DNA of 44,925 bases. Origin: Bacteroidota bacterium (GTDB lineage: Bacteria > Bacteroidota > Bacteroidia > AKYH767-A > OLB10). The stretch spans positions 1-44,925 of the forward strand of contig JAHEMF010000021.1 of assembly GCA_024643795.1 (NCBI GenBank), given 5' to 3'. This document shows positions 1 to 44,925 of this stretch, piece after piece (position 1 is the first letter of the stretch; the number at the start of each line of letters is the position of its first letter). Both the position numbers and the translations under genes were made by a program. Under the pieces are notes generated by a model. The model had not been told where the DNA came from. It ran no database searches and saw nothing but the letters and a program-made list of their open reading frames with translations.

Positions 1-1373
1 TTTCCTGCACAGATGGTATCACTGGATGCACTGGCAGTGCCGGCAACAGATGCAGGTCCTACATCAATGAACAAGCTATCGATATATCCGCATACGCCAT
101 CATCAGCAACTACGGTATAAATTGTAGGAGTAGTAGGGTTGGCAGTAACAACTGTGCCTGTGGTACCACTGAGACCTGCCGGTGGTGACCATGTGTACGT
201 GTAATTACCATTGATCGAGTTAACGGTTAGTGTGGTTGACTGTCCGGAACAGAGTGCACTGTCTGCTGCTGATATGGTAGCAGGGTCGGAGGGATTGACT
301 GTTGCGATGGCCGGTGTTCGACCGCTTTCACAACCGGTCTCGTAGTTAAAGATTATTCTTCCGCGCTGACCTGCAGCTGCTACGATCAGCAGCCCGGTTG
401 AAGCAGGGTCAAAACCTGTGAGGTTGCTTTGCATCCCTGCACGGTTCAATGCTACCGTATTGCCATCAATAGTTGTGTTAAATGCAGCACCACTATCGTA
501 TGAGTTTATCGCTGCGAAGTTGCTCACAGGATCTGAACCTCTATTTCCAATTATTGCAATGTGTTGTCCCACCTGAACAGGAATATTAACAGAAATTGGT
601 CCGGAGGTAGTGTTATTCTGTGTCATATATAAAGTCGTAAAACCCATCACAACAGTTCCGGCTGGAGGAGGAGGACCAGGAGGATACATCAACACAGCAA
701 TACTCTGATTGGCGGTACTTGCTTCAGTAGGTACATATAAGCTGGTTATAGTAAAATTAGAAGGTGCTGTAAACCAATACCCTCTGGTGTAACCAGTATA
801 AACTGTTGAATGAGTAGTCATGGGTGCAGCGGCAGCTCCACCACCATTAGATACGGCAGCGGCATAAAAGGTTGTGGTTGCTGCAACATTTGGTGTGTAG
901 GAAGAGCCTGTAGCCAACGCCGTTCCACCTGAAACAACATCATACCATTTGATTGTGGATCCGGTTCCCGTAGCAGTTAATGTTACCTGACCATACCCGC
1001 ATCGTGTGGCATTGGTTGTAGTTGGTGGGTTTATTCCTACGTTAATCGTGATGGTGTTTGAGGTGTCTGGTAAACATCCTGTGGCTGTTACAACGGACCT
1101 GAAATCAGTGGTGGTCATAACTGTAATGTTATAAGAATCAGAGGTAGAACCTGTGCCGGTTTCATCTATCCAGCTGGATCCATCAAAGCTTTGCCATTGG
1201 ATTGCACCAATATATCCTGTTAAGATCAGTGATGTTGTATCTCCAAAGCATACTGAATCTGAAATTGCTGATGCAGTTCCAGCATCCGAACAGGTTTGTG
1301 CATTGATAGAACCTGTTTTTAAGATCAGGCATGAAACAATAATTAAAACCAAAGATGTAATGGTAGATCTCAT
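1..1373 (-). CDS. Secreted Ig-like surface protein, 3' end cut by window edge
   Basis: An open minus-strand frame runs from an ATG at 1373 off the left edge of the window (457 codons visible). It opens with a hydrophobic signal peptide ending near SINAQ. Next comes a unit around IQWQSFDGSSWIDETG and a CHU_C-associated Ig-like unit (RCGYGQVTLTATG followed by KWYD and a GG turn). A jelly-roll-like stretch of about 150 residues follows, then a further Ig-like unit around YTYTWSPPAGLSG. The first 80 residues and the module order match the next minus-strand gene, so the two are paralogs. The C-terminal sorting domain expected for such proteins would lie outside the window. A strong terminator just upstream (1465-1490) makes this gene a separate transcription unit. 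The role is probably extracellular; no enzymatic residues are recognised. Confidence 0.8.
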   Translation of the reverse strand, partial: MRSTITSLVLIIVSCLILKTGSINAQTCSDAGTASAISDSVCFGDTTSLILTGYIGAIQWQSFDGSSWIDETGTGSTSDSYNITVMTTTDFRSVVTATGCLPDTSNTITINVGINPPTTTNATRCGYGQVTLTATGTGSTIKWYDVVSGGTALATGSSYTPNVAATTTFYAAAVSNGGGAAAAPMTTHSTVYTGYTRGYWFTAPSNFTITSLYVPTEASTANQSIAVLMYPPGPPPPAGTVVMGFTTLYMTQNNTTSGPISVNIPVQVGQHIAIIGNRGSDPVSNFAAINSYDSGAAFNTTIDGNTVALNRAGMQSNLTGFDPASTGLLIVAAAGQRGRIIFNYETGCESGRTPAIATVNPSDPATISAADSALCSGQSTTLTVNSINGNYTYTWSPPAGLSGTTGTVVTANPTTPTIYTVVADDGVCGYIDSLFIDVGPASVAGTASASSDTICAG

Positions 1374-1464
1374 TTGCTAAGTGGTTAGTAAGTCGGTTAA
1401 ATTCAATGTCCTAAAGCTAACCAACTTCAGTGAATTCACCAAAATAGCATACACATGCCTTGAT

Positions 1465-1490
1465 AAAAAAAGGGGGCTTATGCCCCCTCT
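1465..1490 (-). terminator. Rho-independent terminator of the 925-aa surface protein gene
   Basis: A perfect 7-bp GC-rich stem (1471-1477 with 1482-1488) has a 4-nt loop. On the minus strand it is followed by a run of six T (1470-1465). It sits 23 bp beyond the stop codon of the gene ending at 1513 and ahead of the next minus-strand gene. Confidence 0.85.
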
Positions 1491-1512
1491 ACAAAATATT
1501 GTATCTCAGTGC

Positions 1513-4290
1513 TTAACGAACAATATTAACTACAATGGTACGGGATTGTTCAGAACCCGAAATTTCCATTAGATATGTGCCAGGGCTTAAAGTAGTCACA
1601 TCCAGTTCTGTATGAATAATGTTTCCACTTTCAAACTTCACAGGATTTTTCACGACTCTTCCACTCAGGTCAACAAGAGTGATAGTCCCGTTAAATGTGG
1701 TTGGCTTTACTGATGTTATCGTTATTGTGTTTGAAGCAGGATTAGGAAATGCGGATATGCTCAAAGCATCAATTTCGTTTATGCCTATAGTTACTACGTT
1801 GAACGGAGACGATAATGAGGTGCATCCATTGATGGTAACTGCTACAGTATAGGTTCCTGTTTGGGTTAGATTTAATGATTGCCCGGTTTCTCCGGTTAAT
1901 ATTGAACCGTTAAGTATCCATTGATTTCCATTGGAAGCTGATGAAACCAGAGTATTGCCGATCTGGCCTATTGTTGGTGTTGCAGGATAAGGGTTAACTG
2001 TCACAATCACAGGCACCTTATTGCTTTTACATCCTTCAAGAACTTTCCAGTCATAAAACCAGTAATATGCAGTACCGGATCCAAATGCAGGCGTGTAATA
2101 TCCGGTGATTTCAAGTGGTCCATTTGCTACCTGATAAGGATATGTAGCACCGTTAGTGTTTCTGGTGCAAGCTACTGAACCTGCAGCTAATTCAAGTCTG
2201 TAACCTGTACCCGGTGAAACGGAAAACCCTAGGGGTATATCCTGGCCTAAAAATGCTACAACATTAGTGGTGTATGATGCAAGCACTGGGCCATTTTGAA
2301 TTTGTCTTAGGTTTATTGTGATCTGTCCTGCTGCTTGTGGAAAGATCTTCACTGACTCAATAGTACAGTTTGATATCACATCAAATGCACAACCAATGTC
2401 GTTACTTGTACCTGTTGTTTGACTGCCTATTCCTGGATTAATAGGTCCAATAGAGTAGTTAGACCCTCCAAATGCCTCAACCCACAATGTATCTGTCGCA
2501 ACAGCATTGAATGAATATGTTGCTCCCGTATATAACGGAGAATTTGAGGTTGAGTCAGTATACCAATGAAAGTTACCTTGTCCAATGGCTGTGAGTGAAA
2601 TGTTACCTCCTCCGCAAATGGCTGTATCTGCTATTATAGGGTCAGATATGCTCAAAACAGTAATGTCCAAAATATCTGACGTATCTGATGGGCAACCTCC
2701 ACTGGTTACAACAGCCCAGAATGATGTGTTTGATGTAGGACTAACAATGTAAGTTGTTGAATCAGATCCCGGACCTGTTTCGTTTACCCATGCAGTTCCA
2801 TTAAAACTTTGCCACTGTACAGTACCATTTGTACCACTCAAATTCAAATAAGATTCCCCTCCGGCGCAAATGGTATCTTGAAAAGTAGACGCAATTCCAG
2901 CTGCCGAAGGCGTTCCAACATTTAATGTAATTGTGTCTGTATTTGCACATGTTCCATCATCCCCTACAACAACATACGTTGTAGTAGTTACTGGAGTCGC
3001 TTGAACAACTGACCCAGTTGAGATATTTAATCCAGTTGTGGGTGTCCAAGTATAAATGTAATTTGAATTATTACTGGAGGCTGTAAGTGTTGATGTTTCA
3101 CCCTGGCAAAGTGCTGGCAATGATGGAGTAATTGATATAGCATCGGAAGGAGTAATAGTTACCTGAACCGGAATTCTTGGACTGGCGCATCCAAAACCCT
3201 GAAATGGCAAGGTCATGTTGGTGTTGGTTACTACTGCACTGGCGGCTGCTATTATATGGTCTGTTGCAATGTCGTTGTCCAGAAAGCCGATCCTTTGTAC
3301 TGAAGATCCGGAGGTGGCTGTTGTTTGATCGGCACCTGGCCCTGTCCATTTTGAAGAAGGGGTTATTGTAGCTCCGTTGATTACAACAGACATAGCCTGT
3401 ATGTTAGCATCAGGCCAATTCAATGGAACAAAGTCTTTTAAGTTGTTCTGATCATCAAGAATCATAGCCCATGCTGCAAAGCCTGGAAATGCTCCCGGAT
3501 TCCATAAAATGTTACTTCCCCAATAATTTGGGTCACTAAAATTATCAGTAAATGTGATTATACCTCCAGGTGGAATAATCCCACTAAGTACTTGTACGTT
3601 TGGATTTACAAGATTGATGTCAGTATAGCTGTTGCCAATGGCCACTCTCCACCCGGTTACATCTAATGCCTGATCGGAAACATTCTGGAGTTCAAGAATG
3701 TCCGTCGGGTCTAGAATCATTTCAGTTACCAATAATGGACTGGCATCTCCAAATCCATAGTTTATGTAATCTTCAAGAAATACAGTTGTGGAAGCAGGAA
3801 AATAATTATTGAGTCCCGTACCTGTCCCGAAAGGAGTGCCACCTGTGGCATTATTATACCATTTAAGTGTACCTGCACCACTTCCAATCAAGGTAACAAT
3901 TCCCGGACCGCATCGTGTTACATTATTGGCTGTTGGAACCGGAACTGTTCCTACTGTCAAGGTAATTACATTGCCGGTGTCTGGCAGGCAACCTGTATCG
4001 GTCACTATTGCTCTATAATAATTTGTTTCCTGTGGGTTAACATCATAAGAGTCTGTGGTAGAACCTGATCCGGTCTCATCTGCCCATATTATATTATCCA
4101 ATGAGCTTTGCCATTGTATTGCACCAATATACCCACTTAATGAAAGTGTGGTGGTGTCTTGGTAACAAACTGAATCGGCACTTGCAATAGCAATACCGGC
4201 ATCTGAACAAGTTTGACCAGATGAATAAAATGTCACCAAACTTAATGTTAAGATACTGAAAATCAATTTCTTGAATAAAGATAATTTCAT
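1513..4290 (-). CDS. T9SS-secreted Ig-like protein with lamin-tail domain
   Basis: 925 residues. A signal peptide covers about 1-26 (ending FYSSGQ). Residues 27-115 form an Ig-like unit with IQWQSS. About 120-175 is a CHU_C-associated Ig-like unit (RCGPGIVTL, KWYN). About 185-370 looks like a lamin-tail domain (LLVTEMILDPTDILELQN, then VTGWRV and IPPGG). More Ig/PKD-like units follow (YTWTPTTGLN; a second WQSFNGTAWVNETG), then a jelly-roll-like region near 650-770. The last 80 residues are a T9SS type A sorting domain (ISAFPNPASNTITI, LVDLSGRVV, LSPGTYLMEI). Export through the Sec system, outer-membrane passage by T9SS and surface attachment are expected from the family. Ligand and function are unknown. 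The N-terminal half is paralogous to the neighbour ending at the window edge. Confidence 0.88.
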   Translation of the reverse strand: MKLSLFKKLIFSILTLSLVTFYSSGQTCSDAGIAIASADSVCYQDTTTLSLSGYIGAIQWQSSLDNIIWADETGSGSTTDSYDVNPQETNYYRAIVTDTGCLPDTGNVITLTVGTVPVPTANNVTRCGPGIVTLIGSGAGTLKWYNNATGGTPFGTGTGLNNYFPASTTVFLEDYINYGFGDASPLLVTEMILDPTDILELQNVSDQALDVTGWRVAIGNSYTDINLVNPNVQVLSGIIPPGGIITFTDNFSDPNYWGSNILWNPGAFPGFAAWAMILDDQNNLKDFVPLNWPDANIQAMSVVINGATITPSSKWTGPGADQTTATSGSSVQRIGFLDNDIATDHIIAAASAVVTNTNMTLPFQGFGCASPRIPVQVTITPSDAISITPSLPALCQGETSTLTASSNNSNYIYTWTPTTGLNISTGSVVQATPVTTTTYVVVGDDGTCANTDTITLNVGTPSAAGIASTFQDTICAGGESYLNLSGTNGTVQWQSFNGTAWVNETGPGSDSTTYIVSPTSNTSFWAVVTSGGCPSDTSDILDITVLSISDPIIADTAICGGGNISLTAIGQGNFHWYTDSTSNSPLYTGATYSFNAVATDTLWVEAFGGSNYSIGPINPGIGSQTTGTSNDIGCAFDVISNCTIESVKIFPQAAGQITINLRQIQNGPVLASYTTNVVAFLGQDIPLGFSVSPGTGYRLELAAGSVACTRNTNGATYPYQVANGPLEITGYYTPAFGSGTAYYWFYDWKVLEGCKSNKVPVIVTVNPYPATPTIGQIGNTLVSSASNGNQWILNGSILTGETGQSLNLTQTGTYTVAVTINGCTSLSSPFNVVTIGINEIDALSISAFPNPASNTITITSVKPTTFNGTITLVDLSGRVVKNPVKFESGNIIHTELDVTTLSPGTYLMEISGSEQSRTIVVNIVR

Positions 4291-4321
4291 GAATTACAAG
4301 TTTTTACTGGTTAGTAGACTA

Positions 4322-4329
4322 CAAATTTA
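4322..4329 (-). promoter_or_regulatory. Bacteroidota -7 box TAAATTTG
   Basis: The minus strand reads TAAATTTG, a full match to TAnnTTTG, 31 bp upstream of the ATG at 4290. This predicts a leader of about 25 nt. No convincing -33 TTTG was seen. Confidence 0.5.
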
Positions 4330-4437
4330 AAAAACCAAGAGGCATAATAGCTCAGAATTCAATAATAGATCAGGTGGAAGTTGTGTCAATTTTAAGTAAT
4401 GACTTGATATGATGTATAGGGTTGGAATTAATAGCCT

Positions 4438-4445
4438 TACCTTTG
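4438..4445 (+). promoter_or_regulatory. Bacteroidota -7 box TACCTTTG
   Basis: TACCTTTG matches TAnnTTTG and lies 20 bp ahead of the ATG at 4466, which predicts a short leader. The -33 element is not clear. Confidence 0.45.
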
Positions 4446-4465
4446 AATTCACTTAAATCATTCAA

Positions 4466-6784
4466 ATGAAAAAAATATTACTGTTCGGGATCATTTTATT
4501 CTCAAGTTTATCCAATGCTCAGGTTAACTTGCAATTATTGGGGCACTTACCTTTTGGTGCTACTTGTGCGGGTGTAAGAGGGTATACTGACCTTAATAAC
4601 AATGAATATGCTCTGGTAGGAGCAGGTAATGGACTTTCTGTTGTAGATGTAACAGATCCCACAACTCCAGTATTGTTATTTACGGTTCCGGCTAACAGTA
4701 GTTTATGGAGAGAGATAGCGGTTTATGATCATTATGCATACAGTTGCACAGAAGGTGGCGGGGGAATAACTATTGTTGATCTGTCGAATTTGCCGGCATC
4801 ATATACCTCGTCAGTATATACTGGTGATGGTGCAATAGCGGGTCAGGTAAGCTCAGGACACACCATCCAGGTGTTTGATGATTATCTGTACATCTTTGGA
4901 ACTAATATTGGTCAGGGCGGTGCTATCATTTGTAGTCTTACAAATCCACTGAATCCAACTTATGTAGGAACGTATAACATTGAATATATTCATGATGGGT
5001 ATGTAAGGAATGATACGCTATGGGCAGCTGAAGTTTATGCTGGTCAGTTTAGTGTGATAGATGTTTCCAGCAAGTCATCACCCAATTTGCTTGCAACCCA
5101 ATCCACCCCTGGAAACTTCACACATAACACTTGGCTATCCGACAACAGTCAGTTCCTGTTCACTACCGACGAAGTTGGGAATGCTCCGTTAGCATCTTAT
5201 GATATCAGTGATATACAGAACATTCAACTTAAGGATACATACTACACCAACGTTATGCCTGCTGAGGAAGTACATAATGTTCGGGTGCTTGATGATTACC
5301 TGGTTAACCCTTCTTATGGTAGTCAGCTTACCATTGTTGATGCCCAGTATCCTGATAACCTTATTGAGATCGCCAGTTATCCCACCGGTAATTATTTGTG
5401 TTGGGATGCTGATCCATATTTACCTTCAGGAAACATAATTGCTACGGATGTTGGTGGTGGACTTTATGTGTTCGCACCATACTATGTCAGAGCTTGCTAC
5501 CTTGAAGGTAATGTAACCGACGCTAATAGCGGCCTCCCAATCAATGGTGTTACAGTAAATATTTTAACAACCAATGCCAGTTCCAGTACTTCGTCTGCAG
5601 GTGATTATAAAACCGGATATCCGGATGCAGGAACTTACCAGATAGAATTTATTAAAGCCGGGTACGAAACCAAAGTTATTTCAAATGTAGTTTTAACTTC
5701 TGGTGTTGTGCAAACTTTGAATGTGCAGTTAGATCCGTTTGTGATCAATGGACAGGTGCTTGAAAATGGTTCCAATAATCCTATTGTTTCAGCGCTTGTA
5801 AAAGTATCGGATGGAATCACAACAATTTATACAACAACCGATGCCAGTGGCAACTTTACTGTTAATTCTATCAGTTCAGGCATCTATGAAATTACAGCAG
5901 CTTATTTGAATTACGATTCAGATTGTATAACTGCAAATCTTATAAACGGCATGACCGTAACATTATATTTAACTCCACAGATTTATGATGACTTTACATT
6001 TGATTTTGGGTGGACGGTTTCCGGAAATGCAGTTACCGGAATTTGGGAAAGAGGTGAACCTGTAGGGACAATCTTCAGCACTACTCAGGCTAACCCTGAA
6101 AATGATTCTGGTAACGATTGTTCAGACTGGGCATTTGTAACTGGAAATGGTGGTGGAAGTGCAAATGATGATGATGTGGATGATGGTGTTACTATCCTAA
6201 CTTCTCCAGTTGTTGATATGAGCACTTATGCAGATCCATACTTAAATTATGAAAGATGGTTTTTTGAACAATTTTCATCCAACCCAAATGCCAATGATAC
6301 TATGTTCATTTCATTGACAAATGGCCTGGTAACAGAAGTAGTGGAAACGGTTACTGGACCATCTCCAACCAATTCAACCTGGGTTCCAAAGTCGTATAGG
6401 GTGCTTGATTTTTTACCGACAACTGCCACCATGCAAATGATAGTGTCAATATCTGACAAACCAGGTTCAGGTAACCCTCTCGAAGGTGGTCTGGATCATG
6501 TAAGGGTTACCGAAGGTCCGGTAGGTGTTTTTGAAAATACTGATGTTAACTTGAAATTATTTCCAAATCCCGTTGACGATGTTTTGCTGATAGGTGGATT
6601 AGAATCAACGCTTTATTCTGAAAAATTAGATGCTGAAATCTATGATGTAACCGGAAGGTTGGTGAAGGTAATGAACCTTAGAAGTGAAATGGTTGATGTG
6701 ACTCTGTTACAACCCGGATTATATTTTTTGAGGATAAAAAATCAAGATTCAATAATTGGTCAGCAAAAGTTCATTAAGAATTGA
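4466..6784 (+). CDS. Choice-of-anchor B family protein with T9SS sorting domain
   Basis: 772 residues. A signal peptide covers about 1-18 (MKKILLFGIILFSSLSNAQ). Residues 20-345 contain the LVIVD/beta-propeller-like repeats of the choice-of-anchor B family (GNGLSVVDVTDPTTPVLL, GGGITIVDLSNLP, SQLTIVDAQYPDN, DVGGGLYVFAP). Two carboxypeptidase-regulatory-like beta sandwiches follow (about 350-425, LEGNVTDANSGLPINGVTV, and about 428-500). A jelly-roll-like domain at about 505-680 has WERGEP and DVDDGVTILTSP. The C-terminal 75 residues are a T9SS type A sorting domain (LKLFPNPVDDVLLI, IYDVTGRLV, LQPGLYFLRI). It is probably a secreted or surface-anchored protein of unknown ligand. It is transcribed away from the minus-strand paralog pair and ends just before a bidirectional terminator. 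Confidence 0.88.
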   Translation: MKKILLFGIILFSSLSNAQVNLQLLGHLPFGATCAGVRGYTDLNNNEYALVGAGNGLSVVDVTDPTTPVLLFTVPANSSLWREIAVYDHYAYSCTEGGGGITIVDLSNLPASYTSSVYTGDGAIAGQVSSGHTIQVFDDYLYIFGTNIGQGGAIICSLTNPLNPTYVGTYNIEYIHDGYVRNDTLWAAEVYAGQFSVIDVSSKSSPNLLATQSTPGNFTHNTWLSDNSQFLFTTDEVGNAPLASYDISDIQNIQLKDTYYTNVMPAEEVHNVRVLDDYLVNPSYGSQLTIVDAQYPDNLIEIASYPTGNYLCWDADPYLPSGNIIATDVGGGLYVFAPYYVRACYLEGNVTDANSGLPINGVTVNILTTNASSSTSSAGDYKTGYPDAGTYQIEFIKAGYETKVISNVVLTSGVVQTLNVQLDPFVINGQVLENGSNNPIVSALVKVSDGITTIYTTTDASGNFTVNSISSGIYEITAAYLNYDSDCITANLINGMTVTLYLTPQIYDDFTFDFGWTVSGNAVTGIWERGEPVGTIFSTTQANPENDSGNDCSDWAFVTGNGGGSANDDDVDDGVTILTSPVVDMSTYADPYLNYERWFFEQFSSNPNANDTMFISLTNGLVTEVVETVTGPSPTNSTWVPKSYRVLDFLPTTATMQMIVSISDKPGSGNPLEGGLDHVRVTEGPVGVFENTDVNLKLFPNPVDDVLLIGGLESTLYSEKLDAEIYDVTGRLVKVMNLRSEMVDVTLLQPGLYFLRIKNQDSIIGQQKFIKN

Positions 6785-6799
6785 CCAGAGAATTTTAAA

Positions 6800-7480
6800 T
6801 CAAAAAAGGGATGCAGATGTGTATCCCTTTTTTGATGCCCTCAAAGAATCAGATTCAAGGATTAACTTTCCTGTATCTTTTTTTGCAGCATTAATCATTG
6901 ATACTGCTATTGAGTTGGCATATACAGGCTTGTATTTTTTCAAGTTTCCAGAAAACAAAGGTGAGATTAACTGCATCAGATATTTTGCTATAAACTCACC
7001 GGGTCTTTTTTCTTTGCGGTCACCCAAAATTATTGATGGCCTAACAATAATGACCTTATCCGGCCCCTCCCTGATTACACGATCTTCCATCTCACCTTTT
7101 ACAGACAGATAAAAGTTCTTGCTGGTTGAATTGGCTCCTAATGACGAGATCACTATGAACCCACTCACATTATTTTGTCTGGCGACCTTAGCTAGTTTTA
7201 CCGGCAGTTCCAGATCAACAGCTTTGAACGCATCTTTACTTCCGGCTTTCTTAATAGTAGTACCCAGGCAGCAAAACAGATCGGTGCCATGAACCTGATC
7301 GACCCAATCAGTGTTTGATTTAAAGTTGTCTACTACAACCTGTGAGATTTTTGGATCAATGGAGATTACTTTTTTTCTGACAAACAGAATTATTCTATCG
7401 TAGTAATTATCAAGAATAAGGTTTTCTACCAACTTACTTCCAACTAAGCCTGTTGCTCCAAATACCAATGCGGTTGCCAA
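6800..7480 (-). CDS. NAD(P)-binding Rossmann-fold reductase, HTATIP2/TIP30-like
   Basis: 226 residues. The N-terminal ALVFGATGLVGSKLVENL is the glycine-rich dinucleotide-binding loop of the atypical short-chain dehydrogenase superfamily. FCCLGTTIKKAGS and VISSLGANSTS are typical of the HTATIP2-like branch. An SDR-type Y-x3-K (YLSVK) follows the serine-rich strand, and VIIVRPSIILGDRKE resembles the usual post-catalytic strand. The length fits the family. Substrate is unknown and the protein is probably cytosolic. Its start lies 3 bp after the stop of the two-TM protein gene, so it is likely third in the operon led by the ECF sigma factor. Its last ten codons lie inside a terminator hairpin. 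Confidence 0.8.
   Translation of the reverse strand: MATALVFGATGLVGSKLVENLILDNYYDRIILFVRKKVISIDPKISQVVVDNFKSNTDWVDQVHGTDLFCCLGTTIKKAGSKDAFKAVDLELPVKLAKVARQNNVSGFIVISSLGANSTSKNFYLSVKGEMEDRVIREGPDKVIIVRPSIILGDRKEKRPGEFIAKYLMQLISPLFSGNLKKYKPVYANSIAVSMINAAKKDTGKLILESDSLRASKKGYTSASLF
6802..6833. terminator. Bidirectional hairpin terminator inside a gene end
   Basis: The left arm 6802-6815 (six A, GGGA, TGCA) pairs with the right arm 6820-6833 (TGTA, TCCC, six T), giving about 14 bp with one G-T wobble around a GATG loop. U-tracts exist on both strands. It follows the plus-strand gene ending at 6784 and also encodes the last codons of the minus-strand gene ending at 6800. Confidence 0.85.
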
Positions 7481-7483
7481 ATT

Positions 7484-7885
7484 CTATGAACCTTTGAGTA
7501 GCTTTTGATTTGCTACAAAGTTAAAGATCACTACACTTGCAATACTCGCAACGATTAGCGTGGCCATAACTAACAACGATGATGAAAAAGCATTATTAAT
7601 TGTATTGGTTATTTCAGGGTTATACAGGGCCTTGATTTTAAACATACCTGTGTCACTTACCTGTGAGTTCCCTGATAAATAGATTGTGGCAGCCGTTAAT
7701 GCTGAAATGATTATACCAATGATCCACCACATAGTATTACTTATCACAGGTTGATAACCTGACAGTAATGATTGCTTACCAGTGTTTACCCGTGCCAGAA
7801 TAGATTCGGTGAGGGTGGAAGGCGGTTGATCCAGTGTTGAGCTGTTGATCAGATCTCTTAATGGGTCTTGATTATTATTGATCAT
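7484..7885 (-). CDS. Two-TM membrane protein, candidate anti-sigma factor
   Basis: 133 residues, not assigned to a named family. A hydrophilic N-terminal segment of about 50 residues (DPLRDLINSSTLDQPPSTL) precedes a TM helix at about 52-72 (WWIIGIIISALTAATIYL). An intervening loop is followed by a second TM helix near 100-125 (LLVMATLIVASIASVVIFNF). It starts 9 bp after the sigma factor stop and is followed after 3 bp by the reductase, so the three are almost certainly co-transcribed. Position and topology suggest it holds or modulates the sigma factor at the membrane. There is no HxxxCxxC zinc anti-sigma motif, so that role is inferred from context only. Confidence 0.75.
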   Translation of the reverse strand: MINNNQDPLRDLINSSTLDQPPSTLTESILARVNTGKQSLLSGYQPVISNTMWWIIGIIISALTAATIYLSGNSQVSDTGMFKIKALYNPEITNTINNAFSSSLLVMATLIVASIASVVIFNFVANQKLLKGS

Positions 7886-7894
7886 AGTTCAAAG

Positions 7895-8476
7895 TTATTG
7901 AATTAATAATTCCAATTCAGTATCCAGTACCTTCCTGAGGTAGGATTCTATTTTTTTTCTTGCTCTGAATAATTTCACTTTAATATTTGCTTCAGTCAAT
8001 TCTGTAATTTCAGCAATGTCAGTTACGGCTACATTATCCATGTAATACAATGTAATGATCGTAGACTCCATTGGTTCCAGACTATCTATAGCTTTCCTGA
8101 CAAATAGTTGTTTATCCTTATGATTTATTATTGCCCCGGTATCAAGATTGCTATCATGATGCCCTTCAATAAATGCTTCATCATCTGTTGAAGTTGTGAT
8201 CAGATTTTTTTTTCGTGTTTTGTTAATGGCAAAATTCCAGGTTATGCGATATAGCCAGGAAGTAAACTTGGAATCGCCTCTGAAACTTTCAAGTGACCTG
8301 TGGACTTTTATAAATGTATCCTGGGTGACTTCTTCAGCATCTTCAGTGGTTCCTGTTATCCTTTTGGCGATATTGAACACCATGGTCTGGTGTTTTCGCA
8401 CTAAATGAGCAAAAGCCACCTGATCCTGATGGTTCACGATCCGGTCAATGTAATAAGAGTCCTCCTGGTAGGCCAT
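7895..8476 (-). CDS. RNA polymerase ECF-type sigma factor
   Basis: 193 residues. Region 2 spans about 22-92 (FAHLVRKHQTMVFNIAKRI, DAEEVTQDTFIKVH, FTSWLYRITWNFAINKTRK), covering the core-RNAP and -10 contacts. Region 4 spans about 128-185 (LEPMESTIITLYYMDNVAV, then LTEANIKVKLFRARKKI), the -35-recognising helix-turn-helix. Regions 1 and 3 are absent, as in ECF factors. It leads an operon with a two-TM protein and a reductase. An ECF-like promoter at 8486-8516 points into it, which suggests autoregulation. Only about 9 nt separate that promoter's -10 element from the ATG, so the transcript may be nearly leaderless. Confidence 0.95.
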   Translation of the reverse strand: MAYQEDSYYIDRIVNHQDQVAFAHLVRKHQTMVFNIAKRITGTTEDAEEVTQDTFIKVHRSLESFRGDSKFTSWLYRITWNFAINKTRKKNLITTSTDDEAFIEGHHDSNLDTGAIINHKDKQLFVRKAIDSLEPMESTIITLYYMDNVAVTDIAEITELTEANIKVKLFRARKKIESYLRKVLDTELELLIQ

Positions 8477-8485
8477 TTATATAGT

Positions 8486-8516
8486 TAAGACACCTGTTCA
8501 TGGAATCTCGTTACAA
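8486..8516 (-). promoter_or_regulatory. ECF-type promoter of the sigma factor operon
   Basis: The minus strand reads -35 TTGTAAC (8516-8510), 16 nt, then -10 GTGTCTTA (8493-8486). The general ECF pattern is a -35 ending in AAC and a -10 containing GTC, 16-17 nt apart. Both elements and the spacer length recur identically on the other strand at 8528-8558. The -10 ends 9 nt before the sigma factor ATG. Confidence 0.8.
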
Positions 8517-8527
8517 TTTATCAAATT

Positions 8528-8558
8528 TTGTAACCAACTATTCACCAAGGGTGTCTTA
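8528..8558 (+). promoter_or_regulatory. ECF-type promoter of the DUF6249-like gene
   Basis: The plus strand reads -35 TTGTAAC (8528-8534), 16 nt, then -10 GTGTCTTA (8551-8558). It is the mirror image of the divergent sigma-operon promoter about a centre at 8522. The predicted leader is about 43 nt before the ATG at 8608. Confidence 0.8.
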
Positions 8559-8607
8559 TCTCTAAATTAATCTATAAAGTGTTTATAAATCTTAAAATTT
8601 AAGCAAA

Positions 8608-8949
8608 ATGACAAATGCAGCAGAAATCTTGATTCCTATAGTAATGTTCGTAAGCATTTTCGGGATCTTATATGTTTATTTCATAACACGTAATAAAGAA
8701 AGGATGGCTATGATAGAAAAGGGTGCGGATCCGGCATTATTCAATAATGCATCAAAAAGGAAGGGTACCAGCTTGAAGTCAGGAATGTTTCTGGTTGGGG
8801 TAGCACTAGGTATACTATCAGGCTATATATTGCATAATTATGCAGGAATGGATGAAGAAGTTTCTTTCTTTTCCATGGTATTCCTGTTTGCAGGTCTTAG
8901 TCTTATCGTCCATCATAAGATGGAGGGTAAGGCTTCAGATGCTAATTAA
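8608..8949 (+). CDS. Small membrane protein, DUF6249-like
   Basis: 113 residues. An N-terminal TM helix lies at about 5-26 (ILIPIVMFVSIFGILYVYFI). It is followed by the basic stretch TRNKERMAMIEKGADPALF, which is typical of the DUF6249 family, and by two TM helices near 54-75 and 85-104 separated by an acidic loop. The function of the family is unknown. It is transcribed divergently from an ECF sigma factor and carries the same promoter motif, so it is a predicted direct target of that sigma factor. Its stop codon overlaps the stop of the convergent glucosaminidase gene (shared TTAA at 8946-8949). Confidence 0.82.
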   Translation: MTNAAEILIPIVMFVSIFGILYVYFITRNKERMAMIEKGADPALFNNASKRKGTSLKSGMFLVGVALGILSGYILHNYAGMDEEVSFFSMVFLFAGLSLIVHHKMEGKASDAN

Positions 8950-9638
8950 CTGTTTGAGGCGGCAACTTTTCTCAACTTAGATATATAATTGTCGTCCTCA
9001 GCATAAACTTTACCAAGGAATTCCATGTAATGTTCATTCATCTTAAATGAATACGATTGCCAGAGTTTATAGTCTTCAACAGCATCCTGCCAAGAATCGT
9101 AAACAGCATAGTTGTTAAGCTTTCCATATCTCCTCAATTCATCCTGAGTACCAAGTATGATAGTATCTTGAGCCGGCAAATAGATGCCTACTGCCTTGGT
9201 CTCACGTTGAAATGGGAAACGCATACCAAGCATATTGTTTGTTTTTTTCAATAGAAAAGATTTAAGGTTACCCGATTCAAGCATCATTTGTGCATATACA
9301 ACATCACCACACAAGATATCCTGCTGTTCAATTTCATTTTTTAAATTCTGAGGATCCAGTTTTGCAGGTTCAAAATTCTCAAAAGGCACCATCATCGACT
9401 TTTCAAATTCTTTGATCTCACTTTTGTGTGTAAGGTCATTCAATGAAAAAGCAATTATCAATGCTAATATTCCGAACGACAATGACCAGCGAAATACAAA
9501 TATGCTTCTTTTGGTGTTGGTGTAACCAAGGTAGTTGTCACATGCTTGATTAAGGCATATAACTTTGGTGGTTCCATGTGCATCATGAAAATTGGTTCTG
9601 TTGCAGCAGCCTGTCGTTTTTTTGATCTTGTCTTTCAT
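8946..9638 (-). CDS. Membrane-anchored glucosaminidase-domain protein
   Basis: 230 residues. Residues 1-43 are hydrophilic with clustered Cys and His (C11, C12, H18, H21, C28, C33), which might bind a metal. A TM helix covers about 48-68 (LSFGILALIIAF). From about 108 the sequence resembles GH73-type glucosaminidase: AQMMLESGNLKS with E121 as the probable catalytic glutamate, NNMLGMRFPF, YAVYDSWQDAVEDYKLWQ, and YAEDDNYISKLRKVA at the end. The domain would face the periplasm and cut or bind peptidoglycan glycan chains. A purine-rich AAAAAAGGAAGG stands before the ATG. The fold assignment is good; activity is inferred. Confidence 0.75.
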   Translation of the reverse strand: MKDKIKKTTGCCNRTNFHDAHGTTKVICLNQACDNYLGYTNTKRSIFVFRWSLSFGILALIIAFSLNDLTHKSEIKEFEKSMMVPFENFEPAKLDPQNLKNEIEQQDILCGDVVYAQMMLESGNLKSFLLKKTNNMLGMRFPFQRETKAVGIYLPAQDTIILGTQDELRRYGKLNNYAVYDSWQDAVEDYKLWQSYSFKMNEHYMEFLGKVYAEDDNYISKLRKVAASNS

Positions 9639-9966
9639 AGCCTTCCTTTTTTAAGAATTCTAACAGGGGGGCTGGGGGAGGAGGGTGGTGGTTTTGCCGA
9701 TACACTTACTTCGGTGGGGTTTTATCAAGAAGTCACCAAAAGCAAGTGTTTGTGGTCTTTTTGTGGCTAACTGAAGCAGATTTATGGTGAACAGGTCAAA
9801 AACAATGGTCAAAATGCTGCCTTTGGATTCTTACACCCGGCGTTTGGAATTAAATTGAGTAGGATTCGTACCAACTATTGATTTATTTAACTAACAGGTA
9901 ATCAATTAGATATAGGCATTGTATATATCTTATCTGAAAACAGATCCATAACTTATCTTTGCTGCC
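9639..9966. other. 328-bp gene-free region between divergent genes
   Basis: No convincing gene was found. It contains a G-rich tract (9666-9691) 28 bp upstream of the glucosaminidase ATG, several short AT-rich stretches, and a TAnnTTTG box at its right end serving the prenyltransferase gene. No RNA gene or long inverted repeat was recognised. Confidence 0.6.
9954..9961 (+). promoter_or_regulatory. Bacteroidota -7 box TATCTTTG
   Basis: TATCTTTG matches TAnnTTTG and ends only 5 nt before the ATG at 9967. If used, the transcript would start at or beside the start codon. A weak TCTG lies 17 nt upstream as a possible -33 element. Confidence 0.45.
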
Positions 9967-10830
9967 ATGGGTCAAGCCGGAATTCGTGATTATCTGTCGC
10001 TTATAAAGTTTAGTCATACTGTATTTGCCTTACCATTTGCAGCTATTGGATTTTTGGCCGGGGTTGATCATTCTGGTGCTGGCTTAAATCTGTTGCTTGC
10101 AGTAAAAGTGCTGTTATGTATGGTTTTTGCCCGTACTGCGGCCATGGCTTTCAACAGATGGGCTGATCAGGAGATAGATAGAGAGAATGCCCGCACTCAG
10201 GTACGCGAAATTCCTGCCGGTAAAATTGGGTCTCGGTCGGTGCTCCTCTTTACAATAATAAACTGCTTACTCTTTATTATCACCACTTATTATATCAATA
10301 TCCTGTGCTTTTACCTTTCACCTATGGCGTTATTGGTAATCCTTGGCTACAGTTACACTAAAAGATTCACTTCACTGAGTCATGTGGTATTGGGACTTGG
10401 TCTTTCTCTGGCTCCTATTGGTGCTTATCTAGCAGTTACAGGCGAATTTGCATGGGTGCCGATATTGTTTTCCTGTGCAGTAATTACATGGGTCAGTGGA
10501 TTTGATATCATCTATTCTTTACAAGACGAGACCTTCGACAGAAAAATGAAACTCTATTCATTACCTGTTGTATTTGGAACAAAGGCAGCTTTATATATAT
10601 CAGTAGCATTGCACATTCTGACCTCCCTGTTTTTATTATTTGCATTTATGCAAGGTAGTTATGGGTGGCCAAGTCTGACAGGCTGGCTTCTGTTTTCGCT
10701 GATGTTGATATACCAACACTTGATAGTAAAACCTGATGATCTCAGCAGGGTTAATGTGGCATTTTTTACAACCAATGGAGTTGCAAGTATCATGCTGGCA
10801 TTTTTTGTGATTACTGATATTTGGTTGTGA
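9967..10830 (+). CDS. ubiA: UbiA-family polyprenyltransferase (UbiA/MqnP-like)
   Basis: 287 residues with about eight or nine hydrophobic helices. The first aspartate-rich motif is NRWADQEIDRENARTQ and the second is YSLQDETFDRKMKLYSLP. Both are typical of the 4-hydroxybenzoate polyprenyltransferase-like branch and bind prenyl diphosphate through Mg2+. The enzyme attaches an isoprenoid tail to an aromatic acid at the inner membrane. In bacteria that make menaquinone by the futalosine route the same branch is MqnP. The window does not show which route operates, so the symbol is tentative. It would supply the quinone used by the nuo complex. It is upstream of the E1 gene on the same strand but separated by 85 bp containing that gene's own promoter box. 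Confidence 0.85.
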   Translation: MGQAGIRDYLSLIKFSHTVFALPFAAIGFLAGVDHSGAGLNLLLAVKVLLCMVFARTAAMAFNRWADQEIDRENARTQVREIPAGKIGSRSVLLFTIINCLLFIITTYYINILCFYLSPMALLVILGYSYTKRFTSLSHVVLGLGLSLAPIGAYLAVTGEFAWVPILFSCAVITWVSGFDIIYSLQDETFDRKMKLYSLPVVFGTKAALYISVALHILTSLFLLFAFMQGSYGWPSLTGWLLFSLMLIYQHLIVKPDDLSRVNVAFFTTNGVASIMLAFFVITDIWL

Positions 10831-10850
10831 TCCTGTAGTTTTGGCGGGTG

Positions 10851-10879
10851 TTGGAATGACCCATTTTTCGTTATATTTG
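10851..10879 (+). promoter_or_regulatory. Bacteroidota promoter (TTGG, 17 nt, TATATTTG)
   Basis: The -7 box TATATTTG (10872-10879) fits TAnnTTTG. TTGG at 10851-10854 stands 17 nt upstream as a -33-like element. Leader to the ATG at 10916 is about 30 nt. Confidence 0.55.
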
Positions 10880-10915
10880 CATGAAAGGGAAGAATAACCT
10901 CCAAACATTTTCTTG

Positions 10916-13348
10916 ATGAAGAGTAAAGGCAAAGAAGATCTGGGTTCTGAGGAGTTAACTTTTGATGATTTCAGAACTATTGTTTTAAGTGACTATAAGC
11001 TTGCTAATGAAAGCAGGCAAACCAGCTTGTTAGGTCGTAAAGAAGTTTTAACAGGTAAAGCTAAGTTTGGCATTTTCGGTGATGGTAAGGAATTGGCACA
11101 GATAGCCATGGCTAAAGTTTTCAGAAATGGTGATTTCCGGTCGGGGTATTATCGTGACCAAACTTTTATGATGGCATCCGGGCTGCTTACCATTCAGGAA
11201 TTTTTTGCCCAATTATATGCCCATACCGATGTAAATGCTGACCCTTCATCTGCCGGAAGGCTTATGAATGGACATTATTCTACCAGATTGCTGGATGAGA
11301 ATGGTGATTGGAAGAATCTTATGGAGATGAAGAATTCTTCATCTGACATTTCACCTACAGCCGGCCAGATGCCCAGGTTGTTAGGTTTGGCTCTGGCATC
11401 CAAAATTTACAGATCCAGTCCACAACTTGCTAAGGATAAATTCAGGAAATTCTCACTCAGTGGCAACGAAGTTGCATTTGGTACCATAGGCGATGCCAGT
11501 ACTTCAGAAGGATTGTTTTTTGAAACTATGAATGCCGCCGGTGTTTTACAAATACCTATGGCTGTTTCAGTTTGGGATGATGGATATGGAATTTCAGTCC
11601 CTACAAAATATCAAACCACTAAGGCAAGTATTTCTGAAGCTTTAAGTGGCTTCAAACGTTCTAAAGACAAACCCGGATTTGCGATTTTCAAAGGGAAAGG
11701 CTGGGATTACCCAGGACTGTGCGAAATGTATGAAGAAGGTATACGTCTTTGCAGAGAGGAGCACATTCCGGTGTTGTTCCATATAACGGAAATGACACAA
11801 CCTCAGGGTCATTCTACTTCAGGATCACACGAACGTTATAAATCTAAAAAGAGACTGAAATGGGAGGATGAATTCGATTGTATCACCAAAATGCGTGAGT
11901 GGATTCTGCAGTCGGCCATTGCAACACCCAAAGAACTTGATGTTATTGAAGTCGAAGCAAAGCAGTATGCACGGGGTCAACAAAAGGCCGCCTGGGAAGC
12001 CTTTAGAAAGGATATTTCCATAGATTCAGATAAGGTCTCCGCATTGATAAACTCCGTTCGTAAGGAAAGTACTAATGGAGTGTTCATTGAAAAGATAGCA
12101 GCTGATCTAGCAGAGGGTTCAGATGTTGAAAGAAAAGATCTTGCAGCAGTTGTTAAAGCTGTGCTAAGAATGACTTCCGGTGAAAATACACCGGCTCGGC
12201 AAAATCTATTGTCGTGGATGAACTCATGGGATGATGTGATACATGACAGGTATCATTCTCAGCTTCTATGTGAAACTTCAAGATCTGCAATGAAGGTATC
12301 AATAACACCCGTAGTTTATAATGCTGACGCACCAATGGTGGATGGCAGGGAAGTGTTACTCTCAAATTTTGATGCCTTGTTAAGTGCTTTCCCGGAAATG
12401 GTTGCCTTTGGTGAAGATGTAGGGAATATTGGAGGTGTAAATCAAACATGGGCCGGATTACAGGAAAAATATGGTGAACAAAGGATCTCTGATACGGGTA
12501 TCCGCGAGGCCACAATTATTGGACAAGGTATAGGTATGGCCCTGCGAGGGTTAAGGCCAATTGCTGAAATACAATACCTCGATTATCTCGTATATGCACT
12601 TACAGTTATAACTGATGATCTTGCATGCCTTCGCTACAGAACTAAAGGAGGTCAGATGGCGCCACTCATCATCAGTACTCGTGGCCATCGTCTTGAAGGT
12701 GTTTGGCATAGTGGTTCACCCATATCAATGTTACTGGGTTCTTTGAGAGGGATATATCTTCTTGTTCCTAGAAATATGACTCAGGCTGCAGCATATTATA
12801 ACACAATGATCAGGTCGGATGATCCGGCGCTAATCATTGAACCATTGAACAGTTACAGGGTTAAAGAGAAACTACCATCAAACATGGGAGAGTTTACTCT
12901 TCAACCGGGTCATCCGGAAGTATTGCAGGAAGGTGAAGATGTAACAATTGTGACCTATGGATCATGTTGTCGCATAGTTATGGATGCAGTTAATTTACTT
13001 GAGCAATCAGGTATATCATGCGAAGTGATTGATGTTCAGTCATTGCTTCCATTTGATGTTGATCATACATTGGTTGAATCTCTCAGGAAAACAAATAAGA
13101 TCGTATTTGTAGATGAGGATGTTCCAGGAGGAGGAACTGCGTATATGATGCGTGAGGTGATAGAGGTGCAAGGTGGGTTTGACTGGCTTGAAATGCCTCC
13201 GGTAACTTTATCTGCTCAGCCTCATCGTCCAGCATATGGTTCAGACGGCGATTATTTTTCAAAACCTAATGTGGAGGATGTATTTGATACCGTGTATGAT
13301 CTGGTACAGCGATGCAACCCTGGGTTATATCCTCCCCTTTATAAATAA
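10916..13348 (+). CDS. Fused alpha/beta E1 of a 2-oxoacid dehydrogenase complex
   Basis: 810 residues. The N-terminal 430 residues are an E1-alpha: SGYYRDQT substrate/ThDP region, the ThDP-Mg motif GDASTSEGLFFETMNAAG at about 191-208, and QPQGHSTSGSHERYKS. From about 465 an E1-beta follows: MVDGREVLLSNFDALL, FGEDVGNIGGVNQ, RISDTGIREATIIGQGIGMA, and the C-terminal transketolase-type domain. The enzyme is thiamine-diphosphate dependent and decarboxylates a 2-oxoacid, most likely branched-chain. The single-chain fusion is usual in Bacteroidota. An in-frame TTG lies just before the chosen ATG. It heads a tight run with murQ (8-bp gap), an unknown gene and rlpA. Confidence 0.9.
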   Translation: MKSKGKEDLGSEELTFDDFRTIVLSDYKLANESRQTSLLGRKEVLTGKAKFGIFGDGKELAQIAMAKVFRNGDFRSGYYRDQTFMMASGLLTIQEFFAQLYAHTDVNADPSSAGRLMNGHYSTRLLDENGDWKNLMEMKNSSSDISPTAGQMPRLLGLALASKIYRSSPQLAKDKFRKFSLSGNEVAFGTIGDASTSEGLFFETMNAAGVLQIPMAVSVWDDGYGISVPTKYQTTKASISEALSGFKRSKDKPGFAIFKGKGWDYPGLCEMYEEGIRLCREEHIPVLFHITEMTQPQGHSTSGSHERYKSKKRLKWEDEFDCITKMREWILQSAIATPKELDVIEVEAKQYARGQQKAAWEAFRKDISIDSDKVSALINSVRKESTNGVFIEKIAADLAEGSDVERKDLAAVVKAVLRMTSGENTPARQNLLSWMNSWDDVIHDRYHSQLLCETSRSAMKVSITPVVYNADAPMVDGREVLLSNFDALLSAFPEMVAFGEDVGNIGGVNQTWAGLQEKYGEQRISDTGIREATIIGQGIGMALRGLRPIAEIQYLDYLVYALTVITDDLACLRYRTKGGQMAPLIISTRGHRLEGVWHSGSPISMLLGSLRGIYLLVPRNMTQAAAYYNTMIRSDDPALIIEPLNSYRVKEKLPSNMGEFTLQPGHPEVLQEGEDVTIVTYGSCCRIVMDAVNLLEQSGISCEVIDVQSLLPFDVDHTLVESLRKTNKIVFVDEDVPGGGTAYMMREVIEVQGGFDWLEMPPVTLSAQPHRPAYGSDGDYFSKPNVEDVFDTVYDLVQRCNPGLYPPLYK

Positions 13349-13356
13349 TTTTTTCG

Positions 13357-14169
13357 ATGAGCGATAGGGTGACAGAATCGGAATCCAGATACCATTCACT
13401 TGAAAGTAAAAGTGTAGAAGAATTGTTAAGAGGTATTAATACCGAAGACAAATCTGTTGCAGAAAATGTGGAATTGGCAATTCCGGTTATGATCCCACTT
13501 ATTGATTTGATAACCGAAAAAATGCGTTCGGGTGGTCGTTTATTTTATATCGGTGCCGGTACAAGTGGCAGACTGGGGATTGTGGATGCCTCTGAATGTC
13601 CTCCTACATATGGTATAGAACATGGAAGGGTGATCGGGTTAATTGCCGGTGGCGACAGTGCTATTCGTAAAGCTGTTGAATTTGCTGAGGATGATCCTGA
13701 AGGAGGTTGGAATGATCTCCAAAAACATGATGTAAACACCAATGATGTTGTTATTGGCGTTGCAGCATCCGGAACAACACCATACGTTACCGGAGCACTT
13801 CAAAGGTGTCAGGAAAATTCAATTGCAACTGCCTGCATAACATGTAATCCTGGTGCTCCCATTTCTAAATTTGCTGATCATCCTATTGAAGTGATCACCG
13901 GACCTGAGTTTGTTACTGGGAGTACCCGAATGAAAGCAGGAACCGCACAAAAACTGGTTCTGAATATGATCTCCACAGCTGTGATGATTGGACTTGGCAG
14001 AGTAAAGGGTAACAGAATGGTTGATATGCAACTGAGCAACAATAAACTCATTGCCAGAGGAACAAAAATGGTGATGGAAGCACTAGGGGTTGAAGAGGAG
14101 CAGGCTAATCACCTACTCACTATCCACGGAAGTGTACGCGGTGTATTAAAAGCTTTCAATAAACTATGA
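13357..14169 (+). CDS. murQ: N-acetylmuramic acid 6-phosphate etherase MurQ
   Basis: 270 residues, an SIS-domain protein. Seen are LFYIGAGTSGRLGIVDASEC at 62-81 and the pair E80 (SECPPTYG) and E111 (AEDDPEGG), which keep the spacing of the catalytic glutamates of E. coli MurQ. Also present are GVAASGTTPYV and EFVTGSTRMKAGTAQKLVLN. The enzyme removes the D-lactyl ether from MurNAc-6-phosphate to give GlcNAc-6-phosphate in peptidoglycan recycling, in the cytosol. It is slightly shorter than the approximately 300-residue proteobacterial form, lacking some C-terminal residues. It lies 8 bp after the E1 gene and 6 bp before the next gene, so co-transcription is likely. Confidence 0.95.
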   Translation: MSDRVTESESRYHSLESKSVEELLRGINTEDKSVAENVELAIPVMIPLIDLITEKMRSGGRLFYIGAGTSGRLGIVDASECPPTYGIEHGRVIGLIAGGDSAIRKAVEFAEDDPEGGWNDLQKHDVNTNDVVIGVAASGTTPYVTGALQRCQENSIATACITCNPGAPISKFADHPIEVITGPEFVTGSTRMKAGTAQKLVLNMISTAVMIGLGRVKGNRMVDMQLSNNKLIARGTKMVMEALGVEEEQANHLLTIHGSVRGVLKAFNKL

Positions 14170-14175
14170 TCACTT

Positions 14176-14742
14176 ATGCAGGATATTGAACCTTTTTACA
14201 ACTGGCGTGAATTATATGTCTCCTCTGAAGATGAGTTTTCACCTTTTTATGGCAGAGAATATAGTGAGTTTGAATATACGAACACTATTTACAATTATTT
14301 CATTCATCCGCAGTGGGACGATTTTGGTTCAACAACGCTATACATGAAAACTCTTTACGCTGATTACAATGATGGGTATGCTATTATTGAATTCATTGGT
14401 GAATGGAACGATTGTATCAACAATGATATCATGCGTCTAAAGCGGGATGTGGCTGATGAGATGATTTTGAAAGGTATAGACAAATTTATTTTAATTGGAG
14501 AGAATGTGTTGAATTTCCACGCGTCAGATGATTGTTATTATCAGGAATGGTTTGATGATGTTGAAGATGGCTGGTTGGTTGCACTCAATTTCAGAGAGCA
14601 TGTTTTGAAGGAATTTTCACGAAATAATATAGACTACTATCTTACATTTGGTGGCATGCTTAATAACTTGAATTGGAGAACACTTAACCCGCAACAACTT
14701 TATAATATTGTTGATGGTGTTATGTGTAAGCGACTTGCCTGA
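14176..14742 (+). CDS. Conserved-looking protein of unknown function
   Basis: 188 residues, family not recognised. The protein is acidic and aromatic-rich with no signal peptide or TM segment, so it is probably cytosolic. Notable segments are NYFIHPQWDDFGSTTLYMK, IIEFIGEWNDCINNDIMRLK, KFILIGENVLNFHASDDCYY and WFDDVEDGWLVALNFREHV. The central part alternates strands and helices like a Rossmann-type alpha/beta fold, which is only an impression. It starts 6 bp after murQ and precedes rlpA by 39 bp. The context suggests a link to cell-wall turnover, but nothing in the sequence shows an enzymatic role. Confidence 0.8.
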   Translation: MQDIEPFYNWRELYVSSEDEFSPFYGREYSEFEYTNTIYNYFIHPQWDDFGSTTLYMKTLYADYNDGYAIIEFIGEWNDCINNDIMRLKRDVADEMILKGIDKFILIGENVLNFHASDDCYYQEWFDDVEDGWLVALNFREHVLKEFSRNNIDYYLTFGGMLNNLNWRTLNPQQLYNIVDGVMCKRLA

Positions 14743-14781
14743 TAAAATCACATTGATAGATTGTTTACATTCATCCGATAA

Positions 14782-15483
14782 ATGAATCAAGCATTCATAT
14801 ACTTGTTGTCATTATTGTTATTGAGCAATGGTTCAGGCTTTTCTCAGGTTTCTCCAGATTTGAAAGAGCAGGATGGAAGAGCAAGTTATTATGCAGGCCA
14901 TTTTCATGGAAGAAAAACCGCCAGTGGTGAGCGATTCAATAATTATGACCTGACTGCTGCACATAAAAAATTACCCTTTAATACATACCTGAATGTTATC
15001 AATAAGGATAATGGAAAGAACGTTATTGTAAGGGTAAATGATCGTGGTCCGTATGTGAAGAATAGAGTGGTGGATCTGAGTCAGGCAGCAATACTCAGGT
15101 TAAAAGGATTTAATAAAGGTGTTATCCCGGTTCGTGTAAAAGTGCTTGACCTGATACATTACAGTCCTGAGCTGGATAGCCTTTTTACAAAAGAAAGCGT
15201 TGTAACATCAATGGGTGAACCTTGTTCATTGGTTGATATGTCACTTTCTTTATGGCATACCCGCGACCTTGTTCATGCAATTTACTATGCAAATGATATT
15301 TATATCAAAGAACCTTTTGATCAGATACTCATTGTTACTACACGTGAACGTGGAGAAAGATTTTTTCATATTGTAATTACCGGAATTTCTTCCATTGTTA
15401 AACTGGAAGAAATGAAAAAGCATTTTTATGCTGAAGGCTTTATGAAAGTAGATCAATTCACTTTTGATCAGGACCTGCTATAA
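14782..15483 (+). CDS. rlpA: RlpA-like double-psi beta-barrel protein
   Basis: 233 residues. A signal peptide covers about 1-21 (YLLSLLLLSNGSGFSQ). The RlpA DPBB domain lies at about 32-120: GRASYYAGHFHGRKTASGE, DLTAAHKKLPFNTYLNV, VRVNDRGPYVKNRVVDLS. The C-terminal 70 residues (FDQILIVTTRERGERFFHIV) resemble a SPOR-type fold but are diverged. RlpA proteins are lytic transglycosylases acting on stripped peptidoglycan at the septum, or binding proteins without activity. There is no lipobox, so it is predicted to be periplasmic and soluble. Its last 26 bp overlap the convergent Nudix gene. Confidence 0.85.
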   Translation: MNQAFIYLLSLLLLSNGSGFSQVSPDLKEQDGRASYYAGHFHGRKTASGERFNNYDLTAAHKKLPFNTYLNVINKDNGKNVIVRVNDRGPYVKNRVVDLSQAAILRLKGFNKGVIPVRVKVLDLIHYSPELDSLFTKESVVTSMGEPCSLVDMSLSLWHTRDLVHAIYYANDIYIKEPFDQILIVTTRERGERFFHIVITGISSIVKLEEMKKHFYAEGFMKVDQFTFDQDLL

Positions 15484-15907
15484 GCCCGGCTACTTTTTTG
15501 TCTATAGGGAAGGTGAGGTCAGATTCATTGAGTTCAGATAATCTGACCCATCGTAAACTTTGCTCACCATCAGTTATTTTATTGAAATCAAACACCTGCG
15601 AACTTGTGACCAGTTTTCCGGGGTCATTGGTTTGTACCTGATAATAAATGCTAACAACTTGCACATTAGGATCAAATGCTGATGGTTGGAAAAAATCAGT
15701 GGTATACAGGTGATTTCTTACATCAACTTCTACTCCGGTTTCTTCCATGAATTCTCTTATCAAAGCTTCCACAGTTCCTTCTCCAAATTGAAGTCCACCA
15801 CCCGGAAACTTCGTGATCATAAGGCCTTTGTGATACTCGTCAGATACCAGTATCTTATTTTCGAACTCCAGTATGCCATAAACCCTAATTGTGAATTTTT
15901 CGCTCAT
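15458..15907 (-). CDS. Nudix hydrolase
   Basis: 149 residues. The Nudix box is complete: GGLQFGEGTVEALIREF followed directly by MEETGV, matching GX5EX7REUXEEXGU. It is preceded by FPGG. The domain fills the protein, so this is a stand-alone hydrolase of a nucleoside diphosphate-linked substrate, Mg2+-dependent and cytosolic. Substrate cannot be deduced. The 3' end overlaps the rlpA tail in convergent orientation. Confidence 0.88.
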   Translation of the reverse strand: MSEKFTIRVYGILEFENKILVSDEYHKGLMITKFPGGGLQFGEGTVEALIREFMEETGVEVDVRNHLYTTDFFQPSAFDPNVQVVSIYYQVQTNDPGKLVTSSQVFDFNKITDGEQSLRWVRLSELNESDLTFPIDKKVAGLIAGPDQK

Positions 15908-15940
15908 AATTGTTTTTGGAGAGAATCCGTTGATTTCTTA

Positions 15941-15948
15941 CAAAAGTA
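15941..15948 (-). promoter_or_regulatory. Bacteroidota -7 box TACTTTTG
   Basis: The minus strand reads TACTTTTG, a full TAnnTTTG match, 33 bp upstream of the Nudix ATG at 15907. No clear -33 element. Confidence 0.45.
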
Positions 15949-16024
15949 ATTACAATAAGTTTATATCATTTAAATACCAATGTTCAACTGTATATTGATC
16001 TTCTCTAAATTAATATCAATACAC

Positions 16025-16909
16025 ATGAAATTTTCACGTTTGATTTACCTGCTGCTTGGGTTTGCTGTTTTGTTAATGTCTTGCCAGAAAGACGAGAGTG
16101 AAACCCCTACGCCTGTTACTCCTGATCCGGGTCCCAGTCAGAATATTGGTACACCTCCATCTTCCTTTACACAAAAGGTAATGCTGGAGTATCATACAGC
16201 AGCATGGTGTGGAACATGCGTTGATGCGTTTGTTAAAAGAGATCAGGTTATGACAACTTATCCGGGCAAGATCATACCTGTGGCCATTCATCAGTCTGAT
16301 GCTATGCAAATGCCTATATTCCTAACGCTGGATGCAACTTTTGGAAGTAATACAGCTATGGGAATGGTTAACAGAACTGCTGCAACATCATCAGTATTGT
16401 TGAATCGTACGCAATGGCTATCGAATTCTACTGTGCTGTTGGCCCAAAGCGCACCATGTGGATTAGCTATGAAATCGTATATGGATGGAGCTAATGCAAA
16501 GCTGGAAGTGCAGGCTGCATTTAATAAAACATTGAACGGGGCTCATAACATTACTGTGTATTTGCTTGAAAAGGAAATAACTGGTTCTGGAACAGGTTAT
16601 GATCAGACCAATTCATATAATTCAGATCCTACAAGCCCATTTTTTAACCAAGGCAATCCGATTACTAACTTTAAGCATAAATATGTGATCAACAGAGCCA
16701 TCACGGCCAATCTTGGTGATCCGATCAGTCAGAACTTGTTGGTTAGAGGTGGTGTTTATGTAGCAAAATATACGGTTGATATGACGCACTTAACGTCATC
16801 CAACGTTCGGTTTGTTGCATTCATAAGTAAAACAGGAACTACCAGTACTGATAGGCAGGTGCTAAATGTTCAGGCTGCCGATCTTGGATTTCTTCAAAAT
16901 TGGGATTGA
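16025..16909 (+). CDS. Omp28-related lipoprotein with thioredoxin-like motif
   Basis: 294 residues from the chosen ATG. The first 20 residues form a lipoprotein signal peptide ending in the lipobox LLMSC. A Pro/Thr-rich linker follows (about 24-45). VMLEYHTAAWCGTCVDAF is a thioredoxin-like strand and CxxC active site, as in the Omp28-related outer-membrane protein family. IIPVAIHQSDAM and a beta-rich C-terminal half (HNITVYLLEKEI, FKHKYVINRAIT) fit that family. It is likely an outer-membrane lipoprotein; a redox role is possible but unproven. An in-frame ATG at 15980 would add 15 residues ahead of the signal peptide and is less likely. Confidence 0.85.
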   Translation: MKFSRLIYLLLGFAVLLMSCQKDESETPTPVTPDPGPSQNIGTPPSSFTQKVMLEYHTAAWCGTCVDAFVKRDQVMTTYPGKIIPVAIHQSDAMQMPIFLTLDATFGSNTAMGMVNRTAATSSVLLNRTQWLSNSTVLLAQSAPCGLAMKSYMDGANAKLEVQAAFNKTLNGAHNITVYLLEKEITGSGTGYDQTNSYNSDPTSPFFNQGNPITNFKHKYVINRAITANLGDPISQNLLVRGGVYVAKYTVDMTHLTSSNVRFVAFISKTGTTSTDRQVLNVQAADLGFLQNWD

Positions 16910-16924
16910 CCCGACCTAATTGAA

Positions 16925-17362
16925 TTATGATTCGTGTATCTCGATCTTTGTTATCAAGTCGCCACCACGAATATCATCAATCACATCTTCTCCTTCAATA
17001 ACTTTTCCGAAGCATGTATGATTGCGGTCGAGGTGGGCTGTATTGTTTCTGCTATGGCAAATGAAGAATTGCGATCCTCCGGTATCCCTCCCTGCATGTG
17101 CCATTGAAAGTACGCCACGATCGTGATATTGATTATCACCATCAAGTTCACATTTGATCTTATATCCGGGACCACCGGTTCCATCACCTTTCGGACAACC
17201 GCCTTGTATAACGAAGTCAGGTATAACCCTGTGAAATTTTAATCCGTTGTAAAAACCTGCGTTAGCAAGTTTGCAAAAATTGTCTACTGTGTTTGGAGCA
17301 TCGTCTTCATAAAACTCAACTTCCATAACTCCTTTACTCGTGGTTATTGTTGCGGTACGCAT
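16925..17362 (-). CDS. Cyclophilin-type peptidyl-prolyl cis-trans isomerase
   Basis: 145 residues, all one cyclophilin domain without a signal peptide, so cytosolic. Hallmarks are [15 protein letters not shown] (catalytic Arg and Phe), [20 protein letters not shown] and [19 protein letters not shown]. It catalyses proline cis-trans isomerisation during protein folding. The length is typical of short bacterial PpiB-type enzymes. It is a monocistronic minus-strand gene convergent with the Omp28-like gene. Confidence 0.93.
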
Positions 17363-17430
17363 ATTTTATTTTTTAAGGTTGCAAGATACAAAGATGATGG
17401 GTTTCATCAACGATTGTGATGCCTTTACTA

Positions 17431-18072
17431 TTAAATTTTGAAATGTAAATTCTTAATCAGGTCATTCATTTCACTGATGATCATAGCCGTAGCTCCCCAG
17501 ATCTGATGTTCACCTAAAGTATAATATGGTGCTTCCAGTGATCCATATGATGTATGTATCTGTTTTCTGGCAACAGGCATTTCAATGACATGGGTTAAAG
17601 GGGTTGGTATCAGCTGCCTGACCTCTGCCTCATTGCGGATAAACTGTGGAGTTGTTTCGGTTATCCCTATAAAAGGGTAGACCATAAACTTACTCACAGG
17701 AATAAATAACGATGTAAGCTCTTTAACAAATTCAATCTGCCCGGAATCCACACCAATTTCTTCATCAGCTTCCCTTATCGCAGTGTGCCAGTTACTAGTA
17801 TCAGATGGTTCATTTTTTCCACCCGGGAATGCGATCTGACCTCCATGAGCATTTTTGCTGTGTTGCCTTTGAATAAGTACAGTTGAAATCACGCCTTTTT
17901 TATCGGGATATAGTAATATTAAAATGCTGCTATGTCTGTGAGATGGATTTTCAAGCAGATATTCTGCTTTGGTCATTCTGGTATCAGGTGCAAGTTTATA
18001 TTGAGCAACTTCACCGGGTAATGGTGCCTCTTTCAGCTTTTCAATCAGCGTTATATTTATTTTGAAATTCAT
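17431..18072 (-). CDS. Nudix CoA pyrophosphatase-like (NudL type)
   Basis: 213 residues. VLIQRQHSKNAHGGQIAFPG matches the CoA-pyrophosphatase signature that precedes the Nudix box. The box itself continues as GGKNEP and then AIREADEEIGVD. YTLGEHQIWGATAMII at the C-terminus is also usual for this branch. Predicted to hydrolyse CoA or acyl-CoA to a 4'-phosphopantetheine product. It follows the ABC exporter gene by 6 bp on the same strand and is probably co-transcribed. Confidence 0.85.
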   Translation of the reverse strand: MNFKINITLIEKLKEAPLPGEVAQYKLAPDTRMTKAEYLLENPSHRHSSILILLYPDKKGVISTVLIQRQHSKNAHGGQIAFPGGKNEPSDTSNWHTAIREADEEIGVDSGQIEFVKELTSLFIPVSKFMVYPFIGITETTPQFIRNEAEVRQLIPTPLTHVIEMPVARKQIHTSYGSLEAPYYTLGEHQIWGATAMIISEMNDLIKNLHFKI

Positions 18073-18078
18073 TACGTA

Positions 18079-19845
18079 TTAAACAGCCTCAACCGGATGT
18101 ATGTTTTTTCGTTCGCCTATTTGTTGTCGCCACATTGCGTAATACAGGCCTTTTGAATCAATGAGTGTGTTGTGGTCGCCCGACTCGATGATCTTGCCTT
18201 TTTCTAAAACAAAGATCCTGTCGGCATGCATAACAGTAGAAAGCCTGTGGGCGATCATGATCGTAGCCTGATTTCTGTTTTTGGAAATATTCCTGATAGT
18301 TTCACTGATCTCTTCTTCTGTTAAAGAATCAAGAGCTGAGGTTGCTTCGTCAAATACAAGGATATTAGGATTTCTAAGCAAAGCCCTTGCTATTGAAAGT
18401 CTTTGTTTTTCACCTCCTGAAACCTTTACACCACCTTCACCAATAATGGTATTAAGACCATTGTTGGCTCTGGCCAATAAATTCTGACATGCAGATTTAT
18501 TTAATACATCCAAACATTGGGCATCAGTTGCATCCGGGTTAACAAACAAAAGGTTTTCGCGGATAGTTCCTGAAAATAGTTGCGTGTCCTGTGTTACAAA
18601 ACCGATCTGCTTGCGGAGTTCATCCAGCGCAATATTTGTGGATGGGTGTCCATTATATAATATTCTTCCGCTTAAAGGTGGGTAAAGTCCTACCAATAAT
18701 TTTACCAGAGTAGTTTTACCGGATCCTGATGGACCTACAAATGCAATTGTTTCACCTAGTCCAGTTTTGAATGAGATGTCACTCAAGGCATCAGTTGTTG
18801 CACTTTGATGTTTGAATGTTACTTTTTCAAATTCAAGTCTGTTGATCTCTCCCAATGGGGTTGGGCTTACAGGTACCGGTTCAGGTTTCATGTTCATTAT
18901 CTCTTCGAAATTCTGAAGTGAAACCTCAGTTTCACGGTATACATTGATGATATTGCCCAATTCCTGCAACGGTCCAAAAATGAAGAACGAATAAATGAAT
19001 AGTGAAAAGAATTCTCCAACTGTGATGTTTCCCTGGAAAACCAGATACATCATAAAAAACAATAGTGTGTTCCTCATTAAATTGACAAAGGTTCCCTGAA
19101 TAAAACTTAGACTGCGTATATAGCGTACCTTCTTGAGTTCAAGAGCAAGGATCTTGTCAGTTGTTGAATTCAAGCGGTTAATTTCCTGTCCGGAGAGCCC
19201 AAGGCTTTTTACAAGTTCTATATTTCTGAGCGATTCTGTGGTACTCCCTGCAAGGGCGGTTGTTTCTGCTACTATTTTTACCTGTATTTTTTTAATCCGT
19301 TTACTCAGGTAGGAGCTCAAAAATCCTAACAATGGAATCATTGAAAAGTAAACAGGTGCTATCATTGGATAAACCTGGATGGAGTAGATGGTTACAAATA
19401 TGACACCCACTAGTGTGGTGAACATTATATTTACGAAAGTTGAGATCAACCTCTCTGTGTCAGTTCTGACCTTTTGCAGTTTGCCCAGAGTTTCGCCGCT
19501 TCTCTGATCTTCAAATACCTGGTAAGGTAATTCAAGCGAATGCTTTAAGCCATCTGCGTATATCTGTGCCCCCAGCCGCTGAGTAATTGAGTTGACGTAA
19601 TAATCTTGAAAATTTTTAGCTACTCTTGAAACAAATGCTGCTCCCATGGCTAACAGAATAAGGATTCCTGCACCTGAGAAAAATTCACGTTGAGTGTATT
19701 CACCCGGTTTGGTAACAAAATCATCGATTACTTTTCTAAAAATCCAGGGATCCAGCAAAGAAAAGATCTGATTTATTGCAGCTAAAAATAGTGCAAGGAT
19801 CACTAAACCTTTATAATAGGAAAGATATTTGAATAAGATATTCAT
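18079..19845 (-). CDS. MsbA-like ABC exporter half-transporter
   Basis: 588 residues. The N-terminal 310 residues hold six TM helices of an ABC type I exporter domain. The ATPase domain follows: Walker A GPSGSGKTT, Q-loop VTQDTQLFSGTIRENL, signature VSGGEKQRLSIARALL, Walker B ILVFDEATSALD, and switch histidine in IMIAHRLSTV. Such proteins work as homodimers, or as heterodimers with a second half-transporter, to export lipids, peptides or drugs. No partner gene is adjacent, so a homodimer is likely. Substrate unknown. It is divergent from the 168-residue protein gene at 19966. Confidence 0.92.
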   Translation of the reverse strand: MNILFKYLSYYKGLVILALFLAAINQIFSLLDPWIFRKVIDDFVTKPGEYTQREFFSGAGILILLAMGAAFVSRVAKNFQDYYVNSITQRLGAQIYADGLKHSLELPYQVFEDQRSGETLGKLQKVRTDTERLISTFVNIMFTTLVGVIFVTIYSIQVYPMIAPVYFSMIPLLGFLSSYLSKRIKKIQVKIVAETTALAGSTTESLRNIELVKSLGLSGQEINRLNSTTDKILALELKKVRYIRSLSFIQGTFVNLMRNTLLFFMMYLVFQGNITVGEFFSLFIYSFFIFGPLQELGNIINVYRETEVSLQNFEEIMNMKPEPVPVSPTPLGEINRLEFEKVTFKHQSATTDALSDISFKTGLGETIAFVGPSGSGKTTLVKLLVGLYPPLSGRILYNGHPSTNIALDELRKQIGFVTQDTQLFSGTIRENLLFVNPDATDAQCLDVLNKSACQNLLARANNGLNTIIGEGGVKVSGGEKQRLSIARALLRNPNILVFDEATSALDSLTEEEISETIRNISKNRNQATIMIAHRLSTVMHADRIFVLEKGKIIESGDHNTLIDSKGLYYAMWRQQIGERKNIHPVEAV

Positions 19846-19930
19846 TCGTTAGCAGATTAATAATTGCAGTGTTGTTGAAAAAATATTGAAACAGCTCTAA
19901 ATTAAGTCCTTTTAGGTATACAATTTTCAA

Positions 19931-19938
19931 TAATTTTG
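19931..19938 (+). promoter_or_regulatory. Bacteroidota -7 box TAATTTTG
   Basis: TAATTTTG matches TAnnTTTG, 28 bp before the ATG at 19966. No clear -33 element. Confidence 0.4.
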
Positions 19939-19965
19939 GTCGTTGTTAATTAAATTCAATAGATC

Positions 19966-20472
19966 ATGATTAAACCACTCATCATCACTTTTGTTTCTGT
20001 ATGTTTATGTTCTTTCACTTCGCTCGCCCAGCATACGGTGGTTATGAAGTCGGGTGAAACCATGGTTGGTGAAGTAAGGGCTTTGAAAGATGGGATGGTT
20101 CAGTTCTTTTTCAAGGGAAATGAGATGTCTATTTCTACCGGTAAGATCAAATCAATTTCATTTGATGATAAGTTAGGAGGAAACATAGAGCAAACTACTT
20201 CAACCAAAGGAGTTACCTATGTGATGCCAGGACGCAAAATGATCAAGGAGCCCAAGATCGACAACCTGACGATGGAGAAAGGGATTGTTACTGTAGAGAT
20301 CACCATTAATAAATATGGGAATGTTGTAAAGGCAGTGCCTGGAATTGAAGGGACTACCACAACCAGCTCGTACCTGCAAACCAAGGCAAAACAAGCTGCG
20401 GAAAGTGCAAAGTTTGACACTAGTCCGGTTATGCCAATTGAGCAAAAAGGTACTATTACTATCACTTTCTAA
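19966..20472 (+). CDS. Secreted protein with TonB-C-like domain
   Basis: 168 residues. A signal peptide covers about 1-21 (ending SFTSLAQ). Residues 22-65 form a small beta-rich unit (VVMKSGETMVGEVRALKDGM, then ISTGKIKSISFDD). Residues 85-168 resemble the TonB C-terminal fold: GIVTVEITINKYGNVVKAVP, an LQTKAKQAAESAKFD helix, and the closing strand QKGTITITF. No TM anchor and no ExbB-binding helix are present, so it is not a classical TonB. It is predicted to be periplasmic and of unknown function. Confidence 0.72.
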   Translation: MIKPLIITFVSVCLCSFTSLAQHTVVMKSGETMVGEVRALKDGMVQFFFKGNEMSISTGKIKSISFDDKLGGNIEQTTSTKGVTYVMPGRKMIKEPKIDNLTMEKGIVTVEITINKYGNVVKAVPGIEGTTTTSSYLQTKAKQAAESAKFDTSPVMPIEQKGTITITF

Positions 20473-20540
20473 GCCTTTTCAGACCATAATTTTGAAATTG
20501 TGATTTGATTTTTTATTTTCCGTATCTGTAATAACAGTAT

Positions 20541-20885
20541 ATGGAAATGGTTTCCCATCATTCAAACCCTGAATTATATGCCAAAGAATTACACAATTCA
20601 GGGTTGCCTGTGCATGATATTGAGGATAAGTTAGTTGAATCTGGTATTACCCGATTCAAAGCCGTTGAGATCTGTAAAGGATTAAAGTCGGAAAGTAAGA
20701 TCAACGAAAACAAACGAAGAAGAGGATTTTTGTTAATAGGTATTGGTGGATTTTTACTGGTTTTTGGTTTTTTGATCACTGTTTTGCTCTATCATCAGGG
20801 TATGGCAATAGAAACTGCAATGTATGTACCTACCATTGTTGGTGTATTATTGGTAATGGGAGGGCTGATCTATCTTTTTAATTGA
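20541..20885 (+). CDS. Small two-TM membrane protein
   Basis: 114 residues, no family recognised. The N-terminal 50 residues are hydrophilic and helix-like (PELYAKELHNSGLPVHDIED), followed by a basic patch NKRRR and two TM helices at about 61-83 (GFLLIGIGGFLLVFGFLITV) and 91-112. The N-terminus would be cytoplasmic. It lies 68 bp downstream of the TonB-C-like gene on the same strand. The coding call rests on frame length and the clear membrane pattern. Confidence 0.65.
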   Translation: MEMVSHHSNPELYAKELHNSGLPVHDIEDKLVESGITRFKAVEICKGLKSESKINENKRRRGFLLIGIGGFLLVFGFLITVLLYHQGMAIETAMYVPTIVGVLLVMGGLIYLFN

Positions 20886-20965
20886 TAAATGTGTTGATAG
20901 ATTCATTTTCGTCCTTAGTTTTTATTGATCATTAGTTTTAATATTTTTCGTTCCCTAAAGATATA

Positions 20966-22285
20966 ATGATGAAGAATATCCCTTTGCATTGGCAGATCCT
21001 GATAGGTATGCTGTTGGGAGTGTTAGTTGGTTTAGCTGCTTTGCAGTTCAGCAATGGAAATGTGTTTGTAATAAATTGGGTGAAGCCTTTTGGTACCATA
21101 TTCATCAATTTGTTGAAATTGATGGCTATCCCATTAATAATATCCTCTTTAATTAAAGGTGTTTCAGACCTTAAAGATCTGTCATCACTTTCAAAACTTG
21201 GACTAAGGACAATTTCAATTTATATTATAACAACTATTATCGCAATCTCAGTTGGGTTGGTAGTCGTAAATACTATCAAGCCTGGACATTTTGTAAACGA
21301 GACCACACGTGAGGAGTTGATGGCAAGTTTTGGTAAGGATGCTGCTGACAAACAAACTGCTGCGGAAGAAACTAAATCAAAAGGGCCATTGCAGATGCTG
21401 GTTGATATTGTTCCTGATAACATATTTGGTGCGGCATCAAGCAATGGTAACATGTTGCAAGTAATATTTTTTGTGATATTCTTTGGGATAGGATTAATCC
21501 TGATTCCAACAGAAGCCTCAGCTCCTGTAAAAGCATTTTTTGATGCTTTTAATGAAGTGATCTTAAAAATGATTGACCTTGTAATGCTTGTGGCGCCGTA
21601 TGGTGTGTTTGCCCTTATGGCTGCTTTGGTTGCCGAATCTCCCGGGATGGATATTTTTACCGCATTGGGAGCCTATGCACTTACCGTGATACTTGGATTA
21701 GCGATACTGTTATTTGTAATTTATCCTATCGGTGTTAAGCTGTTCACAGGTAAAAGCCCTGTTTTCTTTTTGAAAAATATTTCTCCGGCTCAATTGGTCG
21801 CATTCTCTACAAGTAGCAGTGCTGCAACACTCCCGGTGACTATGGAAAGAGTAGAAGAGCATTTAGGTGTTGATCGTCAGGTAACCAGTTTTGTTTGTCC
21901 CGTTGGGGCTACTATCAATATGGATGGTACCAGTTTGTATCAAGGTGTTGCCGCTGTATTTATATCACAAGCATTTGGTCATGATGTTACCTTCGGTGAA
22001 CAAATGACAATTATTTTTACTGCATTGCTGGCATCCATAGGTTCTGCAGCAGTACCTGGAGCCGGATTGCTTATGCTTGTTATAGTTTTGGAGTCTATCG
22101 GCGTAAGCCCGGCCGGACTGGCACTCATTTTTGCTATTGACCGTCCACTGGATATGCTAAGGACCAGTGTTAATGTTACGGGTGATGCATTTGTGGCAAT
22201 GGTGGTGGCTAAAAGCGTAGGTAAGTTAGGCGATCCACATGTGAAAGAGTGGGATGACACTTACCATGCTAAATCAGAAAAATGA
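20966..22285 (+). CDS. Dicarboxylate/amino acid:cation symporter (DAACS family)
   Basis: 439 residues with about eight TM helices and two re-entrant hairpins. Characteristic segments are AFSTSSSAATLPVTMERVEE (serine-rich hairpin), PVGATINMDGTSLYQGVAAV (the NMDGT cation/substrate motif), and DRPLDMLRTSVNVTGDA with the substrate-binding Asp, Arg and Asn residues of the family. It imports glutamate, aspartate or C4-dicarboxylates with Na+ or H+ across the inner membrane. It converges on crtB with only 9 bp between the stops. Confidence 0.92.
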   Translation: MMKNIPLHWQILIGMLLGVLVGLAALQFSNGNVFVINWVKPFGTIFINLLKLMAIPLIISSLIKGVSDLKDLSSLSKLGLRTISIYIITTIIAISVGLVVVNTIKPGHFVNETTREELMASFGKDAADKQTAAEETKSKGPLQMLVDIVPDNIFGAASSNGNMLQVIFFVIFFGIGLILIPTEASAPVKAFFDAFNEVILKMIDLVMLVAPYGVFALMAALVAESPGMDIFTALGAYALTVILGLAILLFVIYPIGVKLFTGKSPVFFLKNISPAQLVAFSTSSSAATLPVTMERVEEHLGVDRQVTSFVCPVGATINMDGTSLYQGVAAVFISQAFGHDVTFGEQMTIIFTALLASIGSAAVPGAGLLMLVIVLESIGVSPAGLALIFAIDRPLDMLRTSVNVTGDAFVAMVVAKSVGKLGDPHVKEWDDTYHAKSEK

Positions 22286-22294
22286 ATGGGTTGG

Positions 22295-23137
22295 TTACCA
22301 GATTCCAAATTTTGCGTAAGTTCTCAGGAGTAAAAAAATCTTTTGCAGATCCGGCACCCTGATCCTTGATTCTTTTATTTTTGATGAGGGTAAATGCTCA
22401 ATCTTTTTTAGAAGCTGTTTATAGTAGATGTATGCCGTGTAAACTCCAGGTCTTACGTCTTTAGGCAATCCCATTATCCCCGGAAGGGCAGCATCAAAAT
22501 CCTTTTGGATATCTTGTTCTATAGCTTTCTTACCAGATTCAGTGAAGTTATCAAAATCAATGCCCGGAAAATATACTCTGCCACGTTCCTGATAATCACT
22601 TTTCAAGTCACGTAAAAAGTTTACTTTTTGAAATGCAGCTCCCAGACTGCGAGCAGGTTTAATAAGTTTTTGATATTTGTTTTCATCTCCTTCGCAGAAT
22701 ACTTTCAAACACATAAGTCCCACTACTTCGGCCGAACCATAAATATATTTTTTGTAAAACTCGTCATCATATGACTTCTTAGTTAGATCAAGCTCCATGC
22801 TGTATAAAAAAGCATCCGTCAGTTCTAAGGGAATTTTATATTCATTAACCACAAGTTGAAAGGCATGTAAAATAGGATTGGTACTTATGCGCTGATCCAA
22901 GGCTGCATATGTTTGAATTTTAAAATCTTCAAACAATTTCAGTTTGTCATGATCATGAAAGGTGTCTACTATTTCATCAGCTAGTCTTACAAAACCATAA
23001 ATAGCATAGATAGGGTAGTGAAAACGTTTGTGCAGGGTTTTAATACCTCTGGTAAATGAAGTGCTATACCTGGTTGTAACAATTTTACTCAACTCAAATG
23101 TGAGTTGGTTGTACTCAATGTATGGTTGCGTGCTCAT
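22295..23137 (-). CDS. crtB: Phytoene synthase
   Basis: 280 residues of the squalene/phytoene synthase family. The first aspartate-rich motif is RLADEIVDTF and the second is QKVNFLRDLKSDYQERGRVY; both bind diphosphates through Mg2+. YSTSF near the start and AEVVGLMCLKVF are also typical. It condenses two geranylgeranyl diphosphates to phytoene. Its start overlaps the end of crtI by 23 bp, so the two genes are translationally close and co-transcribed. Confidence 0.92.
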   Translation of the reverse strand: MSTQPYIEYNQLTFELSKIVTTRYSTSFTRGIKTLHKRFHYPIYAIYGFVRLADEIVDTFHDHDKLKLFEDFKIQTYAALDQRISTNPILHAFQLVVNEYKIPLELTDAFLYSMELDLTKKSYDDEFYKKYIYGSAEVVGLMCLKVFCEGDENKYQKLIKPARSLGAAFQKVNFLRDLKSDYQERGRVYFPGIDFDNFTESGKKAIEQDIQKDFDAALPGIMGLPKDVRPGVYTAYIYYKQLLKKIEHLPSSKIKESRIRVPDLQKIFLLLRTYAKFGIW

Positions 23138-24599
23138 TGATGATTCTTTCTGTAACTAACCTAGAACTTATCACTACAATAGGTAATCCGGTACCAGGAA
23201 CAGTACTTGCACCTACATAATAGAGGTTCTTGAACAGTTCGTCCTTGTTGGCCGGTCTGAACCCGCCGATCTGATTAAGTCCGTGAGCCAGCCCTAATCC
23301 ACTGCCGCGGTAAAGGTTGAATTTATTTTGCCAGTCAACCGGGTTCATAATGGTCTTGGTAATGATATTTGCTTCGATATCATATCTAACTCTTTCTGAC
23401 AGATCTTTAATAATGTTATTTGCTAGCTCATCAGTATCACTCCAGTTGGGCTTGTACCTGAGATCAGGGACCGGACATAAAATAAAAAGGTTCTCACAAC
23501 CTTCAGGAGCACAGTCCGGATTGGATTTTGAACTTACATTCACATAATAATAAGGCTTTTGTGGGTTTACCGATGTTTTGAAAATCGAGTTAGCGTATTC
23601 TGTGAAGTTGTTGCCCAAAAAGTAGTTGTGGTGATGGATATTTTCAAGTTTACCCTTAATTCCAAGGTAAATAGTGAATGGCGATAGTGTCCATTCCAGT
23701 TTATCAAGTTTGTCGGTGTTGAATCGTGGCCTTCTTAATACCTGACCTCTGAATGACGCTGCATCAGAATTGGAAACATATATATCTGCTTCCCAAAGCT
23801 TTCCTTTGGTATCGGTAAAGCCTAGTAATGAAGATCCATTTGAAACTGCATCAACTATCTCTGTTTCGAAATGGAATTTAACACCTCTTTGATAGAGCAA
23901 ATCCATGATTTTCTCAACAATTTTATACATCCCACCTTTCACATTCCAATATCCATCGTGCTTAAGTTCAGTATAATTCAGCAGTGAATACACAGCCGGG
24001 GTTTGAAAAGGGGTGGATCCAAGGAAAAAAGCAACCAATGAAAAGATAACCCGAACTTCATTTGAGTCGAAATGTCGCTCAAGTTCACTCCACATGGATC
24101 GAACCATTTTTGGGCTATGTTTGAGTGGAACGCGGGTTAACTGAATGAGGTAGTCTAGTTTTGACCGGAAGTTTCTTCGAATCACAATGTCCTCAGTATC
24201 ATGGAATAAGAGTCCGGCCTGGGCCAAATATGCTTCCACTTTGTTAACCAGGTCATCTTCAATTCCTTCAAATTCACGGGCTAATTTCTTAAGATCTTTA
24301 TATATGAGGAATGGCTTTTCTCTGCCTTCAAAATAAACACTGTAAAGGGGGTTCAACTCATTTAATATCAATGGGTTAACTATTCCGCAAGATTTAAACA
24401 ACTCTTCAAATTCATAGCTCATCGAGAAAAAGGATGGTCCCATATCAAATGAAAACCCATCTTTTTCAAAGAAATTGAGCCTGCCACCAGGTCTTTTATC
24501 TTTTTCTACCACCTCAACCTGGTAGCCTTTGCTGGAAAGTCTGAGTGCGGTGGCCAGAGAGCCTAATCCGGAACCTATGATAAGTACTTTTTGAGCCAT
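23115..24599 (-). CDS. crtI: Phytoene desaturase
   Basis: 494 residues. The N-terminal FAD-binding motif is VLIIGSGLGSLATALRLSSK, followed by VEVVEKDKRPGGRLNFF and GFSFDMGPSFF. The C-terminal FAD contact region is NLYYVGASTVPGTGLPIVVI. It introduces double bonds into phytoene to give a lycopene- or neurosporene-type carotenoid at the membrane. It is first in a two-gene operon with crtB and divergent from the nuo operon. No cyclase, hydroxylase or ketolase gene is nearby, so the end product is unknown. Confidence 0.93.
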   Translation of the reverse strand: MAQKVLIIGSGLGSLATALRLSSKGYQVEVVEKDKRPGGRLNFFEKDGFSFDMGPSFFSMSYEFEELFKSCGIVNPLILNELNPLYSVYFEGREKPFLIYKDLKKLAREFEGIEDDLVNKVEAYLAQAGLLFHDTEDIVIRRNFRSKLDYLIQLTRVPLKHSPKMVRSMWSELERHFDSNEVRVIFSLVAFFLGSTPFQTPAVYSLLNYTELKHDGYWNVKGGMYKIVEKIMDLLYQRGVKFHFETEIVDAVSNGSSLLGFTDTKGKLWEADIYVSNSDAASFRGQVLRRPRFNTDKLDKLEWTLSPFTIYLGIKGKLENIHHHNYFLGNNFTEYANSIFKTSVNPQKPYYYVNVSSKSNPDCAPEGCENLFILCPVPDLRYKPNWSDTDELANNIIKDLSERVRYDIEANIITKTIMNPVDWQNKFNLYRGSGLGLAHGLNQIGGFRPANKDELFKNLYYVGASTVPGTGLPIVVISSRLVTERIINEHATIH

Positions 24600-24722
24600 A
24601 GAAGCTATAAAGAAATTATAATTTCAATACTAAGAGAGCAATTATTTGACTGTTTGATGAACAACTTCAACTTTGTATTAGTTTAAGGTATGAAACTAAA
24701 ATAGTTCAAGGCTAAAATTATG

Positions 24723-24730
24723 TATTTTTG
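24723..24730 (+). promoter_or_regulatory. Bacteroidota -7 box TATTTTTG ahead of nuoA
   Basis: TATTTTTG matches TAnnTTTG, 43 bp before the nuoA ATG at 24773, giving a leader of about 35 nt. A -33 TTTG at the usual distance was not found. Confidence 0.45.
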
Positions 24731-24772
24731 TCACCCCAGTCGATAAAAAAGGACTGTAAAACAGTTGAATAT

Positions 24773-25144
24773 ATGATCTTTTTAAGTGTTCCTTCAGATT
24801 ACATGCCCATGGCCATCATGTTTGTGGTGTCAATAGGCTTTGTGCTGACAACAATTTTTGTGACGCATTTAATTGGACCTAAGCGAAAATCAGATGTCAA
24901 GCTTGATACTTTTGAATGCGGTATTGAACCTCAGGGCAATTCAAGAATACCATTTTCGATCAAGTATTTTCTTGTTGCTATTTTGTTTGTGTTATTCGAT
25001 GTTGAAGTGATTTTCATGTATCCCTGGGCCGTAAATTTCTTAGAATTGGGTATGTATGGTTTTATAGAAATGATATTATTCATTTCACTCTTCATGCTGG
25101 GATTTTTATACATAGTCAGAAAAGGAGCATTAAAGTGGGAATAA
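24773..25144 (+). CDS. nuoA: NADH-quinone oxidoreductase subunit A
   Basis: 123 residues from the ATG at 24773. Three TM helices are present. The loop between helices 1 and 2 carries KLDTFECGIEPQGNSRIPFS with the family's conserved cysteine, and FDVEVIFMYPWA is the second hallmark. It sits at the quinone-cavity junction of complex I. The open frame extends upstream to a TTG at 24728, but the ATG gives the usual length. First gene of the nuo run. Confidence 0.92.
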   Translation: MIFLSVPSDYMPMAIMFVVSIGFVLTTIFVTHLIGPKRKSDVKLDTFECGIEPQGNSRIPFSIKYFLVAILFVLFDVEVIFMYPWAVNFLELGMYGFIEMILFISLFMLGFLYIVRKGALKWE

Positions 25145-25162
25145 TAAAAAACGAGGTAAATA

Positions 25163-25699
25163 ATGGTTGATGTTGTTAAAGCTCCGGATGGATTTGAAGG
25201 GCCGGGTTTTTTTGCCACCAGTCTTGATAAGGTTGTTGGAATGGCAAGGAAGAACTCATTATGGCCTTTACCCTTTGCAACTTCATGTTGTGGAATAGAA
25301 TTCATGGCAACTATGGGTGCTCATTATGATTTTGCACGATTTGGTTCTGAGAGATTGAGTTTTTCACCAAGGCAGGCTGACTTGTTGATGGTGATGGGTA
25401 CCATAGCCAAAAAGATGGGTCCTGTTTTGCGTCAGGTTTATGAGCAAATGGCTGAGCCCCGTTGGGTTCTGTCAGTTGGTGCATGTGCTTCAAGCGGAGG
25501 TATCTTTGATACATATAGCGTATTGCAGGGAATAGATCGTATTATACCGGTTGATGTATATGTGCCCGGTTGTCCGCCCAGGCCGGAGCAGATATTGGAT
25601 GGGGTTATGAAGATACAGGAGCTTGTAGCAACGGAATCAATTCGCAGACGCGACTCTGAAGAATACAAGGAGCTGCTTTCTTCTTATGGAATTAAATAA
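25163..25699 (+). CDS. nuoB: NADH-quinone oxidoreductase subunit B
   Basis: 178 residues. The four ligands of the N2 4Fe-4S cluster are visible: C42 and C43 (ATSCCGIEF), C108 ([10 protein letters not shown]) and C137 ([10 protein letters not shown]). [19 protein letters not shown] is also conserved. N2 passes electrons to quinone. The gene lies 18 bp after nuoA and 6 bp before nuoC. Confidence 0.96.
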
Positions 25700-25705
25700 C
25701 AGATT

Positions 25706-26206
25706 GTGGGACTAACGGCTGAACAGATAACAGAACTATTACAAGAGAAATTTGATCAAAGCATCACTGCTGTTGATAAGGAATACGATTTTCTTTCCAT
25801 AACAGTAAGGCATGATGCAATTTTGGAATTTATAACATTTCTCAAACAGGACGAAAGGTTGAAATTTAGTTTTCTGACTACATGTTGCGGCTTACATTAC
25901 CCTGACGCCGAACTGAAGTTTGGAATGATGTACCAGCTGCATAATCTTGAGCAGAATTCCAGGATCAGAATAAAAACCTTCACTAATCAGGACCCTCCGG
26001 TATTTCCAACAATGACCAATCTCTTTAGATCGGCAAACTGGATGGAAAGAGAAGCATACGATTTTTATGGATTTCGTTTTACAGGTCATCCCGATCTTCG
26101 AAGGATATTGAATATGGATAGTTTAGAAGGCTGGCCTTTGAGAAAAGAGTACCCGCTTGAAGATCCGTTCAGAAATGATAAGGACGATAAGATGTTTGGC
26201 AGATAG
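25706..26206 (+). CDS. nuoC: NADH-quinone oxidoreductase subunit C
   Basis: 166 residues, starting with GTG 6 bp after nuoB because no suitable ATG exists nearby. The C-terminal signature is ANWMEREAYDFYGFRFTGHP, then LRRILNMDS and PLRKEYPLEDP. It is a peripheral-arm subunit that packs against NuoD. It is separate from nuoD here, unlike the fused NuoCD of E. coli. Confidence 0.93.
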   Translation: MGLTAEQITELLQEKFDQSITAVDKEYDFLSITVRHDAILEFITFLKQDERLKFSFLTTCCGLHYPDAELKFGMMYQLHNLEQNSRIRIKTFTNQDPPVFPTMTNLFRSANWMEREAYDFYGFRFTGHPDLRRILNMDSLEGWPLRKEYPLEDPFRNDKDDKMFGR

Positions 26207-26228
26207 ATAAAATTGGTTCGAAAACCAG

Positions 26229-27455
26229 ATGGCTACAGAAAAGATAAGAAAAAATACAGTGGTTGAAGAAGGTGTTGAAAAGCAATACACAACATTAAAT
26301 CTTGGACCAACGCATCCAGCAACTCATGGAATATTTCAGAACATTCTTAAAATGGATGGCGAAATAATCATAAGTGCTGAGCCAACTATCGGATACATCC
26401 ACAGAGCTTTTGAAAAACTTGCAGAACGCCGCCCCTTTTATCAAATAACCCCTATTACCGACAGGATGAACTATTGTTCATCACCCATAAACAACATGGG
26501 CTGGCACATGACCGTAGAGAAATTGCTGGGTCTTGAAATGCCTAAAAGGGTCGACTATATGCGGGTCATTATAATGGAGTTGGCTAGGATATCAGATCAT
26601 ATTGTTTGTAATAGTGTGATTGGTGTTGACTCTGGCGCTCTAACGGGATTCGTATATATGTTTCAGGAAAGGGAAAAGATATATGAGATCTATGAGGAGA
26701 TTTGCGGAGCAAGACTAACCACTAACATTGGAAGGATAGGGGGTTTTGAAAGAGATTTTAATGAAAAAGCCTGGGCTAAGATTCATAAATTTCTAAAAGA
26801 GTTCCCCGACGTATTGAAGGAGTTTGAGAACCTGTTGGTCAGGAACAGGATATTCATGGACCGTACCATTGATTGCGGACCTATAACTGCAGAAGATGCT
26901 TTGAGTTATAGTTTCACCGGACCAAACCTGCGCGCTGCCGGAGTCGATTATGATGTTAGGGTGATGAATCCTTATTCTTCTTATGAAGAGTTCGACTTTA
27001 TGATTCCTGTTGGCACTCAGGGTGATACTTATGATCGTTTCATGGTGCGTCAGCAGGAGATGTGGGAAAGTTTGTCAATAATCCATCAGGCTATTGATAA
27101 ACTGAATAAGCTTGAGGATAAAACTACTTTCCATGCAGATGTTCCCGAGTTTTATTTACCTCCTAAAGACGAGGTTTATAATACCATGGAAGGACTCATC
27201 TGGCATTTTAAGATAATTATGGGAGAAACAGATATTCCTAAGGGTGAGGTTTACCATTGTGTTGAAGGTGGAAACGGTGAACTCGGCTTCTACCTTGTAA
27301 GTGATGGTGGCAGAACACCATATCGCCTGCACTTGCGTCGCCCGTGTTTCATTTATTATCAGGCATATCCTGAAATGATTAAGGGATCATTCCTTTCGGA
27401 TGCCATCCTTACCATGAGTTCAATGAATGTGATAGCAGGCGAACTGGATGCCTGA
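26229..27455 (+). CDS. nuoD: NADH-quinone oxidoreductase subunit D
   Basis: 408 residues, 49-kDa subunit family. LNLGPTHPATHGIF carries the quinone-site histidine. GYIHRAFEKLAERRPFYQI and PITDRMNY are the hydrogenase-derived motifs. RLHLRRPCFIYYQAYPEMIK is near the C-terminus. With NuoB it forms the quinone-reduction site. Its end overlaps the longest possible nuoE start by 8 bp. Confidence 0.96.
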   Translation: MATEKIRKNTVVEEGVEKQYTTLNLGPTHPATHGIFQNILKMDGEIIISAEPTIGYIHRAFEKLAERRPFYQITPITDRMNYCSSPINNMGWHMTVEKLLGLEMPKRVDYMRVIIMELARISDHIVCNSVIGVDSGALTGFVYMFQEREKIYEIYEEICGARLTTNIGRIGGFERDFNEKAWAKIHKFLKEFPDVLKEFENLLVRNRIFMDRTIDCGPITAEDALSYSFTGPNLRAAGVDYDVRVMNPYSSYEEFDFMIPVGTQGDTYDRFMVRQQEMWESLSIIHQAIDKLNKLEDKTTFHADVPEFYLPPKDEVYNTMEGLIWHFKIIMGETDIPKGEVYHCVEGGNGELGFYLVSDGGRTPYRLHLRRPCFIYYQAYPEMIKGSFLSDAILTMSSMNVIAGELDA

Positions 27456-27474
27456 TAATTATACCGGTTATAAA

Positions 27475-28023
27475 ATGGATACAAATAATACGAACATAAA
27501 TTTTTCTGAGGAGGCGCTCCAGCTGATGCACAAGATCATGCGCCGATACCCTGAAGGGAGGCAAAAATCTGCCATTCTTCCTTTGTTGCATATTGCTCAG
27601 GCTGAATCTGAAGGGTGGCTGAGTGCACCTGTTATGGATAAAGTGGCCGAGATATTGAAGGTTCAACCTATTGAAGTATATGAAGTTGCTTCTTTCTACA
27701 CTATGTTCAACCTAAAACCGGTTGGCAAATGCGTTATTGAAGTTTGTAGAACAGGCCCCTGCTGGTTATTGGGAGCTGAAGACATTGTTAAATTTATTGA
27801 AAGGAAGCTGAACATAAAGGAAGGTGAAACCACTGCAGATGGCATGTTCACATTGAAAACAGTTGAATGTCTGGCTTCGTGCGGTTCAGCACCAATGATG
27901 CAGGTAGGTGAAAAATATCACGAGCATCTTACATGTGAAAAAGTAGATGAGTTACTTGATGATTACAGAGTTAATACAAATGAACATATTTCTCATTGGG
28001 CAAAAGATAAAATCAAAGCATAA
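27475..28023 (+). CDS. nuoE: NADH-quinone oxidoreductase subunit E
   Basis: 182 residues, 24-kDa subunit family. The four ligands of the N1a 2Fe-2S cluster lie in EVCRTGPCWLLG and VECLASCGSAPMMQV. KIMRRYPEGRQKSAILPLLH is the conserved N-terminal helix region. The ATG at 27475 was chosen because it lies close to that region; the ATG at 27448 would add nine residues and overlap nuoD. Partner of NuoF in the NADH-oxidising module. Confidence 0.92.
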   Translation: MDTNNTNINFSEEALQLMHKIMRRYPEGRQKSAILPLLHIAQAESEGWLSAPVMDKVAEILKVQPIEVYEVASFYTMFNLKPVGKCVIEVCRTGPCWLLGAEDIVKFIERKLNIKEGETTADGMFTLKTVECLASCGSAPMMQVGEKYHEHLTCEKVDELLDDYRVNTNEHISHWAKDKIKA

Positions 28024-28025
28024 GT

Positions 28026-29372
28026 ATGAAGAGGTTACTTCTGCAACATATAGATGTTCCTGGTATTGATACCTTATCTGTTTACAGAGAGCATGGAGGG
28101 TATAAGGCTTTGGAAAAAGCATTGAAGGATATGAAACCTGATGATATTACCGAAGAGGTTAAAAAATCGGGATTGAGGGGCAGAGGCGGTGCCGGGTTCC
28201 CTACAGGACTTAAGTGGAGTTTTCTTGCTAAACCTGAAGGTGTAGAGCGATACCTGGTTTGTAATGCTGATGAGAGTGAGCCAGGAACCTTTAAGGACAG
28301 ATTTCTGATGAGCAAAATCCCTCATGCATTAATTGAAGGAATGATCGTTTCCAGCTTTGCTCTTGGAGCTAAGACTTCATACATATATATAAGAGGCGAG
28401 CTTTTATATGTATATCATATTCTCGAAAAGGCTATTGCTGAAGCTTATGATGCAGGTTTGCTGGGTAAGAACATCATGGGATCGGGGTATTCCCTCGATC
28501 TATATGTACATCCAGGAGGCGGCGCATATATTTGTGGAGAAGAGACGGCACTTATTGAATCACTTGAAGGTAAAAGGGGAAATCCGAGGATCAAGCCACC
28601 ATTCCCGGCCGTAAAAGGGTTATGGCAATCGCCTACAGTTGTTAATAATGTTGAGACTATTTCCGCAGTACCACACATAGTGAATATGGGAGGTGATGCA
28701 TATGCTGCAATTGGAGTTGGAAAAAGCACTGGTACAAAATTAATTTCAGCCTGCGGTCACATTAAAAAACCGGGGGTTTATGAAATAGAACTGGGGTTAC
28801 CGGTGGAGGAGTTTTTATTTTCTGATGAATATTGCGGAGGTATCCGAAACGATAAAAAATTGAAAGCTGTAGTTGCCGGTGGATCTTCGGTACCTATATT
28901 ACCAGGTGAACTATTCCTTAAGACGGCTAACGGTGAGCCCCGGCTGATGTCTTATGAATCCTTGTCAGATGGTGGTTTTGCCACCGGTACTATGTTAGGA
29001 TCAGGAGGGTTTATTGTTATGGACGAAGATACAAGTGTTGTGAAAAACCTCTGGAATTTCACCCGGTTTTATCATCACGAAAGTTGTGGGCAGTGCAGCC
29101 CATGTCGTGAAGGTACCGGCTGGATGGAAAAAGTACTCCATAAATTCCTGGAAGGTCATGCAAACATGAATGACATTGACCTGTTATGGGACATTCAGTC
29201 AAAGATCGAAGGCAAAACAATTTGTCCGTTAGGTGAAGCAGCTTCATGGCCCGTTGCAAGTGCCATTCGTCATTTTAGAAGTGAATTTGAGGATTATGTG
29301 AAAAATCCGCAGAAAATAAAAGATGTTAAACATTATTACAGGGTCAATAATCTTGATCCGGTAATCAATTGA
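28026..29372 (+). CDS. nuoF: NADH-quinone oxidoreductase subunit F
   Basis: 448 residues, 51-kDa subunit family. The FMN/NADH glycine-rich segment is GLRGRGGAGFPTGLKWSF, followed by CNADESEPGTFKDR and GAYICGEETALIESLEG. The N3 4Fe-4S ligands are ESCGQCSPCREGTGWM and TICPLGEAA. It oxidises NADH and passes electrons through FMN. It begins 2 bp after nuoE. Confidence 0.96.
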   Translation: MKRLLLQHIDVPGIDTLSVYREHGGYKALEKALKDMKPDDITEEVKKSGLRGRGGAGFPTGLKWSFLAKPEGVERYLVCNADESEPGTFKDRFLMSKIPHALIEGMIVSSFALGAKTSYIYIRGELLYVYHILEKAIAEAYDAGLLGKNIMGSGYSLDLYVHPGGGAYICGEETALIESLEGKRGNPRIKPPFPAVKGLWQSPTVVNNVETISAVPHIVNMGGDAYAAIGVGKSTGTKLISACGHIKKPGVYEIELGLPVEEFLFSDEYCGGIRNDKKLKAVVAGGSSVPILPGELFLKTANGEPRLMSYESLSDGGFATGTMLGSGGFIVMDEDTSVVKNLWNFTRFYHHESCGQCSPCREGTGWMEKVLHKFLEGHANMNDIDLLWDIQSKIEGKTICPLGEAASWPVASAIRHFRSEFEDYVKNPQKIKDVKHYYRVNNLDPVIN

Positions 29373-29385
29373 TCTTATAAGGCCC

Positions 29386-30363
29386 ATGCCTAAAGTTACT
29401 ATAGATAACGTTTCCATTGAAGTGCCTGAAGGCACAACAATTCTTCAGGCTGCAAGGATGATAGGTGGTAACCTGGTACCACCTGCAATGTGCTACTATA
29501 CCAAGTTAGATACTAGTGGCGGATATTGCCGTACATGTATAGTTAAAGTTACTCAGGGCTCTGAAAGAGACCCAAGACCAATGCCAAAACCGGTTGTTTC
29601 GTGTAGAACCACCGTTATGGATGGCATGGTTGTGGAAAATATTACAAACGAAGAACTTGTTGAAGCAAGAAAAGGAGTGGTGGAATTTCTTCTTATTAAC
29701 CATCCACTCGATTGTCCGGTATGTGATCAGGCAGGTGAATGTCACCTTCAGGATCTTAGTTATGAAAACGGACTTTCCAAATCCAGATATGAATTCAAGC
29801 GCCGCGAATTTGAAATGCATGATATAGGCGACAAGATCAAACTTCACATGAATCGTTGCATTTTATGCTACAGATGTGTTAAGGTGGCTGATCAGGTATG
29901 TGATGGAAGAGTGCACGGTGTTATTAACCGTGGAGATGTGGCTGAGATCAGTACATATATTCAGAATTCTGTAGATAATGACTTTTCCGGTAATATGATC
30001 GACGTGTGTCCGGTTGGTGCACTTACAGATAAAACTTTCCGGTTCAAAAGCAGGGTTTGGTTTGCAAAACCAATGGATGCTCATCGTAATTGTGATAAAT
30101 GTTGCGGTAAAGTAGCTGTGTGGTTGAGTGGTGATGATATCCTGCGAGTTACCGGACGTAAAGATAAATATGGTGAAGTAGAGGATTGGATCTGTAATGA
30201 TTGCAGGTTCGATAAAAAGCAAAAATCAGACTGGGTCATTGAAGGTCCTAGGAACATCGACAGACATTCAGTGATTGCTCAAAATAAATACGGAGTGTTG
30301 AAGCAATTGAAGATCGATGTTTCGAAACAGAAACAAATAGGTGAAAAAGCGCACAATAAGTAG
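29386..30363 (+). CDS. nuoG: NADH-quinone oxidoreductase subunit G, short form
   Basis: 325 residues, against about 700-900 in most bacteria. All N-terminal cluster sites are present: N1b (C36, C48, C51, C73), N5 (H106, C110, C113, C119) and N4 (C158, C161, C164, C208). A further Cys group (C236, C239, C240, C270, C273) resembles the N7 region. The molybdopterin-type domain is missing. The stop is clean and nuoH follows after 18 bp, so this is a compact natural form and not a broken gene. It links NuoF to the rest of the peripheral arm. Confidence 0.93.
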   Translation: MPKVTIDNVSIEVPEGTTILQAARMIGGNLVPPAMCYYTKLDTSGGYCRTCIVKVTQGSERDPRPMPKPVVSCRTTVMDGMVVENITNEELVEARKGVVEFLLINHPLDCPVCDQAGECHLQDLSYENGLSKSRYEFKRREFEMHDIGDKIKLHMNRCILCYRCVKVADQVCDGRVHGVINRGDVAEISTYIQNSVDNDFSGNMIDVCPVGALTDKTFRFKSRVWFAKPMDAHRNCDKCCGKVAVWLSGDDILRVTGRKDKYGEVEDWICNDCRFDKKQKSDWVIEGPRNIDRHSVIAQNKYGVLKQLKIDVSKQKQIGEKAHNK

Positions 30364-30381
30364 AAAATATTAGAAGTATAA

Positions 30382-31428
30382 ATGGAAGTAGCTGATCTTA
30401 TTTTTAAAGTTATTTTTGTTCTGGCAGTATTTGGAATATCATTGCTGGTTGCAATGTATTCTACTTATGCTGAACGTAAAGTGGCAGCTTTTTTTCAGGA
30501 TCGTCTTGGCCCTAACCGTGCTGGTCCTTTCGGCATCCTTCAGCCGCTTGCAGATGGTGTAAAGATGTTTATGAAGGAAGAGATAATACCTACAAATTCC
30601 GACAAAGCTCTGTTCATTCTTGGTCCATCCATTGCAATGTTAACCGCATGCATGACCGGAGTAGTTATACCTTGGGGTAATTCACTTATCATAAATGGAA
30701 AAGAATTTGTGATGCAGATTACCGATGTAAATATTGGTATCCTTTATATTTTCGGAGTGGTGTCAATAGGTGTTTATGGAATAATGATAGGAGGTTGGGC
30801 ATCAAATAATAAATTTTCACTTTTAGGTTCTCTTAGGGCTTCTTCACAAATGATCAGTTATGAACTGGCAATGGGTATGTCAATCATTGCTATTGTAATG
30901 ATGAGTGGAACATTGAGTGTTAGAGAAATTGTTCTAGGTCAGCCTGGTGGGCACTGGAATGTTTTATACCAGCCTTTAGGATTTTTGCTATTCTTCATTT
31001 GTGCTTTGGCTGAGACCAATCGTACACCATTTGATCTCCCTGAATGTGAGACCGAATTAGTAGGTGGTTATCATACTGAATACAGCAGTATGAAACTTGG
31101 ATTCTATCTATTTGCGGAATATATTAATATGTTCATCAGTTCTGCGGTTATAGTATGCCTGTATTTCGGTGGTTATAATTTCCCGTTCATTGAAAGTCTG
31201 GGGCTATCACATAACGTGGTCTCACTGCTTGGAACTGGTATATTCTTCATAAAAATATTCTTCTTCATTTTTGTGTTTATGTGGATCAGGTGGACCATCC
31301 CCAGATTCAGATATGATCAGCTTATGAGGGTAGGGTGGAAGGTATTGTTGCCACTTGCTGTGTTGAATATTGTGATCACGGCTATAGTTTTACTATGGAA
31401 AAATGATCTATTCTCGTTAAATTTTTAG
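30382..31428 (+). CDS. nuoH: NADH-quinone oxidoreductase subunit H
   Basis: 348 residues with about eight TM helices. The signature ERKVAAFFQDRLGPNRAGPF is followed by GILQPLADGVKMFMKEEIIP. ALAETNRTPFDLPECETELV and GGYHTEYSSMKLG form the acidic loop near the quinone site. MWIRWTIPRFRYDQLM lies near the C-terminus. It joins the membrane arm to the quinone chamber. Confidence 0.96.
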   Translation: MEVADLIFKVIFVLAVFGISLLVAMYSTYAERKVAAFFQDRLGPNRAGPFGILQPLADGVKMFMKEEIIPTNSDKALFILGPSIAMLTACMTGVVIPWGNSLIINGKEFVMQITDVNIGILYIFGVVSIGVYGIMIGGWASNNKFSLLGSLRASSQMISYELAMGMSIIAIVMMSGTLSVREIVLGQPGGHWNVLYQPLGFLLFFICALAETNRTPFDLPECETELVGGYHTEYSSMKLGFYLFAEYINMFISSAVIVCLYFGGYNFPFIESLGLSHNVVSLLGTGIFFIKIFFFIFVFMWIRWTIPRFRYDQLMRVGWKVLLPLAVLNIVITAIVLLWKNDLFSLNF

Positions 31429-31456
31429 ATATAAAGAATCATCGGAGGTTTTAAAA

Positions 31457-32005
31457 ATGCAAATGCTTACAAACAGATCAAAAGTAGTAGTAGATAAACA
31501 AATGAGTTTTGTTGAGAAACTGTATTTGCCTGCTATTATAGGGGGTCTGTTCATCACATTCAAACACTTTTTCAGGAAAAAGACTACTATAAAATATCCG
31601 GAAGTGAAACGTGAGTTAAGTTCCGTTTATCGTGGTCAGCATGTATTGAAACGCGATGAGCAGGGCCGTGAGAATTGTACGGCATGTGGTTTATGTGCTG
31701 TTGCTTGTCCTGCCGAAGCTATTACAATGACTGCTGCAGAAAGAAAACCGGGTGAAGAGAAACTTTACCGTGAAGAAAAATATGCCTCTGTTTATGAAAT
31801 AAATATGCTCCGTTGCATATTTTGCGGACTATGCGAAGAAGCATGTCCCAAGGAAGCAATATTTCTTACAGACAGGATAGTTGCTTCAGACTTCGAAAGA
31901 GGAGGATTTATTTATGGAAAGGATAAGCTTGTTGAACCGGTTGATAATGACAAAAGGATCGATCTCAGTGGAAGATTGCAAGCACACAGGAAACTGAATT
32001 CATAA
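31457..32005 (+). CDS. nuoI: NADH-quinone oxidoreductase subunit I
   Basis: 182 residues. Two 4Fe-4S ferredoxin motifs are intact: CTACGLCAVACPAEAI and CIFCGLCEEACPKEAI (clusters N6a and N6b). An amphipathic N-terminal stretch (FVEKLYLPAIIGGLFITFKH) anchors it at the membrane. A second in-frame ATG lies at 31463. Confidence 0.95.
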   Translation: MQMLTNRSKVVVDKQMSFVEKLYLPAIIGGLFITFKHFFRKKTTIKYPEVKRELSSVYRGQHVLKRDEQGRENCTACGLCAVACPAEAITMTAAERKPGEEKLYREEKYASVYEINMLRCIFCGLCEEACPKEAIFLTDRIVASDFERGGFIYGKDKLVEPVDNDKRIDLSGRLQAHRKLNS

Positions 32006-32057
32006 TAGTATAATTTCTAAATTCGCAGCCTTAACAGAAACCGCCTCTAAAAAATAA

Positions 32058-32552
32058 ATGTCAAACTACCTCTTTTACATATTATCATTCCTTTCAATAT
32101 TCAGTGCCTTGATGGTGGTATTGTCGCGTAAGCCGGTACACAGCGTGTTGTATCTTATATTCTGTTTTTTCACAATAGCGGGTCATTATATTTTACTCAA
32201 TGCACAGTTTTTAGCTGCTGTTCATATAATAGTTTATGCAGGTGCCATCATGGTTTTGTTCTTGTTTGTTATCATGCTATTGAATCTTAATGCTGAAACA
32301 GAACCACACAAACCTCTTATTATAAAAGGAGCCTCTGTAGTTACCGGAGGAATGTTGTTAGTTGTACTTATCGCAACTTTTAAGAGCGCAGCAATGAGCG
32401 TGTCGAGTCCGGAGTTTAACAGTGACCTGGGTATGGTTGAAAGTCTTGGAAAGGTTCTTTATGATCAATATATGTTACCATTTGAAGTTTCGGCATTATT
32501 GTTCTTGTCAGCAATGGTTGGAGCAACAATGATCGGTAAAAAAGAAATATGA
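32058..32552 (+). CDS. nuoJ: NADH-quinone oxidoreductase subunit J
   Basis: 164 residues with five TM helices. The hallmark region is [20 protein letters not shown], the pi-bulge helix 3 of the family, followed by VIMLLNL. It is a membrane-arm subunit near the quinone site. Its stop overlaps the nuoK start by 4 bp (ATGA). Confidence 0.94.
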
Positions 32553-32878
32553 GTTTATCATTACAAATATTGCAACATGTGCCGGTGAACAATTATGTTC
32601 TACTGGCGGCCATGTTGTTTTGTATAGGAGTGTTTGGTGTTTTATTTAGAAGGAATACCATCATTGTTCTGATGTGCGTAGAGCTAATGCTGAATGCTGT
32701 CAATTTATTGATGGTAGCATTTTCAGCAATGCATAACGATCCGGGTGGGCAGATCTTTGTATTCTTTATTATGGCCGTAGCTGCTGCGGAAGTTTCTGTA
32801 GGGCTGGCTATCATGGTATTGATTTACAGAAACTCCGGAAGCGTGGATATTGATTTATTAAATAAACTAAAAGGTTAG
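32549..32878 (+). CDS. nuoK: NADH-quinone oxidoreductase subunit K
   Basis: 109 residues, three TM helices, related to the MrpC antiporter subunit. [20 protein letters not shown] carries the conserved membrane glutamate, and [17 protein letters not shown] carries the second one. The ATG overlaps the nuoJ stop, indicating translational coupling. Confidence 0.95.
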
Positions 32879-32883
32879 TCATA

Positions 32884-34782
32884 GTGGAATCATTGTTGTG
32901 GATCATACCGGTTTTACCATTTATCGGGTTTCTGATAAATGGAATCTTTGGAAACAAGGTGCCACGGTCACTTTCTGGAATTATTGCTTCTGTTGCAGTG
33001 TTAGGAGGATTCATTGTTTCACTGCTCCTGTTTATTTCCCTGTTGGGGGATGAGAACTTATCCTTCACAAGTAAATATTTTACATGGTTTCATGTTGGCG
33101 ATTTGAAGCTTGATATGGCATTCATGGTAGACAGGCTTACTTCTGTAATGTTGCTTGTGATAACCGGTGTAGGTTTTTTGATACATGTGTATTCAATAGG
33201 ATATATGCATGATGATAAAGATTACTCCAGATTCTTTGCTTATCTGAATCTGTTTGTATTCTTCATGCTTTTGTTGGTAATGGGTTCAAATTATGTTTTG
33301 ATGTTTGTGGGCTGGGAGGGGGTTGGACTTTGTTCATACCTGTTGATAGGCTTTTGGTTTACTAATAATAATTTCAATGATGCTGCCAAGAAGGCATTTA
33401 TCATGAATCGGATCGGTGATCTTGGCTTTTTATTAGGTATGTTCCTCATCTATCAGACTTTTGGAAGCTTGAATTTTGATGAGGTACATTCCAATGCCAT
33501 GACCTATGCGTATGGCCAGCCTGTCTTGACCACAATAACATTACTGTTGTTTGTTGGTGCAATGGGTAAAAGTGCTCAGATTCCTTTATTTACATGGTTG
33601 CCTGATGCAATGGCAGGTCCTACCCCTGTGTCAGCTCTAATCCATGCTGCTACAATGGTTACGGCAGGTATTTACATGATTGTTAGAGCGAATGTATTGT
33701 TTACATTATCTGTTTTTACGCCGGAATTCATCGCTGTTATTGGTTTGCTTACAGCACTGCTTGCTGCATTCATTGGACTTAAACAAAATGATATCAAAAA
33801 GGTGCTGGCATACTCTACCGTGAGTCAACTCGGGTTTATGTTTGTAGCACTTGGTGTTGGTGCCTATACTACGGCTTTGTTTCATGTGGTCACCCATGCA
33901 TTCTTTAAGGGTCTCTTGTTCCTTTGTGCCGGTAGCGTGATACATGCTATGGGAGGAGAGCAGGATATCAGAAAGATGGGTGGGCTTTCAGCTAAACTAC
34001 CTGTTACCCATTTAACTTTTCTGATCGGAACTTTAGCTATTGCCGGATTACCTCCTTTTGCCGGTTTCTTTTCAAAGGATGAGATCCTTGTAAAAGTATT
34101 TGCATCTTCTCCATGGATGTATGGTGCACTTGCATTAGCATCGGTGCTCACAGCAATCTATATGTTCAGGTTATACTTTGTAACATTTAAAGGTCAGTTC
34201 AGAGGCAGTCATCATCAGGAAGAACATTTGCATGAATCTCCACCTTCAATGACATTTCCTTTGATCGTTCTTGCTATTCTTTCAGCTTTAGGTGGATTTA
34301 TAGGGATACCCGAGATATTCCATGCACCAAATTTAATTTCAGAATACCTGGCTCCGGTCACTCATTTTTCATCCAGCTATTCAGCACGTGCTGTATCTCA
34401 TGAAACCGAGATTATATTATTGGTATCTACTCTTCTCTTCCTTCTGGTTGCCATTTGGTTCGTTTATAATAAGTATGTTAAACGCCAGGCTATACCTGAG
34501 CCGGATGAAGATATTGCAGGATTTGGGAAAACACTGGCCGGTAAATTTTATGTTGATGAGATATATACTTATCTCATTGAAAAACCATTAAATGCTATTT
34601 CCGGGTTAGGATATAAATTTATAGAAACAGGGCTCATTAAAGGTGTGGTAGATGGTACTGCTCAGGTAGTTGGTGCATTAGGATTGGGGATAAGGACAAT
34701 TCAAACGGGAAAAACAGGAACCTATTTATTTGCCATGGTTATAGCACTCATTGCATTTATGGTTATAAAATTCATGATATAG
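32884..34782 (+). CDS. nuoL: NADH-quinone oxidoreductase subunit L
   Basis: 632 residues, Mrp-antiporter-like, with about 16 TM helices. Seen are FVGWEGVGLCSYLLIGFW (conserved glutamate), GKSAQIPLFTWLPDAMAGP (conserved lysine) and PVSALIHAATMVTAGIYM. The long lateral helix at the C-terminus follows about residue 530. It pumps protons at the distal end of the membrane arm. The start is GTG, 5 bp after the nuoK stop. Confidence 0.95.
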   Translation: MESLLWIIPVLPFIGFLINGIFGNKVPRSLSGIIASVAVLGGFIVSLLLFISLLGDENLSFTSKYFTWFHVGDLKLDMAFMVDRLTSVMLLVITGVGFLIHVYSIGYMHDDKDYSRFFAYLNLFVFFMLLLVMGSNYVLMFVGWEGVGLCSYLLIGFWFTNNNFNDAAKKAFIMNRIGDLGFLLGMFLIYQTFGSLNFDEVHSNAMTYAYGQPVLTTITLLLFVGAMGKSAQIPLFTWLPDAMAGPTPVSALIHAATMVTAGIYMIVRANVLFTLSVFTPEFIAVIGLLTALLAAFIGLKQNDIKKVLAYSTVSQLGFMFVALGVGAYTTALFHVVTHAFFKGLLFLCAGSVIHAMGGEQDIRKMGGLSAKLPVTHLTFLIGTLAIAGLPPFAGFFSKDEILVKVFASSPWMYGALALASVLTAIYMFRLYFVTFKGQFRGSHHQEEHLHESPPSMTFPLIVLAILSALGGFIGIPEIFHAPNLISEYLAPVTHFSSSYSARAVSHETEIILLVSTLLFLLVAIWFVYNKYVKRQAIPEPDEDIAGFGKTLAGKFYVDEIYTYLIEKPLNAISGLGYKFIETGLIKGVVDGTAQVVGALGLGIRTIQTGKTGTYLFAMVIALIAFMVIKFMI

Positions 34783-34786
34783 CAGG

Positions 34787-36244
34787 ATGATACTACTTCT
34801 ATTATTAGCTTTTCCGGTATTAGGTGCCTTGATTCTCCGTTTTGCAGGAGATCAAAAAACGGCAGGTACAATTGCAACCGGGGTATCGGCTGTATCTGCA
34901 CTCGCATCAATCTTCCTTTATATTAATTTTTCTCCTCAAGGAGGGTTTCAACATGAATATAGCCTTGCATGGATACCTGAATTAGGGATTTCATTTCATA
35001 TTGGCATCGATGGTCTGAGCCTTGCAATGGTTCTGCTTACAAACCTTCTTACACCGCTAATACTATTATCATCTTTCAATAATCAGATCAAATCGTATAA
35101 AACATTTTACGGATTGATATTATTGATGCAGTTTGCGCTTACTGGAGTATTTACAGCACTCGACGGATTTTTATTCTATGTATTCTGGGAGTTAGCACTT
35201 ATTCCTATCTGGTTTATTTGTTTACTGTGGGGAGGAAAGGAAAGAGTCAAAATAACGCTGAGGTTTTTCATCTATACGCTTTCAGGTAGCTTGCTGATGT
35301 TATTAGGTTTAATTTACTTGGTGATTCAGATGCCTGGTGATTCAGCATCATTTAGTTTACAGGATATTTATACAGTTCAATTGAATCCTGAGCAACAGTC
35401 TTGGTTGTTCTGGGCATTCTTTTTGGCATTTGCTATTAAGATCCCTGTTTTTCCGTTTCATTCTTGGCAGCCCGACACTTACACTGATTCACCGGTTCAG
35501 GGTACTATGATATTGTCCGGGATTATGTTGAAAATGGGATTATATGGTATCCTTCGATGGATGCTGCCGGTGATACCGGTCGGGGTGGAAGAGTGGGGTT
35601 CAACTGCTGCAGCATTAGCTGTGGCAGGTATTGTATATGCATCGTTGATGGCTATGGCACAAAGCGATTTTAAGCGACTGATAGCTTATTCATCAATCGC
35701 ACACGTTGGTGTTATTGCTGCAGCTATTTTTACACTTAATATAGAAGCTCTACAGGGTAGTGTATTTCAGATGGTGAGTCATGGTGTTAATGTAATAGGG
35801 ATTTTCCTTGTAGCGGATATTCTTGAACGTTATACCGGTACACGAAATATGAATGCTCAGGGTGGATTAGTTACTGACTCCAGATTATTTGCTGTAACCT
35901 TTATGATAATTTTACTTGGTAGTGTCGCATTGCCTTTAACAAACGGATTTGTTGGCGAGTTTCTGATGTTGACAGGGTTGTTCAAGTATAGCGCTTCTCT
36001 TACGATGTTTGCGGGTCTTACTGTTGTACTTGGTGCTGTTTATATGTTGCGATCGTATCAGAAAATAATGCTTGGTGACAGACATATTGAAAAATCGAAA
36101 AGTATTACTTTGAGCACCTCTGAATCAGTTATACTAGTGCTTGTGGGGCTTGTTATTTTGGTTATGGGAGTTTTTCCGGAAGGTTTGTTAAAACTAACAG
36201 AGCCGGCAGTTATGGACATTATTAAATTATCTCAATTAAAATAA
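34787..36244 (+). CDS. nuoM: NADH-quinone oxidoreductase subunit M
   Basis: 485 residues, antiporter-like. FYVFWELALIPIWFICLLWG has the conserved glutamate, FAIKIPVFPFHSWQPDTYTD the conserved lysine, and LIAYSSIAHVGVI and ALPLTNGFVGEF are family motifs. It starts 4 bp after nuoL and pumps protons in the membrane arm. Confidence 0.95.
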   Translation: MILLLLLAFPVLGALILRFAGDQKTAGTIATGVSAVSALASIFLYINFSPQGGFQHEYSLAWIPELGISFHIGIDGLSLAMVLLTNLLTPLILLSSFNNQIKSYKTFYGLILLMQFALTGVFTALDGFLFYVFWELALIPIWFICLLWGGKERVKITLRFFIYTLSGSLLMLLGLIYLVIQMPGDSASFSLQDIYTVQLNPEQQSWLFWAFFLAFAIKIPVFPFHSWQPDTYTDSPVQGTMILSGIMLKMGLYGILRWMLPVIPVGVEEWGSTAAALAVAGIVYASLMAMAQSDFKRLIAYSSIAHVGVIAAAIFTLNIEALQGSVFQMVSHGVNVIGIFLVADILERYTGTRNMNAQGGLVTDSRLFAVTFMIILLGSVALPLTNGFVGEFLMLTGLFKYSASLTMFAGLTVVLGAVYMLRSYQKIMLGDRHIEKSKSITLSTSESVILVLVGLVILVMGVFPEGLLKLTEPAVMDIIKLSQLK

Positions 36245-36272
36245 AATGTACCGTAAGGTATATTGATATAAT

Positions 36273-37646
36273 ATGAATACACTTATTGCAATAGCAGGGA
36301 TAGGAATTGTTGCGATGATCGCTGATATATTGCGTATCAGAAAGATCATTTTTCCTGTAGCTATGGCAGGACTTGCGATCGCAGCTTTCACAGCTGTCAG
36401 TGATTGGAACACCAACACCCGGTATTTCAATGATATGATGTTTTTCGACAATTATGCTGCTGCATTTTCATTGCTCATAGTCGTAATTGCAATAATTTGG
36501 TTTGTGATGGCAGTTCCTGATCTAAAAACCGGTAATCATTATTCTGATAAATCTGCACTTGTTGCATTTTCACTTGCCGGTTCTGTAGTGATGGTAAGTT
36601 TTTCAAATCTGGCAATGCTCTTTCTTGGGATCGAGATCCTTTCTGTTAGCTTGTATGTTCTAGCTGCCAGCAATAAGAATAACCTACTTTCAAATGAAGC
36701 TGGTTTCAAGTATTTTATCATGGGTGCTTTTGCTACCGGAATTTTTCTGTTTGGAGTTGCATTGATTTATGGTGCTTGCGGAACATTTAACCTACAGGAA
36801 ATCAATGCATTTGTGGCAACCAATAAGTCAGATCTTTCCGGTCAAATGTACACAGGAGTACTGTTGATGATAATAGGTCTCTCATTTAAAATAGCTGCAG
36901 CACCATTTCATTTTTGGGCTCCGGATGTTTACGAAGGATCACCAACAACCATAACTGCATTCATGTCTACTATTGTAAAAGTTGCAGCATTTGGTGCGTT
37001 GTACAGATTAATGGCTGGTTGTTTCTCTCAAATAAATGAATGGTGGACAACAGTATTCATTATACTGTCAGTGGTTTCCATGTTAGTGGGTAACATAATG
37101 GCAACCCGGCAAAGTAGCTTTAAAAGACTACTTGCTTTCTCCAGTATATCTCATGCCGGGTATATGTTACTCCCACTTCTGACTTTAAGTGACCTTACCG
37201 GAACATCATTGCTATTGTACGGTGCTGCATATGCGTTTGCGTCAATTGGTATCTTTTCACTGGTATCGGTAATGTCTGAAAATGATGATGAGAGTATAGA
37301 TTCATTGAATGGTTTTGCAAAATCGCACCCAATAAAAGCTATACTATTTTCCGTTTTGTTGTTATCTCTTGCAGGAATACCCCCTTTAGCTGGATTTATG
37401 GGTAAATACTATGCGTTCTATGCTGCATTGAAAAGTGGAAACACTTCAATCGTATTAATTGCCATAATTAGTTCATTGATAGGCGTTTACTACTATTTGC
37501 AAGTGATAATCGCTATGTATAAACCTACAGGACATACATCAGCATCCTTCAGGTTTACCATTTACCAGAATATTGTGCTTTGGACCTGTTTTTTAATAAC
37601 CCTGATTTTAGGGATATTTCCTCAACTGATTATAGGTTGGTTGTAA
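36273..37646 (+). CDS. nuoN: NADH-quinone oxidoreductase subunit N
   Basis: 457 residues, antiporter-like. LAMLFLGIEILSVSLYVLAA carries the membrane glutamate, SFKIAAAPFHFWAPDVYEGS the lysine, and LLAFSSISHAGYM and LAGIPPLAGFMGKYYAF are typical. It is the last gene of the nuo run and lies 28 bp after nuoM. All fourteen subunits from A to N are present in the usual order, with C and D unfused. Confidence 0.95.
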   Translation: MNTLIAIAGIGIVAMIADILRIRKIIFPVAMAGLAIAAFTAVSDWNTNTRYFNDMMFFDNYAAAFSLLIVVIAIIWFVMAVPDLKTGNHYSDKSALVAFSLAGSVVMVSFSNLAMLFLGIEILSVSLYVLAASNKNNLLSNEAGFKYFIMGAFATGIFLFGVALIYGACGTFNLQEINAFVATNKSDLSGQMYTGVLLMIIGLSFKIAAAPFHFWAPDVYEGSPTTITAFMSTIVKVAAFGALYRLMAGCFSQINEWWTTVFIILSVVSMLVGNIMATRQSSFKRLLAFSSISHAGYMLLPLLTLSDLTGTSLLLYGAAYAFASIGIFSLVSVMSENDDESIDSLNGFAKSHPIKAILFSVLLLSLAGIPPLAGFMGKYYAFYAALKSGNTSIVLIAIISSLIGVYYYLQVIIAMYKPTGHTSASFRFTIYQNIVLWTCFLITLILGIFPQLIIGWL

Positions 37647-37647
37647 C

Positions 37648-37680
37648 TTAAGTATTGATATTCAGGTACTTAATTGTTTT
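37648..37680 (+). terminator. Weak AT-rich hairpin after nuoN
   Basis: TTAAGTA (37648-37654) pairs perfectly with TACTTAA (37667-37673) around a 12-nt loop, followed by TTGTTTT. The stem has a single G-C pair, so termination would be weak. It starts 2 nt after the nuoN stop. Confidence 0.3.
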
Positions 37681-37745
37681 AATAGATATTCTTTCTACTT
37701 TTTCTGTTGTAAATCCTGAAGTGCCAACAATTAAAGGGATTTATG

Positions 37746-37778
37746 ATTGGTATAGCACCTATCTGTTTTGTAAATTTG
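37746..37778 (+). promoter_or_regulatory. Bacteroidota promoter ahead of the SprB-repeat gene
   Basis: The -7 box TAAATTTG (37771-37778) matches TAnnTTTG. ATTG at 37746-37749 stands 21 nt upstream as a possible -33 element. The leader to the ATG at 37841 would be about 55 nt. Confidence 0.45.
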
Positions 37779-37840
37779 AACGAATTGAAACACTGGTATT
37801 CAGGTGATTTTCCCCCGTCTCATCTGACTCTTTAATCTAT

Positions 37841-40800
37841 ATGCACAAATTTCACACTCAATCTCAAAAAAGTGAGATGTTTTCTTTTTTAAGGAAAGTG
37901 TCTTCTGCAGTAGCTTTTTTAGCATTTATTATCCTTTTCGTAATGGGTGGGTCAGTTTCTTATGCTTCACAGGAAGTTGACACTCAAAATTCTTCTAACA
38001 CAACCCTGGCAGCGTTTACACTCTCTTTAGTTTCAAGTGATTTTAATGGATTTGGTGTTACTTGCAACAGTGCTTCTGATGGCTCAATTGACCTTACCGT
38101 AACAGGTGGAACAGCACCTTTTGATATTGTTTGGTCATCGGGTGCAACAACTGAAGATATATCTTCGCTTTCTGCAGGTACTTATATTGTTACTGTGATA
38201 GATGCTGTCCTTGATACAGTTGTTGATTCATTAAACATAACGCAACCTACACAGCTGTTGCTGGCTTTCACTACTGTTCAAAATGCTTTGTGTAATGGCA
38301 ATGCAAATGGAAGTATTAACATTACTCCAACCGGTGGCGTTCCGGCATATGGTTTTTTGTGGTCCAATGGAGCCACAACCGAAGATATCAGCGGACTTGA
38401 TTCCGGTTCATACACGGTAACAATAACTGATCTGAATGGATGTATTTCAAGTGGTGATACTTTAGTTGATGATCCACCTATCTTAAATGCCATTGCTACA
38501 CCTACTGATGCCAATGGAGCTATCAATGGGCAAGTGAGTACTTCTGTTACCGGTGGATCACCTGTATACAGCTATTTGTGGAATAATGGTGCAACAACAT
38601 CTTCAATTAGCTCATTGCTGCCCGGAACTTATACGGTGACTGTTACTGATGTTAATAGTTGTACCAACTCGGTGTCAGCTACAGTGAACAATGCTCAAGG
38701 AGTTTGCTCCGTTGCTTCAGACTCTATAAAAGATGTTAGCTGTTTTGGGTTATCAGATGGAGCAGTATATGTTTCAACCACAGCAATAATACCACCCGTT
38801 ACTTATTTGTGGTCTTCAGGTGCAACCACTCAGGATCTCATTGGTGTTATCGGTGGAACCTATACAATAACAGTAACTGATACAACAGGTTGTGTTGCAA
38901 CTCAATCTTTTATAGTTAATACACCAGACTCCATATCCTTAACAGTTAATTCAACAGGAGCGTCGTGTGGTTTGTCAAATGGTGCAGCATCATCTATTGC
39001 AAGTGGTGGCACAGGTACTCTTGCTTATTTGTGGTCAACCAGTGCAACTACATCAGGGATATCATTATTGAGTCCGGCTGTCTATACAGTCACAGTAACA
39101 GATCAAAATCTGTGTTCTAAGTCTGACACCTCAATTATCATAAATACACCAGGACCAACTGCCATATTAGATTCAGTAAAGAGTGTGTTGTGTAATGGTG
39201 GTAGTACAGGGGGTGTATATATCAGCGTAAGCGGAGGAACCGGACCATTCAGTTATTTGTGGACCGGTGGAGCCACCACACAAGATATTACATCGGTAGG
39301 TGTAGGTACTTATACAGTTACAGTCACAGATGCTAACACATGTACTTCATCATTGAGTGGTATAGTTACCCAACCGGCAGCCTTGAATGATTCCATTCAA
39401 AAAACCAATGCTAAATGTGGGCTGCCTAATGGTAGTATTACAGTATTCCCCTATGGAGGAACTCCCGGTTATACTTATTTGTGGAACAATGCTCAAACAA
39501 CTCAAACCATAAATACTTTATCGGCCGGAACCTATACAGTTACCGTTACCGATACAAAAGGATGTACCCGTAGCAGAAGTACAAGCATTACAAATACACC
39601 CGGACCAACCGCCATTTTGGATTCAGTAAAGAGTGTGTTGTGTAATGGTGGAAGTACCGGTGGTGTATATATCAGCGTAAGCGGAGGAACCGGACCATTC
39701 AGTTATTTGTGGACCGGTGGAGCCACCACACAAGATATTACATCGGTAGGTGTAGGTACTTATACAGTTACAGTCACAGATGCTAACACATGTACTTCAT
39801 CATTGAGTGGTATAGTTACCCAACCGGCAGCCTTGAATGATTCCATTCAAAAAACCAATGCTAAATGTGGGCTGCCTAATGGTAGTATTACAGTATTCCC
39901 CTATGGAGGAACTCCCGGTTATACTTATTTGTGGAACAATGCTCAAACAACTCAAACCATAAATACTTTATCGGCCGGAACCTATACAGTTACCGTTACC
40001 GATACAAAAGGATGTACCCGTAGCAGAAGTACAAGCATTACAAATACACCCGGGCCAACCGCCATTTTGGATTCAGTAAAGAGTGTGTTGTGTAATGGTG
40101 GTAGTACCGGAGGTGTATATATTAGCGTAAGCGGAGGAACCGGACCATTCAGTTATTTGTGGACCGGTGGAGCCACTACACAGGATCTTACATCAGTAGG
40201 TGTAGGTACTTATACGGTTACAGTCACAGATGCCAATACATGTACTTCCTCAGTGAGTGGATCGGTGGCTCAGCCAACAGCAATGAATGATTCATTGCAG
40301 AAAGTACATGCAACATGTAGCCTCCCAAATGGAAGCATCACAATCTTTCCTTATGGTGGAACTCCAGGTTATACATACTTGTGGAATACAGGTCAAACCA
40401 CACAAGGAATATCTGGGTTAGCTGCAGGTAGCTATACTTTTACCATTACAGATTCAAAAGGTTGTATCAGAACAAGAGCGACTAATATTAGCAATACACC
40501 AGGACCAATCGCCATATTAGATTCAGTTAAGAATGTGTTGTGTAACGGCGGAAATACTGGTGGAGTGTTTATCCACGTAAACTCGGGAACTGCACCTTTT
40601 ACTTATTTATGGACTGGCGGTGCCACTACGCAAGATATTACAGGGGTTGGAATAGGAACCTATACAGTAACTGTAACAGATGCAAATGCATGTACTTCTT
40701 TGGTAAGTGGAATAGTTACCCAGCCAGCAATACTGAATGATTCCATTCAAAAGGTGAACGCAACCTGTGGTCAACCCAATGGGAGTTTAACTGTGTTTCC

Positions 40801-43800
40801 TTATGGAGGAACTCCGGCTTATTCTTATTTGTGGAGCAATGCTCAAACAACACAGTCAATTAATACATTATCAACAGGCACTTATAGTGTTACCATCACC
40901 GATGCTAATGGGTGTACCAGAACAAGATCGAGTACAATCACCAATTTGAATGGTCCCGCAGGATCAATAGATTCAATTAAGCACGTTTCATGTAATGGAG
41001 CAGCAACAGGAGGTATTTATATCAGCATAATGAGTGGGGTTCCGCCATACTCATATTTATGGTCCAATGGATCAACCTCTCAAGATCTTCAGAATGCATC
41101 AGCCGGCACATACACTGTTACAGTAACTGATGATAATAACTGCATAATATCTTTGTTTGCTGCCATCACGGAACCATCTGCTATTTCTGCACAAATACAG
41201 ATCTTCAATGCATCGTGTGGTTTACCAAATGGGACAGCTAATGTAAATCCGTCAGGTGGAACACCACCTTACACCTTTTTATGGAGTTCAGGTCAAACAA
41301 CACAAAGTGCTACAGGACTAGCTGCTGGTACCTATACTGTAACCGTTACTGATGGTAATGGTTGTTTAAAGTTGAGGAATGCAACCATTTCAACAGTGCC
41401 TGGTCCAAGCGCAGTGATTGACTCTGTATCATCAATAAAATGTGGTGGTACTTCTACTGGGGCTGTTTATATAAGTGTTTCCAGTGGTACAACTCCCTAT
41501 AGTTATTTATGGTCAAATGGAAATACTACGCAAGATCTTACAAATGTTATAGCTGGACCGTACACGGTAACAGTTACAGACAATGGGGGATGTACTGTTC
41601 AGTTGAATGCTACCATTAGTCAATTACCAACACTGGGAGACTCGCTTCAACTAACAACTGCTAATTGTGGAGCACCAACAGGAAGCGCCACAGTGTTTGC
41701 ATATGGTGGCACATCGCCATATTCATATTTGTGGAATACTGGGCAAACTACATCAACTATATTCAATCTTAATTCTGGAAGTTATACCATAACCATCTCC
41801 GATGCAAATGGGTGTACACTTGTGGATGTTGCTAATATTAGTAATATAGGCGGACCAGCTGTTGTGGTGGATTCAATAAAAGCAGTTAAATGCTTTGGTG
41901 GTAATACTGGTGGAGTATTTATTTCAGTGTCTGGTGGTACAAGTCCATATACATACCAGTGGTCAAATGGAACCACCACACAAGATCTTACAAATGTTGC
42001 AGCTGCGGTTTATACAGTTACTATAAATGATGCAAATTCTTGTGCTGTCATAATCAGTTCAACAGTTCAGCAGCCTGTACAATTACAAGACAGTGTTAAC
42101 ATAGCCGATCCAACATGCAGTTTGCCTAATGGAGGGATAACAGTTTTCCCATACGGTGGAACCCCTAATTACTCATACCAATGGAGTACAGGACAAACGA
42201 TTCAGTCAATTGCAAACCTAAACCCGGGTAACTATTCTGTTACTATCACAGATTTCAATGGTTGTACCAGACAGCGCACTGTTTCATTGAACAACATAGC
42301 CGGACCTCAAGCTGTTCTTGACTCAGTAAATCAGGTTACTTGTTTCTCAGGTATCAATGGATCGATATACATTTCGGTGAATGGAGGTACTTCACCATTC
42401 ACTTATCTATGGTCAAATGGAAGTACCACGCAGGATCTTCAGAATATCATTGCCAATAATTACACAGTTGTTGTCACTGATAAAAATGGTTGTACATCTC
42501 AAGTTACTACTTCTGTTAATCAACCTTCCCAGATAAGTTCTGTAGCAAATATATTACCAGAGGCCTGTTCAAGTGTTAATGGTTCAGTTTCAATTACACC
42601 TTCAGGAGGTATTTCTCCTTATACTTATTTCTGGAGTAATTCTCAAACCACTCAAAACCTTGCAGGAATAGTCGCAGGCAATTACACAGTTACAATAACT
42701 GATGCTAATAGCTGTACCCGTATTTTTTCTTATAATGTTGGTTCTGTTTCCGGACCAGGCATTGTAAATGATTCAACTCTTCAGGTTTCTTGTAATGGTG
42801 GTTCTGATGGAGCAATCTATCTTAGTATATCACAGGGTACATCACCCTTTACTTATGTGTGGTCAAGCGGTCAAACTACACAGGATATCACTGGCTTGGC
42901 TACTGGTATATATACTGTTACTGTTACAGATTCGCGGCAATGTACCGCTCAATCTTCATATGTTGTTTCTCAGCCAACATTACTGAGTGTAGCATTAATT
43001 AGTGACTCTACTACTTGTGGACTTGCGAACGGTGTTGCCACTTCTGTTGTATCTGGAGGAAGTCCTTCTTATAATTATTTATGGAATAATGGCCAGACAA
43101 CATCTGCTATCAATACGCTCAACCCCGGATCCTATACTTTAACAGTTACTGATAGTAAAGGATGTGTTAAATCATCCTCTGCTCAGATCTTTGCAGTTCC
43201 TGTAATGCAGTTGCTTCTCGACTCTACTGTTTCGGTAAATTGTAATGGACAAAACAATGGCGGCATTTATATTTCTGTAACCTCAGGTGCTTCGCCTTAT
43301 TCATACTTATGGTCCAATGCTGCTACAACTCAAGATATTTCAGGTCTTGTAGCAGGAAACTATTCTGTAACTATAACGGATCAGGATAATTGCACATTAA
43401 CAAATTCTTATCTTATAACACAACCTTCTGTGTTAAATGATTCATCTGTTGTTATTGATGCTACCTGTAGTACTGCTAATGGTAGTATAATGGTCTATCC
43501 ATATGGCGGGACCTCTCCATATACTTATAGTTGGAACACAGGTGCTACAACACAAAGCGTTTCCGGGTTACAGGCTGGTTCATATACCGTAACAATCACT
43601 GATAATAAAAACTGTCAGATTACAACTAATATAAATGTTTCTAATCTGGGAGGACCGGTCGTTTCGCTGGACAGTTTATCCAATGTGAGTTGCAATGGCA
43701 ATAATAATGCATTTATTTCATTAAGTGTAGTCTCGGGAAATGGCCCATTCACTTTTCAATGGTCTAATGGTCAAACTACTGAAGATATAAGTGGTATAGG

Positions 43801-44925
43801 AGCAGGTAGCTATACTGTAACAGTAACTGATATAAATTCCTGCATACAAACACAGAGTTTTAATATCACTGAGCCAGATATTATTCAGGATACATTAAAT
43901 ATTAGTCATGCGAACTGTGGTAATAGTGACGGTTCAATTCAGTTGTTTCCTTTTGGTGGGACCTCTCCTTATTTATTTTTATGGAGTGGGGGCCAAACAA
44001 CCCAATCTATTAGTGGTATCGTTGCAGGAAATTATACTGTAACTATTACTGATTCACTAGGGTGTACGTTAGATTCTGTTATAACGATCCTTGACTTGCC
44101 TGGCCCTTCTGTGGTCATTGATTCTGTTACCAATAATTTATGTGCCCTTGATTCATCCGGAGTTATCTATATAACTGTAGTGGGAGGTACTACACCTTAC
44201 CAATATAACTGGTCTAATGGAGCCACTATTGAAGATGTTGTTGGGCTTGGTTCCGGACTGTATACTATAACAATTACTGACTTCAATTCGTGCAGTTCTA
44301 CGATTAGTCAGAATATTTCCGAACCTGATCCAATTGCTGCGGTATTCAGTTCAAATCCTTCTACATGTAACTCTGCGAATGGAGCCATCAATACTTCTGT
44401 TTCCGGTGGAGTACCCGGCTACACCTATTTGTGGTCAAATGGCGAAACAACTGCAAATATTAATAATCTTGCTGCTGCCACTTACACCTTAATTATTACA
44501 GATAGCAATAATTGCGAATCAGAATTCAATGCTTCTGTTTCTAATATTCTTGCTCCTGTGATAACAGTTTTAGATTCGGCAAATGTTACTTGCGCCGGAC
44601 TCAATAATGGATTTATTAAAGTATCGGTTTCAGGAGGCACTCCTCCTTATGTTTACTCATGGTCAAATACTGCTCAAACCGGTGATCTCATTTTCGGTTT
44701 AGCTGGAAATACTACATATACACTTACAATCACAGATTCAATAGGTTGCGTGGCTATTAGGTCTGTATTTATAAGTGAACCCGCTCCAATCTTATTGAAC
44801 GCGAGCATTCCACAGTTAAACGGTATACATCACATCAGTTGTTTTGGAAGTAGTGACGGTTCAATAGATCTCACAGTAACAGGAGGTTCGGTACCATATA
44901 CCTTCCTATGGTCTAATTTCGCAAC
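37841..44925 (+). CDS. Giant SprB-repeat surface adhesin, 3' end beyond window
   Basis: An open frame of 2361 codons runs off the right edge. The start is ATG 37841; an in-frame ATG at 37877 gives a neater signal peptide (FLRKVSSAVAFLAFIILFVM, cleavage near SYASQ). From about residue 62 the protein consists of SprB-type repeats of 75 residues. Each has a Cys near its start, a GG turn, YLW and GATT motifs, GTYTVTVTD and, in nearly all, a second Cys. SprB is the cell-surface gliding adhesin of Flavobacterium johnsoniae, exported by T9SS. A similar adhesive or gliding role is inferred. The sorting domain, if any, lies outside the window. The gene follows nuoN but has its own promoter box. Confidence 0.9.
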   Translation, partial: MHKFHTQSQKSEMFSFLRKVSSAVAFLAFIILFVMGGSVSYASQEVDTQNSSNTTLAAFTLSLVSSDFNGFGVTCNSASDGSIDLTVTGGTAPFDIVWSSGATTEDISSLSAGTYIVTVIDAVLDTVVDSLNITQPTQLLLAFTTVQNALCNGNANGSINITPTGGVPAYGFLWSNGATTEDISGLDSGSYTVTITDLNGCISSGDTLVDDPPILNAIATPTDANGAINGQVSTSVTGGSPVYSYLWNNGATTSSISSLLPGTYTVTVTDVNSCTNSVSATVNNAQGVCSVASDSIKDVSCFGLSDGAVYVSTTAIIPPVTYLWSSGATTQDLIGVIGGTYTITVTDTTGCVATQSFIVNTPDSISLTVNSTGASCGLSNGAASSIASGGTGTLAYLWSTSATTSGISLLSPAVYTVTVTDQNLCSKSDTSIIINTPGPTAILDSVKSVLCNGGSTGGVYISVSGGTGPFSYLWTGGATTQDITSVGVGTYTVTVTDANTCTSSLSGIVTQPAALNDSIQKTNAKCGLPNGSITVFPYGGTPGYTYLWNNAQTTQTINTLSAGTYTVTVTDTKGCTRSRSTSITNTPGPTAILDSVKSVLCNGGSTGGVYISVSGGTGPFSYLWTGGATTQDITSVGVGTYTVTVTDANTCTSSLSGIVTQPAALNDSIQKTNAKCGLPNGSITVFPYGGTPGYTYLWNNAQTTQTINTLSAGTYTVTVTDTKGCTRSRSTSITNTPGPTAILDSVKSVLCNGGSTGGVYISVSGGTGPFSYLWTGGATTQDLTSVGVGTYTVTVTDANTCTSSVSGSVAQPTAMNDSLQKVHATCSLPNGSITIFPYGGTPGYTYLWNTGQTTQGISGLAAGSYTFTITDSKGCIRTRATNISNTPGPIAILDSVKNVLCNGGNTGGVFIHVNSGTAPFTYLWTGGATTQDITGVGIGTYTVTVTDANACTSLVSGIVTQPAILNDSIQKVNATCGQPNGSLTVFPYGGTPAYSYLWSNAQTTQSINTLSTGTYSVTITDANGCTRTRSSTITNLNGPAGSIDSIKHVSCNGAATGGIYISIMSGVPPYSYLWSNGSTSQDLQNASAGTYTVTVTDDNNCIISLFAAITEPSAISAQIQIFNASCGLPNGTANVNPSGGTPPYTFLWSSGQTTQSATGLAAGTYTVTVTDGNGCLKLRNATISTVPGPSAVIDSVSSIKCGGTSTGAVYISVSSGTTPYSYLWSNGNTTQDLTNVIAGPYTVTVTDNGGCTVQLNATISQLPTLGDSLQLTTANCGAPTGSATVFAYGGTSPYSYLWNTGQTTSTIFNLNSGSYTITISDANGCTLVDVANISNIGGPAVVVDSIKAVKCFGGNTGGVFISVSGGTSPYTYQWSNGTTTQDLTNVAAAVYTVTINDANSCAVIISSTVQQPVQLQDSVNIADPTCSLPNGGITVFPYGGTPNYSYQWSTGQTIQSIANLNPGNYSVTITDFNGCTRQRTVSLNNIAGPQAVLDSVNQVTCFSGINGSIYISVNGGTSPFTYLWSNGSTTQDLQNIIANNYTVVVTDKNGCTSQVTTSVNQPSQISSVANILPEACSSVNGSVSITPSGGISPYTYFWSNSQTTQNLAGIVAGNYTVTITDANSCTRIFSYNVGSVSGPGIVNDSTLQVSCNGGSDGAIYLSISQGTSPFTYVWSSGQTTQDITGLATGIYTVTVTDSRQCTAQSSYVVSQPTLLSVALISDSTTCGLANGVATSVVSGGSPSYNYLWNNGQTTSAINTLNPGSYTLTVTDSKGCVKSSSAQIFAVPVMQLLLDSTVSVNCNGQNNGGIYISVTSGASPYSYLWSNAATTQDISGLVAGNYSVTITDQDNCTLTNSYLITQPSVLNDSSVVIDATCSTANGSIMVYPYGGTSPYTYSWNTGATTQSVSGLQAGSYTVTITDNKNCQITTNINVSNLGGPVVSLDSLSNVSCNGNNNAFISLSVVSGNGPFTFQWSNGQTTEDISGIGAGSYTVTVTDINSCIQTQSFNITEPDIIQDTLNISHANCGNSDGSIQLFPFGGTSPYLFLWSGGQTTQSISGIVAGNYTVTITDSLGCTLDSVITILDLPGPSVVIDSVTNNLCALDSSGVIYITVVGGTTPYQYNWSNGATIEDVVGLGSGLYTITITDFNSCSSTISQNISEPDPIAAVFSSNPSTCNSANGAINTSVSGGVPGYTYLWSNGETTANINNLAAATYTLIITDSNNCESEFNASVSNILAPVITVLDSANVTCAGLNNGFIKVSVSGGTPPYVYSWSNTAQTGDLIFGLAGNTTYTLTITDSIGCVAIRSVFISEPAPILLNASIPQLNGIHHISCFGSSDGSIDLTVTGGSVPYTFLWSNFA
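38063..44925 (+). repeat. Array of 31 SprB repeats with exact 225-bp period
   Basis: The first-Cys codons stand at 38063, 38291, then (38516, where the Cys is replaced), 38741, 38966, 39191 and so on every 225 bp to 44591, then 44840. Repeats alternate between type A (CNGGSTGGVYISV, joined to the next by a QP linker) and type B (CGLPNGSITVFPYGGTP, joined by a TPGP linker), giving a 450-bp dyad. The array continues past the window. Confidence 0.9.
39181..40080 (+). repeat. Two near-identical 450-bp A-B dyads
   Basis: 39181-39630 and 39631-40080 differ at four positions (39202, 39208, 39211 and 39604 in the first copy), all synonymous. 39212-39603 is identical to 39662-40053 over 392 bp. The next dyad at 40081 is similar at first and then diverges. 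Confidence 0.92.

Follow-up and report, generated by a model that had tools for sequence, protein, structure and literature searches.

ECF systems are marked by AAC and CGT promoter elements and by autoregulation (PMC8103513). In the EcfG/NepR/PhyR locus of Alphaproteobacteria, an operon of sigma and anti-sigma factor and a divergent partner are both under promoters of the same ECF sigma factor (PMC8103513). A further point of comparison is given by the class I anti-sigma factors RseA and RsiW, which are membrane proteins encoded directly after their sigma factor; this class binds sigma by a domain of four helices. Promoters with AAC and CGT boxes are found for the sigma-E and sigma-W types and also for the sigma-X and sigma-M types. 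The locus described here lies in a stretch of 44,925 nucleotides of a Bacteroidota genome (contig JAHEMF010000021.1)—hereafter, the window. It appears to follow the known scheme in which one ECF sigma factor controls two divergent units, with a different partner and a different second gene.

The sigma gene (7895–8476, minus strand) encodes a protein of 193 aa and belongs to the ECF sigma factors (group IV), since it features only the sigma2 and sigma4 domains, both above the Pfam cut-off (Sigma70_r2, 70.9 bits; Sigma70_r4_2, 40 bits). No named curated subfamily could be assigned: among the 25 listed of 104 NCBIfam matches, only the superfamily model TIGR02937 is above cut-off. In orthologs of 54% and 41% identity, the gene arrangement and both promoter elements are retained. 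The second gene of the operon (7484–7885, minus strand) encodes a membrane protein of 133 aa with two hydrophobic stretches, and in most of the 63 loci compared below, the gene after that of the sigma factor is of a comparable kind. This protein is a probable anti-sigma factor. Its homologs usually carry a P-S/A-x-x-F-T/S-x-x-V/I-M segment. The best PDB match of the family profile is the anti-sigma-W factor RsiW—a weak match with an E value of 0.0057 over 31 residues (RsiW 48–78)—and one homolog matches RseA_N with an E value of 7.5e-4, below the curated cut-off. The structure model features short N-terminal helices at low confidence, and searches of the protein gave neither a curated family match nor a NepR match. 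As in RseA and RsiW, the gene directly follows that of the sigma factor and encodes a membrane protein; it differs from these by a short N-terminal part of only ~45 aa in most copies and by two predicted membrane helices. In Bacteroidetes, a recognized class I anti-sigma neighbor exists for only 6% of ECF factors (PMC7406223), which fits an anti-sigma type that has so far escaped recognition.

The divergent partner (8608–8949, plus strand) encodes a membrane protein of 113 aa of the DUF6249 family (PF19762; 63.8 bits compared with a gathering threshold of 33) and is the conserved putative target gene. Its AlphaFold model features three long helices at good confidence (mean pLDDT 85), with an ERMAMIEKG motif after the first helix. 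A fold search of the PDB yielded no match with an E value under 1, and a literature search found no work linking DUF6249 to ECF factors. At the membrane, the protein would work as an effector or as part of a feedback. The locus would tie an uncharacterized membrane family to a dedicated sigma factor. At its 3′ end, the gene overlaps by 4 nt with a convergent gene that encodes a glucosaminidase domain (PF01832; 8946–9638, minus strand). Compared with the EcfG/NepR/PhyR locus, whose two units are under joint control, the arrangement here, for which comparative sequence makes such control likely, shows three differences: the partner is a three-helix DUF6249 membrane protein in place of PhyR, a response regulator; instead of NepR, the second gene encodes a two-helix membrane protein; and the predicted regulon is tiny, whereas that of EcfG is the general stress response. 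Because partner and second gene are unrelated to those of EcfG–PhyR, the locus is not a member of that system.

The divergent intergenic region (8477–8607) has a length of 131 bp and a GC content of 26%. The probable sigma operon promoter (8486–8516, minus strand) consists of the −35 element TTGTAAC at 8510–8516 and the −10 element GTGTCTTA at 8486–8493; the probable DUF6249 promoter (8528–8558, plus strand) consists of the same −35 element at 8528–8534 and the same −10 element at 8551–8558. Each is an exact match to TTGTAAC-N16-GTGTCTTA, which occurs in the whole window only as these two copies, one per strand. A previous reading of the window from its sequence only (the sequence-only reading) had described the elements as mirror images about position 8522, with 11 bp between the back-to-back TTGTAAC elements, and both statements are correct. 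It had also held that identical elements and spacing are improbable by chance; the chance of an exact 15/15 twin in this AT-rich region is indeed ~2e-7. The shorter core GTAAC-N18-GTCNNA is found twice in the window compared with 0.20 expected from shuffles. The genome search that the same reading had proposed, run with the slightly shorter pattern TGTAAC-N17-TGTCTTA, returned only the two copies of the window without mismatch in the 2.88-Mb assembly. Both strands thus carry the sequence features of an ECF-type promoter—AAC in the −35 element, CGT or GTC in the −10 element, and a fixed spacing—in the form GTAAC-N18-GTC. The GTAAC −35 element, the (C/T)GTC −10 element, and a distance of 16–19 nt between the boxes are shared with the sigma-E, sigma-W, sigma-X, and sigma-M promoter types, from which the promoters here differ by their Bacteroidota lineage and by a spacer of 18 nt with covarying forms of 17 and 19 nt. 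That the arms agree perfectly, at 15/15 positions, is a local trait, since those of the closest relatives are unequal (TTGTCTTA compared with GCGTCTCA), and the T before GTC in the −10 elements of the window is a C in most relatives.

A DUF6249 profile scan of ~85,000 species genomes led to 80 loci; once the window and five relatives were added, 63 divergent pairs of ECF and DUF6249 genes were available. The pattern GTAAC-N17..19-GTC occurs on both intergenic strands in 60 of the 63 loci; dinucleotide shuffles gave 0.51 of 63 on one strand and 0.01 of 63 on both, and the reversed pattern 1/63 and 0/63. The three exceptions carry the same variant twice: in two Cesiribacter loci (L125 and L141), both promoters read GTAACC..GCATC with CATC as the −10 element, and in L154, both strands read GAAAC..GTC with GAAAC as the −35 element. 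Including these variants, all 63 loci across Bacteroidota carry an equivalent element for each of the two genes; Dyadobacter, Spirosoma, and Marinifilum are among the taxa with the divergent pair. Moreover, the two promoters of a locus resemble each other. Their spacers have the same length (18/18, 17/17, or 19/19) in 52 of 60 loci. After thinning to 31 representatives with a sigma identity under 60%, the spacers agree in 29 loci compared with 19.8 expected, with none of 20000 permutations as high, and the presence or absence of C before GTC agrees in 28 compared with 21.9 expected (p 0.002); these p-values are guides only because thinning leaves some shared ancestry. Such paired changes are expected if a single sigma factor reads both promoters, even if part of the agreement could stem from common descent or lineage habits despite the thinning. 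The 63 co-changing promoter pairs constitute a natural data set for the coevolution of ECF sigma factors and their promoters. DUF6249 genes lacking a divergent ECF gene carry the element upstream in 19 of 23 cases, and the four genes devoid of it are exactly those with an ECF gene 2–50 nt downstream on the same strand.

Hence, the two elements are very likely real promoters of one sigma factor, and we infer that this factor is the one encoded at 7895–8476 and that both promoters are in fact transcribed. With high confidence, the locus as a whole is best described by a scheme in which the holoenzyme carrying this sigma factor reads both mirror-image elements. The minus-strand promoter would drive the sigma gene together with the gene after it, which probably encodes the anti-sigma factor—a positive autoregulation of sigma that is restrained by the anti-sigma factor. 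The plus-strand promoter would drive the DUF6249 gene as the main target. A signal that frees sigma from its anti-sigma factor would then increase both units together. The assignment of one promoter to the sigma operon and of the other to the DUF6249 gene, as made in the sequence-only reading, gains support from the conservation and the shared changes. In B. thetaiotaomicron, no ECF binding motif was known in 2020 (PMC7366714), and the locus would offer a promoter sequence and sigma pair ready for the bench in a phylum with few known ECF motifs.

Upstream of the 14 sigma genes of this genome, the element is found twice, before the window sigma gene and before one on contig C37; it is found upstream of none of 25 other ECF genes from relatives. 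The genome contains 15 GTAAC-N18-GTCNNA sites, six of which lie within ~50 nt upstream of a gene start: two in the window, one on contig C47 before a gene for a CPBP/Rce1-like membrane protease, and three on C37. The latter three (31159–31188, 32846–32875, and 12732–12761; L004, L005, and L030) read GTAACA-N17-CGTC and stand before the second ECF operon, which includes an anti-sigma-like gene, and two DUF2807 genes. At the sites of the window and of C47, GTAAC is followed by C or G and the −10 element has TGTC; at those of C37, these are A and CGTC, respectively. This genome therefore seems to harbor two related promoter subclasses, and the C37 set is apparently an envelope regulon in its own right, under promoters of a sister type. 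The second ECF operon is a counterpoint to the scheme, since a sigma factor with the same promoter class could also read the sites of the window; another is the T before GTC in the window, where most relatives have C. It is nevertheless unlikely that the promoters, although real, are mainly read by the C37 sigma factor or by several sigma factors with overlapping regulons, as has been suggested for F. psychrophilum (PMC9723704): the subclasses divide the sites three to three, and across Bacteroidota, the element accompanies the window-type sigma factor and DUF6249, with both copies changing together. From the twin elements, the sequence-only reading had derived a binding motif for the window sigma factor. 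The part of this prediction that stands is that one sigma factor would serve both promoters; the motif itself is narrower, with GTAAC-N18(17–19)-GTC as the core instead of the full TTGTAAC and GTGTCTTA, and the class is not unique to this factor because the C37 ECF operon shares it.

The C47 site (7136–7164, L007) reads GTAACC-N17-TGTCTTA and is located 20 nt upstream of the protease gene, a possible third target of the window sigma factor with possible relevance to anti-sigma cleavage; no close homolog of this protease was found among 60 relatives. In eight other genomes with the divergent pair, GTAACC-N17-GTCNNA occurs 3–6 times per genome. Outside the divergent region, among all but two of the listed sites, only one type of site is placed cleanly before a gene in these genomes. 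This site, GTAACCGGAGAACTACCCGGTTCGTCCTA, precedes an ABC transporter gene by 61 nt and is conserved between two species of a single genus (L263 and L240; G009 and G014) but is absent from the genome of the window; the transporter may be a lineage-specific regulon member. A loose genome search with two mismatches returned fewer matches than its reversed control, and thus no large regulon is visible; because strict sites are few in the eight genomes, the strict regulon looks local. Taken by its strict consensus, the regulon looks tiny and would consist essentially of the sigma operon and the DUF6249 gene.

Transcription starts were predicted by assigning position −10 to the C of GTC, because E. 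coli RpoE requires a C there (PMC8103513). This places the starts at ~8479 on the minus strand and ~8565 on the plus strand. The sigma mRNA would accordingly be near-leaderless with a leader of ~3 nt (2–4 nt), and the DUF6249 mRNA would have a leader of ~43 nt. In 35 of 59 loci, 7–14 nt separate GTC from the sigma ATG, with a mode of 11, and in the thinned set, this holds for 27 of 33—two of these via GTG starts. Toward the DUF6249 start, the distance is never below 22. Most loci of Marinifilaceae and Spirosomaceae deviate from this by long sigma leaders. In Bacteroidota, few messages are leaderless, with 3.7% of 5′ UTRs under 10 nt in B. thetaiotaomicron (PMC7366714) and 5.5% leaderless in F. 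psychrophilum (PMC9723704), which makes the predicted 2–4 nt leader unusual, and it can be tested.

Across the 63 loci, the two GTAAC cores are separated by 6 to 679 nt, with a median of 94; the gap is at most 25 nt in 10 loci and at least 100 nt in 31. This variability indicates that each promoter is positioned by its gene and not by the other promoter. The tight 11-bp packing of the window is, by this comparison, a local feature, so competition between the directions is no more than a possibility. The proposal of the sequence-only reading that two holoenzymes probably cannot bind at once gains no support as a general rule. A competitive switch, in which such exclusion makes the two directions trade off, is for the window itself improbable. 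In its favor, the predicted starts are only 86 bp apart, so that the upstream flanks of the −35 elements overlap, and 10 of the 63 loci have gaps of at most 25 nt; however, the loci with long gaps show that exclusion is not a conserved design, and the 43 bp upstream of each start may be enough for both core enzymes. That the inner repeat GTTACAA-N11-TTGTAAC is a dyad operator, or the whole repeat an RNA hairpin or attenuator with incidental −10-like boxes, is scarcely credible despite the perfect dyad of the arms and a strong predicted hairpin (z −3.6): both readings were rejected because the distance between the arms is not conserved over the 63 loci, while the 17–19 nt spacing to GTC is; in addition, solitary DUF6249 genes are preceded by single copies in one orientation, and neither predicted transcript contains both arms.

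Going beyond the scheme of one sigma factor reading both promoters, the locus may be speculatively viewed as a widespread unnamed Bacteroidota module, a proposal held only tentatively. Its ECF regulon would comprise the module itself and DUF6249; the near-leaderless sigma mRNA would serve a fast or ribosome-selective feedback; the anti-sigma factor would be a shortened membrane form; and DUF6249 would be a membrane sensor or feedback partner. Divergence of the promoters (TGTC and GTAACC/G) from those of the second ECF factor (CGTC and GTAACA) would keep the two circuits apart. A variation of the arrangement is seen in L034 and L072, where the sigma and DUF6249 genes are separated by a small open frame and a third copy of the element has been acquired by the DUF6249 gene. 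In L034 (G053), this extra frame spans 2135–2470 and resembles a small membrane protein.
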